Positions 1 to 64,000 of a DNA stretch of 64,000 nucleotides are shown one piece after another. Origin of the DNA: Ferrimicrobium acidiphilum DSM 19497. GTDB taxonomy: Bacteria; Actinomycetota; Acidimicrobiia; Acidimicrobiales; Acidimicrobiaceae. Numbering within the stretch: the first letter of the stretch is position 1; each line of letters begins with the position of its first letter. Both the position numbers and the translations under genes were made by a program. Where the stretch lies: NCBI RefSeq assembly GCF_000949255.1, contig NZ_JXUW01000006.1, positions 62,001 to 126,000 on the forward strand. The letters run 5' to 3'. Below the pieces are notes generated by a model. The model searched no databases. It was not told the DNA's origin and saw nothing but the letters and a program-made list of their open reading frames with translations.

Positions 1-1707
1 GTTTGGTCCGGTGGCACCACGTTCGCTGTATTTGTAGCGATGGCCTGGTTCCCCGATGACATTCAATGTTATTCCACAGTGCTGGACAGTGTTATCTGGG
101 TATAGCAACAGAGCCCCTACCGCCGCCATCTTGTCCTGCTGGCATAGACCGACCATCTCTGTGAGCCAGGATGGATTGATAGCCTCGGTATCGTTGTTGA
201 GCATGCATATGTAGTCAGCCTCTACTTGGGAGATTGCCCAGTTGTGCATGGCGGCGTAGTTGAATGGGTGAGGGTAATCGAGGACGCGATGTCGAGGACG
301 TGACTTTACCTCTTCGAGAAGGGTGAGAGTCTCTTGCTCATCGCTCTCGTTGTTGATGATCACGATCTCGTAGTTTGGGTAGTCGGTTATTGCAAGGCTT
401 TCGAGGCACTGACTGAGGAGGTCAGCATGGTTCCGAGTGGGGATAATGATCGACACCTTCGGGTTGCCGACAGGACGAAAGTGGATCAAATGGTAAGCAT
501 CTTCAGCGACAGGCTCGATGGTTGCAGGCAGTCTGCGGCGTTCGATCGCCTCGGCGACCGCTCGCATTCCGTTCGCCATCGCTTGCGGTTTGAGTTGCAC
601 CTTGATCGCGGTCGAGCCCGTGGCCATCCGCCAGTGGTATAGGATCGCTGGAATATGTTGGATCTGGGATTCGTCGACGATCTCGGTCAGTCGGAGCGCG
701 AGATCCCAGTCTTGAGAGCCATCAAAACCTAGCCGCTGCCCACCAACCTGATCGAGCTCGACTTTGCGGACAACGAAGAAGTGGGTCATGTAATTTTGGG
801 CTAGAAGCAACAGCGGATCGAAGTCGGGCTTGAAGTAAGGGCTATAGCGTCGTCCGTCAGGCGTGAGTTTGTCCTCGTCGGAGTAGAGTATGGCGGTATC
901 GGGGTGCTGGTTGAGCGTAGCCACTACCCAGGCAAGACTATGAGGGCGCAGCAGGTCGTCGTGGTCAAGGAGACCGACGTACTCGCCAGTCGCCATGGCA
1001 AAGCCGTCGTTGGTGGCTGCAGCAATGTTGCCAGTCTCGACTCGCATGTGCGAGATGATGCGCTGATCAACTTGGGTGTATTCGTCTATGATCTGGCGAA
1101 CCATGGGTTCTGTTGAAGCATCGTCCACGATGCAGAGTTGCCAGTTGGGGTAGATCTGGGACCTGACCGACTCAATCGCCTCGCGCACGTACTCGGGTGG
1201 AGAGTTGAAGGTGGGCATCACGATCGAGACGACTGGCTGGTACGTTAACCCTCGAAGATAGGAGCGTATAGCCGGTTCGTCGATCTCGTTATCGTACTCA
1301 CGGACCCACGCGAGGTAGGACTCGATATCGAGCTTCTCCTCTTCTGTTGAACCGTGTTGTGACGGTGGCTGGTCGATGAGCCGGCCCCCAAGGCCTGGAC
1401 GGATGCGATCAAGGAGCGACGGGAGTTTAGGGTTACGGCGCGCCTCGGCAGCGAGTCGGGGGACGACATCTCGCTTCACTATCGCCGAGAGGGAACGTAC
1501 CCCTTTTGTGAGCTGCCAGCTAGTTGATGCGAGAACTTCGGCGAGCTGCGCACTTCGAGTGGATAGCTGGCGGGCAAGATCATCGCGTTCGATAGCTCGA
1601 TTATCGAGGACTAGGTGAAGGTATTCGACCTCGCTGAGAGCTTGCGCATGTGAAGTGCGGGTAATAGTGCTGGGGATCACGGCGCGACGCCGTTTTGGAG
1701 GGGTCAT
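1..1707 (-). CDS. Tandem-domain GT2 family glycosyltransferase (C-terminus cut by window edge)
   Basis: An open frame of 569 codons runs from an ATG at 1707 to the first base of the window without a stop, so the C-terminus is missing. Residues 1-150 are a charged, partly helical N-terminal region. A first GT-A domain follows, with a VSIVMPTFNSP strand and the metal/nucleotide motif LLDHDD. A second GT-A domain starts at VSIIIPTRNHADL and carries LNNDT. Two GT2 domains in one chain are typical of enzymes that assemble cell-wall or capsular polysaccharide from nucleotide-sugars at the inner membrane face. The start codon overlaps the purL stop (ATGA), so it is probably translated by coupling to purL. 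Linkage and sugar cannot be told from sequence. Confidence 0.88.
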   Translation of the reverse strand, partial: MTPPKRRRAVIPSTITRTSHAQALSEVEYLHLVLDNRAIERDDLARQLSTRSAQLAEVLASTSWQLTKGVRSLSAIVKRDVVPRLAAEARRNPKLPSLLDRIRPGLGGRLIDQPPSQHGSTEEEKLDIESYLAWVREYDNEIDEPAIRSYLRGLTYQPVVSIVMPTFNSPPEYVREAIESVRSQIYPNWQLCIVDDASTEPMVRQIIDEYTQVDQRIISHMRVETGNIAAATNDGFAMATGEYVGLLDHDDLLRPHSLAWVVATLNQHPDTAILYSDEDKLTPDGRRYSPYFKPDFDPLLLLAQNYMTHFFVVRKVELDQVGGQRLGFDGSQDWDLALRLTEIVDESQIQHIPAILYHWRMATGSTAIKVQLKPQAMANGMRAVAEAIERRRLPATIEPVAEDAYHLIHFRPVGNPKVSIIIPTRNHADLLSQCLESLAITDYPNYEIVIINNESDEQETLTLLEEVKSRPRHRVLDYPHPFNYAAMHNWAISQVEADYICMLNNDTEAINPSWLTEMVGLCQQDKMAAVGALLLYPDNTVQHCGITLNVIGEPGHRYKYSERGATGPN

Positions 1708-3878
1708 GCCACTCCTATATCAATCGAGAGCTGAAGCCAGTCTTCGAATTCAACACTGTCACCTCCGAGTTCGCCGATGACTGCCGTTTGCAATCCCTCG
1801 TTCCTGAGGTAGTCGAGTAGCTCAGCCGGCTTCTCCGTGGCGAGCAGGAAGCGGCTCGGGTGTTCGCCGAGCAAGGCCTCTACACTTGCATCCGCCAGCT
1901 CGATTCGAATTCCCTTTGCTGCAAGGCGAGCGAGCTTCACGGTTCCGGCGAGGAGGCCTCCAGCGCCTAGGTTGGTAGCAGCGTTGACGAGATCATCGGC
2001 TGTCACCAACTCTGCGATCACTCCAAGTAGGTGATTGAGACGCTCAAGGTCGATCGCAGGGAAGCTACCTCGTCTGTCGCCGATGATTTCGGCAAAGACT
2101 GATCCGGAAAGGCTTGGCGTCTCTCCGGTCGTCACCAAAATCACGTTCCCACTAGCTCGACGTGGATCAGGAACCGGATGGGTGGGAAGTGGCCGGTATC
2201 CGATGGTTGAGACCACCGGAGTTGGATCGATGTCACTTCCATAGGCTTCGTTGTAGAAGCTGACGTTGCCACCAATGACTGGGACGCCAAGTGCGGTGCA
2301 GATCTCCGTGATCCCATCGATCGCCTCTGAGAACTGCCACATCACCTCGGGGTGCTCAGGGTTTCCGAAGTTGAGACAGTCAACGAGTGCGACTGGAGTA
2401 GCACCGACGCAGGCGAGGTTAGCTAGCGACTCAGCCACCACCGCTAGTGTCCCCAATTTAGGGTCTGATCGTGACCAGAGCTGGTTGCCATCGACCGATA
2501 ACGCCATGGCTAAGTCAGTGCCACCTACACCTGGTGCACGAATAGCGAGGAGGGAGGCGTCAGCACCGGGGGTGACCAGGGTATTGCGAAAGAGCATGTG
2601 ATCGTATCGCCGGTAGATAGAGCTCGGGTCAAAGTCGAGCGTCTTTAGCACCTCGAGCGCGATTGGATGCCAGTCGTCGGGTGGTAGGACGCTTTGATCT
2701 GTTCGAACCCGAAACTCGGCAGGCTCTTGTTGTGGACGATCATAGAGCGGAGCCTCATCAGCGAGGGCGGCGGCTGGGATTTCGGCGACGAGCACGCCAT
2801 CGAAGTAGGCTCGAAGTACTCCTCGGCCAGCGTAGAGTCCCTCCTCATCAGGTGGGGTGACCGTGCCGATCACGGTCGCTAGCACCTCCTCGGCCTCACA
2901 GATGGCTAGCACCTCCTCCAGATGCTCTGGAGCCACGATCGCGAGCATCCGTTCTTGCGACTCTGAACATAGGATCTCCATCGGAGTCATCCCGGTCTCA
3001 CGGACCGGCACCTTGTCGACTATGACCTCCATTCCATTGCCGGCGTTGGCGGCGGTCTCCGAGGTCGCACAGGTGAGCCCAGCGCCACCGAGATCTTGAA
3101 TTCCAACCACGAGTTTGGCGTCCAGCAGGCGTAGACACGCCTCTATTAGCTTCTTCTCCTCAAAGGGATCACCGACCTGTACCGAGGGTCGCTTGTCACT
3201 CGAGGCGTTATCAAAACCGCTCGAGGCGAGAACCGACACACCCCCGATGCCGTCTCTCCCGGTGGCGGCACCGAGGAGGACGACATGATTGCCGGCTCCT
3301 GAGGCCAGCGCTCGCACCAGTTGGGTCGTCTCGGCGATGCCGACTGCGACTACGTTGACGAGTGGATTCTCCGCATATGGTGGCGCGAAATGGATCTCCC
3401 CACCCACGGTTGGGACGCCTACGGCGTTGCCGTAGGAAGAGATTCCTCCGACGACGCCATCGAAGATCCATCGAGATCGAGGATCATCCTGGGTTCCCAT
3501 CCAGAGGGAATCAAGGAGAGCAGTCGGGCGTGCGCCGACGGTGAAGATATCGCGGAGAATCCCACCGACTCCGGTGGCTGCACCCTGGGTTGGTTCGATT
3601 GCGCTCGGATGGTTATGGCTCTCCATCCGAATGGCGACCGATATCTTGTCGGTCGCGGCGACGACTCCGGCGTTCTCGCCTGGCCCCATGATGACCCGGG
3701 GACCGGACGTGGGTAGCCGACGAAGATGGATACGGGAGGACTTGTACGAACAGTGCTCAGACCACATGATTGAGAACATGGCAAGCTCAACGAGATTGGG
3801 TTCCCTTCCTAACTGGTGCACTATCAATTTGAACTCGTCGTCGGTGAGGCCAAGTGGCCTATATATTTCGCTCTCCAC
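1704..3878 (-). CDS. purL: Phosphoribosylformylglycinamidine synthase subunit PurL
   Basis: Catalyses the ATP-dependent conversion of FGAR to FGAM, step four of purine synthesis, using ammonia delivered by PurQ in a complex with PurS. The 724-residue length is that of the 'small' PurL, which needs the separate PurS and PurQ encoded at 11.4-12.3 kb. The N-terminus shows the family signature MWSEHCSYKSS, followed by GPGENAGVV and ESHNHPSAIEPTQGAATGVGG; duplicated AIRS-like halves follow (second half from about residue 390). Translation starts at GTG. The gene is on the opposite strand and 7.5 kb from purS/purQ, so the three subunits are not co-transcribed. The stop overlaps the downstream glycosyltransferase start by 4 nt. 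Confidence 0.97.
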   Translation of the reverse strand: MESEIYRPLGLTDDEFKLIVHQLGREPNLVELAMFSIMWSEHCSYKSSRIHLRRLPTSGPRVIMGPGENAGVVAATDKISVAIRMESHNHPSAIEPTQGAATGVGGILRDIFTVGARPTALLDSLWMGTQDDPRSRWIFDGVVGGISSYGNAVGVPTVGGEIHFAPPYAENPLVNVVAVGIAETTQLVRALASGAGNHVVLLGAATGRDGIGGVSVLASSGFDNASSDKRPSVQVGDPFEEKKLIEACLRLLDAKLVVGIQDLGGAGLTCATSETAANAGNGMEVIVDKVPVRETGMTPMEILCSESQERMLAIVAPEHLEEVLAICEAEEVLATVIGTVTPPDEEGLYAGRGVLRAYFDGVLVAEIPAAALADEAPLYDRPQQEPAEFRVRTDQSVLPPDDWHPIALEVLKTLDFDPSSIYRRYDHMLFRNTLVTPGADASLLAIRAPGVGGTDLAMALSVDGNQLWSRSDPKLGTLAVVAESLANLACVGATPVALVDCLNFGNPEHPEVMWQFSEAIDGITEICTALGVPVIGGNVSFYNEAYGSDIDPTPVVSTIGYRPLPTHPVPDPRRASGNVILVTTGETPSLSGSVFAEIIGDRRGSFPAIDLERLNHLLGVIAELVTADDLVNAATNLGAGGLLAGTVKLARLAAKGIRIELADASVEALLGEHPSRFLLATEKPAELLDYLRNEGLQTAVIGELGGDSVEFEDWLQLSIDIGVA

Positions 3879-5036
3879 GCTCTAGGAGCTTACCCTATTT
3901 GGCATCGGTCACCAGGACTTGGTGAGATGGTTGCAGCTAGCGGTGCCGATTTGGCACACTGATAGGTTTCAGTGACCGTTAACAGCCGGATCTGGCGAAG
4001 AAACCCTCAAAGCCTCCGAACTCAGTACGCCCCGGCTCGAGATCCAGCCTTCGCTCGCTGTCACGGCTAACTCGACGGCTGTTGGAATCGGTCTAGCAGA
4101 CTAGATGCGCGAACGCTCCGTTGAGGCAGGTTCTACCTTGTACTACTATCGCGCTAGAGAGTATGCGTTTGGAACCATGTTCGCAGCTAGCTTGATAACG
4201 GATAGGCACCAACTCAACTAGAAGACCATATTAGAACTGGGTCTTCCGAACGAGTTAGGCCCCCCACCAAGACCTGTCCCGGGTAGCTGGTACGCAACCG
4301 ATCATGTCAACACGACCGGCGTAGGAATCTAGCCTGAAAATTGCTTGCCGTCTAGATGCGGTGGTGGAGATAACTATCCTCCGAAAACCAATATGTGGGA
4401 AATGTGCAACCATAAAATCAGCGGTGATAGTCAGAGTCAGCCATGCGCGGGCTCTCAGAAGCTTTTGGTCAAGGTGACGCAGATCGTTCTCCATAGTGCT
4501 ACAAAAAGAGCCCTGTGTAGTGTCTGGAATCGAACCTTGTCTGCGACAACTCAGATTAGCAAGCCAAAGTTGGCGAACTCATCCGCCGATACCGGTTCAT
4601 CGCCACCAGACAAGTTTCGAGTGGGCTGGTTTCCACTAGACAAGTTCCCACTGCGCCAGTTGGTCGGTACAAGCCAGTTAGTTGTGTTTGCATAATGGGG
4701 ACGCTACTAGTTAACACAAACAGCGAAGCTGTAGGTAACTCAAACAGCGGAGTCAGAAGTCTGGTGCGCAAGGGCGAGCTGATTCACCACATAGAGAATG
4801 GTGCCTGTCCCTAGCGGCTAAAACCGATAGGACGAGGACAGAACGCGCAGTGGCTGCTACTTGAAATCCAATGGTACAGCTGAAAAGAAGCGAGAATGAA
4901 CGCGGTCATTGCACGCGAAGTGGACGACACCAAGACCATCTAGTGGCCTCCTGCGCCTCACCTCCCTGTCCTCGTGCCGTCGTAAAACGACATTTTAGCT
5001 AGGGAAGTGAGAGGCGACTAGGAGTAAGGGTGTCGA
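3879..5036. other. Long intergenic stretch without a convincing gene
   Basis: No frame here has both a plausible ribosome site and protein-like composition. Short direct repeats built on AGACAAGTT and on CAAACAGCG with imperfect copies lie at about 4605-4760. An imperfect inverted repeat (about 4947-4967 with 5003-5022) flanks a small GTCGT/ACGAC hairpin just beyond the end of the minus-strand gene at 5037. These look like relics of old mobile or repeat DNA, but no element can be named. Confidence 0.5.
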
Positions 5037-5417
5037 TCAGGCGTGTGGCCGAATGCCAGCTTTGGCAAGAATGGATGCTGGTACACCAGCCTCCAGCCAG
5101 GTCTCGTAACGGATTCCTTTGCGAGCTGAGTAGGAGGCGGCGTATTCCACGAACAACTTTTCAAGCTGAGTGCCATCGTTTGCAGAACCAAGTCGCTCTA
5201 ACTCCTGGTTGAGATCGGCACGCTTTTGTAGCAGGTCGACTCGTCGAATCCCACTCACTTCGGCCAGTCTTTTCTCGATCTCTTCTAGTTGGACGCGCAC
5301 CTTGCCAACGTCACGCTTACGACCTCTGCGGGGCTTAGAGGTCTCAAGGTGTGCAAGATAATCATTAATCGCCTTATTCTCTAGTCGCAATGAACTCGTA
5401 GTTCCTTTTTCTGCCAT
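5037..5417 (-). CDS. Small conserved actinobacterial coiled-coil protein, function unknown
   Basis: A 126-residue protein with a good ribosome site (GAGGAG about ten bases before the ATG). It has a basic segment SKPRRGRKRDVGK (about residues 28-40), then a charged helix rich in heptad-type leucines (VRVQLEEIEKRLAEV, LLQKRADLNQELERL), and a C-terminal part YAASYSARKGIRYETWLEAGVPASILAKAGI. I recall a widespread family of short actinobacterial proteins with this same order (basic stretch, coiled coil, 'GI.Y..WREAGVP..VL..AGI' tail). I know no established function; a nucleic-acid-associated role is only suggested by the basic segment. It is the sole gene in 2.7 kb of otherwise non-coding DNA between purL and purA. 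Confidence 0.75.
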   Translation of the reverse strand: MAEKGTTSSLRLENKAINDYLAHLETSKPRRGRKRDVGKVRVQLEEIEKRLAEVSGIRRVDLLQKRADLNQELERLGSANDGTQLEKLFVEYAASYSARKGIRYETWLEAGVPASILAKAGIRPHA

Positions 5418-9099
<3,682 letters not shown>

Positions 9100-9148
9100 T
9101 TGAATCGGGATTCGGCCGTCTGGCCCTCTCGAAGCGAAGGAGAATGAG

Positions 9149-10477
9149 ATGATTCCAAGGTATGAATCAGCGGAGTTGGCCGCGATCTTCTCCGATCGAA
9201 GGCGTATGCAGCTTTGGCGAGATGTCGAGCTGGCGGTGGTGCGAGCGATGACTGACGCTGGCGAGCTGAAGTCGAGCGAGGTCGCTCCTTTGTTTACACA
9301 TGAGGTAGAGATCGACGACGATTTTGTCGCTCGAGTCCTAGCTCGCGAGGCGGTGACCAATCATGATCTAGCTGCCTTTGTCGACGTCCTCCAAGCCGAT
9401 TACGACACCCCCGCTGCTCGCTTTATTCACTTTGGTCTCACCTCTTCAGATATCGTCGACACCGCCCTCTCGCTTCAGATTGTTGCGGCTATGGAGCTCC
9501 TGCTTGATGGTGTCGATCATCTGCTTGCGACCTTGCGAAGCCAATCGCTCAGATATCGTCGTACCGCGATGCTAGGCCGTACCCACGGTATGGCTGCTGA
9601 ACCGACGACCTTCGGCGCCAAGTTAGCGCTTTGGACGCTGGCACTCGATCGAGAACGAACTCGGCTCGTGCGTGCGAGAGAACAGATTGCGGTTGGCAAG
9701 CTCTCAGGAGCGGTCGGGACCTATTCGAATATCGCCCCAGCGCTCGAGGCGACGGCTCTGTCAAGCCTTGGACTCGACCCTGCTCCTGCTACCCAGGTGA
9801 TTGGCAGAGATCGACATGCGGAGGTGATCATGGCGCTCGCCTCAACGGCGGCGATGATCGAGAGCTGCGCACTTGAGATTCGTCACCTTGCTCGCAGCGA
9901 GGTGATGGAGGTGCAGGAGCCATTTGCTCCCGGCCAGAAGGGTTCATCGGCGATGCCGCACAAGCGTAACCCGATCCTCTCTGAACGCCTCTGCGGCATG
10001 GCACGGCTTGCCAGAGGCTTTGTAGTACCCGCTCTGGAGGACATCTCCCTATGGCACGAGCGAGACATCTCACACTCCTCGGTGGAGCGAATGATGGTCC
10101 CAGACGCCTTTCAGTTGGTGTTCTATATGGTAACTCGCTTTGACCGGTTAGTGGCCGACCTCGTGGTTCACGAGGAGTCGATGGCACGAAATCTGGCCAA
10201 CACCCACGGACTCATCTACTCACAGAGTCTGCTTCTAGCGATGGTACGCACCGGCCTCGATCGTGATGAGGCCTATCGAATTGTCCAGGAGGCGACCACT
10301 CGAGTGCTCGCAGGCGAAGGTGAGCTCGGTGATCTCTTGACCAAGGACGAACGTTGCCCGCTGCCGGCGTTGATGATCGAGGAGTTGACCTCGATCGACC
10401 GACTTCTGGCGAACCTTGATCCACTCTTTGGTCGTCTCACTACATTGGAGGGCAGCCGATGGAACTCGAACTCATAG
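9149..10477 (+). CDS. purB: Adenylosuccinate lyase
   Basis: Cleaves fumarate from both SAICAR and adenylosuccinate, acting in IMP synthesis and in the IMP-to-AMP branch started by the neighbouring purA. The 442-residue chain carries the fumarase/aspartase superfamily signature GSSAMPHKRNP at about residues 265-275, the catalytic-histidine segment GRTHGMAAEPTTFG and the N-terminal MIPRYESAELAAIFSD typical of this subfamily. An AAGGAGAATGAG ribosome site precedes the ATG. The last 19 bases overlap the start of purC, an unusually deep overlap that suggests coupled translation. Confidence 0.97.
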   Translation: MIPRYESAELAAIFSDRRRMQLWRDVELAVVRAMTDAGELKSSEVAPLFTHEVEIDDDFVARVLAREAVTNHDLAAFVDVLQADYDTPAARFIHFGLTSSDIVDTALSLQIVAAMELLLDGVDHLLATLRSQSLRYRRTAMLGRTHGMAAEPTTFGAKLALWTLALDRERTRLVRAREQIAVGKLSGAVGTYSNIAPALEATALSSLGLDPAPATQVIGRDRHAEVIMALASTAAMIESCALEIRHLARSEVMEVQEPFAPGQKGSSAMPHKRNPILSERLCGMARLARGFVVPALEDISLWHERDISHSSVERMMVPDAFQLVFYMVTRFDRLVADLVVHEESMARNLANTHGLIYSQSLLLAMVRTGLDRDEAYRIVQEATTRVLAGEGELGDLLTKDERCPLPALMIEELTSIDRLLANLDPLFGRLTTLEGSRWNSNS

Positions 10478-11346
10478 CTTCTGGCAAGGTTCGTGAGGTC
10501 TATGCCGTTCGCGATGACCCGACCAAGTTGCTCATGGTGGCTACCGATCGTATCAGCGCTTATGATCGCGTCTTCGCCGAGCCGGTGATCGACAAGGGGC
10601 GGCTCCTGAGTGCGATCAGTGCCGCCGCGTTCACTGCTCTTGGCGATCGATTCCAAACCCATTTTGTTGATGTCCCGATCGATGTCCCGGCTCAGTTTCT
10701 TGGTCGAGCGACGCTCGTGAAGCGAGCAGCGATGATCCCAGTTGAGTGTGTCGCCCGTGGATACCTAGTTGGGAGCGCCTGGGATGCCTACCGGACCGAT
10801 GGAACGGTACAGGGTGTAGCCCTGCCGACGGGCCTCGGCTTTGGTGACCGACTCAAAGAGCCGATCTTTACTCCGACGACTAAAGAGGAGACTGGACATG
10901 ACCGGCCCTTGACTCCTTTGGAGCTACGTGATCTTCATGGTATCGAACTCGCTCAACGTTTAGAGGAGTTAACCAAAGCTATCTATGTCGCGCTGGCTAC
11001 TTGGTTCAGCGAGCACGGGTTGACTCTGGTCGATAGCAAGTTCGAGTTTGGTTGGGTCGATGGCGATCTGGTGCTGGCCGATGAGATCGCCACTCCTGAC
11101 TCCTCGCGGATAGTGCGAGGTGAGCCAGGAGCTAGTCCAGAGTGGCTCGACAAACAGCTGCTACGCGATTGGCTCTCGGAGCACGGTTTTCGTGGAGACG
11201 GTCAGGCACCAGTGTTAAACGGCGAGTTGATTGAGAGCGTACAAGGAGCCTATCGCCAAGTGTATGAGACGCTTTCGGGCCGTTCGTTTGACGATTGGCC
11301 AGGTGGGCATGATGCCTATCGTGGCGTAGACCGCGTTCAGAGCTAG
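10459..11346 (+). CDS. purC: SAICAR synthetase
   Basis: Condenses CAIR with aspartate using ATP to give SAICAR. At 295 residues it is of the longer actinobacterial/yeast-like form rather than the roughly 240-residue E. coli form. The motifs SGKVREVY, DRISAYD, IPVECVARGYLVGSAW and LVDSKFEFGWVDG (metal/CAIR binding), followed by DEIATPDSSR, are all present. Its start lies inside the end of purB. The ribosome site is GGAGGGCAGCCG just upstream, within purB codons. Confidence 0.97.
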   Translation: MELELIASGKVREVYAVRDDPTKLLMVATDRISAYDRVFAEPVIDKGRLLSAISAAAFTALGDRFQTHFVDVPIDVPAQFLGRATLVKRAAMIPVECVARGYLVGSAWDAYRTDGTVQGVALPTGLGFGDRLKEPIFTPTTKEETGHDRPLTPLELRDLHGIELAQRLEELTKAIYVALATWFSEHGLTLVDSKFEFGWVDGDLVLADEIATPDSSRIVRGEPGASPEWLDKQLLRDWLSEHGFRGDGQAPVLNGELIESVQGAYRQVYETLSGRSFDDWPGGHDAYRGVDRVQS

Positions 11347-11370
11347 AAGACGAATGAGAGTGGAGAGGTC

Positions 11371-11628
11371 ATGAAGTATCGTATCAGTGTCCGAGTGATG
11401 CCCAAGGCTGGGATCAGCGATCCCGAGGGAAAGGCGATTCATGATGCCGCCCTTCAGCTTGGCTATGGAGAGGTCGTGCAGGTCCATGCTGGTAGGTCCT
11501 TCGAGGTTGAAGGTGAGTACGACTCAAGAGATGCGGCCGAAAATGGTGCTCAGAAGCTAGCAGAACGACTGTTGGCCAATCCGGTGATTCAGACCTATGA
11601 GATCGTAGCCGTTGAGGAGCTCAGATGA
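11371..11628 (+). CDS. purS: PurS subunit of FGAM synthase
   Basis: An 85-residue scaffold subunit that bridges PurQ and the small PurL. The sequence shows the family pattern YRISVRVMPKAGISDPEGKAI, GYGEVVQVHAGRSFEVE and a C-terminal LAERLLANPVIQTYEI. The ribosome site GGAGAGG lies five to eight bases before the ATG. It overlaps purQ by 4 nt (ATGA). Its presence explains why the purL product at 1.7-3.9 kb can be of the short type. Confidence 0.95.
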   Translation: MKYRISVRVMPKAGISDPEGKAIHDAALQLGYGEVVQVHAGRSFEVEGEYDSRDAAENGAQKLAERLLANPVIQTYEIVAVEELR

Positions 11629-12305
11629 TTGGCATCGTGGTCTTTCCGGGCTCAAACTGTGAGTTCGATGTAGAGAGTGCCTTCCGCGAGCTTGGAGAGG
11701 TGAGCAAGTTCGTCAGTCATCGAGAACGCGAACTCGGGGACTATAAAGCAATCATCATCCCTGGGGGGTTCTCCTATGGCGACTACCTGCGTAGCGGGGC
11801 GATCGCTCGATTCTCTCCGATTATGGATGCAGTTTCGCGCTACGCCGACAATGGAGGCAAAGTGGTCGGGATCTGCAACGGTTTTCAAGTGCTGACCGAG
11901 GCCGGGCTACTGCCAGGGGCTCTGCAACGCAATGCAGGACTCAAGTTCGTGTGCGGAGAGGTCAAAGTAAGAGTTGGGACTACACGCTCGGCTTTGACGA
12001 ACCTGATGGCGGAAGGAGAGGAGTTCAGTCTCCCGATCAATCACTTTGAAGGCAACTACACCGCCGATCGTGCCACCCTTGAAGACCTCGAAGAGCACCA
12101 TCAAGTTGTTCTGCGATACGTTCAGAACCCCAACGGTTCGGCCAACGACATCGCAGGGATAACCAATCGCGAAGGAAATGTCGTTGGGCTCATGCCTCAC
12201 CCAGAGCGTGCCGGGCTTGGCTTTGGATTACCCGGTTATGCGAGGCGCATGCTGGGCTCCGTGGTAGCCATTGATTCCGTCTCAGCGGTGAAGTCAGCCC
12301 ATTAA
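11625..12305 (+). CDS. purQ: FGAM synthase glutaminase subunit PurQ
   Basis: Class I glutamine amidotransferase of 226 residues that releases ammonia from glutamine for PurL. The nucleophile cysteine is in VVGICNGFQVLTEAGLLPG (about residue 86) and the catalytic His/Glu pair is in LMPHPERAG near the C-terminus; the N-terminus GIVVFPGSNCEFD is characteristic. The start overlaps the purS stop. It is the last gene of this plus-strand purine operon; the next gene is convergent. Confidence 0.97.
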   Translation: MIGIVVFPGSNCEFDVESAFRELGEVSKFVSHRERELGDYKAIIIPGGFSYGDYLRSGAIARFSPIMDAVSRYADNGGKVVGICNGFQVLTEAGLLPGALQRNAGLKFVCGEVKVRVGTTRSALTNLMAEGEEFSLPINHFEGNYTADRATLEDLEEHHQVVLRYVQNPNGSANDIAGITNREGNVVGLMPHPERAGLGFGLPGYARRMLGSVVAIDSVSAVKSAH

Positions 12306-12683
12306 CGCGTCCGAGTTCACCATTCGGCATATCAAGTCTATGAGGAAAAAGAGAGTCTATCTTTGCTTGCGTTGTCAATGCGGTAGACCTTCAGATCATG
12401 GTGGGGACTCCTCCGTTGTGATGAGTTCTCTGTTTCGGGCATAGGATCACCGCAGGAGCCCCCTGGGGCGAGTGCAAACTAGATTGAGCTGGTCTTGCAT
12501 ATTTCGGTGGATCCGGATGGGTATGCTTGAGCGCTTCAGGCCAGGGAGACTGAAGTCGCTACCGTGACTGTGGTTCGCGTCATGTCCGGTCCTATCCCTT
12601 ACCCTCCAGAATCGCGATTATAAAACAGCGACGACGAAGGCCATGTCCTCGCAGGGCTTCTACGGTAGGCAGGTGAGTCTTGT
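12306..12683. other. Convergent intergenic region after purQ
   Basis: Lies between the 3' ends of purQ (plus) and the YfhO-like gene (minus). No gene or clear rho-independent terminator with a T-tract is seen; the only hairpin candidate is a weak GC-rich one around CCCCCTGGGG (about 12456-12470). Confidence 0.4.
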
Positions 12684-15134
12684 TCATAAAGCTCCCCGGT
12701 CGTGGATGAGTCTGTTGGGGGCCCTTGTTCGTCTGCGGTTCTGCACTCCAGCGGCGGCCAGCACGAGCCATAACAGAGAAACAAAGCTGAGACCAGCTAC
12801 CCCAATACGAAAGCTCCAAATATCCAACTGAGTCGTATAGTTCAATGACACCGATGAGACCCCGGAGCCCGGCACTCGTACGGCAACCCACAATCCGCCG
12901 TCAACGGAGCGGCAAGGTCTTGCCTGTCCGTTGACGGCGCATGTCATGCCTGGAAGATAGGTATCTCGCAAGATGACTAGCCCGCTGGATTTCGCACTCA
13001 CCCTAATCACCACTGACTCTGTCGTCGCTACCCGGCTGATTCCCCTTGTGTTGTCTGCAAGCTTAACGGAGTGCTTTGGATGCGTTAGGTATGCAGTCTT
13101 TGGCATTATTCCACCAGTGGCCTTTATTGCGCTGATTGATTTTTGCAAGCCTGCCTTATTGCTTGTTACTTCGATAACCCTGTTGGGCCTGGCAACGATC
13201 GGATCAACTCCTCTAAGCAGGTAACTATAGACTGAGGCGGAGTCCTTCTGAATGCTGCTACGTAGATCTGCTTTACCCAGATAGCAGAGCTGGTCTCCGT
13301 TGCTGGCAGTATTTGTAGTCGCTGCGCAAGTGGGAATCGTTTGTCCGCCGAGGGGAGATAGAGGACTCATACTGACAACCTCGTTCACCCCCAGACTTCT
13401 CAAGGCGACAAATAGGTGCTTAGTGAGTTTTGCAAAATAGAGGCTCGGAGCTATTCCATAGGTTCCCGGCTCTTTGTCACTGGTCAGCTGCGGTGGGGCT
13501 ATTGTGTTCATTACTTGGCGATATGGGTTAGGCATAACGGGACCATATACTTGCACTGAATTGGTTAAGGATGGAAGTTGCTGAAATCCAGGGGCAAATA
13601 CTAACTCACTTGATGGATTGATCTTTCCATTAACCACACTGGTGAGGACCGCATTTCCTGATGCAGGAAAGAGGTTGCTTGGTAACAAAATAACTGTCAT
13701 CAGTGCGAACACCACAAACACTGGAGCGTTTGTTTTTAGTGGATGCGAGATTAAAATGGCTGCAATAAACACAACTATGGCTGCTATTGCGAATATCACC
13801 GCCCCATGCGCAGTGTCGATGTGTGGTGCTAATGACCCGGCGCGCAATTGAGTGTCAAAGCGTAAATAGAGGATGATATCGACTCCAACAGCTATAAATA
13901 GGCATATGATCAACTCATACACGCGATATTTACGACCAATCGTGATAACGAACCCGAGCAGTAGACACCATGGCAACCACCAGGCAAACTGCAGAAAGCG
14001 GATCATTAAAATGGGATCGAATGGGAAGATATCGAAGATTTTAAGGATACCAAATGTGTTGGCGTATTCGAGTATCCCAAAGCCGACTAAGAGAGTGCTT
14101 GGAATCACAAACCATAGAGCATCGCGGGAATATCGGAATGCTCCAATAATGGCGAGCAAAACCACAACACCAAGTACTGGAGTTCCCAATGTCCACACAG
14201 TTTGACCAAAATCTTGAGGTTGTGCCGTTAGTGCGGCACCAGCGATCCGCGGTATTGTGAGAGTAGCAAGCCAGAACTTGGGTACGGCTGTTAGATATGC
14301 GGTGGGCTGATTCGACCCCATGCCTTGGTTGATCGCGGTCAGGGTTGGAAGTATTCCTATGCTGCCAATGGCTACCCCAAACGCGCCTCCGATACCAGTT
14401 AGGAGGATTCTAGTCGCGTCCTTGTGGAGTGTGGAGAACTTAACTATCATGCCACAGACGAAGATTATGGTAATTACTAATTCAAGCGGTAGTACCTCTT
14501 GAAATCCGGATAGTGCGAGCATAACTACAGCGGTTACGAGTCCAACCCAATAGAGCAGACGCTTCGGCTTGTTGGGGTCGAGGAGATAACGCAGCGCAAG
14601 CAATACAAAGGGTAGGACCATGACTGGATTGAGCATTTCCATGTTGACGTTTGGGGGTGCAAACCCTACAAGACTAGCCGCGGTTCCGACAGCTAGGCTG
14701 GCGATCATCGATTGGCCAATTGACGACGCCAATAGATACGAGCCAAAGCTTAGGATGATTAGCCGCATCATATTCCACACTGAATAATTGTTAGGAAGGA
14801 GTAGATGCATTAGGATTTCGGGTGGGAACACAGGGACGCTTTGAGTGGCTAACAGTGGTAAGCCATAGGCCTGATAGGGATCGACTATAGGTAGGCGAAA
14901 ATGAGCCCAAGCAGATGTTACTAACTGCTCAAGGGGCATAGTGATTGGGCCGCCTGCAATAGGGTCTCCTACGAAGAGGGGCCCTGATGGAAATGATAAG
15001 TTTGTCTTTAACGCTGCATGACCAGTGAGTACGGGAAAGTAGATAATGCCAACTAGAACAATGAAAAAAATTAGTGATGCCAAGTGGCGCACCCATGGTG
15101 GCCATGATCTGATGGGTGGAAGATAAGTCGTCAT
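12684..15134 (-). CDS. Large polytopic membrane protein, YfhO-like
   Basis: An 816-residue protein with about a dozen hydrophobic segments between residues 15 and 480, beginning with WVRHLASLIFFIVLVGIIYF. A soluble extracytoplasmic part of about 300 residues follows, then one last membrane segment near residue 785. The loop after the first helix contains GDPIAGG, and the end of the soluble part (SGLVILRDTYLPGMTCAVNG, then VRVPGSGVSSVSLNYTT) matches the C-terminal pattern of the YfhO family, GT-C-fold proteins involved in glycosylation of envelope polymers. This fits the glycosyltransferase at the left edge, but the substrate is unknown. It is rich in alanine, isoleucine and serine and lower in GC than its neighbours. 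Confidence 0.75.
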   Translation of the reverse strand: MTTYLPPIRSWPPWVRHLASLIFFIVLVGIIYFPVLTGHAALKTNLSFPSGPLFVGDPIAGGPITMPLEQLVTSAWAHFRLPIVDPYQAYGLPLLATQSVPVFPPEILMHLLLPNNYSVWNMMRLIILSFGSYLLASSIGQSMIASLAVGTAASLVGFAPPNVNMEMLNPVMVLPFVLLALRYLLDPNKPKRLLYWVGLVTAVVMLALSGFQEVLPLELVITIIFVCGMIVKFSTLHKDATRILLTGIGGAFGVAIGSIGILPTLTAINQGMGSNQPTAYLTAVPKFWLATLTIPRIAGAALTAQPQDFGQTVWTLGTPVLGVVVLLAIIGAFRYSRDALWFVIPSTLLVGFGILEYANTFGILKIFDIFPFDPILMIRFLQFAWWLPWCLLLGFVITIGRKYRVYELIICLFIAVGVDIILYLRFDTQLRAGSLAPHIDTAHGAVIFAIAAIVVFIAAILISHPLKTNAPVFVVFALMTVILLPSNLFPASGNAVLTSVVNGKINPSSELVFAPGFQQLPSLTNSVQVYGPVMPNPYRQVMNTIAPPQLTSDKEPGTYGIAPSLYFAKLTKHLFVALRSLGVNEVVSMSPLSPLGGQTIPTCAATTNTASNGDQLCYLGKADLRSSIQKDSASVYSYLLRGVDPIVARPNRVIEVTSNKAGLQKSISAIKATGGIMPKTAYLTHPKHSVKLADNTRGISRVATTESVVIRVSAKSSGLVILRDTYLPGMTCAVNGQARPCRSVDGGLWVAVRVPGSGVSSVSLNYTTQLDIWSFRIGVAGLSFVSLLWLVLAAAGVQNRRRTRAPNRLIHDRGAL

Positions 15135-15358
15135 CTAAATTAGGGTCCTTCCTGACTGGCCAAGAGCTGATGTAGAAGCGTGATTGGAGTTAGGTAATCA
15201 ATTTAGTTGCAACGGCCTCGAACGTGAGACGCGGGCCTTCTTCAACGCTGCTACGAGTGGCGCTGATGGGTTAATGCGGTCGAGGAACGTGAACCTCATG
15301 CATAGTAGTGAAGGATTAGCTCGAATCCGGATCGGTCTCGAGCCGCGCCAATGGAAAT

Positions 15359-16219
15359 TTACCGTATGAATGGTGCATTGACCACGATGCCTCGTTGTTT
15401 TCGTGCGATGGCAACTTGCTGCGACATGGCTTCTTCAATGCGTCTTTGGCTTGGTGGCTCATCTGCTACAACCAGTGGCAACACTGGAGTGTTTGTGGCC
15501 TTAGCCAAGAAGTAAGCCCTTCGCTTGGCTCGTTCGAGGTCGTGCACTTCAATGGTAACGGAAGCTTCCACGGCTATATAGAGGTGCTCGCCTGTCGGCG
15601 TCTCGCCCTCAAGGATGGCGTCGAGCAGATCGAGCTCCTCCTCTTCGTTCTCTTCTAGTTGAGAGGAGAGCTCGTAACGCTCATCGTAGCTGAGCGAACG
15701 CACTGCACTCAGGTCTTTACGTCGAATATATGACCGGGGATTGGCTAATATGTCGCTTTCGAGGTGCCGTCCATCCATTTTGCCTAGCCGATTCTCAACC
15801 CGCTCAAGCCGATTCTCAACCCGCTCAAGCCGATTCTCAACCCGCTCAAGCCGATTCTCAACCCGCTCAAGCCGATTCTCAACCCGATCCAACCGCTCGG
15901 TAAGGGCAGCGATCTGAGCATCAACTCGATCCAACCGCTCGGTAAGGGCAGCGATCTGAGCATCAACTCGATCCAGCCGCTCGGTAAGGGCAGCGATCTG
16001 AGCATCAACTCGATCCAGCCGCTCGGTAAGGGCAGCGAGCAGGTTAGATGTCCGGTCCAGTTTGTCGCCGATCGAAGCTATCTGCCGAGTGTTTTCGCTT
16101 ACAAGCTCGGGCAACGTCTGTAGACGTTCGCCGAGGATCTCCGCTCTGACGGCGTCTTTCCACTCAGGGTTCTCCCTGAGTGCCTTGAGCAGATCGCTTG
16201 TGGTGTTGATGACCGCCAT
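15359..16219 (-). CDS. Heptad-repeat coiled-coil protein with nuclease-fold-like C-terminal domain
   Basis: A 286-residue protein. An N-terminal helix-rich part (DLLKALRENPEWKDAVRAEIL) leads into a long coiled coil, residues about 45-145. The coil is built of 14-residue units (ALTERLDRVDAQIA) and then 7-residue units (ENRLERV), repeated at the DNA level. The C-terminal 130 residues include LYIAVEASVTIEVHDLERAKRRAYFLAKATNTPVLPLVVADEP, which resembles the core strand-helix-strand of PD-(D/E)XK-type domains found in coiled-coil proteins of cyanobacteria and Chloroflexi (DUF3782-like). The usual lysine of the E-x-K motif reads serine here, so nuclease activity is doubtful. Function unknown. Confidence 0.8.
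   Translation of the reverse strand: MAVINTTSDLLKALRENPEWKDAVRAEILGERLQTLPELVSENTRQIASIGDKLDRTSNLLAALTERLDRVDAQIAALTERLDRVDAQIAALTERLDRVDAQIAALTERLDRVENRLERVENRLERVENRLERVENRLERVENRLGKMDGRHLESDILANPRSYIRRKDLSAVRSLSYDERYELSSQLEENEEEELDLLDAILEGETPTGEHLYIAVEASVTIEVHDLERAKRRAYFLAKATNTPVLPLVVADEPPSQRRIEEAMSQQVAIARKQRGIVVNAPFIR
15788..15892. repeat. Tandem 21-bp repeat encoding coiled-coil heptads
   Basis: Five head-to-tail 21-bp units starting at 15788; the first four are identical and the fifth diverges at its 3' end. Each encodes one ENRLERV heptad on the minus strand. A length multiple of three keeps the frame when copies are gained or lost. Confidence 0.95.
15893..16038. repeat. Tandem 42-bp repeat encoding double heptads
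   Basis: Three complete 42-bp units at 15893, 15935 and 15977 differ at only one or two bases; a partial fourth starts at 16019. Each encodes ALTERLDRVDAQIA. They adjoin the 21-bp array. Confidence 0.95.
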
Positions 16220-16885
16220 TGATGCTTATCCTAGTTGAGCTGCCTTGTGCTGGTTGAACGAACAGGGGCGCGAGTCCTGTCCGTAATGTCGAGGTCGAGC
16301 GACTTCATTACTTGTCAGATTGCTGACTCGTAGTAGAACTATGAGTATACCTGAACGTTGACATCCTGTCGAGGGCACGACTTACCTGTTCTTTCGCGCC
16401 GCTCATGCCTATGGTGGGATATCCACTACATTTGGGGTCGGTCGGTCGATAGAACAACGTGATCTGTGGGTGCACGGAAGAAAGCGGCAGGTCTCCAGTA
16501 GTTTGTCAATACTCGAACTGGCCGAGGATCGCAAGGAGAGTTGGCCGAACGAAGGATCTTCCGCAATTCAGCAGCAGGTTTGGCGAGGCTTGGATCGTGT
16601 TTTAGGGCACCTGTTGGAAAGAGCTGGCCATTGCGGACGACCAACCTGGTGCAAGGCCGGAACCAACCAAGGCTATCCGGTGCGAAGTTTGCCTACCAGG
16701 TAGCTCCGCCGTAGATGGGCTCATGTGTTATTTCGTACGCATGGCTGGGTTGAATCCGGTTTCACTCGTTGATGCAGAGACATAGCACCTGTCTCGGCGG
16801 CGAGAGCAAACCCACCAGATTTAGAGGTTGCCTAGCTTGTGGTGGTCATTTAAAAATTGATCGCCACCCTGTGATATGGATGCCG
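16220..16885. other. Intergenic stretch with no supported gene
   Basis: Short frames on both strands (for example 16426-16644 minus) lack ribosome sites and recognisable composition. It must contain the promoter of the coiled-coil gene. Confidence 0.45.
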
Positions 16886-17659
16886 TTAGTCGATTGCTAG
16901 CTTGAGGTGCCCTATCGTCACAGCGCTCCCACCCAAGGAGACGCGATCGCCGTTCAGGTTCATCGATACGAAGCCACCTCTTGGCGATGCTTGCTCAGCA
17001 TATAAGCGATCCTTTTCGAGCCGCTTGCTCCAGTAGGCAGCGAGGGTGCAGTGAGCAGATCCGGTAACAGGATCCTCAAGTACACCGACTCGTGGTCCAA
17101 AGACGCGGCTGACACAGTCGATATCGGGGTGGTCTCCGGGTGCGGTGATGATGACACATCGGGCATCGATAGAAGATAACCCCGTGGGATCAGGGGTGTA
17201 TGACCTGACGGCGTTGGCGTCATCGAACACGACCAGCATGTCAAAGACGCCTCTTCCGGTCCAGACTACTGATGAGGATGCGAATTGAGCAGGAGCATCA
17301 ACCGGCGTTGGCGGGTCGAGTGGAAAGTCCATAGTGATCTCGCCGTCCTTGCCGTTGCTGCACTTAAGTATTCCACTAGCTGTGTGAAATGTGGCTACAC
17401 CCCCTAAAGCGTGCGCCGCTGCCAAGGTCGCGTGTCCACAGAGTGCAACCTCGGTAGTGGGCGTGAACCAGCGCAGGTCGTAGCTACCGTCTGGTCGTGG
17501 CGCTACAAAGGCGGTCTCGGAGAGGTTCATCTCAGCCGCAATCGCCTGCAAGTAGTGGTCATCAGGGAAGCCCTCGCAGAACGCCACCGCCGCCGGATTG
17601 CCGGCGAATGGACGATCTGTAAAGGCATCCACGAGCTGTAGATCGGAGATGAAAGGCAC
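16886..17659 (-). CDS. PhzF-family isomerase-like protein
   Basis: A 257-residue protein with the PhzF/diaminopimelate-epimerase-like two-lobed fold signature: LVDAFTDRPFAGNPAAVAF at the N-terminus, the catalytic glutamate in LSETAFV (Glu48), DLRWFTPTTEVALCGHATLAAAH, and the second-lobe mirror motif LEDPVTGSAHCTLAAYW. Members isomerise small cyclic or amino-acid-derived compounds, and PhzF itself acts in phenazine synthesis. No other phenazine gene is nearby, so this is a generic family member of unknown substrate. It appears monocistronic. Confidence 0.88.
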   Translation of the reverse strand: MPFISDLQLVDAFTDRPFAGNPAAVAFCEGFPDDHYLQAIAAEMNLSETAFVAPRPDGSYDLRWFTPTTEVALCGHATLAAAHALGGVATFHTASGILKCSNGKDGEITMDFPLDPPTPVDAPAQFASSSVVWTGRGVFDMLVVFDDANAVRSYTPDPTGLSSIDARCVIITAPGDHPDIDCVSRVFGPRVGVLEDPVTGSAHCTLAAYWSKRLEKDRLYAEQASPRGGFVSMNLNGDRVSLGGSAVTIGHLKLAID

Positions 17660-18160
17660 GATGAGAGTCTATTGTCTGAAACCAAGCTGGTGACTTGCTC
17701 TAGTTATAGAGCCAGTCGTTTGAGTCGATGCCGTCAGGCGATCACCGTTCACCCAGCTGCTTGGCTGGCTGAATCTGACTTGCGCAGTGTCGCTTGACAG
17801 TCTTCATCTCTGCTTTCTAGATCTGGTGGGAGTTGGAGGTAAGCATTCTGTATTGGCATGGTCTTGCGCTAGTTTCTTCGTTCGTTATTGACAAATACCT
17901 ATGGCGGTCTGACGGGCTATTGATCGATATCGGGTGGCGAACTCTTCGACTGGCATAGATCTAAAGAGGGTGGCTGGGTGTTAGATGCAGCTGATTTGCT
18001 CTCCATTCGAGTATCGCCAGATGATCCCCAGCAAGCTAGCCAGCCCAAGCAAGCTGAACCGTGGGTTGATACCTGTCTGTTCCTAAAGATCTTTGTATAG
18101 TTGCGCACGTAGTGAGATCTATCCACATCCGGTTGATAAGAGATCTTCGCCTCTTATATC
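17660..18160. other. Intergenic stretch upstream of a weak ORF
   Basis: No gene recognised. Its right end contains an inverted repeat, ATAAGAG/CTCTTAT (18136-18157). Confidence 0.4.
18136..18157. promoter_or_regulatory. Short inverted repeat (possible operator or leader hairpin)
   Basis: ATAAGAG (18136-18142) and CTCTTAT (18151-18157) are perfect 7-bp arms around an 8-base loop, directly before the ATG at 18161. It has no T-tract, so it is not a terminator. A role as operator or leader hairpin is only a guess. Confidence 0.3.
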
Positions 18161-18472
18161 ATGCGTAGTTGTACGGAGAACGTGTTCGTGACCGTGGATC
18201 TACGCACAGCACGGGAGTGTCCCCATGTTGGTTTAAGAGTTGCTTGTTCCCTCATGGTTTGCGGCAGCTTGTCTGGCGGCGAATGGGAGGCTCTCTGGTC
18301 TGATCTGGGGCCTGAGTGTATCGAGATCGCTGTAAAGGGTAATCGCACCGTCGTGATCCAATGGCTACAAAGGGCTATCGCGTTTGGACTCGCCACCCTT
18401 GTCTGGTGTCTTTGCCCGGTAATCGGGCGACTGTTGGTTGAACTTGTGAGATATTTCTTCGAGGAATTTTGA
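18161..18472 (+). CDS. Doubtful small ORF with a C-terminal hydrophobic segment
   Basis: A 103-codon frame ending 20 bases before the next gene. The only structure visible is a hydrophobic stretch near the end (IAFGLATLVWCLCPVIGRLLVEL) that could be a membrane helix. The first half is cysteine-rich and unlike any family I know. There is no good ribosome site before the ATG, and a frame of similar length exists on the other strand. It may be a non-coding leader. Confidence 0.25.
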   Translation: MRSCTENVFVTVDLRTARECPHVGLRVACSLMVCGSLSGGEWEALWSDLGPECIEIAVKGNRTVVIQWLQRAIAFGLATLVWCLCPVIGRLLVELVRYFFEEF

Positions 18473-18491
18473 AGGCGAGAGCTATTGCCAT

Positions 18492-19994
18492 GTGAGGTGC
18501 TCTAGAGTGCTACCCATGGCCTTCCGATCCCGTCCACAGACACGTTTTCAAGCAGAGCTCCCGGCTCTAGAACTCGAGGAACTGGCGAGGCGGTACTGTT
18601 GGCTCCGTTATATCGATACGCTAGGAATCTACCGGGGATCGCCGCTTGCCTTACTTGGCCTTGCTCAAGGCTTGCGAGGCTCCTTAGGGTTGGGTGTCGC
18701 ATCTGACCGTGGCGCGCTCGTCGTAGGTGGAGTCTCCCCGCTTGAGCACCTCTATCGTCCTAGACCGGCATCGCTCTCTGATGCGGTGGCTATGGGCCTT
18801 CTGGCCCACGGCCAGGCCGATGCTATCCTTGGGGAGCTCGGCTTCGATGGTGATCTTATCACCCAGGTAGAGCTACTCGGTGAAGCGGTACGATTGGGAT
18901 TGAAGCTGGTAGTGATAGCTGAGGCGGATGATGCTCGGGGGGTTGACGCAGCCAGATCGCTGGGCTGGCGGGTTGAACAACTCGACGGTGGCGACCTCTT
19001 GGAGGGCTGGAATCTTGGGAGAGCTCTTTGGCATGGCCTTCAGGACCAAGCTACCCCGGTGGTGGTTGTGTTTAACGGATTTGCCGATACCTTCGACATC
19101 GACGAACTTGGCTACCTCGCACCACAGACACTTGATCGTTTTGAGCGCGAGGCTATCGCGGCGGCGAGTAGGTTGGCCGATGACCCACGACCGGATCTGG
19201 CTCGAACGGCGGCGAAGCGGCGACTTGCGATGACCATGACCGAGTTCGAGACCGAGTCGGTCTCCGAGCTTGTCACCACCCTCGCCACCACCCTTGGCGC
19301 CGGTTCCATTCTGGTGGCCACTGGAGTCGCCGATCGCCTGAGAGCTTTAGAACATCAGCAACTTGTACGACTCAGCGATCCACGTCCTCTTGCGGAGGCA
19401 CTACTGCGCTGGGGAGGCTTCCCAGTCGTCGTAACTTCGAAGGCCCCGGATCGCGGTACGCAGATGGACGCTGTGATAATGACGTTCGACAGGGATATCC
19501 GTCCAGGACTCACGGGCATCTTCGTGGAGAGCCACGAAGAGCTGACCTACTTCATGGGTCGTCTGATGGGAGATGCCGTCCCACTTACACATGACTATCT
19601 TGTAGTAGGCGACCAGCTCAGCCGGGATGGCTTTGGCCGCGTCGAGAATCCGACTGGACGATGGTTACGCCCGGTCAGTGATCTCGCGGTGATCACCTGG
19701 GGTCGCGGCGTCCAGGTCGCCCTGCGTGCATGTACATTTCTAGAGGAGTCTGCTGGCCATGTCGGCGTTCTAGAGCTTCATCAGCCAGGGCTTGTCGACG
19801 AGAAACTGTTGGCACAGGCGATGACGGCGAGAAGAATCTGTATCCTCTATGACGGGACTCCAGACGTCGGCTATCAGCTGGTGACCTATCTTCAGGAGTA
19901 TTTCTTTTCGCAGCTGAGCGCACCGGTGCTGCTCAGATCAGCCCGCCCTGGACCCGGGCCCATAGCGGTAGTCCTGCGTGGTCTGCTCCCGTAG
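18492..19994 (+). CDS. Degenerate fused E1-like (2-oxoacid dehydrogenase) protein
   Basis: A 500-residue protein starting at GTG (GAAGGCGAG upstream). The C-terminal 130 residues (SDLAVITWGRGVQVALRACTFLEE, VGVLELHQPGLVDEKLLAQAM, RICILYDGTPDVGYQLVTYLQEYFF) match the transketolase C-terminal domain of E1beta subunits. The middle resembles the E1beta pyrimidine-binding domain, and the first 200 residues resemble E1alpha. It is much shorter than a full alpha-beta fusion (about 660). The ThDP/Mg signature GDG...NN of E1alpha is not recognisable: the matching stretch reads GFDGDLITQVELLGEAVRLGLKLVVIAEADD. It may be a regulatory or inactive paralogue of the intact E1 pair at 33.3-35.3 kb, or an enzyme with altered cofactor use. 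Confidence 0.6.
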   Translation: MRCSRVLPMAFRSRPQTRFQAELPALELEELARRYCWLRYIDTLGIYRGSPLALLGLAQGLRGSLGLGVASDRGALVVGGVSPLEHLYRPRPASLSDAVAMGLLAHGQADAILGELGFDGDLITQVELLGEAVRLGLKLVVIAEADDARGVDAARSLGWRVEQLDGGDLLEGWNLGRALWHGLQDQATPVVVVFNGFADTFDIDELGYLAPQTLDRFEREAIAAASRLADDPRPDLARTAAKRRLAMTMTEFETESVSELVTTLATTLGAGSILVATGVADRLRALEHQQLVRLSDPRPLAEALLRWGGFPVVVTSKAPDRGTQMDAVIMTFDRDIRPGLTGIFVESHEELTYFMGRLMGDAVPLTHDYLVVGDQLSRDGFGRVENPTGRWLRPVSDLAVITWGRGVQVALRACTFLEESAGHVGVLELHQPGLVDEKLLAQAMTARRICILYDGTPDVGYQLVTYLQEYFFSQLSAPVLLRSARPGPGPIAVVLRGLLP

Positions 19995-20092
19995 CGAGAC
20001 GCCAACTGTCTCCGATTGCTAGCTACCATTTTTGGCTAGGTTTGAGTCCCTATTTTTAGTCAAATGCTTGCCCATTCTTGTTGTTGAGGCAA

Positions 20093-20106
20093 TGCAAACG
20101 ATTGTA
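20093..20106. promoter_or_regulatory. Predicted LacI-family operator
   Basis: TGCAAACGATTGTA fits the LacI/GalR-family palindrome TGCAANCGNTTGCA with one mismatch. It lies 22 bases before the start of the molybdenum-hydroxylase gene. The LacI-type gene two genes' length downstream is the obvious binding protein. Confidence 0.65.
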
Positions 20107-20128
20107 AGTTACACTAAGAGAGGGGAAC

Positions 20129-22504
20129 ATGGTTAGCGGTGTCGTTGCACGACTAGAGTGCGACGGCTTAGAGAGGAACATGACCATGGATGTTCGGAAC
20201 AGCGGTGAAGGAATAGGCGCATCTCGCTGGCGGGATGAGGATCAGGATCTCCTTCGTGGGGCTCGCCGCTATATAGACGATATGGTGCTTCCCAACATGG
20301 TCCACATGCGGGTGGTCCGCTCCCCAGTCGCCAGTGGCCAACTTGAGGCGATGGACTGGTCTGAGGTGCGGAGTGCCGCTGGAGTCATCCTCGCTGCTGA
20401 TGCAGCTAGTGATCCTGATCTGCGTGTGGTGGTACCCGCACCGCTGGTGCCAGATGCCGAGATCGTGCCCAAAGGCACGCCGACTCTGGCAGATAATCGG
20501 GTGCGTTTTGTGGGTGAGCCGATCGCGGTGATCGTCGCATCAACCCGGCGAGCCGCCGAGGATGCAGCCGATCTCGCTTATCCTACGATCACGGCAGACA
20601 CCGGTGTGTACACCCTCGACGATGCGCTGTCGATCCGAGCGCTGGTGCACGATGATCTCCGAGACAACGTGCTAGCTAGCTGGCGCTCTGAAGTGGGTGA
20701 TGTCGAGGCTGGGCTGCAGTCGGCTCATCGAGTGGTGGAGACGGAGCTGGCGCTCCCGCGGCTGGTGGCGGCGCCTATGGAGCCGAGGGGCTGTATCGCC
20801 TCTGTCGACTCGTCGAATGGGCGAGTCACGTTGTACGCATCGGCCCAGGATCCACACCGCCCCAAGCAACAACTGATCACATCTCTTGGACTCGATCCAG
20901 ACGATGTCAGGGTTGTGGTGCCAGCGGTAGGTGGAGCATTTGGCTCCAAAGGTGCGATCCCACCCGAGTACGTATTGGCGGTTCTGCTGGCGAGGCGTCT
21001 TGGACGTCCGGTGAAATGGATCGAGGACCGGTCGGAGAACTTCGTTGGCGCCTATCAGGGTAGAGGGATGCGTGCCCGAGTGAAGATGGGGTTCGACAGC
21101 GACGCTCACCTAACCGTACTGACCGCCCGGATCGAGGCTGACCTGGGCGCCTACCTCTATCAGAGTACGCCAGTTCCAGGAGTGACGGCGGCGACGTTGA
21201 TGGGTGGTGTCTACGACCTTTCTACTGCGCGCGTCGAGATGGTTGGGCTAGCGACCAATCGTGTGCCCACCGGCCCCTACCGTGGGGCAGGTCGGCCCGA
21301 GGCGGCCTACTTTGTCGAACGGACACTCGATGTTGCCGCTCACGCACTAGAGATCGATCCGGTTCTACTGCGAAGGCGTAACCTGATAGCCGAGGATAAG
21401 TTTCCTTACCGAACCGTCACTGGGCTCACCTACGACTCTGGCCAGTATGGTCGTGCACTTGAACAACTAGAGGCTCGGATGGAGACCCCGGTAGCCGAGG
21501 AGTCGGATACTCAAGGTGTCATACTCGGACGCGGTTTTGCTATGTATATCGAGCGCGCGGCACCGGGAGGATGGGAGAGCGCAGCGGCAACTCTCGATGA
21601 GGATGGGACGGTTATCCTGCGTTCAGGGTCGAGCGATCATGGACAAGGACATGCCACCAGCCTCGCCCAGATCGTGGTTAGCACCCTTGGAGTTCACTTT
21701 GATCGGGTCCGAGTCGATCAGGGCGACTCCGACTACGGAGATGGAGTCGGGACCTTTGGGTCACGCTCGATGGCTCTCGGAGGTGAGGCGGCCCGGCTCG
21801 CTTCCGAGGGGCTCGGCGAGAGGATCCGCGAGATCTGTTCGTCCCTGTTAGAGGCTGATGCTCACGATCTCTCGATCGAGGGCGATCGAGTCTTTGTTCG
21901 CGGCAGTGCGGACGTCGACATCTCCTTGACTGAGCTCACGCGACTAGCGCGAGAGCGAGGATTGCTGGCTGGCTCCGAGTGCCTCTCGGTGGCTACCCGC
22001 AGCAAGGTGGCTGGTCCAGTCTTTCCCTATGGGGCCTATGGCGCTGTGGTGAGCATCGACGTTGCGACTGGCGTCGTTCATGTTGTGAAGATAGTAGCGG
22101 TTGACGATGCAGGGACGCTGATCAACCCGCTCCTTACTGAGGGACAGGTGATGGGCTCCACCCTGCAGGGGGTCGCCTCTGCCCTCCTTGAGGCGGTCGT
22201 TCTCGATGAGGATGGTCAACCTCAGACCACCAGCCTGATGACATATCTCGTCCCAAGCGCGGCCGAGGCAGACTATGAACTAGACAGCAGCTTCCTCACG
22301 ACGCCGACTCCGTTGACCCCTCTTGGTGCAAAGGGGGTGGGTGAGAGCGGGACGATTGGGGCTCTCGCCGCGATCGCGAATGCGGTTGCGGATGCGCTCT
22401 CGCTAGTGAATGTGACAGAACCGCTGGATCCACCTTATAGTCCCGATCGCATTTGGATTACGATAGAACGTAGTCGAGATAAGACTGCTGGTGAGGATGA
22501 CTAA
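20129..22504 (+). CDS. Molybdopterin-dependent hydroxylase large subunit (xanthine dehydrogenase / CoxL-like family)
   Basis: A 791-residue protein with the whole aldehyde-oxidase/xanthine-dehydrogenase large-subunit architecture: N-terminal hammerhead domain (GARRYIDDMVLPNMVHMRVVRSPVA), VGGAFGSKG, PYRGAGRPEAAYFVER at the active-site loop, GSSDHGQGHATSLAQI, and the catalytic glutamate in GAKGVGESGTIGAL. The loop reads PYRGAGR rather than the AYXCSFR of true CO dehydrogenase, so this is a form-II type hydroxylase of an organic or N-heterocyclic substrate. The FAD (medium) and 2Fe-2S (small) subunits it would normally need are absent from the window. Two strong ribosome sites exist (before 20129 and before an in-frame ATG at 20180). 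The 3' end overlaps the LacI gene. Confidence 0.88.
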   Translation: MVSGVVARLECDGLERNMTMDVRNSGEGIGASRWRDEDQDLLRGARRYIDDMVLPNMVHMRVVRSPVASGQLEAMDWSEVRSAAGVILAADAASDPDLRVVVPAPLVPDAEIVPKGTPTLADNRVRFVGEPIAVIVASTRRAAEDAADLAYPTITADTGVYTLDDALSIRALVHDDLRDNVLASWRSEVGDVEAGLQSAHRVVETELALPRLVAAPMEPRGCIASVDSSNGRVTLYASAQDPHRPKQQLITSLGLDPDDVRVVVPAVGGAFGSKGAIPPEYVLAVLLARRLGRPVKWIEDRSENFVGAYQGRGMRARVKMGFDSDAHLTVLTARIEADLGAYLYQSTPVPGVTAATLMGGVYDLSTARVEMVGLATNRVPTGPYRGAGRPEAAYFVERTLDVAAHALEIDPVLLRRRNLIAEDKFPYRTVTGLTYDSGQYGRALEQLEARMETPVAEESDTQGVILGRGFAMYIERAAPGGWESAAATLDEDGTVILRSGSSDHGQGHATSLAQIVVSTLGVHFDRVRVDQGDSDYGDGVGTFGSRSMALGGEAARLASEGLGERIREICSSLLEADAHDLSIEGDRVFVRGSADVDISLTELTRLARERGLLAGSECLSVATRSKVAGPVFPYGAYGAVVSIDVATGVVHVVKIVAVDDAGTLINPLLTEGQVMGSTLQGVASALLEAVVLDEDGQPQTTSLMTYLVPSAAEADYELDSSFLTTPTPLTPLGAKGVGESGTIGALAAIANAVADALSLVNVTEPLDPPYSPDRIWITIERSRDKTAGEDD

Positions 22505-23546
22505 CACACAACGTGCGAAGCGAGCGACGATCCGTGATGTTGCTCGGGTAGCGGGGGTACACCCGAGCACGGTTTCGCGTGCGCTAGGCAGTGATCGCCA
22601 GGCCAGGGCTTTGGTGAATGCGGAGACCAGGGCCAGAATTCTCAAGATCGCCGAGGATCTCAACTTTCGCCCCGACATAGCTGCCAGAACCTTGAAGACT
22701 GGACAGTCGCACACCGTCGGTGTGTTGTTGCCGGACTTGACGAACCCGCTGTTCCCCCCGATTGTGCGCGGGCTCGAAGATCGTTTTGCCGAGGATGGTT
22801 TTGTCGTTCTCCTTGGCAACACCGACGATGATGCGAGTCGTGGTGAGTTGGTCTTAGAGGGTCTGTTATCGCGTGGTGTCGATGCACTGGTGGTAGCTAC
22901 GGCGCGCAGGAGCGGGTCTCAGTTTCTTGAACTCAGTCGACAGGGGTTGCCGATCGTGCTTATCAACCGCGTCTTTGACGATCAGCTCGTCCCCTCTGTG
23001 GCTACCGATGAGGTCGCTGGAATCCGGATGGCGGTGAGGCATGTGCACTCGCTTGGCCATCACAGGATCGCACACCTAGCTGGTCCACAGGATCTGTCTA
23101 CAGGGCGAAATCGCTATCGGGGTTACCTAGCAGAGATGGACAGCCTTGGCCTGGATGTAGAGGAGTCGATGGTATGTATTGCCAACCTCTACTCACCCGA
23201 AGAGGGGAGGCGATGCGCTGTTGAGTTGTTGGATGCTACCGGAGCTCGCCCGACGGCGATTGTCGCCGCCAACGACATGCTGGCGATCGGCTGCTACCAG
23301 GCACTCCATGCGCTCGGTCTGCGCTGCCCCGAGGATGTGGCGATCGTTGGCTTCAATGATGCCCCCTTCTCTGATCTCCTCTCCCCTCCGCTGACCTCGA
23401 TTAGATTCCCGCATTATCAGGTTGGTCAGCAAGCGGCCCAGCTTGTGCTGGAACGGATTGCTGACCCGACGGCGCCGATCAAGGTCATCTTCCTCCCACC
23501 GGAGCTCGTCGTTCGTGGTTCCACCTGCTCGCGGGTGCAGGGCTAG
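22497..23546 (+). CDS. LacI-family transcriptional regulator
   Basis: About 350 residues. N-terminal helix-turn-helix ATIRDVARVAGVHPSTVSRAL, a hinge RPDIAARTLKTGQSHTVGVLLPD, then a periplasmic-binding-protein-like effector domain (NPLFPPIVRGLEDR, LINRVFDD, VATDEVAGIRMAVRHVHSLGHHRIAHLAG, AIVAANDMLAIGCYQAL, VAIVGFNDAPFSDLLSPPLTSIRFP). The start is at ATG 22497 or GTG 22491, both inside the end of the preceding gene, so the two are co-transcribed. It probably binds the palindromes at 20093 and 24934 and is released by the substrate or an intermediate of the pathway encoded around it. That is inference from site type and position. Confidence 0.92.
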   Translation: MTNTQRAKRATIRDVARVAGVHPSTVSRALGSDRQARALVNAETRARILKIAEDLNFRPDIAARTLKTGQSHTVGVLLPDLTNPLFPPIVRGLEDRFAEDGFVVLLGNTDDDASRGELVLEGLLSRGVDALVVATARRSGSQFLELSRQGLPIVLINRVFDDQLVPSVATDEVAGIRMAVRHVHSLGHHRIAHLAGPQDLSTGRNRYRGYLAEMDSLGLDVEESMVCIANLYSPEEGRRCAVELLDATGARPTAIVAANDMLAIGCYQALHALGLRCPEDVAIVGFNDAPFSDLLSPPLTSIRFPHYQVGQQAAQLVLERIADPTAPIKVIFLPPELVVRGSTCSRVQG

Positions 23547-23575
23547 CCATCAAGGCTGCGGCGTCCGCCCGGTAG

Positions 23576-24637
23576 CTACGCGAGCTGGGCACGCATCCAG
23601 TCGGCTGTCAGATATCGATGCCGATATGAGAGATTGCTGCAGCCGTGATTGCCTTGCTCAAGCATGATGAGTTCGACCGGCCCGGAGACGCTGCGCCGGA
23701 GTTGGTAGGCTCCCTCTGTCGAGAAGAGACGATCTTGGGCGCCGAAGATGATCTGAAGCGGACAACGTATGGAGGAGGCCGCCTCCCTCAACGAGAAGGT
23801 CTCTGCGCATTCGCGAGCCTCTTTAATCGAAGCTGACTTCGTTCTCGCCATAAAAGCCCTCTTGGTGAGTTCGGGCAGGTGATCGAAGTCGTCACCGAGG
23901 TGGAAGGGACCAGAGAGTGCGGTGCAGGCGCGATAGCGTGGGTTGCCGCTAACCATCCTTGGTGCGTAGTAGCCACCGAGACTCACGCCCCAGACGCCGA
24001 CCCGACTGGCATCGAGGTCGGAGCGCGTATCGATGAATGCCAGAATTGCTGCACCCACACCCTCCCAGTCGCCACGGGCACCAAGCTGATATTCGGCCTC
24101 TCCTTGCCCTGGTCCGTCGATAGACAGGGTCGCAAGTCCGCGGTCAAGGAAGAGTTGTTCTGTACTCCGAAACTCCTCTTTGGTGGAGTCGAGGCCCGGG
24201 ATCAGTACCACCACCGCTGGAACCTGTGTGCTCGATCGAGGTCGGCGTAGGATACCAGCGAGGGAGGTGTTCTCGAAAGCGATTGCCACCCGCTCTCCTG
24301 CTGGTTGCAGATAAGGAAGCGCCTTGTCAAGGCACTCGACTGCCAGGCTATGCGCTGTGCGCATCTCATCTGGGTAGTCGACAAAGAGGAACTTGGCGAA
24401 GTGATAGTAGACAGCCGCCTGGGCCAGGTGGGCACCGGCCGACAGGTGTTCACCGCTTGCTAGTGCCTCCTCTCCCAGCAGACGGTGTTCGTTCCCAGCC
24501 TTGGACCAGGTCTTGCACCAGTCACTCCAGCGTTCGATCGAGGAGGTCAATCGGTTGAAATCGGCGATGTCAACTCCGTTGGTCACAAAACGTGGACCCC
24601 AATTTTCGATAGCACTGAGAACAAGGGCATCTGGCAT
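23576..24637 (-). CDS. Alpha/beta hydrolase, 2,6-dihydroxypseudooxynicotine hydrolase-like
   Basis: Carbon-carbon or ester hydrolase with an N-terminal helical cap (NWGPRFVTNGVD onward) and a C-terminal alpha/beta-hydrolase domain. Counting from the upstream ATG at 24700, the triad is visible as Ser240 in GVWGVSLGGYY, Asp323 in FGAQDRLFS and His352 in QGNHGCSN; the oxyanion stretch is VVLIPGLDSTKEEF. Order and length (about 350-374) resemble the nicotine-pathway C-C hydrolase and FrsA-like enzymes. The in-frame ATG at 24637 is preferred because family members begin about 10 residues before NWGPRF; neither start has a strong ribosome site. It is divergent from the transporter operon and shares its intergenic LacI-type operator. 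Confidence 0.85.
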   Translation of the reverse strand: MPDALVLSAIENWGPRFVTNGVDIADFNRLTSSIERWSDWCKTWSKAGNEHRLLGEEALASGEHLSAGAHLAQAAVYYHFAKFLFVDYPDEMRTAHSLAVECLDKALPYLQPAGERVAIAFENTSLAGILRRPRSSTQVPAVVVLIPGLDSTKEEFRSTEQLFLDRGLATLSIDGPGQGEAEYQLGARGDWEGVGAAILAFIDTRSDLDASRVGVWGVSLGGYYAPRMVSGNPRYRACTALSGPFHLGDDFDHLPELTKRAFMARTKSASIKEARECAETFSLREAASSIRCPLQIIFGAQDRLFSTEGAYQLRRSVSGPVELIMLEQGNHGCSNLSYRHRYLTADWMRAQLA

Positions 24638-24933
24638 AGGGCTAGTATTGCACTCGTTTGCGGAAGCTGTCAACTGATCTAATCGGTCGTGGAATCGCAT
24701 TCGGGCGAGTTACGTCTTTGATTTCGCGCCCAGGTCCGTGCTCTCTAGTCAGCTGGAGTTCTGATCGTGGCTTTATAAATAGCTGATGAACTGGATATAT
24801 GGGTAGCGTTGGTGGAGATGGTACAGCTAAGACCGGCTGTGTGTTACGCTTGACGGCCCGGTCAACAATAGAGTTGCTGAGATAAAAATAAGTTTCGTCA
24901 GCAGCCAATGTAGAGAAATTTTCTGAGTTTTCT

Positions 24934-24947
24934 TGCAATCGGTTGCA
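24934..24947. promoter_or_regulatory. Predicted LacI-family operator between divergent units
   Basis: TGCAATCGGTTGCA matches the LacI/GalR consensus TGCAANCGNTTGCA with no mismatch. It lies 85 bases before the start at 25032 (plus) and 234-297 bases before the hydrolase starts (minus), so it could control both directions. Confidence 0.7.
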
Positions 24948-25031
24948 TTTGGTGTTAACTTCATGTTACGTCAGGCGCGTAGCACTCGACGGATAGATGA
25001 TCCATCAGATGAGGGTTAGGACGGTGGAGTA

Positions 25032-25961
25032 GTGGAACTAGATACATCGAGCGCAATCGGTTGGATAGGCGCGGGCCGAATGGGTAGTGAGATGATCGGA
25101 CGTCTGCTCGACGCCGGTTATCAGGTGTCGGTCTATAACAGAACGCGATCAAAAGCGGATGCACTCGTGCAACGAGGAGCCAAGGTCGTCGAGTCGGTGG
25201 CTGATTTAATCGGATGCGATGCAGTCTTTGTTACCGTTAGCTCCTCTGAGGACTTCATCGAGGTGATGCTTGGAGACGAGGGTCTGCTATCGCGAACATC
25301 GGTGCCTGCTGTGATTGTGGACAGCTCAACCGTGGCGGTGGAGGCATCCGAGCGCGTACGCGAGGCGATCGCTGCGCGAGGATCGATGCTGCTCGCATCA
25401 CCTGTGAGTGGCAACCCTCAGGTTGCAGCGGCGGGGAAGCTAACGATGGCAGTCTCAGGCCCACAGGAGGCCTATGAGGCGGTCGCTCCATTGCTCGACG
25501 CGATTGGAAATGGGAGCACCTACGTCGGTGAGGGCGACCTGGCGCGCTTGGTGAAGCTGTGCCACAACCTCTTCCTTGGAGTGGTGATGCAGTCAGTGTC
25601 GGAGATCACGGTGCTGGCTGAACGTGGCGGTGTCGATCGTGCGACCTTCCTTTCTTATCTCAACAAGAGCGTGATGGGGTCGATGTTCACCGGCTATAAG
25701 GCACCGGCGGTGGTGAACCTGGACTTTGAGCCCACCTTTACCTCGAAACTGCTTCGTAAGGACTTTGACCTTGGACTCGCTGCTGCACGTGCGCTAGAGG
25801 TGCCGATGCCGGTAGCAGGGCTGGTGTATCAGATCGTGCAGCAGCTGGTTGGAGAGGGTTACGGCGACGATGACTTTGCGACGTTGATCAAGCTGGTGGC
25901 ACAGGGTGCGAACCTGGAGCTGGCGAGCGAGAACGCTCTTGTGGATGACGGATTGTCGTAG
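25032..25961 (+). CDS. NAD(P)-dependent beta-hydroxyacid dehydrogenase (3-hydroxyisobutyrate dehydrogenase family)
   Basis: A 309-residue enzyme starting at GTG with GGTGGAG upstream. The Rossmann motif IGWIGAGRMGSEMIGRLLDAGY is followed by VYNRTRSKADAL, the substrate-site segment SSTVAVEASERVREAI with PVSGNPQVAAAGKLTMAVSG, and the catalytic lysine region ARLVKLCHNLFLGVVMQ. It oxidises a short beta-hydroxy acid to the semialdehyde or keto acid. As first gene of the LacI-type-controlled run, it fits a catabolic step feeding the aldehyde dehydrogenase at the end of the same run. The substrate cannot be deduced. Confidence 0.9.
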   Translation: MELDTSSAIGWIGAGRMGSEMIGRLLDAGYQVSVYNRTRSKADALVQRGAKVVESVADLIGCDAVFVTVSSSEDFIEVMLGDEGLLSRTSVPAVIVDSSTVAVEASERVREAIAARGSMLLASPVSGNPQVAAAGKLTMAVSGPQEAYEAVAPLLDAIGNGSTYVGEGDLARLVKLCHNLFLGVVMQSVSEITVLAERGGVDRATFLSYLNKSVMGSMFTGYKAPAVVNLDFEPTFTSKLLRKDFDLGLAAARALEVPMPVAGLVYQIVQQLVGEGYGDDDFATLIKLVAQGANLELASENALVDDGLS

Positions 25962-26045
25962 AAAGTTCTTCTAGTACTGAATTGGTGCTAGGGGTTGGAG
26001 ATCTTGGCGGAGGGCCGCCGAGTAAAAGAGAGACAGGGGGCAAAT

Positions 26046-27332
26046 ATGCAATCGGTAGGAAGGATCATCGGTCAACAGGGGCGGCGGGGACGCAAGAGGA
26101 TCCTTCGCGGAGGATTGACGCTGGCGGCAGCGAGCCTTGCTTTGGCAGCGTGCGGTAGCTCATCAACGAGCAGCACCTCGTCGAGCAGCTCGTCGTCCAA
26201 GGGACCAATCGTCGTCGGGACGTCGCTATCGCTTACGGGAGACTTTGCCTCCAACGGCATCGCCTTCCAACGGGGGTATAACGCATGGGTTAGCTATGTA
26301 AATTCGCATGGTGGTCTACTCGGCCATAAGGTCTCGTTGAAGATTTTGAACGACACCTCGAGTCCGAGCCAGGTGGCTACGAACTATCAGGATCTGATCA
26401 CCACCGATCACGTGCCGTTGATCGTGGGACCATTCTCCTCATTGCTGACCGTGCCTGCGGCCAAGATCGCCAGCCGCTATGGCTATGCGATGGTTGAGGG
26501 GGCCGGTGGAGCTCCATCGGTGTTCTCCTATGGGTTGAAGAACGTCTTTGACGTCAGCTACCCGATCAAGATCGCAGTGGTGCCAACCGCCAAATGGATC
26601 GCCTCGCTTCCAAAGAGTGAGCGACCAACGACTGCTGCCTATGTGACCAGTAACAACATCTTCGCTCAACCACAGATCGCGCCGGCACAGGCGGTGCTGC
26701 AGAAGGCTGGAGTTCGGACCGTCTATAACCAGGTATTCCAGAGTGAGACCACCGACTTCACCCCGTTGGCAGATGCGATCGTGGCGAGCCACGCTCAGGT
26801 GGTGGTGCTCTCGAGCACCTCGGTCTCTAAGATCATCGATTTCGTCAAGGTCTTCACCGCTAATCACTTCTACCCGAAGGTGCTGATCGGCACCAATGGT
26901 GTCGGTGAGCCTACATTCGTCAATGCGGTCGGCAAGAGCGCGGCCAACGGGATTATTGAGCCCAACGGTTGGTATCCAGGGTACAAGAATGCGTTGAGCG
27001 CGGCCTTTATCAAGGAGTATCTGAAGCTCTACGGCGGATCGGCCGGCTCTATCACCGCCAGCAGCGCCGAGGCCTTTGGAACCGGTGAGGTGCTAGCGCA
27101 GGCCGTCCAGGCTACCCACAGCTTCAACCAAGCGAAGATCTTGAAGTATCTCCACTCCGGTGCAGTCTTCCAGACCGACCAGGGTCCGGTGAAGTTCAAC
27201 TCCAAGGGTGAGAACGTCGACGGGATCGTTCAGACCTTCCAGTGGCAGAACGGTGGGACCAAGTTGGTTCAGATTCTTCCGAAGAGTTCGCAGTCGGTGG
27301 CTCCTCTGTTCCCCAGGCCAGCCGCTGGCTGA
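26046..27332 (+). CDS. ABC importer substrate-binding lipoprotein (LivK/amide type)
   Basis: Starts at ATG 26046 (GGGGG site), giving 428 residues. The lipoprotein signal reads LTLAAASLALAACGSSS, with the lipobox cysteine near residue 35, followed by a serine/threonine-rich tether. The mature part shows the type-I periplasmic-binding pattern of the branched-chain amino-acid/amide family: VVGTSLSLTGDFASNGIAFQRGYNAWVSYVN, LIVGPFSSLLTVPAAKIASRYGYAMVEG, QTDQGPVKFNSKGENVDGIVQTFQWQNG. It defines what the pathway takes up. An upstream in-frame start at 25995 would add 17 unlikely residues. Confidence 0.93.
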   Translation: MQSVGRIIGQQGRRGRKRILRGGLTLAAASLALAACGSSSTSSTSSSSSSSKGPIVVGTSLSLTGDFASNGIAFQRGYNAWVSYVNSHGGLLGHKVSLKILNDTSSPSQVATNYQDLITTDHVPLIVGPFSSLLTVPAAKIASRYGYAMVEGAGGAPSVFSYGLKNVFDVSYPIKIAVVPTAKWIASLPKSERPTTAAYVTSNNIFAQPQIAPAQAVLQKAGVRTVYNQVFQSETTDFTPLADAIVASHAQVVVLSSTSVSKIIDFVKVFTANHFYPKVLIGTNGVGEPTFVNAVGKSAANGIIEPNGWYPGYKNALSAAFIKEYLKLYGGSAGSITASSAEAFGTGEVLAQAVQATHSFNQAKILKYLHSGAVFQTDQGPVKFNSKGENVDGIVQTFQWQNGGTKLVQILPKSSQSVAPLFPRPAAG

Positions 27333-27432
27333 GAGAGAAGATGTGGCGGTGCTGTAATTGGCAATGCACCGCTCCACGGCACCGCCGCAACTTCAAACTC
27401 AACGCAACCAATACATTGAAGGAGAGAGAACG

Positions 27433-28311
27433 TTGAACTTATTGCTGATTGGTCTCATAGACGGAGTTCTGACGGGAGCTGTCTATGCCCTGATGGCTGC
27501 TGGCCTAACCCTGATATTTGGGGTGTTGGACATGATCAACATCGCTCAGGGGATCTTTGTGATCTTAGGCTCTTACCTGAGTCTGATCCTAGAACAGCAC
27601 GCAGGTATAGGGCTCTTTCCGGGCCTTATCATCACGATTCCTGCGATGTTTGGACTCGGACTCTTTGTTGAGTGGGCCTTCATCCGCCGGATTGGCGCTG
27701 AGAATCGAGTGACGATGTCGATCCTCATCACCTATGCAGTGATGATCATCGTCGAGGGTGTACTGCTGCTTACCTATGGCAGCAACTATCAGAGCCTGTC
27801 TGCGTCCTACGTGACTACCTCATTTCAGATCGCTGGTCACTACATCCCAGAGATCTATGTCTACGGTTTCATTCTCTCGGTCGCCGCGGTGGTGGTGCTC
27901 TACGCGATCCTCTATCGGACCCGGCTTGGAACCAGCCTTCGAGCCTCGATGGATAACGCCATGGCAGCCAGCCTGGTTGGCGTGAACGTCAAGAAGGTCT
28001 CCACCCTAGCCTTTGGCATCGGCGTCGCCGTGACCGCGATCGGTGGAATGCTCTTTGGTGCGATCCAACCCTTCACTCCAAACACAGGCTATGACCTGAT
28101 CTCGCGGCTGTTGTCGATCGTGGTACTCGGTGGTCTAGGTAGCGTTGGAGGCGCCCTAGGTGGTGCGATGGTGATGTTGATCATCGAGGATGTGGTCTCA
28201 ACGGTCTGGTCCCCGACCTGGGCTCCACTGCTGTACTTCGCCGTGCTTATCGTGGTCCTTCTCGTGAAGCCAACCGGTATATTCGGACGTCAGGCGGTGC
28301 GTTCACAATGA
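27433..28311 (+). CDS. ABC importer permease, LivH type
   Basis: Polytopic inner-membrane permease of about 292 residues. I place the start at TTG 27433 because GGAGAGAGAA lies just before it and the protein then begins directly with the first hydrophobic helix (LLLIGLIDGVLTGAVYALMAAGLTLIFGVLDMINIAQG). The LivH hallmark GxxxxLIFGVxxxxNxAxG and the conserved end LGGLGSVGGALGGAMVM are visible. It forms the channel with the LivM-type subunit, whose start overlaps its stop (ATGA). Confidence 0.93.
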   Translation: MNLLLIGLIDGVLTGAVYALMAAGLTLIFGVLDMINIAQGIFVILGSYLSLILEQHAGIGLFPGLIITIPAMFGLGLFVEWAFIRRIGAENRVTMSILITYAVMIIVEGVLLLTYGSNYQSLSASYVTTSFQIAGHYIPEIYVYGFILSVAAVVVLYAILYRTRLGTSLRASMDNAMAASLVGVNVKKVSTLAFGIGVAVTAIGGMLFGAIQPFTPNTGYDLISRLLSIVVLGGLGSVGGALGGAMVMLIIEDVVSTVWSPTWAPLLYFAVLIVVLLVKPTGIFGRQAVRSQ

Positions 28312-29399
28312 CCAGCCCTTTAACCCGGGTCAAGCGCCCAACTGGATCTGTGGGCCAAGTGGGCACTGAGGGTGGCTCGGCAGCTAAGGTGCCAGGGTTG
28401 CTGGCGCATCGCTCATGGTGGTGGGGAGTTGCGCTTGTAATCCTCATCTTCCTTCCCTTGGTGATCACCGGAGCTACCTTCACTACCATCGCTGTGTACT
28501 GCCTGATGTACATGGGAATCGCCACCGCCTGGAACTCATTCAGCGGCTTCTCCGGCTACGTGTCGCTAGGCCACGCTGTGTTCTTTGGCGTTGGTGCCTA
28601 TACGATGGCGCTTCTATCGACCCACTGGAATATGAGTGGTGGGCTGTCTATGTTCGCGCTGTTGCCGCTCGCGGGTATCGTTGCAGCGATCATCGCCATT
28701 CCATATGGGTATATCGCCCTGCGAACACGCCGCCACACCTTCGTGGTGATCACTATCGCCTTCTTCTTCATAGCCCAGTTACTGGCGTTCAATCTCAGCT
28801 TTACTGGTGGATCTGCGGGCGTAGTCCTGCCGAACGGTCAGTTCAGCGCTAGCGACTACAACAACCCGTTCTACTACGCCTGTCTCATCGTCTTGGTGTT
28901 GACGGTAGCCGCCGTCATCGGGATCCGGCGTTCTCGTTTTGGCTTGCAGCTATTTGCGATTCGAGATGATGAGGATCGGGCACGAAGCCTTGGGGTGAAG
29001 GTGGGCCGAGTCAAGATCACCTCGTTCATGATCTCTGCGATCCCGGTGGCGATGATGGGTGCCATCTGGGCCTTCTTTATCGGCCAGATCTACCCGCAGT
29101 TCGCCTTCAATGCGGCATTGGACGTAACGATTGCGCTGATGGCGTTTCTTGGCGGATTCGGCACCATCGTGGGCCCGCTGTTGGGGGCTCTGGTGTTGGA
29201 GGCTCTGCAGCGCTATCTAAACCTTTACCTGGCGAATGCAGATCTCTATCTCGTGATCTACGGTCTGCTCTTCCTGGGGGTTATCTCCTTCCTTCCTGAG
29301 GGCATTCTCCCCTCGATCGGAAAGCGGTTGCGACTACGTCGTTTGAGGCGTGAAGAGGCAGAGGTGACGCCGGCGACTTCTGGGGAGGTGGCCCCGTGA
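28308..29399 (+). CDS. ABC importer permease, LivM type
   Basis: A 363-residue permease. A polar N-terminal tail of about 40 residues precedes the membrane segments (WWGVALVILIFLPLVITGATF). Family motifs are GFSGYVSLGHAVFFGVGAYTMALL, AIRDDEDRARSLGVKVGRVKITSFMISA (the cytoplasmic EAA-like coupling region) and GGFGTIVGPLLGALVLEAL. A basic C-terminal tail (GKRLRLRRLRREEAE) ends the chain. It overlaps both neighbours by 4 nt, consistent with tight stoichiometric coupling of the importer genes. Confidence 0.93.
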   Translation: MTSPLTRVKRPTGSVGQVGTEGGSAAKVPGLLAHRSWWWGVALVILIFLPLVITGATFTTIAVYCLMYMGIATAWNSFSGFSGYVSLGHAVFFGVGAYTMALLSTHWNMSGGLSMFALLPLAGIVAAIIAIPYGYIALRTRRHTFVVITIAFFFIAQLLAFNLSFTGGSAGVVLPNGQFSASDYNNPFYYACLIVLVLTVAAVIGIRRSRFGLQLFAIRDDEDRARSLGVKVGRVKITSFMISAIPVAMMGAIWAFFIGQIYPQFAFNAALDVTIALMAFLGGFGTIVGPLLGALVLEALQRYLNLYLANADLYLVIYGLLFLGVISFLPEGILPSIGKRLRLRRLRREEAEVTPATSGEVAP

Positions 29400-30172
29400 C
29401 CGATACTCTTCTTGAGGTCCGTGGTCTTCATCGATCCTTTGGTGGCGTCAAAGCATTAGCAGGATGCACACTCGATGTGATGGATGGGAAGATCAATGGT
29501 CTGATCGGCCCGAATGGCTCCGGCAAGACCACCATGTTCAACATCATTACCGGTTACGAGCGTTGCGACGATGGTGATGTCATCTATCGCGGCAACTCGA
29601 TCCGTAATCGAACACCGGAGGCGGTTTTCGCGCTCGGTATCGGGCGCACATTCCAGCTCACACGGATCTTTGCGCGCCTAAGTGTTCTAGATAACATGCT
29701 GGTAGCTACCCAGCGCAGGGAGTCGTGGTTACGAAGCATGCTTCGTCCCACCGGTTCAGCGAGCGAGCGTGATCATGCGATGGAGCTTTTGGACTTCGTT
29801 GGCCTCAAGCGACTCGCTGGAGAGCTCGCAGGTTCGCTCTCCTACGGGCAGCGCAAGCTGCTCGAGCTCGCCTACGTCCTGGTGGCGGACCCATCGCTGA
29901 TCCTGCTCGATGAGCCCGCTGGAGGTGTTAACCCGTCGCTGATCAACCAGCTGGCCGAAAGGATCACCGAGCTAAATCGGCAGGGTACCACATTTCTTGT
30001 TATCGAACACAACATGGAGTTCGTCATGGGTCTCTGTGACGCGGTCACCGTGATGAGCTACGGCAGTGTGATAGCGGCTGGTCCACCAGAGATCGTGCGT
30101 ACCGATCCGAAGGTTCTCGATGCCTACCTTGGTGGCACAGAGGAGGATGATGACGACGATGATGAATCCTGA
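29396..30172 (+). CDS. ABC importer ATPase, LivG type
   Basis: A 258-residue ATP-binding subunit starting at GTG. Walker A GLIGPNGSGKTTMFN, Q-loop RTFQLTRIFARLSVLDN, signature LSYGQRKLLELA (LSYGQ variant typical of LivG), Walker B PSLILLDEPAGGVNP and the H-loop FLVIEHNMEFVM are intact. The C-terminus is an unusual acidic run (EEDDDDDDES). That run is encoded by the same bases that form the ribosome site and start codons of the next gene. Overlap with the LivF gene is 14 nt or more, depending on its start. Confidence 0.94.
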   Translation: MTDTLLEVRGLHRSFGGVKALAGCTLDVMDGKINGLIGPNGSGKTTMFNIITGYERCDDGDVIYRGNSIRNRTPEAVFALGIGRTFQLTRIFARLSVLDNMLVATQRRESWLRSMLRPTGSASERDHAMELLDFVGLKRLAGELAGSLSYGQRKLLELAYVLVADPSLILLDEPAGGVNPSLINQLAERITELNRQGTTFLVIEHNMEFVMGLCDAVTVMSYGSVIAAGPPEIVRTDPKVLDAYLGGTEEDDDDDDES

Positions 30173-30923
30173 TAGCTCGACAGAGGCGAGGCCGTTACTG
30201 GAGCTGCGAGGTGTCTTCGCGGGATACGGTGGCGGCGATATTTTGAAGGGTGTGAACTTCCGCGTCGCTGGTGGAGGTGTGACCTGCATAGTCGGCCCTA
30301 ATGGAGCTGGCAAGTCGACGCTATTGAAGACGATCAGTGGCCTTGTCAAGCCGCGAGAGGGAGACATCGTCTTTGATGGACAGTCGATCCTAGGCAGCAG
30401 CCCTAGGCAGATTTTGCAGGCTGGTATCGTCCAGGTGCCACAGAACCACAGCCTTTTCAAGAAGATGACCGTTCGCGAGAACGTCGAGTTTGGCGCCTTT
30501 TTGCTGAAGGATCGTGACCTGATAAGGCGGCGCTTCGAGGAGATCGCTGAGCAGTTCCCGATCGTAGTTGAGCGTGGGAAGGAGAAGGCGGGGAGTCTCT
30601 CCGGAGGCCAGCAGCGCCTGGTGGAGTTCGCTCGTTGCCTGATGCTCGATCCGCGGATAGTCATCCTCGACGAGCCGTCTATGGGGCTTGACCCAGTAAC
30701 ACTAAAGCGGGTGTTCAAAACGGTTCGGCACATGAGTGCCAGCGGACGGACTGTACTGCTTGTAGAGCAGAATGCAAAGGCCGGCCTGCGCTTGGCTGAT
30801 CACGGCATAGTGCTTGAGAACGGCATCGTACGACTGACCGGAAGCGGTCGTGAGGTGCTTGAGCATCCCGAGATAGGTGCTCTGTATTTGGGTGGCGCCG
30901 TAGTGAAGAGCGAGCAAGTATGA
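30159..30923 (+). CDS. ABC importer ATPase, LivF type
   Basis: Second ATPase of the importer, about 254 residues. Walker A CIVGPNGAGKSTLLKT, Q-loop VPQNHSLFKKMTV, signature LSGGQQRLVEFARCLM, Walker B PRIVILDEPSMGLDP and the H-loop region VLLVEQNAK are present. AGGAGG at 30141-30146 is followed by clustered in-frame ATGs at 30147, 30150, 30159 and 30162; spacing favours 30159. The frame is open back to 30120. Translation overlaps the end of LivG. Confidence 0.93.
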   Translation: MMNPDSSTEARPLLELRGVFAGYGGGDILKGVNFRVAGGGVTCIVGPNGAGKSTLLKTISGLVKPREGDIVFDGQSILGSSPRQILQAGIVQVPQNHSLFKKMTVRENVEFGAFLLKDRDLIRRRFEEIAEQFPIVVERGKEKAGSLSGGQQRLVEFARCLMLDPRIVILDEPSMGLDPVTLKRVFKTVRHMSASGRTVLLVEQNAKAGLRLADHGIVLENGIVRLTGSGREVLEHPEIGALYLGGAVVKSEQV

Positions 30924-30989
30924 GGTGTGAGCTATCGTGAGGGCGCCGTGCGCCCAGAAGTTTGTGCGAGAGGGGATAGGGCGACGACA

Positions 30990-31991
30990 ATGAATCCCTC
31001 TATTGGTCGACGAGTCGTCGACGTACATGCTCATTTTGCCCCATTGACCTCCTCGAGCTCTACCGGGCCTGACCCCTGGATCAGCCGCGATGGCTCAGCC
31101 ACCGCCGTCTGGTACCACGGCTCACATGTCGACTCCCTCGTTCGTGAGGTTGTGGATCCGACGATCCTCATCGCAGGAGAGGAGGCGATCGGGATCCAGG
31201 AGGCCGTACTCTCGCCGTGGGTCGCACTGCTCCCTCAGACCGAGGATCCCAACCTAGCCGAGGCGGCATGTCAGCGTCTGAACGCCGCCATGGCAGAGAC
31301 GGTGGCCAGGGAGCCTCGCTTGTCAGCCATGGCGGCGGTACCGATGATTGAACCAGCTCGTGCCATTCGTGTCCTCACGGAGGCGAGAGCTGGCGGGCTT
31401 ACCGGGGTTGAGATCGTCCCGACGGTGGCCGGCGAGTTCGTTGGCGGTGAGCGCTTCGAGGAGTTTTGGGCCTCGGTTGCCGAGACTCGAACCCCTGTTT
31501 TCATCCACCCAAGCAGCAAGGGGATGGGGATAGACGCGCTCCAGGGTGGTTACCTCTGGAACTCGGTAGGGAACCCGGTCGAGACTGCGATCGTCGGCGC
31601 ACAACTGGTGCTGTCCGGATTGGTCGAACGCTACCCCGACCTGCGGATCATCCTGGCTCATGCCGGTGGAGTGCTGCCCTCAGTTTTTGGTCGAATCGAT
31701 CATTCGTTCAGCGTCCGTCCTGAGCCCAAGAGCCGTCTTAGTCACGAGCCGAGCTGGTCGTTTCGGCGTCTGTTCTACGACACTATCGCCCATGGGGAGC
31801 GTGAGTTGGCTGCGCTGTTGGCCGCGGTTGGTCCGTCACAGCTGCTGTTTGGGACCGATCATCCATTCGATATGGGTGACTATGACCAACTCACCGGCTT
31901 GGAGTCGCTGGGGCTAGATCCTGTGGCGCTTGAGGCGATCCTCGGAGGCACGGCTGCGCGCCTCTTTGGACTCGCAGCCGTGCAAGCGTGA
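30990..31991 (+). CDS. Amidohydrolase-2 family (ACMSD-like) hydrolase or decarboxylase
   Basis: A TIM-barrel metal enzyme of about 333 residues from ATG 30990. Zinc-site features of the ACMSD/uracil-5-carboxylate-decarboxylase group are present: VDVHAHFAP at the N-terminus, PVFIHPSSKGMG mid-chain, ILAHAGGVLPSVFGRID, and LLFGTDHPFDMGDY near the end. Such enzymes decarboxylate or hydrolyse cyclic or aromatic acids, here probably an intermediate of the imported compound. A GTG at 30927 would add 21 residues lacking family character. The 3' end overlaps the upstream frame of the next gene. Confidence 0.88.
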   Translation: MNPSIGRRVVDVHAHFAPLTSSSSTGPDPWISRDGSATAVWYHGSHVDSLVREVVDPTILIAGEEAIGIQEAVLSPWVALLPQTEDPNLAEAACQRLNAAMAETVAREPRLSAMAAVPMIEPARAIRVLTEARAGGLTGVEIVPTVAGEFVGGERFEEFWASVAETRTPVFIHPSSKGMGIDALQGGYLWNSVGNPVETAIVGAQLVLSGLVERYPDLRIILAHAGGVLPSVFGRIDHSFSVRPEPKSRLSHEPSWSFRRLFYDTIAHGERELAALLAAVGPSQLLFGTDHPFDMGDYDQLTGLESLGLDPVALEAILGGTAARLFGLAAVQA

Positions 31992-32026
31992 GTGATGTGG
32001 GTGAGCTACCGAAGAAAGGAGACGAG

Positions 32027-33280
32027 ATGTCAGAGTACAGATACGATGGATTAGTGCCCGCACCCGGAAGGATGGGGGTCGATTTCGAGGAACGGGTCGA
32101 TTTCGACCGGCTTCGTTCCTATCGGCTCGCCAGGGCACGTGAGGCGCTTGCAAACTCTGAGCTAGGTGCGCTTCTCTGCTTCGACGTCAACAACATACGC
32201 TATATAACCTCCACCCAGATCGGTGAGTGGGTGCGCGATAAGGTCTGCCGATATACCCTCTTGACCCGAGATGGAGAGCCGGTACTCTGGGACTTCGGGT
32301 CGGCGGCCAAGCATCACCGGATCTATGCCCCCTGGCTAGAGCCGGAGAACTCGCGTGCTGGCATGCTCGGCCTCCGTGGTTCAGTCGCGCCCGATGCTGG
32401 TTTTATGGACCGGGCGGCGATGGAGATCAAGTCTCTACTCGAGGATGCTGGGGTGGCGAATGCCCCTATCGGTGTCGATATCGTTGAGGTGCCGATGATG
32501 CTCGCACTGATGCGAGCTGGCATCGATGTACGAGATGGGCAGCAGGTCATGCTCGATGCTCGCCAGATCAAGTCGAGAGATGAGATCATGTTGCTCTCGA
32601 GCTCGGCGGCAATTGTTGACGGCACCTACCAGCTTATTTCGGAGATCCTCAAGCCTGGTATCCGCGAGAATGAGGTGGTGGCGCAGGCGAACGAGTTCCT
32701 CTACGCCGCCGGATCCGACGACGTCGAGGCGATTAACGCAGTCTCTGGTGAGCGATGTTCGCCGCATCCGCATAACTTCTCTGATCGGATGATTCGGCCA
32801 GGAGACCAGGCGTTTTTCGATATCATCCAGTCATACAACGGCTATCGAACCTGTTACTATCGAACCTTTGGTGTCGGTAGGGCGACACAGTCACAACGTG
32901 ATGCCTACACCAAGGCGAGGGAGTGGATCGATGCTGCGATCGCGTTGATCAAGCCAGGAGTTACCACCGACCAGATCGCACAGGTATGGCCCAAGGCTAC
33001 CGAGTTTGGCTTCTCCGATGAGATGGAGGCCTTTGGTCTCCAGTTTGGACATGGTCTCGGTCTAGCGCTTCACGAGCGGCCGATTATCTCTCGGTTGAAC
33101 TCGCTCGATCACCCCTTCACACTCGAGGCTGGGATGGTCTTCGCGTTGGAGACCTACTGCCCTGCGAGTGACGGATACTCAGCTGCGCGCATCGAGGAGG
33201 AGTTGGTGGTCACCGATGATGGGGCCAAGGTTCTCACCCTGTTCCCCGCTGACGAGTTATTCGTCGCCAACCAGTATTGA
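32027..33280 (+). CDS. M24 (pita-bread) fold protein, Xaa-Pro peptidase / DddP-like, with an altered metal site
   Basis: About 417 residues from ATG 32027, chosen for its strong AAAGGAGACGAG site. N-terminal creatinase-like domain (LGALLCFDVNNIRYITSTQIG) and C-terminal M24 domain. Of the five usual metal ligands, the first Asp (FFDIIQSYNGYRT), the His (FGHGLGLALHERP) and two Glu (VFALETYCP, ARIEEELVV) are seen. The second Asp of the normal SDxTRTF motif is replaced: the segment reads TCYYRTFGVG. The general layout recalls the DMSP lyase DddP and other non-peptidase members, so a lyase or amidase role in the surrounding catabolic pathway is possible. It should not be assumed to be a peptidase. 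Confidence 0.85.
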   Translation: MSEYRYDGLVPAPGRMGVDFEERVDFDRLRSYRLARAREALANSELGALLCFDVNNIRYITSTQIGEWVRDKVCRYTLLTRDGEPVLWDFGSAAKHHRIYAPWLEPENSRAGMLGLRGSVAPDAGFMDRAAMEIKSLLEDAGVANAPIGVDIVEVPMMLALMRAGIDVRDGQQVMLDARQIKSRDEIMLLSSSAAIVDGTYQLISEILKPGIRENEVVAQANEFLYAAGSDDVEAINAVSGERCSPHPHNFSDRMIRPGDQAFFDIIQSYNGYRTCYYRTFGVGRATQSQRDAYTKAREWIDAAIALIKPGVTTDQIAQVWPKATEFGFSDEMEAFGLQFGHGLGLALHERPIISRLNSLDHPFTLEAGMVFALETYCPASDGYSAARIEEELVVTDDGAKVLTLFPADELFVANQY

Positions 33281-33304
33281 GATTAAGAGAATGAAGGGAG
33301 CACT

Positions 33305-34309
33305 ATGGTGCAGACAGTAGAAGCTCAGATAGTAGAGACCGATCTCCGATTGCGTCTCTTTGAACGGATGGTCATACTTCGCCAGTTTGAAAAGCGGGTG
33401 TACGACCTGTTTTTGCAGGGATTGGTGAAGGGCACCAGCCACCTCTCGATCGGCCAGGAGGCGATCGCCGCCGGGTTCGGCGAGGCGATGCACCCCACCG
33501 ACTGGACCTTTGCCACCTACCGAGGGCATGCGCATACGCTATCTCGTGGTGTCCCGATGGCACCGGTGATGGCTGAGCTGATGGGTCGCGAGGGTGGATT
33601 GATGGCTGGCAAGGGTGGCTCCATGCACCTAACTAGCGTCGAGCACGGGATGATGGGGTCGTACGCTATCGTCGGTGCCCACCTCCCGATCGCCGTAGGC
33701 GCCGCCTTTTCAGCGAAGTATCGCAAGAGCGGCCAGGTCGCCGTCTGCTTCTTTGGTGACGGGACGACCAACATCGGGGCCTTCCACGAGGCATTGAACT
33801 TCGCCAGCGTCTATCAGCTTCCAGTGGTGTTCGTCTGTGAGAATAACCTCTATATGGAGTACACGTCGATCCACGATGTGACCGCGGTTGAACACCCAGC
33901 AGCTGATCGCGCGGGAGCCTATGGACTCGAGCGGATCATCGTCGATGGTAACGACGCTACCGAGATGTATCGTATAGCTCAGGAACGGTTGCGATGGGCG
34001 CGAGAAGGACACGGCCCCTCTTTGATTGAGGCGATGACCTACCGCCACCAGGGGCACTCACGTGCTGATCCAGGAAAGTATCGACCAGATGCGGAGGTGG
34101 CGGAGTGGATGGAGCGCGATCCTATACCCGCCTACCGCAGCCGACTGGAGTCAGAGGGGATCTCTGCCGGTGCTTTGGACGCGATCGAGGAGCGGGTGGC
34201 CAGGGCGGTCGATCTCGCCACTGAGACAGCGAAGGCGTCGCCGGCACCGCCAGCGGATCTTGCGTTTAGAGATGTTTGGAGCGATGGAGGTTGGCAATGG
34301 CGGAGTTGA
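33305..34309 (+). CDS. ThDP-dependent 2-oxoacid/acetoin dehydrogenase E1 alpha subunit
   Basis: A 334-residue E1alpha. The thiamine diphosphate/Mg motif is intact: CFFGDGTTNIGAFHEALNFASVYQLPVVFVCENN. Also visible are RGHAHTLSRGVP, GKGGSMHLT and the phosphorylation-loop equivalent YRHQGHSRADPGKYR. The GKGGSMH pattern is typical of acetoin/pyruvate-type E1alpha. AAGGGAG precedes the ATG. It pairs with the overlapping E1beta gene. No E2 or E3 gene follows, so the complex must borrow them from elsewhere or act on an unusual acceptor. Confidence 0.93.
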   Translation: MVQTVEAQIVETDLRLRLFERMVILRQFEKRVYDLFLQGLVKGTSHLSIGQEAIAAGFGEAMHPTDWTFATYRGHAHTLSRGVPMAPVMAELMGREGGLMAGKGGSMHLTSVEHGMMGSYAIVGAHLPIAVGAAFSAKYRKSGQVAVCFFGDGTTNIGAFHEALNFASVYQLPVVFVCENNLYMEYTSIHDVTAVEHPAADRAGAYGLERIIVDGNDATEMYRIAQERLRWAREGHGPSLIEAMTYRHQGHSRADPGKYRPDAEVAEWMERDPIPAYRSRLESEGISAGALDAIEERVARAVDLATETAKASPAPPADLAFRDVWSDGGWQWRS

Positions 34310-35274
34310 GCTATCGAGATGCGGTACATCGCGCACTCGCGCAGGAGATGGCGCGTGACGAGCGCGTAGTCTTTCTAGGTGAAGACGTAGCGAGGGCAGG
34401 TGGTGTCTTCAAGGCCACCTCCGGTCTGCTAGAGCAGTTTGGTCCAGATCGGGTCATCGATACTCCCATCTCAGAACAGGCCATTTTGGGTACGCTGATG
34501 GGGGCGGCGATGACCGGTCTTCGTCCCGTCGCTGAGATCATGTACTCCGACTTCTTCGGAGTCTGTTGGGACATCGTCGCCAATCAGATGGCCAAGACCC
34601 GCTACATGACCAATGGTCAGGTCACGATGCCGGTGGTGATCAGATCCGGCAACGGAGGTGGCCTCCGGTTTGGTGCCCAGCACTCGCAGTCGATTGAGAA
34701 CTGGGCGATGGCGGTACCTGGTCTAAAGGTTGCCCTCCCCTCGACGCCACACGACCTCGTCGGCCTCTTTGCGGCTGCAGTTCGTGATGACGACCCGGTG
34801 ATCTTCCTGGAGTCAAAGTCGCTCTATGCCACCAAGGGCGAGGTGGCCGATGGTGAGATAGTTGAGCCGCTGGGTCGGGCGAGGATCGTCCGTGAGGGAG
34901 CTGACGCCACGATTGTTACCATCGGAGCGATGGTACATCGTGCCACCGAGGCGGCGAACCGTCTCGCACGTGAGTTCGGCATCGACTGTACTGTGATCGA
35001 CTTGAGAACCTTGGTGCCGCTCGACATCAGTAGTGTGCTCGCCTCGGTGACGGCGACCTCGCGACTGTTTACGGTGGAGGAGAATCCTCAGCTCTGTGGC
35101 TGGGGGGCAGAGGTGGTCTCGATCGTGACCGACGAGGGGTTCTATACCCTCGATGGACCCCCGGTTCGTATCACTACTCCACACATCCCGTTGCCGGCCG
35201 CCGCCGAGCTTGAAGATCAGGTGATTCCGTCGGTAGATCGAATCGTTGAGGTCATTATGAAGAGGATGGACTAA
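34297..35274 (+). CDS. ThDP-dependent 2-oxoacid/acetoin dehydrogenase E1 beta subunit
   Basis: About 325 residues starting at ATG 34297 (GGAGG just upstream, 13 nt inside the E1alpha gene). Motifs: LSYRDAVHRALAQEMARDERVVFLGEDVARAGGVFKAT, DTPISEQAILGTLMGAAMTGLRPVAEIMYSDF, GLRFGAQHSQSIENW, and the transketolase C-terminal domain ATIVTIGAMVHRATEAANRLAREFGIDCTVIDLRTLVPLD with TVEENPQLCGWGAEV. It completes the E1 heterotetramer with the preceding gene. Confidence 0.93.
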   Translation: MAELSYRDAVHRALAQEMARDERVVFLGEDVARAGGVFKATSGLLEQFGPDRVIDTPISEQAILGTLMGAAMTGLRPVAEIMYSDFFGVCWDIVANQMAKTRYMTNGQVTMPVVIRSGNGGGLRFGAQHSQSIENWAMAVPGLKVALPSTPHDLVGLFAAAVRDDDPVIFLESKSLYATKGEVADGEIVEPLGRARIVREGADATIVTIGAMVHRATEAANRLAREFGIDCTVIDLRTLVPLDISSVLASVTATSRLFTVEENPQLCGWGAEVVSIVTDEGFYTLDGPPVRITTPHIPLPAAAELEDQVIPSVDRIVEVIMKRMD

Positions 35275-35277
35275 CTC

Positions 35278-36735
35278 ATGCATGTGTCAGAACTACCTAA
35301 GGGCGTACCTACGCAGATGCTGATCGGTGGATCATGGGTCGATGCGCGTGATGGTGCAACGACCGAGGTTATCGACCCCGCGACCACCGAGACGCTTGCG
35401 AGCGTTCCGCTCGCCACCGAGGCGGACGCGATGGAGGCGGTCACCGTCGCCTACGAGGTGCAACCGAGCTGGGAGAGGCGAGCGCCTCGTGAGCGAGCGG
35501 AGATTCTTCGCAAGAGTTACGAACTCATGGTCGAACGCTCCGAGGACATCGCTCGCGTGATCGTGCTGGAGAACGGGAAGGCGCTACCTGATGCACGTGG
35601 AGAGGTCGCCTATGCGGCCGAGTTCTTTCGTTGGTATGCTGAGGAGGCGGTTCGCCAGTCGGGGCTGATCCAGCGTGCACCCAGTGGCTCCAACCAGATT
35701 CTCGTCCTTCGTCAGGCTATCGGCGTGGCAGTCTTGGTCACTCCGTGGAACTTTCCTGCCGCCATGGCCACTAGAAAGATCGCTCCTGCGCTAGCGGCTG
35801 GCTGTTCGGTAATTCTGAAACCAGCCACCGACACGCCGTTGACCGCGCTGTTGATCGCCAAGATCCTGATGGATGCGGGTGTCCCGGCTGGAGTGGTTAA
35901 CGTGCTTCCTGCCCGTGGGTCCTCAAACGTCGTCTCTAAGATGTTGCACGACCCGAGGGTGCGAAAGCTGTCTTTCACTGGGTCGACGGAGGTCGGTAGA
36001 ACGCTGCTCCACGAGGCCGCTGATACGATCATCAACTCCTCTATGGAGTTAGGCGGGAACGCCCCCTTCCTGGTCTTCGCAGATGCTGATCTCGATGCAG
36101 CCGTTGCTGGTGCCATGATCGCCAAGATGCGAAACGGTGGAGAGGCGTGCACCGCGGCTAACCGGTTCTACGTTCAAGCCTCAGTGGCGAGTGCCTTCAG
36201 CGCCAAGCTGGCTCAGGCGATGGAGTCACTGAAGATGGGGCCTGGTCTAGCGGAGGGCACCGAGCTAGGTCCACTCATCAATCAAGAGGCACAGGACAAG
36301 GTCGAGGCGCTTGTGAGTGATGCGTTGGATCGGGGTGCTCGGCTGTTAAGTCGTGGTGAACGCTGGCAAGGGAAGGGCTACTTTGTCCAACCTGCGGTAC
36401 TCGAAGATGTAGATCCGAGCTCGCAGCTGCTTGGAGAGGAGATTTTCGGACCGGTAGCACCGGTGACGAGCTTTGAGACAGAGGATGAGGCGATCTCGTT
36501 GGCGAACGCCACCGACTTTGGGCTTGTCTCCTATCTGTACACCGGTGATCTCGCGAGAGGTCTCCGGGTGGCAGAGGCTCTCGAGGCTGGAATGATCGGA
36601 CTGAATCGTGGTTTGGTCTCGGACCCAGCTGCACCTTTTGGTGGAGTGAAGCAGAGCGGGCTTGGCCGTGAAGGTGGACAAGAAGGGGTGCTTGAGTACA
36701 CCGAGGCGAAGTACATAGCTACCTCTTGGTCTTAG
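35278..36735 (+). CDS. NAD(P)-dependent aldehyde dehydrogenase (succinate-semialdehyde dehydrogenase-like)
   Basis: A 485-residue ALDH-superfamily enzyme. The proton-acceptor Glu (MELGGNAPFLVFADAD) and the catalytic Cys (RNGGEACTAANRFYV) are intact, along with LVTPWNFPAAMATRKIAPALAAGC and the C-terminal FGGVKQSGLGREGGQEGVLEY. Length and the NAPF/GEACTA motifs are those of the succinate-semialdehyde dehydrogenase group (GabD type), though related semialdehydes are possible. It is the last gene of the run and is followed by a hairpin. It probably oxidises the final aldehyde of the pathway to an acid entering central metabolism. Confidence 0.92.
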   Translation: MHVSELPKGVPTQMLIGGSWVDARDGATTEVIDPATTETLASVPLATEADAMEAVTVAYEVQPSWERRAPRERAEILRKSYELMVERSEDIARVIVLENGKALPDARGEVAYAAEFFRWYAEEAVRQSGLIQRAPSGSNQILVLRQAIGVAVLVTPWNFPAAMATRKIAPALAAGCSVILKPATDTPLTALLIAKILMDAGVPAGVVNVLPARGSSNVVSKMLHDPRVRKLSFTGSTEVGRTLLHEAADTIINSSMELGGNAPFLVFADADLDAAVAGAMIAKMRNGGEACTAANRFYVQASVASAFSAKLAQAMESLKMGPGLAEGTELGPLINQEAQDKVEALVSDALDRGARLLSRGERWQGKGYFVQPAVLEDVDPSSQLLGEEIFGPVAPVTSFETEDEAISLANATDFGLVSYLYTGDLARGLRVAEALEAGMIGLNRGLVSDPAAPFGGVKQSGLGREGGQEGVLEYTEAKYIATSWS

Positions 36736-36762
36736 TAGACCGTTTTGTCATGACAGCTCTGG

Positions 36763-36794
36763 CCATCGTAGCCTCGATCTCGCGGCTACGATGG
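36763..36794. terminator. Terminator-like hairpin after the catabolic operon
   Basis: CCATCGTAGCC (36763-36773) and GGCTACGATGG (36784-36794) form a perfect 11-bp stem with a 10-base loop. It has no T-run behind it, so termination is inferred from position only. Confidence 0.6.
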
Positions 36795-36830
36795 TGACAT
36801 GGCTTCGACCTTCTGGATCTGGCGACCTAA

Positions 36831-37412
36831 GTGCCGCTGCTGAGTACCGTCGATCAACTCGACTTTGCCCCTAGTCGTGCCTTGGTAGCGGGGGTGTCTG
36901 GGTCTGGGAAGTCGAGCTTGTGTCGTAGGCTGAGTCGAAAACTAGATCTGACCTACGTAGAGCTAGATAGTCTCTTTCACGGGCCGAACTGGAGCGTGTT
37001 GCCAACCTTTGAGCTTGAAGTAGATCGTTTTATCGCTCAGAATCGCTGGGTTACTGAGTGGCAGTACGATGTCGTGCGCGAACGCCTACTAGCCCGTGCC
37101 CAACTGCTGATCTGGCTCGACTATCCGTTGCACGTGGTTATGAGGCGAGTAGTGCTTCGTACGCTGATACGTGGGTTTGCCCATCAGCCGCTCTGGAACG
37201 GCAATGTCGAGCCACCGTTTTGGACTATTTTCAACAAGCCTGAACATATCGTGCGCTGGGCCTGGCGCACACGGTCGAGCTATCCGCCACGGATCCGTGA
37301 GATCTTGTTAGAGCGCCCGCAGCTACCCATCCTGCGACTCACCCGCCCAAGTCAGGCTGATGAGGTGGTGGCAGCACTTGATTACCGCCTGCGCTCGTCG
37401 ACTACGAGCTAG
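36831..37412 (+). CDS. P-loop kinase-like protein (adenylate-kinase / topology-modulation FlaR-like)
   Basis: A 193-residue protein with Walker A ALVAGVSGSGKSSLCRRLSRKLDL, an LDSLFHGPNW segment typical of the 'DNA topology modulation' FlaR-like group, a lid-type RERLLARAQLLIWLDYP and a basic helix VVMRRVVLRTLIR. Family members are small nucleotide-kinase-fold ATPases; their real substrate is mostly unknown. The start is GTG with a weak ribosome site, so the true N-terminus is uncertain. It appears to be a stand-alone gene. Confidence 0.8.
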   Translation: MPLLSTVDQLDFAPSRALVAGVSGSGKSSLCRRLSRKLDLTYVELDSLFHGPNWSVLPTFELEVDRFIAQNRWVTEWQYDVVRERLLARAQLLIWLDYPLHVVMRRVVLRTLIRGFAHQPLWNGNVEPPFWTIFNKPEHIVRWAWRTRSSYPPRIREILLERPQLPILRLTRPSQADEVVAALDYRLRSSTTS

Positions 37413-37488
37413 AACCTTTGGGGCGTGTGATCGTTGGCAGGCTGAGATGGATTTGGGCCAGCTGTCGATGGAATACCAACTAGCGAGG

Positions 37489-38061
37489 CTAGAGGCCCCC
37501 CTCGTAGGGGAGACCGAGATCAGGGGCGCTGACTAGGGCTACGAACGGAATCGGCGCAACGACTGAGGCGGCACTTCCGCCGCGATCTACCACCGCAAGC
37601 GCCTGCACGACCGTCGCTCCGGTCGCCTCGACCGCCTCTATGGCGGCCTGTAACGAGGTTCCGCGTGAAGGGGTATCTTCAACGACACAGACGCGGTCTC
37701 GGCTGCTCAAGTTCCCAGCGATGCGACCACCCTGTCCATACTCTTTGATCTCCTTGCGAACCGAGAAGGCACTCAGTCTCCGCCCCTCGGACTGCGCGAT
37801 CGCTGCGGCTGCAAATGCGATTGGGTCTGCCCCCATGGTAAGTCCACCGATGGCGGTCACCTCTTCTAAGACTACGGCCAGCGCGAGCTGGGCGGTGTGA
37901 AAGAGGATAGGAGGTCGGCAGATGGCTCGTTTGGTGTCGATGAACCAGGTTGATTTGGCGCCAGATTTCAAGACAAAGTCGCCGTAGGTGATCGCATGTT
38001 CCTTGATGCTTGCAATCAGCTCAGCTCGGGCTGCAGCTGCGTTCGCGGTCGTTAGCTCCAT
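37489..38061 (-). CDS. pyrE: Orotate phosphoribosyltransferase
   Basis: Transfers phosphoribose from PRPP to orotate, step five of pyrimidine synthesis. From ATG 38061 (AAGGAG upstream) it has 190 residues, the normal size. The frame stays open upstream to 38253, but that extension lies in another frame of purM and is not protein-like. Motifs: YGDFVLKSGAKSTWFIDTK, GGLTMGADPIAFA, VRKEIKEYGQGGRIAG and the PRPP loop RVCVVEDTPSRGTSLQAAIEAV. The start overlaps the end of purM by 10 nt, so it is co-expressed with two PRPP/purine genes. Confidence 0.9.
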   Translation of the reverse strand: MELTTANAAAARAELIASIKEHAITYGDFVLKSGAKSTWFIDTKRAICRPPILFHTAQLALAVVLEEVTAIGGLTMGADPIAFAAAAIAQSEGRRLSAFSVRKEIKEYGQGGRIAGNLSSRDRVCVVEDTPSRGTSLQAAIEAVEATGATVVQALAVVDRGGSAASVVAPIPFVALVSAPDLGLPYEGGL

Positions 38062-39056
38062 CGTGCTCGTTCGTCTCCTTCTAAAACGTGACCGATCTCT
38101 ACGGCTCCAGGATAGGAGCCAAGCACCGTAGTCACGTGGGTTGGCGCCACTACCAACGCCATGCCAACACCGAGGTTGAAGGTGCGCCGCATCTCGTCGA
38201 GTGAGATAGCGCCGTCCTCCATCAGTTGAGTGAAGATCGAAGGCCATCTCCATGCGTTCGGGTCAATGACAGCGCTTAGCCCTTCTGGGATGACCCGAGC
38301 GAGGTTGTTGACTAGGCCACCACCGGTGGTGTGGCTTGCGGCGTGCAGGAGTGACCGATCGACGAACTCGAGCATTATGGGTGCGTAGAGCACGGAGGGT
38401 TCGATTAGCGCCTCATAGAGGGTGTGCTCGCGGGTGGAGGCTCGCCCATCTTTAACCCCGGATAGTAGGTCCGCATAGACCGCACGCACCAATGAGAAGC
38501 CGTTTGAGCGCAGGTTTGGCGACGGGAGCCCGATGATTCGGTCGCCGGCCGCTACTCGTTCGGGCCCAATCGCAGTGGCTGGATCCACCAGTCCAACCGC
38601 AAAGCCAGCAAGATCTACCTGATCGGGGGCCATCGATCCTGGATGCTCGGCGATCTCGCCTCCGATAAGTGCCGTATTAGCTGACTTTAGAGCCGTCGCC
38701 ATCGAGGCCACCAAGGTGGCGATCAGCGATGGTTCGTTCTTGCCAACCGCGATGTAGTCGAGAAAAAAGAGTGGCCTAGCCCCTGTGCAGACGAGATCGT
38801 CAAGACACATCGCGACGAGATCCTGGCCGATTCCTTCCCAACGACCCGCGACCCGCGCCACCTCAGTTTTGGTGCCGACTCCGTCGGTCGTGGCGACGAG
38901 GACGGGCGCGCCTTCATCTCCAAGTCGGAACAGACCACCAAACCCCCCTAGGTCTGAGATCACCTGAGGGTTGTAGGTGCTCTTGACCAAGGCAGATATC
39001 GCCTTCACCGCCTCCTCGGCGTTGACAAGATCGACGCCTGCTTGCTGATAGTCCAC
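38052..39056 (-). CDS. purM: Phosphoribosylaminoimidazole (AIR) synthetase
   Basis: Cyclises FGAM to AIR with ATP. 334 residues starting at GTG with AAAGGACA upstream. Motifs: MDYQQAGVDLVNAEEAVKAI, LVATTDGVGTKTEVAR, DLVAMCLDDLVCTGARPLFFLDYIAVGK, LIGGEIAEHPGSM, SPNLRSNGFSLVR, HTTGGGLVNNLARV. It lies 11 bases behind purF and overlaps pyrE. Confidence 0.96.
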   Translation of the reverse strand: MDYQQAGVDLVNAEEAVKAISALVKSTYNPQVISDLGGFGGLFRLGDEGAPVLVATTDGVGTKTEVARVAGRWEGIGQDLVAMCLDDLVCTGARPLFFLDYIAVGKNEPSLIATLVASMATALKSANTALIGGEIAEHPGSMAPDQVDLAGFAVGLVDPATAIGPERVAAGDRIIGLPSPNLRSNGFSLVRAVYADLLSGVKDGRASTREHTLYEALIEPSVLYAPIMLEFVDRSLLHAASHTTGGGLVNNLARVIPEGLSAVIDPNAWRWPSIFTQLMEDGAISLDEMRRTFNLGVGMALVVAPTHVTTVLGSYPGAVEIGHVLEGDERARWS

Positions 39057-39067
39057 GGATGTCCTTT

Positions 39068-40519
39068 CTAGAGCACCTGTTGACCGGCGAGATGGGTGCT
39101 GAGTTCGACCGGATAGTTGCCCGTTAAGCAGGCGTCGCAGAATCCCTCTGGGGTTCCGATCGCCTTCCGTAGATCGCCGAGCTGGAGGTAGGCGAGGCTG
39201 TCAGCACCGAGAATTTCATTGATCTCCTCGACGCTGTGATGGGCTGCGATTAGATCGGGCCGATTTGGGGTATCGATGCCATAGAAGCAGGGCCAACGAT
39301 AGGGTGGGGAGGAGATGCGGAGATGGACCTCGGCCGCACCTGCTTGCTTGAGAAGACGAACTATTGATTTGGTAGTCGAACCTCTCACGATCGAGTCGTC
39401 GACCACCACTACTCGCTTGCCTCGTACGTTCTCCTCGAGTACGTTTAGCTTGCGACGTATCGCGTCTTGGCGGCTCTTTACTCCTGGATTGATGAAGGTC
39501 CGCCCGATGTAGCGATTCTTTACGAGGCCCTGGCCGTAAGGAATACCGGAGGCGAGTGCGTATCCTTCTGCGGCTGGGACTCCCGAATCGGGTACCCCCA
39601 TAACCATATCGGCGGCCACAGGTAGTGTATGAGCAAGGTACTCACCCATCGCACGTCGGGTGCCATGCACCTCCTTGCCGAGCAGTTTGCTATCCGGTCT
39701 CGCAAAGTAGACGAACTCGAAGATGCAAAGATGTGAGGGTTGCGGTTCAGCCGAAGGGAAGCTATGAGCGCCTTCGGCATCGATAATGACGATCTCGCCA
39801 GGGTCGATCTCGCGGACAAATTCGGCGCCAATAACGTCTAGAGCTGGAGACTCAGAGGCGATCACCCAACCGTTAGGAGCAATCGTGCCCAGGCACAGAG
39901 GTCGAAAGCCGTCGGGATCGCGAGCACCAACGATCCGCTCTCCATCGAGCATGGCAAGCGAGTAGGCGCCACGGAGTTCGGAGAGAGCGTCTCGTATAGC
40001 CTTTGCGTAGGCTTCGGTGTTGCTTGGTCGTGTGCGAGCCACCGAGACCGAGACGAGCTGGGCGATCAACTCGGTATCAGAAGGTTGTCGAGCGATGGTG
40101 TCGAAGAGTCGATCGACAAGCTCGTGTGAGTTGGTCAGGTTTCCGTTGTGGGCTACAGCGATACCGTACTCGCCGCTGGCACGAAAGATAGGTTGGGCGT
40201 TGTGCCAACTACGGTCGCCAGCGGTGGCATAACGGGTATGCCCGATCGCCATGTCGCCTGGCAAGGAGGCGAGCGTTGAGTCATCGAACACTGCGCTTAC
40301 AAGGCCGAGGTTCTTGATCACCGTAACTTCACCGTTTTCGGCGACCGCCATGCCAGCTGACTCTTGTCCGCGATGCTGTAGCGCATAGAGACCATCGAAG
40401 GTGAGATAGGAGACAGCCTCGTTCGGCAAGGAGATACCAAAGACCCCACACGCCTCCTCCGGATGGTCACGTTCTAGCTGATCGTGCTCCGGATGGTTGT
40501 TCTGAGGATCTTCGATCAC
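39068..40519 (-). CDS. purF: Amidophosphoribosyltransferase (glutamine PRPP)
   Basis: First committed step of purine synthesis, PRPP to phosphoribosylamine. 483 residues, GTG start. A 23-residue propeptide precedes the N-terminal nucleophile cysteine (EEACGVFGIS), as in the Bacillus-type enzyme. The glutaminase part shows ALQHRGQESAGMAV and IGHTRYATAGD, and the PRPP loop is KRVVVVDDSIVRGSTTKSIV. The cysteine segments CFYGIDTP and GFCDACLTG fit the 4Fe-4S-type subfamily. It is the first gene of purF-purM-pyrE; feedback inhibition by purine nucleotides is expected from the family. Confidence 0.96.
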   Translation of the reverse strand: MIEDPQNNHPEHDQLERDHPEEACGVFGISLPNEAVSYLTFDGLYALQHRGQESAGMAVAENGEVTVIKNLGLVSAVFDDSTLASLPGDMAIGHTRYATAGDRSWHNAQPIFRASGEYGIAVAHNGNLTNSHELVDRLFDTIARQPSDTELIAQLVSVSVARTRPSNTEAYAKAIRDALSELRGAYSLAMLDGERIVGARDPDGFRPLCLGTIAPNGWVIASESPALDVIGAEFVREIDPGEIVIIDAEGAHSFPSAEPQPSHLCIFEFVYFARPDSKLLGKEVHGTRRAMGEYLAHTLPVAADMVMGVPDSGVPAAEGYALASGIPYGQGLVKNRYIGRTFINPGVKSRQDAIRRKLNVLEENVRGKRVVVVDDSIVRGSTTKSIVRLLKQAGAAEVHLRISSPPYRWPCFYGIDTPNRPDLIAAHHSVEEINEILGADSLAYLQLGDLRKAIGTPEGFCDACLTGNYPVELSTHLAGQQVL

Positions 40520-40768
40520 GGTATGTAAAGCCTACCAGCTATTGAACCTAGAACGATGGCTCCCACAGTTTTCTTGTTGTGCCTCTTGATGTAGCGCCGG
40601 ATATGGCGTCGGATTCGGATAGTGGGTGCCACTTGAAGGAGGTCTTTTTGGCGGCGCCCTGGCTGAGAGCTCGAGTCTCTAGCCCTTTATGGATTTGCCG
40701 ACATATTCAGTCTAAGCGACGCTCGATTGTGATAAGGTGCTCTGCATGGTAGCGATTGTTGGCTGCGA

Positions 40769-41272
40769 ATGATGGCACTAGCGGCGATTACCACCTCTTT
40801 GTCTGCGTGGATAGTCGGTCTTGTCCTCATAGGCCTCGGACTAGTCTATGTCCCGCTTCGCCGCATGCTATGGAAGCGTACTTCGGCATCGACTGTTTTG
40901 GCCTCATACCCTCGCGATTCTCGCCATGATTGGGTCCAAATGCTGCAGGAGCTAGGCATTTGGTGGCCGTGTGCACCGGTTCCGACTGCGTTTTTGAAGG
41001 CTGAGCTTGTTCGCTTGCGTATGAATCGCGTCCTCCTCTGGCTTGGGGTTGGTGCCACAGCGGTCTTGATGCTCGGGGTCGGGTTGATATTTCCTGTATG
41101 GGGAAGTCCAGGATCGCCAACGTTCTGGTTTATGTTGAGTGGTCTCATCGCCTACAACGTGTTGACGGGTAGGGGACGTGCGGCCTCCTATCAGCGCCAC
41201 CTCGAGGTTCTGCTGGCTGATCGCCTTGGTGAGGTGCTTGAGCCTCCTTTCGACCCAAGCCGCGATCTCTGA
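40769..41272 (+). CDS. Small membrane protein of unknown function
   Basis: A 167-residue protein with an N-terminal membrane helix (TTSLSAWIVGLVLIGLGLVYVPL), a basic cytoplasmic-type stretch (RRMLWKRTSAS), and two further hydrophobic segments near residues 90-130 (LLWLGVGATAVLMLGVGLIFPVW, FWFMLSGLIAYNVL). A soluble basic and acidic tail closes it. Divergent from purF. No family recognised. The start may be either of two adjacent ATGs. Confidence 0.6.
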   Translation: MMALAAITTSLSAWIVGLVLIGLGLVYVPLRRMLWKRTSASTVLASYPRDSRHDWVQMLQELGIWWPCAPVPTAFLKAELVRLRMNRVLLWLGVGATAVLMLGVGLIFPVWGSPGSPTFWFMLSGLIAYNVLTGRGRAASYQRHLEVLLADRLGEVLEPPFDPSRDL

Positions 41273-41806
41273 CGCAGGTACTCCTAGCCATGCGTAGGCG
41301 CTGAGTCGGTTCGGCCGCTGTCGATGACGTGGCGATGGACTATTGCGTTAGCGCTCGAGTATCGATCGCAGAAGTCTTAGAGTACAGCGACGCTATCAGT
41401 TGGCGTTGTGCGCGAGAGATCTTCGTTCAAGCGAATCGGTCGATGAGTAGAGAGCGGCCCACTCGGCTGACGGTCCCTGTCTGTCATATCGGTAGTTCGT
41501 GACGTCTGCAGGTTCTCTGGTCAGATCCAAATTTGGCGAACGGAGCAGAAAATAGGTGGCCTGGATGGAGCTGCTAGCGATGTCGATGACTGTCTTTGGG
41601 CACTAACGAAGACAGAGATTTGGCGTAACCATAACCGTCGTGGACACGCGACGTTCGCACTCGAGCCCCAGGATTGGGAACAGACACGATCAAGACGTTT
41701 AGCTCTGTTATTGCTAGATTTCGTCATGATTAGGCGGTCTCCAGTTCTCGCGCTTTGGTGGCATGCTGTGTCGGTGGAGGGCGCGAATGTCTCCGATGAG
41801 GGGGTG
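41273..41806. other. Intergenic stretch before the PHP gene
   Basis: No supported gene. The PHP reading frame stays open back to 41711 but lacks family character there. Confidence 0.4.
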
Positions 41807-42682
41807 ATGGCTAGACTCGGATCCATGACAGCCGGGTGCGATCTCCATCTTCATTCTGACGCCTCGGATGGATCGGTGGCCGCGGCACAGCTTGCGACAG
41901 ATCTTGGTCATGTGCACATGGCGGTTTTGACAGATCACGATACGCTGGCTGGGAGTGAAGCCTTTGTCCAGGCGCTTGATTCTGAACTATCACCCCCTGA
42001 CGGTGTCGAACTATCGCTACGTTGGAGCGGGGGGACCTTTCACCTTCTTGTCTACGGATACTCACTTGCCTCCACAGAGCTCGCCCTAAGAATTGACGAG
42101 TTGGCGATGGCGCGACGCAACCGCAACCTTGAACTCTTGGAGCGTGCTAATCAGGCTGGACTCGAGATCACCGAGGCGGAGGTGCTTGCAGCGGCAGGAA
42201 CTACCGACTTTTTGGCTAAAAGTGTAGGGAGGCCCCACTTTGCCAAGGTGTTGGTAGATCGTGGATACGTCAGCAGCATCCAGGATGCATTTGACACCTA
42301 TCTGGCCAAGGGCAGGCCACTGTATAGCCCAAAGACGTTGTTCGGGCTCGAGGAGATCGGCCCTCTCTGTGCTGATCTTGGACTCGTGGCCGTCATTGCA
42401 CACCCTCTAAGTCTTGGAGTGCCGCTCACTTCGCTACCAGATACGCTCGCAAAATTTCAGCGCCAGGGTCTGGCCGGGGTCGAGTGTTACTACGCAGGTT
42501 ACTCCCCTCAGCAGCGGGTTGAGCTAGCGCAATTGGCGAGTGGATTGAAGCTTCTTATCACCGGCGGCTCAGATTACCACGGGAGTTTCAAACCAGGACT
42601 GGCAGCGCTGAGTGGATTCGGCGACTTGTCGGTCGCGGCAGATATCGGCGACCGATTGATCGAGCGTCTTCACGACCGCTGA
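41807..42682 (+). CDS. PHP-domain metal-dependent phosphoesterase
   Basis: About 291 residues with the PHP barrel motifs: CDLHLHSDASDGS (first HxH), MAVLTDHDTLAG, GVELSLRWSGGTFHLLVYGYS, VGRPHFAKVLVDRG, VAVIAHPLSLG and LLITGGSDYHG. These give the trinuclear metal site of the TrpH/YciV group, which removes nucleotides from the 5' end of RNA or hydrolyses 3',5'-nucleotide bisphosphates. Start uncertain: ATG 41807 follows GAGGGGG closely; ATG 41825 and GTG 41768 are alternatives. It precedes two tRNA genes. Confidence 0.87.
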   Translation: MARLGSMTAGCDLHLHSDASDGSVAAAQLATDLGHVHMAVLTDHDTLAGSEAFVQALDSELSPPDGVELSLRWSGGTFHLLVYGYSLASTELALRIDELAMARRNRNLELLERANQAGLEITEAEVLAAAGTTDFLAKSVGRPHFAKVLVDRGYVSSIQDAFDTYLAKGRPLYSPKTLFGLEEIGPLCADLGLVAVIAHPLSLGVPLTSLPDTLAKFQRQGLAGVECYYAGYSPQQRVELAQLASGLKLLITGGSDYHGSFKPGLAALSGFGDLSVAADIGDRLIERLHDR

Positions 42683-42752
42683 GTTTTCCTGGACCTGCAG
42701 TGGGAGTGATGCAGTGTCTTATATACTGGTCTACCTGCAAGCGATTGCGTAG

Positions 42753-42830
42753 GGACCCGTGGTGCAGCCTGGAGTGCACGCCGGCCTGTCAAGCCGGAGG
42801 TCGCGGGTTCAAATCCCGTCGGGTCCGCCA
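42753..42830 (+). tRNA. tRNA-Asp (GTC)
   Basis: Cloverleaf is complete: acceptor GGACCCG (42753-42759) pairs with CGGGTCC (42820-42826), anticodon stem CCGGC/GCCGG with loop CTGTCAA (anticodon GTC at 42788-42790), T-loop TTCAAAT. The 3' CCA is encoded (42828-42830). Confidence 0.97.
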
Positions 42831-42844
42831 CAATCGTGCGTTGC

Positions 42845-42920
42845 GGTCGGATAGCTCAGCAGGTAGAGCGCACGCCTGAAAAGCGTGAGGTCACCGGATC
42901 GACACCGGTTCCGACCACCA
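42845..42920 (+). tRNA. tRNA-Phe (GAA)
   Basis: Acceptor GGTCGGA (42845-42851) pairs with TCCGACC (42910-42916), anticodon stem CACGC/GCGTG with loop CTGAAAA (anticodon GAA at 42878-42880). The T-loop is ATCGACA, with A in place of the usual first T. CCA is encoded. It lies 14 bases after tRNA-Asp and is probably co-transcribed with it. Confidence 0.97.
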
Positions 42921-43117
42921 GTATCTGGCTCACATGTAGCTAGTCTCACCCAACACTCGCTTTTGGCTGTGTTGTTCCCTGGCCATATGTAGCTACTACT
43001 CCAGGAACTCGATGCAAGAATCCGTCATGCGGGTTCGCTTATGCTCAATATGAGCCTTTATATCACTGACTGCTTCGAATCTGGTGAGTTTTCAATCGAA
43101 GCTCCTAGGCTGTGGCG

Positions 43118-43750
43118 ATGGATCAACGTGACAAAGGTAACTCCAGACGCCAACAGCTCACCGAACAGGCGACCGAATACCTGAAGACCAACGGCCTTGC
43201 TTCACTCACATATCGAAAGTTGGCCGATGAACTCGGCGTAGCTCCAAATACGCTCGAGCATCACTTTGGCGCCAAGGACCAGCTGCTGGAACAGCTGCTG
43301 GCACGGCTTGCAGATGAACAGCGTGGCGGACTTCAGAGGATGCTGAGCCAGACAGATGTTGGTCCCGAACTCTTCACTCGCCATTTCAATGCTGCCATGG
43401 TCGATATTCTCAATCCAGACAACGAGGACGCCAACAAGCTCTTCTTTGAACTAGTTGGCGCGAGTGTGCGCAATAGGGAGCTATATGACGAGTTTCTCAA
43501 ACATGCCATGGATGATTGGATCGACTTCCTCTGCACAATTTTGGTGGATCGCGCTGGCATCCCTGAGGAACGAAGCAAGGTTGTCGCTCATCTGATCATG
43601 GCTATGGTCAGAGGGGTCATGCTGAGCCGTACGATGGTCGAGCCGAAGGACTATCACCTGATCGACGAGGCGGCGGACCTGTTGGGGCCGCTGATCGAGT
43701 CGGTTCTACGAGATGAGGCAGGGCCGCCAACTCAATCAGGGAAGTCGTAG
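43118..43750 (+). CDS. TetR-family transcriptional regulator
   Basis: About 210 residues. N-terminal TetR helix-turn-helix: RRQQLTEQATEYLKTNGLASLTYRKLADELGVAPNTLEHHFGAKDQLLEQLLARL. The C-terminal two-thirds is the helical ligand/dimer domain (MAMVRGVMLSRTM, YHLIDEAADLLGPLIESVL). Start taken as ATG 43118; GTG 43112 is equally possible. No divergent target gene is adjacent, since its upstream neighbours are tRNAs. Effector unknown. Confidence 0.88.
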   Translation: MDQRDKGNSRRQQLTEQATEYLKTNGLASLTYRKLADELGVAPNTLEHHFGAKDQLLEQLLARLADEQRGGLQRMLSQTDVGPELFTRHFNAAMVDILNPDNEDANKLFFELVGASVRNRELYDEFLKHAMDDWIDFLCTILVDRAGIPEERSKVVAHLIMAMVRGVMLSRTMVEPKDYHLIDEAADLLGPLIESVLRDEAGPPTQSGKS

Positions 43751-44091
43751 CTCCCAAGTACACCGGCTTGTTCGTGTTACCCATCCAATATGCAGACTCC
43801 CTGTACCTAAGGTGTCAATAACCATACGACTAGTGCCACCGCTTAGCTCCAGAGTAAATATGTGTCGCCTTTCCTAACTCAAATGCATTGTATAAAGGTG
43901 GAAGTACCCAGGCGCACCGATGGTGATATAGTTATGAATCTCTGTCTCTTGGTTTGATAAGGATTCAGAGCCGACCTAGTCGACAAAATCCCAACCTTAG
44001 GATTCATGGATGATACTTCCGTCAAAGTTGTCATACTGCCATCATCTGGCGTTCCTAAGCTCACTGCATTCGTCGAATTCGGAGGTATAAC
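43751..44091. other. Intergenic region upstream of the repeat protein
   Basis: AT-rich, no gene seen. It presumably carries the promoter of the PepSY-repeat gene, whose ribosome site GGAGG is at 44081-44085. Confidence 0.45.
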
Positions 44092-45546
44092 GTGATCAAG
44101 CGATCTATGGTAATTGGGCTCTTGTCGGCCGGTGTAGTGGCGGTTCCTGGCATGGCTCTCGCAAGTGCTCAGGTGAACTCGACACCGATCATCCCTGTAT
44201 CAACTCAGGCCACTGTATCTACGACGGCCGCGCAGGCGGACCAGGCAGCATTAGCTGCAGTTGGGGGCGGTACGGTAACCAGTACGTCTACTGACACCTA
44301 CCAGGGTGCCTCAGTCTATGACATTCACGTGCTCTTCAACTCAGTTGTCTACGACGTCAAAGTCCTGCAGTCAAATGACAGTGTTGTCCTGAAGAAGGTG
44401 TCAAGCGAGAGCTCAACTCAGGCCACTGTATCTACGACGGCCGCGCAGGCGGACCAGGCAGCATTAGCTGCAGTTGGGGGCGGTACGGTAACCAGTACGT
44501 CTACTGACACCTACCAGGGTGCCTCAGTCTATGACATTCACGTGCTCTTCAACTCAGTTGTCTACGACGTCAAAGTCCTGCAGTCAAATGACAGTGTTGT
44601 CCTGAAGAAGGTGTCAAGCGAGAGCTCAACTCAGGCCACTGTATCTACGACGGCCGCGCAGGCGGACCAGGCAGCATTAGCTGCAGTTGGGGGCGGTACG
44701 GTAACCAGTACGTCTACTGACACCTACCAGGGTGCCTCAGTCTATGACATTCACGTGCTCTTCAACTCAGTTGTCTACGACGTCAAAGTCCTGCAGTCAA
44801 ATGACAGTGTTGTCCTGAAGAAGGTGTCAAGCGAGAGCTCAACTCCTGCTGCCACTACCCAGAGTGCCGCGCAGGCGGACCAGGCAGCATTAGCTGCAGT
44901 TGGGGGCGGTACGGTAACCAGTACGTCTACTGACACCTACCAGGGTGCCTCAGTCTATGACATTCACGTGCTCTTCAACTCAGTTGTCTACGACGTCAAA
45001 GTCCTGCAGTCAAATGACAGTGTTGTCCTGAAGAAGGTGTCAAGCGAGAGCTCAACTCCTGCTGCCACTACCCAGAGTGCCCCAGCTGAAAGCCAACCTC
45101 CAGAAGGTAGTTCCAGTTCTTCGCAGACTACATCTGGTTCCACTACCCAGAGTGCCCCAGCTGAAAGCCAACCTCCAGAAGGTAGTTCCAGTTCTTCGCA
45201 GACTACATCTGGTTCCACTACCCAGAGTGCCCCAGCTGAAAGCCAACCTCCAGAAGGTAGTTCCAGTTCTTCGCAGACTACATCTGGTTCCAGCAACCCT
45301 GTGGTCTCAACAAGTGGCATCACTTACGGAGTGAAACTGACTGCGGTGCCAAGCATATTTCAATCTTTTGTGGCACAGGCGTTGACTCAGAATCATGGGA
45401 CTCTGAAGTGGGTAAAATTTACTGCGAAAACTGGAGGAGAGACTCAAGCAAACATCAAGATTAGTTTGAGCCAAGGAGGAACAGTTAAGGTCATCGACTT
45501 AATTTCTACCACGGGCCAACTTATAAGTCAGACCGTGAATAGCTAG
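44092..45546 (+). CDS. Secreted protein with four PepSY-like repeats and Pro/Gln/Ser linker
   Basis: 484 residues, GTG start after GGAGG. Signal peptide MIKRSMVIGLLSAGVVAVPGMALASA with cleavage near residue 26. Four consecutive 71-residue units follow, each AAQADQAALAAVGGGTVTSTSTDTYQGASVYDIHVLFNSVVYDVKVLQ..., the PepSY pattern (helix A..AAL, glycine turn, two strands). Next come three 25-residue Pro/Gln/Ser-rich units and a last, divergent PepSY-like domain of about 75 residues. PepSY proteins bind or inhibit at the cell surface and often accompany sensor kinases. The two-component genes begin 256 bases downstream on the same strand, so a role as ligand or modulator of that kinase is likely but unproven. 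Confidence 0.85.
   Translation: MIKRSMVIGLLSAGVVAVPGMALASAQVNSTPIIPVSTQATVSTTAAQADQAALAAVGGGTVTSTSTDTYQGASVYDIHVLFNSVVYDVKVLQSNDSVVLKKVSSESSTQATVSTTAAQADQAALAAVGGGTVTSTSTDTYQGASVYDIHVLFNSVVYDVKVLQSNDSVVLKKVSSESSTQATVSTTAAQADQAALAAVGGGTVTSTSTDTYQGASVYDIHVLFNSVVYDVKVLQSNDSVVLKKVSSESSTPAATTQSAAQADQAALAAVGGGTVTSTSTDTYQGASVYDIHVLFNSVVYDVKVLQSNDSVVLKKVSSESSTPAATTQSAPAESQPPEGSSSSSQTTSGSTTQSAPAESQPPEGSSSSSQTTSGSTTQSAPAESQPPEGSSSSSQTTSGSSNPVVSTSGITYGVKLTAVPSIFQSFVAQALTQNHGTLKWVKFTAKTGGETQANIKISLSQGGTVKVIDLISTTGQLISQTVNS
44203..45054. repeat. Four tandem 213-bp coding repeats
   Basis: Units at 44203, 44416, 44629 and 44842. The first three appear identical throughout. The fourth differs only in its first 10 codons and is otherwise the same. 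Each encodes one PepSY-like module. Confidence 0.95.
45067..45291. repeat. Three tandem 75-bp linker repeats
   Basis: Units at 45067, 45142 and 45217 encode TTQSAPAESQPPEGSSSSSQ plus TTSGS. The DNA copies are essentially identical. They form a flexible extracellular linker in the PepSY protein. Confidence 0.95.
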
Positions 45547-45802
45547 CATCGTTGCACCCGACCAACTGGTCAATAGTTTTGTAGCTTTTCCCGCTTTTCA
45601 TCGTAAAGACTTTCATGACAGTAGAGATTGTACGTCTTGGTAGCACAACGGAGTGATACACTTAGACGCGGACGTTCATTCTGTCACCGCAGAGACTGTA
45701 GGAGTTTGGTTCAGCGAATGGCATCTCGACGTGAGATTCCGGCAATGGTGTCAAGGTGGGGATCCCTGACGAGCTAGATGAATTAGCGACACGAGGTGTA
45801 AA

Positions 45803-46474
45803 GTGCGAGTTCTAATCGTGGAAGATCACCCTGAAACGGGGAGATGGCTGCTGCAAGAGCTCTCAAGAACTAGCTGGAAGTGCGACCTCGCTGCCACGGT
45901 GCAGTCTGCCAGATCACTAGCTCGGCAAGAGTCGTATGACGTGGTGCTCCTTGATGTCATGCTCCCAGATGGTAGCGGTGTTGAGTTCTGTCAGGAGCTA
46001 CGCATCCTAGGGAACTTTGCCATCATTATGGTGACTGCACGGGACGACGTTACCGATCGAATTGATGCGCTGGATAGAGGCGCGGACGACTACGTTATTA
46101 AGCCTTTTGCTATCGGAGAACTGATTGCGCGGATCCGGGCTGTATCTAGACGGATGAATGGCGACAGAGGCCCTGTACTTGAGTGTTTTGACCTACGTCT
46201 TTGGGTGGAGGAGAGAAGCGTTGAGCAGGGTGGTCATTTACTTGAATTAAGCCGTCGTGAATTCGATCTTCTCGCTGTATTTATGAGAAATTCGAAAAAG
46301 GTGTTAACTCGCGATCAGTTGCTGGAGTTGGCATGGGGGTATGTATTTTATGCGGAATCCAATGTCGTGGATGTGACTGTTAAACGTCTCCGCGAACGTT
46401 TGGATCCGAACGGTAAAGTCATAATAGATACGGTGAGGGGAGTCGGATACGTCTTAAGGCCAGCCCGTGAGTAA
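45803..46474 (+). CDS. OmpR/PhoB-family response regulator
   Basis: 223 residues, GTG start. Receiver domain with the acidic pair ED at residues 7-8, phospho-acceptor Asp51 in VVLLDVMLPDGSG, and the conserved Lys in DDYVIKPFAIGELIARI. The C-terminal winged-helix DNA-binding domain runs from about residue 125 (LELSRREFDLLAVFMRN, VVDVTVKRLRERLDPNGKVIIDTVRGVGYVLRPA). The kinase gene overlaps its end by 8 nt, so the pair is co-translated. The PepSY-repeat gene upstream is a plausible target. Confidence 0.95.
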   Translation: MRVLIVEDHPETGRWLLQELSRTSWKCDLAATVQSARSLARQESYDVVLLDVMLPDGSGVEFCQELRILGNFAIIMVTARDDVTDRIDALDRGADDYVIKPFAIGELIARIRAVSRRMNGDRGPVLECFDLRLWVEERSVEQGGHLLELSRREFDLLAVFMRNSKKVLTRDQLLELAWGYVFYAESNVVDVTVKRLRERLDPNGKVIIDTVRGVGYVLRPARE

Positions 46475-47858
46475 GAGAGCTCTCATTCATCGGTGGCGTA
46501 TAGCATGGGTGCTTACCATCGGTATTGAGTTAGCTGTAATACTAGCTGCACTTGGTTCCGGTTACTTTGTCTACTCCTTAGTCCGCAGCACTCTAATCAA
46601 GCAGGGAATTAGCGGGGTTGAGGTTTCTGCAAGAGCTGCAGCCGCCAAACTAAGGTCTGAATATAGTTCTCATCCCACCAAGGCACCGGTCGAGGATTTG
46701 GCGTACCTTACAGTCTCTGGTGACCAGTATGTCCTCCTCACTACCAGTCGAGGACACTTAGTAGGTGCGAGTGGAACGAGGCCACCGGCGTCACCTCTTG
46801 GAGGGTGGGCTAGCGTGGGAACATCAGGATGGTTGCAGTTTGGTAGCATTCCGTACCTTTATGCATCTGCTCCGATTCTTGTCGGCAGCTCCAATTTGCG
46901 GCTCATTGTTGCCGAGAGTCAGAGCCATCTTGCTTCACTTCTCTCCACATTACGGATTGCGCTAGTGCTTGGTGGTCTGGTACTGATAATGAGTACGCTA
47001 GCTGCCATCTCGGTCATTGTGCGTCGGGTTGCGGATCCCTTGTTGGAACTTGAGGAGGTCGCGAGAACCGTGACGTTGAACGTGAATGAGGCTGCGTTTG
47101 CCAGTATTGATTCGCGGTTAGCTGAAGTCCATTCGCTTGAGGAATCGTTCAGCAACATGCTAGAGCGATTGGGACGCACCCAGACGCGGGAACGTGAGTT
47201 TATCAGCAATGCGGCGCACTCTCTCAGGACGCCAATCCATGTAATTCAGGGGAATATAGTTTCGCTTGGCCGCCTACTGAGTGAAGACCCGGATTTAGCA
47301 CGCCATGATCTTAAGATCTTAACAAGAGAGGTGCAGGCGATGGCTACCCTTGTAGATCGGCTGCTACAGCTCTCTAGGTCGGAGTCGGGTGTGCTCGCTA
47401 AATTGGAGCGTTTTGATCTGCAACTTTACCTCGACCGGATAGCTGGAACTCTGCGAGACTCCTGCATGCATCACGCCCTTCTATTTAGTACGCATGACTT
47501 GGACGCTCGGCCGTTTGTCATCTCGGATCCGGTGCTATTGGAGGTGGTGTTGAGAGTGTTGATTGAGAACGCCGATGCCTATGCAGAGGAAGATTCTGCG
47601 GTAACTGTTTATGTAGCAACTGCTGAAAATCTCTCTGATATTCGTATCGGAGTCCGTAACTACTGTGATCCAATACCTGTCTCTGTGTTGGACGAGCTCT
47701 TCGAGCGGTTCTATCGAAATGAGCAAGCGGCGTCCAGTGAGCACTATGGTCTTGGGCTCGCAATCGCAGATAGCATCGTGAGACGTATCGGAGCCAAATG
47801 GTTTATTGAAAGTCGTCCCGAGGGCACGATCTTCGCTTTAGATATTCCCAGCGGATAG
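46467..47858 (+). CDS. Sensor histidine kinase
   Basis: 463 residues. Membrane helices at about 12-37 and 163-187 bracket an extracytoplasmic sensor domain of about 125 residues. A HAMP-like linker follows (VRRVADPLLELEEVARTV), then the phospho-acceptor His251 in FISNAAHSLRTPIHVIQGN, then the ATPase part with N-box VLRVLIENADAYAEE and G-box HYGLGLAIADSIVRRIG. The first ATP glycine box seen in most kinases (DxGxG) is weak: the stretch reads IGVRNYCDPIP. Forms a two-component system with the preceding regulator. Confidence 0.93.
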   Translation: MSKRALIHRWRIAWVLTIGIELAVILAALGSGYFVYSLVRSTLIKQGISGVEVSARAAAAKLRSEYSSHPTKAPVEDLAYLTVSGDQYVLLTTSRGHLVGASGTRPPASPLGGWASVGTSGWLQFGSIPYLYASAPILVGSSNLRLIVAESQSHLASLLSTLRIALVLGGLVLIMSTLAAISVIVRRVADPLLELEEVARTVTLNVNEAAFASIDSRLAEVHSLEESFSNMLERLGRTQTREREFISNAAHSLRTPIHVIQGNIVSLGRLLSEDPDLARHDLKILTREVQAMATLVDRLLQLSRSESGVLAKLERFDLQLYLDRIAGTLRDSCMHHALLFSTHDLDARPFVISDPVLLEVVLRVLIENADAYAEEDSAVTVYVATAENLSDIRIGVRNYCDPIPVSVLDELFERFYRNEQAASSEHYGLGLAIADSIVRRIGAKWFIESRPEGTIFALDIPSG

Positions 47859-47930
47859 AGGATGTGTGCATGAGTCTAATTCGTGTAGCGTTCCGGAAGT
47901 TCTCCGGAAGTTATCAGAAGTCGGCTGAGA

Positions 47931-48717
47931 GGCATGCACAAATGTTGTGTACGAACCGACTTCAAAACCGTTATCGGAACCAGTTTGGGTGGCGGTTGAT
48001 AACCGGTTAACCAATCGGGTGTGATTCGTACTTAGATGTCAGCAATCAAGTTAGCAGGAGTTCTGCCAGAGTCGTCGGGGAACGATGGATTGGGCCGGCA
48101 CCCATTGCTTTGGGTGCCGGTATTAACTCAACTGATATTTATGGCCCAGCTCTAGGCGGTGTAGGTATCTTGGCGTAGTCAGTCAACGAAGACAACGCCA
48201 GAGATGACCTCTGCGATACGTTCGTGACCGGTGATGCGCCGCTAGGACCTCTCAGCCTCGAGGCCCAGTTGGTAGAGCATTCCCATGGCGGTCTCGCTGG
48301 AGAAGGCACCCTGTACTTTGATGGTTCTATGACGGACCATGGAGAAGGTCGACTCGGTTAACTGGTATTGGATTACTTGTCCGAAGGTGTACCCAGTGCT
48401 CGGCGCCGAAGTCATAGAAGGCCAAGAGGGCATCGGTATCCTTGGTCAGGCAGTGAACGGCCTTTGGGTACTTGGCTCCGTACTTGGTCTCAAACGTGGC
48501 GATAGCCCGCCCTAGTCATCAGGCCCTTTGGCATGATCCCTGGTCGGAGACTTCCAAATCTCATGTATATCCTCCTTAACCTTTGGACACAGAGATTTGG
48601 GCACGTAGTTGGAAGATATTGGCCGTCTTGTGGAACCAGCAGCGTTGGTGCTTGGTCCCGGGATAGATGGCCCTTGACAACCGCCTAGGCCCATAACACC
48701 ACACCGGCGTTTCCATT
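47931..48717 (-). mobile_element. IS256-family relic with decayed transposase
   Basis: Reading the minus strand, fragments of a Mutator/IS256 transposase can be pieced together across frameshifts: RAIYPGTKHQRCWFHKTAN, then STFSMVRHRTIKVQGAFSSETAMGMLYQLGLEAE, then EVISGVVFVD with an internal stop, and LRQDTYTA ending at a TAG (48154-48152). The N-terminal half is missing. About 220 bases of the element's end (47931-48151) match the second relic at 52547. Not functional. Confidence 0.75.
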
Positions 48718-49017
48718 GTGAGGTGCAAGGCGGAGCTACTTGGTCTGGGTAGATCGCTGCGGCTGATCGGGAAGTATCTTAAGACTCGGCATAAGTTCAA
48801 TGGTATGACAGCGGCTCGCCCCGCCGAGCGAGCAGGAGTGTCCGATCGAACGGTCCTCGCGATCGAGCCAGGATCAGACAGCGGCAGCAGCGAGAAGCTA
48901 ATGCGTGTGTTATAAGTCTTCGGTCAGATGCCAAAATGGTCGCGGCGACCCACCTTCCCGACACGGATATCGGACCGCTACGCACCCACGAACATCTCGC
49001 TCAACAAGTAAGGAGGT
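48718..49017 (+). pseudogene. Decayed XRE-type HTH regulator gene
   Basis: The first frame encodes LIGKYLKTRHKFNGMTAARPAERAGVSDRTVLAIE, a recognisable helix-turn-helix, and stops after KLMRVL. In another frame the expected tail continues (MVAATHLPDTDIGPLRTHEHLAQQVRR, stop at about 49017). So at least one frameshift or stop separates the DNA-binding part from its end. It abuts the IS256 relic. Confidence 0.55.
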
Positions 49018-49129
49018 AACGGTGTTGCCTATGCCAGCTTCAATCGAAATGGCTGGGATGTTTGGAGCTCAAAAGGCCGTTGTCGGTCTATAGAGGGGCC
49101 TCCAAGCGTGCTATCATATCTGCTAGCAT

Positions 49130-49735
49130 GTGTACATGAACCAAGATTGGAATCACTTTGCTGGCGATTTGCTACGGCACTCCAGAAATCAAGCTGGGTT
49201 GACACAACGCGATCTTGCGGTGCAAGCAGGCGTTAGTGCTTCCGAAGTTGCGCGGATTGAGTCCTATCGGGTCCAGCCCAGCATTCCGGTTCTGGGCAGG
49301 TTGCTCGACGCTATCGGCTTGGGCGTTGTGTTGAGCGGTGAGTACGTCGATAATAGATCTAACGCAAGGGAGACCGCTGACTCCATTGGGCAGGCGCTTG
49401 CAGCAAATGATGAGCATCGGGCTTTCCTGACTTGGCTAGTTCTATTGGATGACTTAAAAGCGGTGACCTCTGTTCGCCTCGTCGAGCTGATACAGGATCC
49501 TCCGAGAACCACCGGCGACTCTCGGTATGATGCGCTCATAGCTGGATTAGTGGAGTACGTCTGTATGGCCAGAGGGATAGTTCCCCCCACTTGGGTAGAT
49601 GATTCGTGGAGAACTACTGAAGGCTGGTGCATATCAGGCATCTCAGATCTAGCAGAAATCGAGCGGAGGGAAAGCCCTCCACCTTTTTCGAAGCGAGGGG
49701 TCTATCTGGTTGAACAGAGTCTGAGCCGTGCCTAA
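49130..49735 (+). CDS. XRE-family HTH protein, putative antitoxin
   Basis: 201 residues (GTG 49130, or ATG 49136). N-terminal HTH: AGDLLRHSRNQAGLTQRDLAVQAGVSASEVARIESYRVQPSIPVLGRLLDAIG. The remaining 130 residues are a helical domain (AFLTWLVLLDDLKAVTSVRLVELIQDPP, YDALIAGLVEYVCMARGI) that may bind the partner. A possible -10 (TATCAT) lies about 20 bases upstream, with very short leader. The 3' end overlaps the nucleotidyltransferase gene by 8 nt, the usual layout of a toxin-antitoxin-type pair. Function by analogy only. Confidence 0.8.
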   Translation: MYMNQDWNHFAGDLLRHSRNQAGLTQRDLAVQAGVSASEVARIESYRVQPSIPVLGRLLDAIGLGVVLSGEYVDNRSNARETADSIGQALAANDEHRAFLTWLVLLDDLKAVTSVRLVELIQDPPRTTGDSRYDALIAGLVEYVCMARGIVPPTWVDDSWRTTEGWCISGISDLAEIERRESPPPFSKRGVYLVEQSLSRA

Positions 49736-50261
49736 CGAACCTCTAACACGAACAGACCTGATTGTTGTCTTGCATGAATTGGCAGATGCTCTTGATGCAG
49801 CGGGGATTGAGGCCCAGCTTTACATCGTCGGCGGAGCTGCGATGGTGTTAGGTTACTCAGCGCGAGACGTAACACGTGATGTGGACGCACAGTATTACCC
49901 CAAAAATGCTATCAATAACGTTGCCGCCGCTATAGCTAGGAGACATCACTTGCCAAATGATTGGCTAAATGACAACGCTGCTATGTTTATTTCACCAGTC
50001 AAGGATGATGAAAAACGTCGATTATTTCTATCCAAAGGAAGTGTGACCATCCAGACTGCCTCAGCGGAGGCATTGCTCGCGATGAAGATTAGGGCGAGTC
50101 GACCGCGTATGGATAATTTCGACATCGCATTCCTGTGTGAACATTTAGAGATCACCTCCATCGTGCAAGCAGTCGATCTCTATGAAACATATTACCCAGA
50201 AGATCGGTTGCCAAAATATGCGCTTACCATTCTGCGGGCTATTCTAAAATTGGACAAATAA
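49728..50261 (+). CDS. Nucleotidyltransferase-fold protein (DUF6036 / AbiEii-like), putative toxin
   Basis: 177 residues, GTG start. The nucleotidyltransferase hallmark is visible: YIVGGAAMVLGYSARDVTRDVDAQYYP, that is GG-x-A followed by D-x-D with the arginine-rich connection seen in this group. The tail LLAMKIRASRPRMDNFDIAFLCEHLEI carries the K..A.R.RD-like helix. Proteins of this fold act as toxins that add nucleotides to tRNA or other targets (MenT/AbiEii family). The overlap with an HTH gene supports a two-gene module. GC content is lower than in the housekeeping genes, consistent with acquisition. Confidence 0.78.
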   Translation: MPNEPLTRTDLIVVLHELADALDAAGIEAQLYIVGGAAMVLGYSARDVTRDVDAQYYPKNAINNVAAAIARRHHLPNDWLNDNAAMFISPVKDDEKRRLFLSKGSVTIQTASAEALLAMKIRASRPRMDNFDIAFLCEHLEITSIVQAVDLYETYYPEDRLPKYALTILRAILKLDK

Positions 50262-50828
50262 GCAGAGTATCTCCCCTTCCAAGATGAGACACACCCATGT
50301 TTATCAGGCTGACAACCCGGGAGACGATAGGTTATCCTCAGCTTCCATAAGTGCGTTCGCCTCTACGGACCTCGACGTTCGAGTCCGCGCAACTCTTTCA
50401 AAAATGAGGCATCTCTGACGCAACCGTCTCGCGTGCGAGCTGGCAAACTGCGTTTTCGTTAGCTCTGGCTCGATCGGCTCTGCTGTGACGTCAGCGCATT
50501 CAGCACTGTCAATCATGTCGTGTGTCACTCGTCCTCCTAGGGAAACGATTACGGGATCTGCTCCGCTATCGAAGTGTTGTTGTGGGACGGATCCTACCTG
50601 CGGAGTGTAGCCACCATTTTGTCGATAGTTCCCGAGGCGTCCGTGTTGACTGCACATCCCAACCAGTCTAGATAAACGCTGGTCAGAATGATGTCCGGAC
50701 AAGATGGATGAAAAGCCCTTAGACGACCCTCGCGGGTGCATGTATATACGCATGCACAGGTCAAACCGATCGCCGCACCGTGACCATTACGCCCGGATGG
50801 CTGGGTTGTGCGCGAACAGCAGCTAGTG
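50262..50828. other. Accessory intergenic DNA next to the ISL3 insertion
   Basis: A 149-codon minus-strand frame (50304-50753) exists, but it has no ribosome site and no family I know. Nothing else is supported. Probably relic DNA. Confidence 0.4.
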
Positions 50829-50836
50829 GTATAGTC
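50829..50836. repeat. Left target-site duplication of the ISL3 element
   Basis: GTATAGTC directly abuts the left inverted repeat and is identical to 52273-52280. Eight bases is the usual ISL3 target duplication. Confidence 0.9.
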
Positions 50837-52113
50837 GGCTCTATTGACATCCATGTGGATAAACTCGCCCTTTCATAAGGTAACTTCAAGTCAATCGGTC
50901 CACAAGCTAGCATCACCAGGGCCAGGGTAGCCTTGGCGGAGTGAAACCCATACGAGCGGGCAATGATTGAGCGAACTTTGGTGTTGAGTCCCTCGACCCT
51001 TCCATTGGATACCCCAAGTCTGATGGAGGCAAGTATCCCGTCTCGATGAGTTCGGATGGTCTTTGAGAGTCGGATGAAACTCGATAGTCGTGAGCGTGAG
51101 GCTCGCTTGCACCAGTGATCGAGCATCTCATTCACCTCGTCGATCTCGAGGTCGCCAGCGAAGATCGCCCGTAGGGATTCCTTCATCTCATAAGCCCGCC
51201 ATAGGGCTCCCCCTCGTTGTTTGATGGCTAAGAGGGCTAGTCCTTGACGCTTGGTTAGGGTTCCTGGATTCTTCAACAGTGCCCACCTTGCCCCGGCGAA
51301 CTTACGGGCAAAGGTAGGAGATGGGAGCTTTCTCATCTCCCGCCAAAGGTCTTTGCGTACCTCCTCTAGGGCCTCGGTTCCCAACTTAACCACATGAAAT
51401 GGATCGAGACAGATCTCGGCGTTAGGTGCCTTCTCGCGGAAGGCCTTGGCAAAGGCTGGACCGAGATCCATGGTGGCTGCCTTGATCTTGGCAATCCGTT
51501 CTTCACCCAGGTCATCGAAGAATTCATCTAGACTCATTCGCACTTTTCCCCTCTGCCCCATAGACGATCTTGCCCGTCTCGTGATTGGTGACAAGCGTTA
51601 GGTAGTTGTGGTGTTTGCGATAACTGATCTCGTCAACTCCAAGAATGAAGAGGTTGTCAAGACGGTTGGGATCGAGCTCTTGGCGTGACGACTCGTTCAC
51701 AGATCGTTCCTACCGTGCGCCAGGCGACTCTGAGCAGTTTTGTCACCGTGGTCTTATCCATCTTGGCACATGCCCAAGCTACCAAGTGCTCGAAGTCCCT
51801 CGTAAACCGAGACTCCCCAACTGGTCGGGCAAATGGTACTGCCTTAAGTGATTACCCCGTGAGTTGGACACCGGAGTCGTCTTAGTTGGCACGAGAGCCA
51901 CGTCTGGTGAGTCCCGATGTCGAGGTGTCTCCAACGGGAGTCGAGCGTTCTCGTGTCATAACAGGACCGGGTCGTATAGGAGCATTTCGGGCATACCAAC
52001 CGCGATCGGGTAAGCCTGAGCTTTACCAGCAGTTCGTGTGGACGAACTAAAACCTCGACGACGGTGACACTGCGAAGCCCCAGCATCTGCTTAACTAGAG
52101 AGGTAGCGCGCAC
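50837..52113 (-). pseudogene. ISL3 transposase, frameshifted
   Basis: Begins at GTG 52113 with an N-terminal zinc finger (LVCPKCSYTTRSC, LRCPTHGV) and stops at 51844. The expected continuation appears in other frames: AVPFARPVGESRFTRDFEHLVAWAC, then NLFILGVDEISYRKHHNYLTLVTNH (first catalytic Asp). From about 51550 comes the long DDE segment MDLGPAFAKAFREKAPNAEICLDPFHVVK, ending LPYER near 50866. Four pieces in three frames mean at least three indels. The last frame has no stop inside the element and reads through the left repeat to 50761. Confidence 0.85.
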
Positions 52114-52174
52114 GGTTCTGAGCTCCTTTTTGATGGCAAACCAACACCAAATTTAGAGCTCAGAAACCGTGCGC
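52108..52174 (-). promoter_or_regulatory. Foldback hairpin covering the transposase start
   Basis: On the minus strand, GCGCACGGTTTCTGAGCTC (52174-52156) pairs with GAGCTCAGAACCGTGCGC (52125-52108) apart from one bulged base, with a 30-base loop. The 3' arm contains most of the AGGAG ribosome site and the GTG start (52113). RNA entering from outside the element would therefore hide the start. A transcript beginning inside the loop would not. Confidence 0.7.
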
Positions 52175-52272
52175 GTTTCTTATGCAGCTATTTCAGCCTC
52201 AAATACCCCCACTGAACTGGGGCTATGGATCAGATCCAGGCCAAATCTATCCACATGAATGTCAATAGAGCC

Positions 52273-52280
52273 GTATAGTC
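52273..52280. repeat. Right target-site duplication of the ISL3 element
   Basis: GTATAGTC, identical to 50829-50836, directly after the right inverted repeat. Confidence 0.9.
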
Positions 52281-52291
52281 TCACTGCCTAG

Positions 52292-52546
52292 GCGCGCGGC
52301 TGTCAAGGTGATTCTGTCGATGAATACGATCTTTACGCGCTATTCGCGATTGGATCTAAAGCGGTCGTTGCTATTGCATCATGGCAACGAGCTGCCAACG
52401 GGATCAACGACCTCGAATGGCATAAGGCACAACATGAGCGTTCACGATTGTTAGCCTACGATTTTCCTCTCTCGACAGCCATGCCGATCTCGCTGACATA
52501 CTTTATTCATCCAGAAGAGTACGCCTGGAATGTGGAGCACGCATGT
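52292..52546 (+). pseudogene. Fragment of an unrecognised gene cut by an IS256 relic
   Basis: An open frame of 85 codons without a start reads DEYDLYALFAIGSKAVVAIASWQRAANGINDLEWHKAQHERSRLL..., with protein-like composition. It runs into the end of the IS256-type relic at 52547, where it picks up foreign codons and stops at 52600. It looks like the middle of a once-longer gene. Family not recognised. Confidence 0.4.
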
Positions 52547-52870
52547 AGGCATGCACAGATGTTGTCTACGAACCGATTTCAAAACTGTTGTAGAAGCTAG
52601 TTTGGGTGCGGTTGATAATCGGTTGATTCCTCGGGTGTATTCGGTATCCCAATGTCATCAATCCAGGCAGTGGAGGATGTCTTGATCCGAGGCCAGGGGA
52701 CGATGGATCGGGCCGGAACTCATGTGGTTTTGTTGTCGGTGCTACCCCAAACTGATGGTTCTGGTCATCTCTAGGCGGTGTAGGTATCTTGGCGTACCCC
52801 GTCAACGAAGACAACACCAGTTATAACCTCTGTAATGCACTCATGACCGGTCTCCAGCCATAACTGCTTG
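52547..52870 (-). mobile_element. Second IS256-family relic (3' end only)
   Basis: Diverged copy of the element end at 47931. Both start GGCATGCACA and share blocks such as TTTGGGTG..CGGTTGATAA and the 26-base stretch around TCTAGGCGGTGTAGGTATCTTGGCGTA. On the minus strand it encodes the transposase tail EVITGVVFVDGVRQDTYTA before a TAG at 52773-52771. The rest of the gene is absent. Confidence 0.7.
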
Positions 52871-53117
52871 AACCGATAGTTTCGCCTGGCTAGCCAAGGA
52901 TAACTATTGCTAGTCCACTGAGATAACGCCATAAGGTGATGTTTTCAGCCAATGAGCTGCTCCGACTGTTGATTCATTTTACACTTCACCGGATCCATTA
53001 CGAGCGTGCGCAAGCGCTGTTTTAGTGCCATAATGGCTACCGCCACTAATACCTTGCATGGCCATGTCCTGTAAGTCATGGCTTTGCTAGCGCATCGTGT
53101 GACGCAGAACAACCAAG

Positions 53118-53453
53118 CTAGCGCAACTCGTCGGGCCACCAATCGGGCAGAGCATCCGCAGGGATGAGTCGTCTCCCGTTGCCACCAGACCATCGGGGTG
53201 TCTCGTGCGGTTTGTGTAAAAGTGCACAGGTCCAAAACCACTCAACGCGAGCGGATAGTTGAGCTGCCATAGCCGGATCGGCAACCCATTCGCGGATAGT
53301 GTCTGTGCCATAGGTCCCAAACAGCCAGCGCCAGTCGTCCACCGTACCGTCCTCCAACACGGTCTGAATGATGAGTGACTGATACGTCGCGGTGTCTAGC
53401 CGATCCGCGTGGTAACGATAAAACAGGCGTTGAATATCGTTCGGCAATCTCAT
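53118..53453 (-). CDS. Small partner protein of an AbiEii-type nucleotidyltransferase (DUF6922-like)
   Basis: 111 residues: MRLPNDIQRLFYRYHADRLDTATYQSLIIQTVLEDGTVDDWRWLFGTYGTDTIREWV. This matches the pattern I recall for a short helical family (labelled DUF6922) that regularly sits beside AbiEii-type genes. The ATG overlaps the stop of the nucleotidyltransferase frame (ATGA), so the two form a bicistron. In such pairs the short protein is thought to be the antitoxin or accessory; this is inference. It appears intact, while its partner is frameshifted. Confidence 0.65.
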   Translation of the reverse strand: MRLPNDIQRLFYRYHADRLDTATYQSLIIQTVLEDGTVDDWRWLFGTYGTDTIREWVADPAMAAQLSARVEWFWTCALLHKPHETPRWSGGNGRRLIPADALPDWWPDELR

Positions 53454-54165
53454 GAGTGGGGGCCTTTGGGGGACTTGGGTTGGTGTCGCGCAAGTGTGTC
53501 AATCCATTCCTGAACTAGTCTTTGCAGGTCCTGCTCGACAATGGTGAACGATTGTGGTTCTATCATCAGGCTTACTGCTTCGTCTTTATCCTTGTCGGCA
53601 AGATCGTGCGTGTATGTGAGTTGTTGTAGAAATAAGCGTGGTGAAAATGCATTCCCATAGGTGTGTTGCGCACGATCTATTATCTCATCAATGCTCATGA
53701 GTCCTGCTTTCATAATGGCATGTAAGTCGATGTAATCACGGGCTCGCGCATGCCTTCCTAGGGCGTAGGCTTTTTGCAAAGCAATGTCTTTGGGGTCTGC
53801 TACCGTGATGCCTCTCCAGGTACGAAAATCGAAGTCATGCGCGAATGGGTAAGCGAGCAAAGTAACTGAAACCCCGTCAAGTCTCCAATCGATTTGTTCC
53901 GGTGACTTATGTATCCATTCTACCCGTCTGAAGCGTTTCAATAAGTTGTCCAACTCCGGCGCTCCGGCAATACCTCTAGTGGGTGTAAGGTGAAGAAGTC
54001 AAAATCCTTTGAACGGCGATGACCTTTCTGTAAAGCTAACGCAGTCCCGTCAGATAGGTAGAACTTCTGCATAGGCAACCATGACGCTAGAGTGGAAGCG
54101 GTCTCTACTGCTCCGTCCATTAGTACAGATTCAATCATTGGACCACCCGCAAAACAGTGTACCAT
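53450..54165 (-). pseudogene. AbiEii/AbiGii-type nucleotidyltransferase toxin gene, frameshifted
   Basis: The N-terminal piece (54165-53938) has LPMQKFYLSDGTALALQKGHRRSKDFDFFTLHPLE, the AbiEii (DUF1814) signature with G-G/T-ALAL and D-F-D. The C-terminal piece (53953-53450) continues in another frame: LLKRFRRVEWIHKS, GITVADPKDIALQKAYALGRHARARDYIDLHAIM, the family's K..A...RARDYIDL helix. A single-base indel within the palindromic CCGGAGCGCCGGAG (about 53947-53961) restores the frame, so the break is recent or a sequencing error. Acts, if repaired, as a nucleotide-adding toxin or abortive-infection protein. Confidence 0.75.
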
Positions 54166-54258
54166 GTTGAATTCGCTGGACTTGAGCTGCTAGTGCTTGC
54201 CTATTCAATACGGTAGCAACCGGGTTCGTCGTCCACCTCCTGGAAGGCCTCTTGTTGT

Positions 54259-54283
54259 TGAACCACGACTGAGTCGTGGTTCA
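54259..54283. repeat. Perfect 25-bp palindrome
   Basis: TGAACCACGACT, G, AGTCGTGGTTCA: 12-bp arms around a single central base. Sits 28 bases before a second hairpin. Confidence 0.8.
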
Positions 54284-54310
54284 CGATCGCTGCATCCGAA
54301 ACTGCGTTTC

Positions 54311-54348
54311 CTTGAATCTCCCCGTCTGCAAGGGCGGGGAGATTCAAG
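54311..54348. repeat. 14-bp-stem hairpin of the IS200/IS605-end type
   Basis: CTTGAATCTCCCCG (54311-54324) and CGGGGAGATTCAAG (54335-54348) are perfect complements around a 10-base loop. Sequences of the GAATCTCCCCGC..GCGGGGAGATTC kind are commonly found at the ends of IS200/IS605-group elements. No tnpA or tnpB is present, so at most an orphan end. Confidence 0.65.
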
Positions 54349-54356
54349 AAGATCGC

Positions 54357-54847
54357 ATGATTCTTACGTGCCCGCATCCTGACGGGGTGATCGAACATTA
54401 TTACATCACACCGCAGCACTTAGCCAGCCTAGCTGAGGACGGAACCATTATCTTTGCAGGCCTCACAAAGGACATGTCCACGCATTGGTGCGTGAACTCT
54501 TCGGGGCAGGAGCCCCGTTTCGGGTATTAGTCGTTCTCGACGAGTACCTTCGTGATGAGTACAGCAATGTCGATGTTCCTCGCGTAAGCATTTGGCTTCG
54601 AGGGCGACTACTGCCCACTCGTGAGCGCCACGATGACGAAGTTAGGCTCGAGGGCGGTGCCCACATCATTGCAGGTGGTTTTACCGGAGAAGGCGGTTCC
54701 GAGACGAACCATTCGCCCGACTTCTATCGAGGAACCGTATTGGAAGTTGATGGAGTGAGTCTGTTCTCCGGCAATAGTTCTGTCTTGTCGATTTCGGGCG
54801 TTATGCTTGTCGACCAAGCTACCCTACCAGCCATCCAGAAGAGGTGA
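54357..54847 (+). pseudogene. Frameshifted gene of unknown function
   Basis: The first frame (from ATG 54357) reads MILTCPHPDGVIEHYYITPQHLASLAEDGTIIFAGLTKDMSTH and ends at 54530. The second (from within 54485) continues RELFGAGAPFRVLVVLDEYLRDEYSNVDVPRVSIWLRGRLLP and ends at 54847. Both halves are protein-like and join naturally near 54480 if one base is added or lost. Alternatively these are two real genes, but the second has no start signal. Family not recognised. Confidence 0.45.
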
Positions 54848-54987
54848 ACGAGCTAGATGTATAGTTCAAGGCACTGCACGATCTGATCTGTTATTGCATC
54901 TAGGCGAACCGAGATAACGTCTGATATGGCATCTGCTTTACCGCGAGTACATGCCACTACGATGAGCCTGTACAGAAGGATCGATGT

Positions 54988-55089
54988 ATGTTTCGTTTGC
55001 TTATGTTAATAATTGTCGTGGCGATAGTTGCCTTTCTTGTCATCTACTCTTGGCCGTCCGTATCTCAGTTCCTTATGTCCAAGCGCTAG
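54988..55089 (+). CDS. 33-residue single-pass membrane microprotein
   Basis: AGAAGGA lies seven bases before an ATG that opens a 33-codon frame. It has one basic residue, a 17-residue hydrophobic run (LLMLIIVVAIVAFLVIY), and a short polar end (SWPSVSQFLMSKR). The layout (N-in basic residue, one membrane helix, basic tail) is typical of bacterial membrane peptides, including type I toxins and small regulators. No homologue is known to me. It could also be a chance frame. Confidence 0.4.
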   Translation: MFRLLMLIIVVAIVAFLVIYSWPSVSQFLMSKR

Positions 55090-55147
55090 TGGGTCTCAGT
55101 ATCATGTTGCAGTTGGCATGCTCACTTACACGCAGGTAACAATCGCC

Positions 55148-55963
55148 TCACTGGTTGCGCGGGCGCTTGGCACTGATGAGAATGACCTGTGTGGTCACCT
55201 TGAACTCACTGTCGCGCGTGATGAGTGTGCTAATTCGTTCAGCTAGGGCTGGCAAGAGTTCGTACCCTTGTTCGTTGGTGGTGAGCGCTGCGGTTGTGGA
55301 GGCCGCATAGTTCACCAGCACTTCCGGATCGCTGATGTGGAGTGAGCTGGTGAGGAGATCGAACTCGACATCGTCAAAGCTCCGTCTGAGCATTGCCAGC
55401 AGATGATCAATCGGTAGTTCGAGGTTCATGAGCCTCGAATCGGAGTCGGCGAGATCGATGCCAGCGTCTTCAAGGAGTTCATCCCAGATCTGCCGAACTT
55501 CGATCAAGTGTTGTTCGGTGTTCGAGGTGGCTACCAGAGTCCCGGCGGGGCCAAGAACTCGCGCAAACTCTGTTATGGCGCCTTCAGGGTTCGGTACGTG
55601 ATACAGCATGTGAGCTGCTAGAACTCGATCGAAGGATCCGTTAGAGACTGGGAGCCTCTCCGCATCAGCTTGCAGACGCGCCCATAGCCCTTGTAAGTTG
55701 GTGAGCATTCCGCCAGATAGGTCCATGGCAGCGACATTCGCGCCTTCGGTTGCCAGCGCGCGAGCATAGCGCCCATTTCCACATCCCACATCGAGTACAG
55801 TCAAGCCTGCAACAGAACCCATGGCGTTCAGAACTTCTTGTTCGAGGTTGATTTTCGGCTGTTGGTAGGAGTAGATCCCAATCCGAGTCTCAAGACGGTC
55901 GGCGTTGGCATAGGCCTGGTGCATCAGGTAAGTGTGGTCGACCCTACGATGGTGCGTGGTCAT
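55148..55963 (-). CDS. SAM-dependent methyltransferase (class I, UbiE/Methyltransf_11 type)
   Basis: From ATG 55963 (GGAGG site) 271 residues; the frame stays open upstream, but inside the next gene. The SAM-binding core is clear: VAGLTVLDVGCGNGRYARALATEGANVAAMDLSGGML (motif I and the acidic end of strand 2), then ADAERLPVSNGSFDRVLAAHMLYHVPN and the post-motif AITEFARVLGPAGTLVATSN. The start overlaps the preceding dehydrogenase by 20 nt, so they are co-transcribed. Substrate unknown. Confidence 0.88.
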   Translation of the reverse strand: MTTHHRRVDHTYLMHQAYANADRLETRIGIYSYQQPKINLEQEVLNAMGSVAGLTVLDVGCGNGRYARALATEGANVAAMDLSGGMLTNLQGLWARLQADAERLPVSNGSFDRVLAAHMLYHVPNPEGAITEFARVLGPAGTLVATSNTEQHLIEVRQIWDELLEDAGIDLADSDSRLMNLELPIDHLLAMLRRSFDDVEFDLLTSSLHISDPEVLVNYAASTTAALTTNEQGYELLPALAERISTLITRDSEFKVTTQVILISAKRPRNQ

Positions 55964-56864
55964 TGGCGTCCTCCAGGGCTCCAGCATCGTTGATCTTGCG
56001 AACTTGCTGGTGTGGATAATGATAGAATCCCTCGCCAGATTCGATGCCGAGTTTCCCTTGGTCGAGGAGGTTGGTCTTGAGGTAATTAGCGAACTCCTGT
56101 TGGGTGGAGTCGCCGGCTGTCGAGACAGCATAGGCGGTACGGATACCGATGACGTCAAAGACTTGGAACGGCCCTGTCGGCGCTCCGGTGGCCTTGCGCC
56201 ATGTTAGATCGATCATCTCAGGGTCGGCGATTCCTTGCATGAACAGACTGCTCGCGGCCTGAAGCCAAGGGACGAGGAGGGAGTTCAAAAGATACCCGGG
56301 TTGCTCTTTCTTGAGCTCGATAGGCACCATGCCAATCTCTTGAGCGAAGGTGACGATCTTTCTATATAGATCGGGATCTGTCTCCGTTGTGGCCATGACC
56401 TCAGCCGTGTTGTGAACCCAGATATGGTTGGCGAAGTGGAGTGCGAGAAATTTGTCTGGTCGTCCGGTTGACTCAGCAAGATCACTCGGAAGGAGCGTTG
56501 ATGTGTTGGTGACGATGGCGGCGGTGGATGATAACAGTGGCGCAAGTTTGTGATAGAAGTCTCGCTTGAGCTCAAGATTCTCTGGAACTGCCTCGATCAC
56601 AAGGTCGGCATCTCTAGCTGCGGTCGCGAGATCACTAGTGAGTTCGATTCGCTCTAGCGCGTGCTCTGCACGCTTGCGATCAGCCGGGTCTGATCTTCGG
56701 GAGTATCGATCTCGTAGCTGCGCTAGCCTGTGGAGCCCGGCCTCAAGGGCATTGGCGTCAACATCATAACCGCTGACCTCAAACCCCGAATAGGCGACTT
56801 GGAAGGCTATTTGTGAGCCCAAGACACCGAGTCCAGCGACCATGACATGAGCGAAAGTTTGCAT
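55944..56864 (-). CDS. 3-hydroxyacyl-CoA dehydrogenase family enzyme
   Basis: 306 residues. NAD-binding motif VMVAGLGVLGSQIAFQVAYSGFEVSGYDVD; AVPENLELKRDFYHKLAPL; the catalytic His in LALHFANHIWVHNTAEVM; and the C-terminal helical domain GYLLNSLLVPWLQAASSLFMQG with GPFQVFDVIGI and GEGFYHY. It oxidises 3-hydroxyacyl-CoA (for example 3-hydroxybutyryl-CoA) with NAD. Upstream of and overlapping the methyltransferase gene. Confidence 0.9.
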   Translation of the reverse strand: MQTFAHVMVAGLGVLGSQIAFQVAYSGFEVSGYDVDANALEAGLHRLAQLRDRYSRRSDPADRKRAEHALERIELTSDLATAARDADLVIEAVPENLELKRDFYHKLAPLLSSTAAIVTNTSTLLPSDLAESTGRPDKFLALHFANHIWVHNTAEVMATTETDPDLYRKIVTFAQEIGMVPIELKKEQPGYLLNSLLVPWLQAASSLFMQGIADPEMIDLTWRKATGAPTGPFQVFDVIGIRTAYAVSTAGDSTQQEFANYLKTNLLDQGKLGIESGEGFYHYPHQQVRKINDAGALEDANDHAPS

Positions 56865-56899
56865 GCGCCAAGCGTACTACTTTTGCGGCTGTACTACTT

Positions 56900-58291
56900 T
56901 TACAACTTGGCACTCGAACTCAGCAAGCCAGCAGTTGAGCACGGGCCAGTCTGTGGTGCGCTAGATAGTTGCGTGATCTGGAAGCTGTTGTTGGCGAGCG
57001 TGCCTGGCTGATCAGGAAGAAGCTGGCAAAGGTAGCTCTGCACCTCGCTCGAGATTGACCCACTCGTAGCGGTGTTGACTCCTAGATTCGTAAACTCGAT
57101 TGGAGAGCTGAGTGTTGGCACCTCAAGGATCGCCTGATTGGTCGTCGATGGTGCTTCGGCGATCCATTCAGCTGACGCAGCGGGCCCGTTATATGGCTGC
57201 TCGGTGCTGAAGGCGTTACCGGTGGTGTCATTGATAATTTGGATCTCCCAGACGTTCGTACTCTTGGTGCGAAAGATATTGACCGTGATCTGATCACCAG
57301 GGGCGATAGCGAGCGAACTGACGTTTGTCTGTACGTTCGGCAAGATCTCCCACCACGGGTAGATCTGCTCAGTAGCACCATTTGCTTGAGGCGTCAGCTC
57401 GACCCCTGCCTGAATCAAAGAGCTATTGGTTGCTCCGTCGATCCCGACCCACTCTGAGAGTGAGCAGCCAGGAGATCCCTGGGCGCCTTCGCAATATGCT
57501 GGTTGGTTTGCGGGTAGAGACGGAACGGTGAACGTGCCGGTGATCGCCTTGAAGCTTCCTGGCGAAACGTAGTAGCCGGCCCAGTTCGAGGAGGCCATAG
57601 AAGTTGGGTTGGTCGTCTGTCCCTGGAGTGGTTTGGTGATCGACAACGGAATGGATTGAGTTGTGGTTGTCTTCTCCGTATCGGTGGCGGTAATTGTAAG
57701 AGTGCTAAGCCCAGCGGTGGTGGGTGTGCCTTCGAGTGTGCCGTCTGGAGTGAGTGTCAGTCCTGGAGGAAGACCAGTGGCGGTCAGGGTTGTAGGTCCA
57801 GCACCGCTGGTAAAGTTGATCGATGCCTTGTAGCTTTGATCGACCACCGCACCTGGCAGTGCTGTGGTGGTGATCTGTGGTGTCGAAGAGGGGGCGACAG
57901 CAATTGCCACGATAGGGGCGGATATCGTCTTGTTGCCAAGACTGCCATAGAAACTCGCGTTCCCAAAGTCAAACACGCCACCATCAGCTGCAACCAGCCA
58001 ATACCCGCCACCGTTTGGCACCGCCGCCATCCCCACGATCGGGGCATTAAGTGGGTGCGAACCTCCGAGCCCGGTGAGTCCGTAACTATAGGTAGAGCCA
58101 AACGACTGGGTACCAAATGCGTAGGTCGATCCATCGCTTCCTGCCAGGTAGTATCCAGCGTTTGGCTGCTGGCTGCTCGATGCCAGTTTGGCTGAACGAA
58201 GCATTGCAGGCGCGTTGGATCCTGCATGATCCAGTAGCGAGAGCGTGGCTATGAAAACAAGAGCAATGGCCACAAGGGTCCGACGCATCAT
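56900..58291 (-). CDS. Secreted G1-family (eqolisin) acid glutamic peptidase with surface-repeat N-terminus
   Basis: 463 residues. Signal peptide RRTLVAIALVFIATLSLLDHAGS. Two copies of a YWLAxxDGGVFxFGxAxFYGS-type repeat, common in Acidimicrobiia secreted proteins, occupy residues 45-135. An Ig-like putative domain (TTALPGAVVDQSYKASINF...GLPPGLTLTPDGTLEGTP) covers 138-218. The peptidase domain runs from 235 (SSNWAGYYV). The catalytic pair Gln294 (SLIQAGVEL) and Glu375 (SAEWIAEAP) are 81 apart, close to the 83 of scytalidoglutamic peptidase. Such enzymes work at low pH outside the cell, in keeping with an acidophile. Confidence 0.9.
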   Translation of the reverse strand: MMRRTLVAIALVFIATLSLLDHAGSNAPAMLRSAKLASSSQQPNAGYYLAGSDGSTYAFGTQSFGSTYSYGLTGLGGSHPLNAPIVGMAAVPNGGGYWLVAADGGVFDFGNASFYGSLGNKTISAPIVAIAVAPSSTPQITTTALPGAVVDQSYKASINFTSGAGPTTLTATGLPPGLTLTPDGTLEGTPTTAGLSTLTITATDTEKTTTTQSIPLSITKPLQGQTTNPTSMASSNWAGYYVSPGSFKAITGTFTVPSLPANQPAYCEGAQGSPGCSLSEWVGIDGATNSSLIQAGVELTPQANGATEQIYPWWEILPNVQTNVSSLAIAPGDQITVNIFRTKSTNVWEIQIINDTTGNAFSTEQPYNGPAASAEWIAEAPSTTNQAILEVPTLSSPIEFTNLGVNTATSGSISSEVQSYLCQLLPDQPGTLANNSFQITQLSSAPQTGPCSTAGLLSSSAKL

Positions 58292-58525
58292 CTAGTTTTT
58301 CCCTGTCTGACCTTGGCTACCTGAGCCACCTCTGTAAGCAGTAGGAATTCTAGCCTTCATTATCTCCTCAATCAGCGATTGCCGAAGCCAGTCTTTGCTC
58401 AGAGTTGCTGTCAGGGTGCCGACCTAATTCCAGTACAGCGCAGCTCTCGGCGTTAGCTAGACTCTTCGAGCACACTGGGGTTGTCTTGGACGGGTTGGTA
58501 TCGGACTGACGAACAGAGGAGTGCT

Positions 58526-59080
58526 GTGCCCATACTGCGGGAGCTGATTGATTTAATCGAGGGTTCCGAACCACCTCCACCTTTGTCGACCCGGATTATC
58601 GCTATCGACGGTCTCGGCGGGGCCGGCAAGACGACGCTTGCCGGCTTGGTTTCTGGCGCCCTCTCCGACTGTGCTGTGATCCACACTGATGACTTCGCCT
58701 CTTGGGAGAACAACCTCGATTGGTGGCCACGTCTTCGTGAACAGGTGTTGGGGCCACTGATGGCGAATGAGGTTGCCCGTTATCAGCGTTATGACTGGTT
58801 GAGGCGAGAGCTAGCGGAATGGATTGAGGTGAAGCCTGCGGACTATGTGGTCCTTGAGGGGGTAGCGTCCTCGCGTGCTCAATTTCAGGAAGCGCTCGCG
58901 GTGAGCATCTGGGTTGAGACCCCTCGTGATGAACGATTGAGACGAGGACTAGCGCGAGATGGCGAGGCGATGCGTGACTACTGGTTTCAGTGGATGCGTG
59001 ATGAGGATCGTTATTTCGAGGCCGAGCGTCCAGATCTTCGTGCAGACATGATTGTCGACGGTCTGCTCACCTGGTCGTGA
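58526..59080 (+). CDS. P-loop kinase, uridine-kinase-like
   Basis: 184 residues from GTG 58526 (AGAGGAG site); an upstream TTG at 58481 is less likely. Walker A IIAIDGLGGAGKTTLAGLV, an acidic substrate-binding strand VIHTDDFASWENNLDWWPRL, Walker-B-like YVVLEGVASS and a basic lid helix ERLRRGLARDG. This is the pattern of uridine kinase/phosphoribulokinase-fold small-molecule kinases of Actinobacteria; the substrate is not known. Stand-alone gene. Confidence 0.82.
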   Translation: MPILRELIDLIEGSEPPPPLSTRIIAIDGLGGAGKTTLAGLVSGALSDCAVIHTDDFASWENNLDWWPRLREQVLGPLMANEVARYQRYDWLRRELAEWIEVKPADYVVLEGVASSRAQFQEALAVSIWVETPRDERLRRGLARDGEAMRDYWFQWMRDEDRYFEAERPDLRADMIVDGLLTWS

Positions 59081-59123
59081 CGACCAGGAATGCTGCGCGT
59101 CTGGTTGACAACCAACGCGAAGA

Positions 59124-59537
59124 TCAAGAGAGGGATCGGCTCAGCGTATAGTGCTTGCCCTCGAAGACGTAGCTGAGCGTAACGTGTTGAAACACTCTTG
59201 ATTTGCCGTCAACAGTTAAAGGATCCGAGAGGGTGACCTTCGTGTGCGGATAAAAGTCCATGGAGGCGACCTTGCAGACCGGCGTACAGGGTGCGACGCC
59301 CAATCGGGCAGTCCCTGTCGCACTGTCGGCACCCCAATGAGTCCAGATGGCGTCGGACAGCAGGAGCGATGATGTAGAGCAGTCGAGAATTAAGAATGAA
59401 GGCTCGCTTAGCTTCTCCTTGGAACATGAGAGAACCCAGCCGTGGTTTGGGGGGAGCTTGTGGCTCGCGACGCTGGCAGAGCCACAAGCACTCAACAACA
59501 GCGTGGCTAGCACCACAAGGAGAGTTTTTCTCATCAC
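59124..59537 (-). CDS. Small lipoprotein of unknown function
   Basis: 137 residues with a clear lipoprotein signal: MRKTLLVVLATLLLSACGS, lipobox LSAC with Cys near residue 18. The mature part has three pairs of cysteines (for example CSKEK, DCSTS, APCTPVCKV) and beta-type alternation toward the end (VTLSYVFEGKHYTLS). No family recognised. Anchored to the outer face of the membrane. Confidence 0.7.
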   Translation of the reverse strand: MMRKTLLVVLATLLLSACGSASVASHKLPPNHGWVLSCSKEKLSEPSFLILDCSTSSLLLSDAIWTHWGADSATGTARLGVAPCTPVCKVASMDFYPHTKVTLSDPLTVDGKSRVFQHVTLSYVFEGKHYTLSRSLS

Positions 59538-59951
59538 CTGGTTAGCCTAACTTGGGTGACCAGGTTTGTCGAAGCCGGCTTCACAGGTTTAAGGGTCTTG
59601 CTTTGTCGAAGCGGTTCAGGTACTAACGGCACCTCGTGATTGCGCGAATTGTCACCAGTGGCCTGCCTCGGGGAGATGACGAGCGTTGCGTGGTTATCTC
59701 TTATCCGAATCCCATGATCTACACAGCGATTTACCGTACCGTTATCTCTTGTAGGACTTACGCAAAGAGAGGTTGGCTTTCCCAGAGGTTGGCTTCGGCC
59801 CATGATTTTTGAATCAACTAGTACATCGATGCCCTGTGTCAAGTGGTATTTGTGGTACGATATCGTGTTGAGTTTCATGGATTGATCAGTTAGCCTGAGC
59901 ATGCACAATTTGCAGTTGACGGTGACCACCCCGGAGTGGAAAAGAGGAAAT
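59538..59951. other. Intergenic region before the sulfoquinovose synthase gene
   Basis: No gene supported. AGAGGTTGGCTT occurs twice (about 59768 and 59786), and TTATCTCTT twice. The leader of the downstream gene ends with the AGAGGAAA ribosome site. Confidence 0.4.
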
Positions 59952-61130
59952 ATGAAGATAGTTGTTTTCGGTGGCGATGGCTTTTGCGGTTGGCCCACCG
60001 CTTTGCACCTCTCCTCTCAAGGCCACGATGTAGTGGTTGTTGACAACTTCTCACGCCGAAAAATTGACATAGAGATGGAGACCGAGTCTCTCACTCCGAT
60101 CTCTCCGCTCAGCGTCCGAATTGCAGCTTGGCATGAGGTCTCCGGTGCGACGATTCGCACCCAGTTCATGGATTTGGCTACCGAATTTGATCGCCTTCGC
60201 GCTTTTCTCGCCGAAGAGCGACCTGATGCAGTCGTACACTTTGCGGAGCAGCGCTCTGCACCCTACTCGATGCGAACGATCGATACCAAGCGTTATACCG
60301 TCGACAACAATATTCGCGCGACTCACAATCTCTTGGCCGCGATATCCGATACCGACTTGCCGGTACATCTTGTCCACCTTGGCACTATGGGTGTCTATGG
60401 ATATGGCTGGTCAGATGATTCCTTGATACCAGAGGGCTACCTTGAGGTGATGCTCGAGACACCATCGGGGGTGGTCAAACGTGATATTTTGCACCCCACC
60501 AGCCCGGGCTCGGTCTATCACATGACCAAGACGCTTGATCAATTAATGTTTGCCTTCTATGCGAAGAACGATCGCATTCGTGTGACCGATCTCCATCAGG
60601 GTATCGTCTGGGGAACGCAAACTCCGCAGACGGCTATTGATGAGCGACTTATCAACCGCTTCGACTACGACGGTGATTACGGGACTGTGTTGAATCGTTT
60701 CCTGATGCAGGCCGCTATCGGTCATCCGTTGACGGTTCATGGTACCGGTGGTCAGACGCGGGCCTTTATCCACATAACCGACACCGTACGCTGCATCGAA
60801 CTCGCTATTGGCAATCCTCCGGAGGCGGGCGAGCGTCCCCGGATCCTGAACCAAGTTACAGAGACCCATCGCGTCAGAGACCTTGCTGCTCTTGTATCTG
60901 AGCACACTGGTGTCGGAATCCAGCACCTTGATAATCCAAGGCTCGAGGCTGATGAGAATACTCTTAGAGTCGATAACCACACGTTCCTTGAACTCGGTCT
61001 CAACCCGACGACACTTTCTGATGGTTTGATGGCTGAGGTGCGAGAGGTTGCTGGCAAGTACGCCTTCCGCGTTGATGACTCCAAAATTCTCGCTCGTTCT
61101 CTCTGGCGTAAGGATATGAAGTCACGGTGA
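59952..61130 (+). CDS. sqdB: UDP-sulfoquinovose synthase (SQD1/Agl3-type)
   Basis: 392 residues from ATG 59952 (AGAGGAAA site). Converts UDP-glucose and sulfite to UDP-sulfoquinovose. The extended SDR signature is intact: MKIVVFGGDGFCGWPTALHLSSQGHDVVVVDNFSRR (the GGDGFCGWP loop is specific to the SQD1 group), HFAEQRSAPYSM, LGTMGVYG (catalytic Thr), YHMTKTLDQL (Tyr and Lys) and VWGTQT. The product feeds sulfolipid, surface glycan or glycoprotein sulfonation; no sqdX transferase is in the window. A hairpin follows the stop. Confidence 0.93.
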   Translation: MKIVVFGGDGFCGWPTALHLSSQGHDVVVVDNFSRRKIDIEMETESLTPISPLSVRIAAWHEVSGATIRTQFMDLATEFDRLRAFLAEERPDAVVHFAEQRSAPYSMRTIDTKRYTVDNNIRATHNLLAAISDTDLPVHLVHLGTMGVYGYGWSDDSLIPEGYLEVMLETPSGVVKRDILHPTSPGSVYHMTKTLDQLMFAFYAKNDRIRVTDLHQGIVWGTQTPQTAIDERLINRFDYDGDYGTVLNRFLMQAAIGHPLTVHGTGGQTRAFIHITDTVRCIELAIGNPPEAGERPRILNQVTETHRVRDLAALVSEHTGVGIQHLDNPRLEADENTLRVDNHTFLELGLNPTTLSDGLMAEVREVAGKYAFRVDDSKILARSLWRKDMKSR

Positions 61131-61138
61131 TTTCACAT

Positions 61139-61162
61139 ATCGGGTCCGCCAATCCACCCGAT
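61139..61162. terminator. Hairpin after the sulfoquinovose synthase gene
   Basis: ATCGGGT (61139-61145) pairs with ACCCGAT (61156-61162) around a 10-base loop, nine bases after the stop codon. There is no T-tract behind it. Confidence 0.45.
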
Positions 61163-61212
61163 TTGATGACTCTCGTCTCTGACGCAATCTGATAGCTGAA
61201 CGCCTTCGCTGA

Positions 61213-61995
61213 TCACGCAACATCCTTTGCTGCGTCATGGCCGACCAGGTTTTGCGCCTGGTTCACAATCATCTCCGCCGTTGTGCGGATCCGCTCGCCC
61301 GATGCCAGGATAGCCTCTAGAGCCTGATTCGGTCCTCCAGCCCACTGCGTGATGTAACTGAAGCTGTAGCTAGCGCTTTCGATTCCAAACGCGTGACAGA
61401 CGAGGTAGGCGACGGACTCTGCCTCGAATTCAGCGATCGCCCTTGTTGTACCTGGTTCACCATGGAGATATGCATGGCTTAGCTCGTGAGCTAGTGTTTT
61501 GGCCCGGTGGCGTGCCGATAGGCTGTTCGAGATGGTAATCGTACGGCCAAGATGTGAGCATAGGCCGTTGATGCCGTCGGGCAACTCTCCTTGGGAGACT
61601 ATGAAGTTGTAGCCGCTAGCTACCTCAACAAGGGCATCAAAGAGACCGACAGGATCATCTCCTAAGAGCAGTTGAGGGGTGACAGGGAGCCGAGCTCCAC
61701 TGGTCTGACTGATGTCAAAGACAGAGACGGTACGAAAACTCACACTCCCGTTTGCGTGTTCGACAGGGGCAACGATCTTGATCGCTCGCGAACCCTTTAC
61801 GACCTGCCGATCGAGCGATTGCCAGGTTCGATAGCCTGCTACTTGGGTAGCACCCGGGCACTGTCGTGCGATCAAGATCCCGTTGCGAGCGCTGTAGCTG
61901 CGAAAGCGTGACTGGACCTTGAGATATTTTTCCCACTCACCTTCGGTGGCGAGTGCTCGAATTGCGTCTTCTAGTAAGGTTACGGTGATGGACAT
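61213..61995 (-). CDS. ArdC-like N-terminal domain plus zinc metallopeptidase
   Basis: 260 residues. The N-terminal part SRFRSYSARNGILIARQCPGATQVAGYRTWQSLDRQVVKGSRAIKIVAP is the ArdC-type single-strand-DNA-binding domain found in plasmid and integrative-element proteins. The C-terminal part has the zincin motif TLAHELSHAYLHGE (His170, Glu171, His174) and the third-ligand helix FEAESVAYLVCHAFG. ArdC proteins protect incoming DNA from restriction; chromosomal actinobacterial copies may serve the same role. A ribosome site GGAGAGA precedes the ATG. Confidence 0.85.
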   Translation of the reverse strand: MSITVTLLEDAIRALATEGEWEKYLKVQSRFRSYSARNGILIARQCPGATQVAGYRTWQSLDRQVVKGSRAIKIVAPVEHANGSVSFRTVSVFDISQTSGARLPVTPQLLLGDDPVGLFDALVEVASGYNFIVSQGELPDGINGLCSHLGRTITISNSLSARHRAKTLAHELSHAYLHGEPGTTRAIAEFEAESVAYLVCHAFGIESASYSFSYITQWAGGPNQALEAILASGERIRTTAEMIVNQAQNLVGHDAAKDVA

Positions 61996-62204
61996 CTCTC
62001 TCCTTGGTGTCTCGTTGTAGAGGCCACATGGGCGAGGACGCGATCATCGTCGAGATCACACTTAGCCGCTGGCTCTGACAGCGTTCGGATCTCAAGGCGA
62101 TGTGAACTGTCGTCCTTGACAGTCCTGGCCACTTCGGTGCAGAGGCGATGGAATGAGATCTAGCACAGAATCGTTAAGGTAAACGAACAGCTCAAAAGCA
62201 GAAG

Positions 62205-63365
62205 GTGTCAAAATTGTCAGCTCGTATTGCATTGATGGGATCAGGAGAGACGGCTCCTTCGATGGTGAAGGTCCACCGGGCTCTTCTCGATTCTCTTGGG
62301 GATAAGCCTCGCGCGGTCCTCATCGACACCACCTATGGTTTTCAGGAGAATGCTGATGAGTTGACCGAGAAGGCGCAAGACTTCTTTGCTGAAAGCCTTG
62401 TCACTAGCCTCGGTGTCGCTACGCTCAGGCGTGCCAAGGACGCCACCGCTTTGGAGGTGACACGCTTTCGTCGCGAACTGGAGGCGGCTAACTATATCTT
62501 TGCTGGGCCAGGCAGCCCTAGCTATGCGCTCGGCAATTTACATCAGGTGGGTGCTGGCAAGATCCTCCAGGATCAGCTGAGCCGAGACGCGACACTGTGT
62601 TTCGCGAGCGCGGCTGCGGTGACCACTGGGCGATGGTCGATCCCTGTCTACGAGATCTACAAGGTTGGGGCCGATCCCGAGTGGCAGGATGGCCTTGATC
62701 TCTTGAGCGTATTTGGGATTGAGGCTGCTGTGGTGCCTCACTTTGACAACCATGAGGGCGCTACTCACGATACCCGCTTCTGCTATATCGGCGATCGTCG
62801 TCTGAGGATGCTTGAGGCTCGGCTGCCGGACGGTGTACCGATCATCGGGATTGACGAACACACCTGCGTTACTATCGATGATGATGGCAACGTCGAGGTG
62901 TTGGGCAAGGGCGTGTTGACCATCCGACGCGATGGGGTGGCTAAAGAGTTTCCCTCCGGGTCGGTACTTACCGTCGAGTCGCTCGGGCTATCGAATCGTG
63001 CCCCTACGCGACAGAGTCCAGTGTCCGATGGGACTGATTCTCGACTTGAGCGTTTTCGCACTGCCCTTGTCGCTTTTGATGCCGAGCGAGCGATGCAAGA
63101 GCTTGCAGCAGCTGTCTCTGGTGATCAACGCGATGACGCTCTGACGATGATCGGAGAACTCGACGCTGTGCTTACAGATGGGTTTGTCGATCGTAGGGCG
63201 CTGTTGAACCCGCTGGTGGAGCTTATAATCGAGCTGCGCGCGAGTGCACGAAGCTCAAAGGACTTTGCAACCTCGGACAGGATTCGAGATGGGGTGGCTG
63301 CATGTGGGATCATCTTTGAGGATAGTGCCGACGGCACAACCTGGAGATTCGCATCCTCCGACTAG
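62205..63365 (+). CDS. S51/peptidase E-like domain fused to a cysteinyl-tRNA-synthetase-type C-terminal domain
   Basis: 386 residues (GTG 62205; TTG 62214 is possible). Residues 1-260 resemble the cyanophycinase/peptidase E class I glutamine-amidotransferase-like fold: IALMGSGETAPSMVKVHRALL, IFAGPGSPSYALGNL, a putative nucleophile Ser135 in CFASAAAVTTG, and VVPHFDNHEGATHDTRFCYIG. Residues 285-386 (LIIELRASARSSKDFATSDRIRDGVAACGIIFEDSADGTTWRF) match the last domain of CysRS. The fusion suggests a link to tRNA or cysteine metabolism, but no activity is known to me. It ends 17 bases before tRNA-Glu. Confidence 0.82.
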   Translation: MSKLSARIALMGSGETAPSMVKVHRALLDSLGDKPRAVLIDTTYGFQENADELTEKAQDFFAESLVTSLGVATLRRAKDATALEVTRFRRELEAANYIFAGPGSPSYALGNLHQVGAGKILQDQLSRDATLCFASAAAVTTGRWSIPVYEIYKVGADPEWQDGLDLLSVFGIEAAVVPHFDNHEGATHDTRFCYIGDRRLRMLEARLPDGVPIIGIDEHTCVTIDDDGNVEVLGKGVLTIRRDGVAKEFPSGSVLTVESLGLSNRAPTRQSPVSDGTDSRLERFRTALVAFDAERAMQELAAAVSGDQRDDALTMIGELDAVLTDGFVDRRALLNPLVELIIELRASARSSKDFATSDRIRDGVAACGIIFEDSADGTTWRFASSD

Positions 63366-63381
63366 AGTAATTTGGTCCCGA

Positions 63382-63454
<73 letters not shown>

Positions 63455-64000
63455 CTTAGTATTCGCGCAGGGTGGGACTGTATCCGCCCTCTGGTCGGTC
63501 GCGTATACCCGGAGGGGGTAATGCTGGGTATCAGCTGTTAGGACGTGCAGGAGACCGTTCTCTAATCCATGAGGAGTTGCAGCGACGCTGGGCGAGAAGT
63601 GGGTGCTGATGCCAAGGCGATCAGTTGGCGCTAAAGTTGATGACGGTGTGGTCTAACTATTTGTAGTGTCGTGTTGGCAGGCGAACGCATGGAAAAGATT
63701 GTCGAGGTTACTCGGGATTTCACGATGAACCCTGAGCCAAGATCATAGAGTGCATTCCGCATCGTCGAGAGGCGAGGAGCAGCTCAGGAGCCCATTGGTC
63801 ACTCATATGATTCGACTACTTTGTCAACTACGATCTCCCTGTTCAGCTTGCGGCCACAGGAGGCAGCCAGTATGCAGCGTCTGAAGACGACTCTCTTCCA
63901 GATTTGCATGTGTTAAAACTGGCGACAAGTTGCTGCTCAAGCTTGGCCACGTGAGAATACCGCATACGGGGACGGAACAATCGTGTTGGGCGCGGAGCGC
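63455..64000. other. Right-end stretch with no supported gene
   Basis: Short frames only, none with a ribosome site and protein-like composition. The start of a neighbouring gene may lie beyond the window. Confidence 0.4.

Follow-up and report, generated by a model that had tools for sequence, protein, structure and literature searches.

PepSY proteins encoded beside sensor kinases are reported to be widespread, with PepSY genes lying near two-component systems more than 60-fold above chance according to a study on Vibrio cholerae (PMC12714742), and the single worked-out mechanism that we found in the literature covered is a Gram-negative one. In that mechanism, DbfQ is an exported PepSY protein whose gene stands just upstream of those of its regulator and kinase, which binds the sensory domain of the kinase 1:1 with a Kd of 30 nM and which its authors deduce to push the kinase toward phosphatase activity (PMC12714742). 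Two further systems come close in their gene content. In Pseudomonas aeruginosa, the PepSY proteins PA2658 and PA2659 are encoded together with the kinase of BqsRS (PMC12714742), BqsS being reported as an Fe2+ sensor (PMC12666569); in Microbacterium, the tandem PepSY protein UipA is encoded beside the two-component system UipRS (PMC8963506).

Here, we analyzed a window of 64,000 nucleotides from Ferrimicrobium acidiphilum DSM 19497, in which a gene for an array of PepSY units lies directly upstream of a response regulator gene, itself followed by a histidine kinase gene (table 1). We give a probability of about 0.6 to the reading that this locus is a DbfQRS-like module, in which the regulator would activate the gene of a secreted PepSY protein acting as the ligand or sensor protein of its own kinase. 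The likeness lies in an exported-looking PepSY protein encoded directly upstream of regulator and kinase, and in a self-feedback that is described for the DbfQRS operon and predicted here. DbfQ is, however, a protein of 135 aa with one PepSY domain that works in a Gram-negative periplasm (PMC12714742), whereas the window protein has four units (its relatives usually two) and, in addition, a long linker and a further domain at the C-terminus; because of its 484 aa and its four units, we file it as working like DbfQ rather than as a DbfQ orthologue. Differences from the other systems are that UipA is a single-pass transmembrane protein and the window protein has no anchor by hydropathy, that the UipA two-component genes stand upstream of uipA whereas those of the window stand downstream of the array gene (PMC8963506), and that the PepSY proteins of BqsRS are two distinct ones rather than an array (PMC12714742). 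Our literature searches on PepSY with tandem repeats, Acidimicrob- or Sulfobacillus listed nothing on such arrays.

Table 1. Features of the array locus, in coordinates of the window.
Feature	Position	Strand	Details
Predicted response-regulator box	44028..44047	+	TTGTCATACTGCCATCATCT; direct repeat TCAT-N7-TCAT, 11-bp register
Predicted -10 hexamer	44056..44061	+	TAAGCT; 8 bp past the box
Ribosome-binding site	44081-44086		GGAGGT; precedes the GTG start
Array gene	44092..45546	+	ORF, GTG start, 484 aa; Pfam PF03413; homologues
Array protein, layout			4 PepSY units, then linker, then C-terminal domain; exported-looking
Signal-peptide-like N-terminus	44092..44175	+	residues 1-28; hydropathy
PepSY unit 1	44200..44412	+	213 bp; exact match to units 2 and 3
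PepSY unit 2	44413..44625	+	exact self-match
PepSY unit 3	44626..44838	+	exact self-match
PepSY unit 4	44839..45051	+	differs in 20-bp head; exact self-match elsewhere
Linker	45065..45292	+	three exact 75-bp repeats (100%), 25 aa each, Ser/Thr/Pro-rich
Conserved C-terminal domain	45319..45543	+	75 aa; 21 homologues aligned, 15 invariant columns; helix and four strands in 1 of 5 models
Response regulator, OmpR/PhoB type	45803..46474	+	Pfam Response_reg and Trans_reg_C
Histidine kinase	46467..47858	+	Pfam HisKA and HATPase_c; start overlaps the regulator end

The DNA of the array matches itself at a shift of 213 bp over 433 bp (44200-44632), which makes units 1 to 3 identical, and again over 216 bp (44653-44868), which confines the deviation of unit 4 to its head; these 20 bp (44846-44865) are the same as the 20 bp past the unit where the linker begins (45059-45078), and all four units have a 193-bp core in common. 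With a TRF score of 1635, the array is not a product of chance, and the protein it encodes matches the Pfam PepSY profile in four stretches (57.9 bits, against a cut-off of 24). The initial annotation had described near-identical PepSY-like modules, a fourth one deviating at its start, and three identical linker units, all of which agrees with these matches; its further claim of a recent duplication is borne out by the complete lack of synonymous differences among the units, when 0.84-0.86 of synonymous sites separate them from the units of the nearest relative. The heptamer TCAACTC opens every unit and stands once more after the last (44200, 44413, 44626, 44839 and 45052), besides occurring once within each unit, and this placement is compatible with, though no proof of, replication slippage, which between the heptamers at the unit ends would duplicate exactly 213 bp. 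From a methodological standpoint, the Pfam PepSY profile found no match in the own genome at 0.001, probably because single units score too low, and a unit profile built from our alignment did detect PepSY units where the Pfam profile failed.

A single unit, modeled with AlphaFold2 from a 4-row alignment (the alignments for all structure models holding rows from the window and a Sulfobacillus relative, L006, only), gave one helix followed by four strands at a pLDDT of 90.5, and this model superposes on 4exr with a Z of 11.4 (rmsd 1.4 over 63). The structure prediction that had been proposed as a check thus returned the PepSY fold, and together with the Pfam score it lets us assign the unit to the PepSY domain with confidence. 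Further fold matches were YpmB (Z 9.8), YpeB (8.4), UipA (7.1; rmsd 4.5 over 63 residues of the crystal structure, 27% identity) and Rv0603 (5.5), values under 8 possibly having little meaning; the CD1622 lipoprotein (4exr), YpmB (2gu3) and YpeB (5boi) share the PepSY fold with the unit as a match of one domain only. Six polar residues, S, D, D, H, D and K (model positions 30, 32, 41, 43, 52 and 54), are invariant in 31 of the 31 units aligned, out of 44 with exact or near copies excluded, and from the strand limits and the alternation along the strands they should lie on the face of the sheet opposite the helix. The histidine is not kept in the other PepSY proteins that we found (L009, L011-L014). 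As an aside on the latter, two of four further actinobacterial PepSY matches adjoin a kinase (L013, L014).

The protein closes with a domain of no clear family, as far as profiles and models go. In the window protein it is rich in lysine (6 K against 1 D and 1 E); across the 21 homologues it has no Pfam PepSY match, its other Pfam matches are weak (the best being TonB_2 at E 0.017, in 6 of 21), and hhalign finds no connection to the PepSY units (probability 0.5%). One of five models, at pLDDT 76.6, shows the helix-strand order of PepSY, the other four reaching 42-45, and since fold searches with this model gave middling values only (best Z 6.9), we claim no fold for it. The domain that had been annotated at this end as a divergent PepSY-like one is real and conserved in 21 proteins; its likeness to PepSY comes from one model of medium confidence, with no Pfam or profile link. 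A PDB profile search also pointed to the beta-propellers Ika8, Ika4 and Tako8, which we take to be designed proteins; we rejected this relation as an effect of composition, as no stretch passed alone.

By hydropathy, the sole hydrophobic segment of the array protein spans residues 5-28, with no membrane anchor beyond this signal-like start, so the protein looks exported and free of an anchor, and would act outside the cell membrane; the “surface protein” of the initial annotation is a weak reading. The kinase has two hydrophobic segments with about 115 residues in between. RExxE, the Fe2+ motif of BqsS, is absent from this kinase, which weighs against our best explanation. The TetR-type regulator found by Pfam upstream of the array gene shows no sign of belonging to the module. 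To the right of the kinase (49130-51594), Pfam finds a helix-turn-helix gene with an AbiEii/DUF6036-type nucleotidyltransferase gene behind it, as well as an ISL3-family transposase ORF, a possibly mobile neighborhood.

From an evolutionary perspective, the family that we analyzed comprises 21 proteins of different species, namely 18 from fetched loci, that of the window, that of a relative from another genus (G022) and that of a Sulfobacillus sp. MAG (L006), which all show one layout, from a signal-like start through PepSY units and linker to the conserved 75-aa domain. When 42 genomes of the window's family were searched at the protein level, three had matches: the own genome, G022, whose 328-aa protein has two identical units and the same C-terminal domain and is followed by a regulator and a kinase, and G006, which encodes three PepSY units without the C-terminal domain, on a contig of 4.4 kb that holds no two-component system. 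The C-terminal domain is found in 2 of these 42 genomes, and an orthologue of the kinase (E <= 1e-60) in the own genome (G000) and G022 only, exactly the carriers of an array with this domain. A scan of the species collection added the Sulfobacillus MAG as one further homologue, and in the order of this MAG the profile of the C-terminal domain hit 19 proteins in 18 of 42 genomes; among genomes sampled from the window's order it hit 1 of 397, and among those from the class 1 of 395, each time the own genome, in samples that are not exhaustive, G022 being reported in neither. No match came from plasmid records, and two pattern matches on viral contigs revealed no relative. With its triple PepSY gene, G006 adds another kind of PepSY array to this family of iron acidophiles; the gene is located near ferric-reductase-like and FMN-binding genes according to Pfam (L009, 641-1540 (-) and 2484-4349 (+)).

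The association with a two-component system extends across the family: a regulator lies downstream on the same strand in 18 of the 21 loci (window, G022 and 16 of 19 from the Sulfobacillus order), and a kinase is seen in 16 (window, G022 and 14 of 19), the contigs of L047 and L060 stopping after the regulator so that a kinase is not visible there. Three loci (L045, L046 and L052) show neither gene in the fetched DNA, which counts against reading the locus as a module. In 15 of the 16 regulator-linked loci of the Sulfobacillus order, array and regulator are separated by an extra PepSY-like protein, according to profile matches of which some are weak; it is missing from L049, the window and G022, and the one in L006 (6608-7192) carries a hydrophobic segment close to its start. 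Of the 21 loci, 16 entered a regulator-kinase tree together with an outgroup. There the window and G022 share a branch (100/100) that falls among the rows of the Sulfobacillus order, within a set of ten supported at 99/99; the root is weak, as it depends on a single distant outgroup whose branch is very long. The tree makes a transfer of the module from Sulfobacillus relatives into the window's family likely. Overall, this appears to be a little-known signaling module that the window has in common mainly with Sulfobacillus relatives, and whose sensor-regulator pair seems to switch on the gene of its own secreted partner. What goes beyond the context given by the initial annotation is the downstream two-component system, the common promoter box, the family in Sulfobacillus relatives and the fact that the closing domain is conserved.

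Two units per protein are the rule (18 of 21), with one in L059, three in L060 and four in the window. The Sulfobacillus order has 17 two-unit proteins, within each of which the units share 40-62% aa identity, when those of the window are 100% identical, from which we conclude that the window array has been rewritten and enlarged; the standard protein would thus be one of two diverged units, homogenized in the window's lineage and brought to four, probably by slippage at the heptamer. The units of G022 are also 100% identical in amino acids, with a synonymous difference of 0.07. In a tree of units, built on 61 columns and with many open forks, the window units group together (100/97) and with those of G022 (98/94), when the first and second units of the others mostly fall apart. 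Since units are alike within and synonymously divergent between these two lineages, and given this grouping, each lineage appears to have homogenized or re-duplicated its units alone. A third case is L060, whose units 2 and 3 agree at 97% in protein and 94% in DNA. The family documents the homogenization of identical domains against a mostly constant two-unit background.

Upstream of the array gene, a 20-bp block is common to the window, G022 and L006, at 64-68 bp from the start (that of L006 being picked by its ribosome-binding site), with 15 of 20 columns identical across the three loci, when 150 shuffles reached at most 11. Within the family, TCAT-N7-TCAT occurs in 16 of 21 loci, and the box TTGTCATNNNGCNNTCATCT is matched with at most 2 mismatches in 14, with 3 in three loci, with 4 in L048 and with 5 in L049, L052 and L058. 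A TANNNT hexamer follows exactly 8 bp past the box in 19 of 21 loci (16 of 18 with three near-copies excluded), and at any other of 40 offsets at most once, related loci not being independent evidence. The poor box matches of L048, L049, L052 and L058, as well as the missing TANNNT of L044 and L058, weigh against the best explanation. A box followed by a -10 element in this arrangement is typical of promoters under activation by PhoB-type regulators. The response regulator would bind the TTGTCAT-N7-TCAT box and, because the box occupies the place of the -35 element, would be an activator of the array gene.

The box has a single site in the own genome at up to 3 mismatches, before the array gene. 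A composite promoter pattern, searched in 20 genomes with up to 2 mismatches, gave 35 sites against 3 for a reversed control, and of the 18 sites at 0-1 mismatch, 17 precede array genes, the remaining one (L067) an epimerase-like gene as judged by eye; as the pattern was derived from array loci, its match to them is expected, and it is its scarcity elsewhere that is informative. It reaches 19 of the 21 array genes, one of them twice (L088 being the second box), and 15 other sites, of which we opened 7 in addition to L088. One of these (L081, in G1058) stands before a separate regulator operon, in a genome whose array gene, on another contig, has no adjoining regulator; this regulator is clear in Pfam, and the first gene of the operon scores 19.1 bits for PepSY, below the cut-off of 24. 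Another (L083) precedes a small exported-looking protein at 20.7 bits, likewise below the cut-off of 24. The sites of L067, L082, L085 and L089 have no PepSY gene. The small exported-looking product of L087, taken for a PepSY protein by eye, was dropped as such, having no Pfam PepSY match. On the basis of these patterns, the predicted box may belong to an autoregulated array promoter, on which the regulator would act as an activator.

With regard to what the array protein does once exported, the same observations could be read as those of an output, that is, of an exported metal or proton buffer or of a wall protein whose production is set by the two-component system and which does not bind the kinase. 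That the array looks like the main target of the regulator, being preceded by the only box of its genome and by 17 of the 18 close pattern matches (in a pattern built from such loci), goes well with this idea, as do the invariant acidic residues and histidine, the four sites that four units would provide, and the example of UipA, a tandem PepSY protein that binds uranyl and adjoins a two-component system of unproven role (PMC8963506). We nevertheless consider it unlikely, if a possibility to be reckoned with, given the more than 60-fold enrichment of PepSY genes near kinases and regulators and the binding of one such protein, DbfQ, to its kinase (PMC12714742). An inhibition of some extracellular peptidase by the units, after the manner of peptidase propeptides, would be in line with the name of the Pfam family, “Peptidase propeptide and YPEB domain,” and with fold matches that include the vibriolysin propeptide and cystatins; as Pfam finds no peptidase domain in the array protein or in the three neighboring proteins scanned, and as the conserved neighbors are a regulator and a kinase, we hold this to be very improbable.

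A distinct question is whether the four copies mean anything at all, since they might be an artefact of assembly or the product of neutral slippage in a gene that normally has two units, as 18 of its 21 homologues do. The genome of the window comprises 68 contigs and 3,088,654 bases, with a GC content of 55.5% in the window, and the published draft of F. acidiphilum T23 has 68 contigs, 3.08 Mb and 55.3% GC, obtained from 454 and Illumina reads (PMC4417700). From the published read number and coverage, we computed a mean 454 read of about 715 bp, close to the length of the exact repeat, and about 1-2 such reads are expected to span three identical units. The check for collapse advised by the initial annotation is thus answered in part: spanning reads are to be expected, but too few to prove four, and the count of four in the assembly is plausible, short of proof. 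On the other side, the head of unit 4 and the linker are distinct anchors, the reading frame is intact across the array, the units of G022 have been homogenized independently and the third unit of L060 is recent (97% aa), so that meaningless or artefactual copies seem improbable to us. A second strain of F. acidiphilum has been published (PMC11636282), and a copy number that differs between strains, as had been suggested, is plausible.

Returning to the DbfQRS-like reading, the locus would form a three-gene signaling module made of a PepSY protein and a two-component system, in which the units would offer a conserved polar face whose most likely partner is a metal ion, protons or the extracytoplasmic part of the kinase, and in which the array protein, like DbfQ in Vibrio, would feed back on the kinase. 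Four units would multiply the ligand sites per molecule. What the sequence itself displays are the repeat, the domain family, the gene order, the distribution of the family, the promoter pattern and the invariant residues; export, binding and activation by the regulator, a common face for the residues, kinase contact, the ligand, slippage and any effect of copy number are deductions from these. Iron or protons are our guess for the ligand, natural candidates in a habitat of acid and iron (PMC4417700). A bolder version would have a regulon that essentially consists of exported PepSY proteins, and an array whose number of ligand-binding sites depends on DNA slippage. Copy number would then adjust the set point at which extreme acidophiles run a feedback loop on metal or protons outside the cytoplasm, and the sites would stay identical through concerted evolution. 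This version strikes us as rather doubtful, its odds being lowered by L087, without a Pfam PepSY match, and by L083 and L081, below the cut-off. More generally, the family makes up a compact system, with a conserved promoter, constant polar residues to alter and natural variants of one, two, three and four units, and owing to these variants an effect of site number on signaling is directly testable.

Elsewhere in the window, another gene (15359-16219 (-)) carries two near-exact tandem arrays at 15786-16038, one of 4.8 copies of 21 bp and one of 3.8 copies of 42 bp, and shows weak matches to many coiled-coil families.
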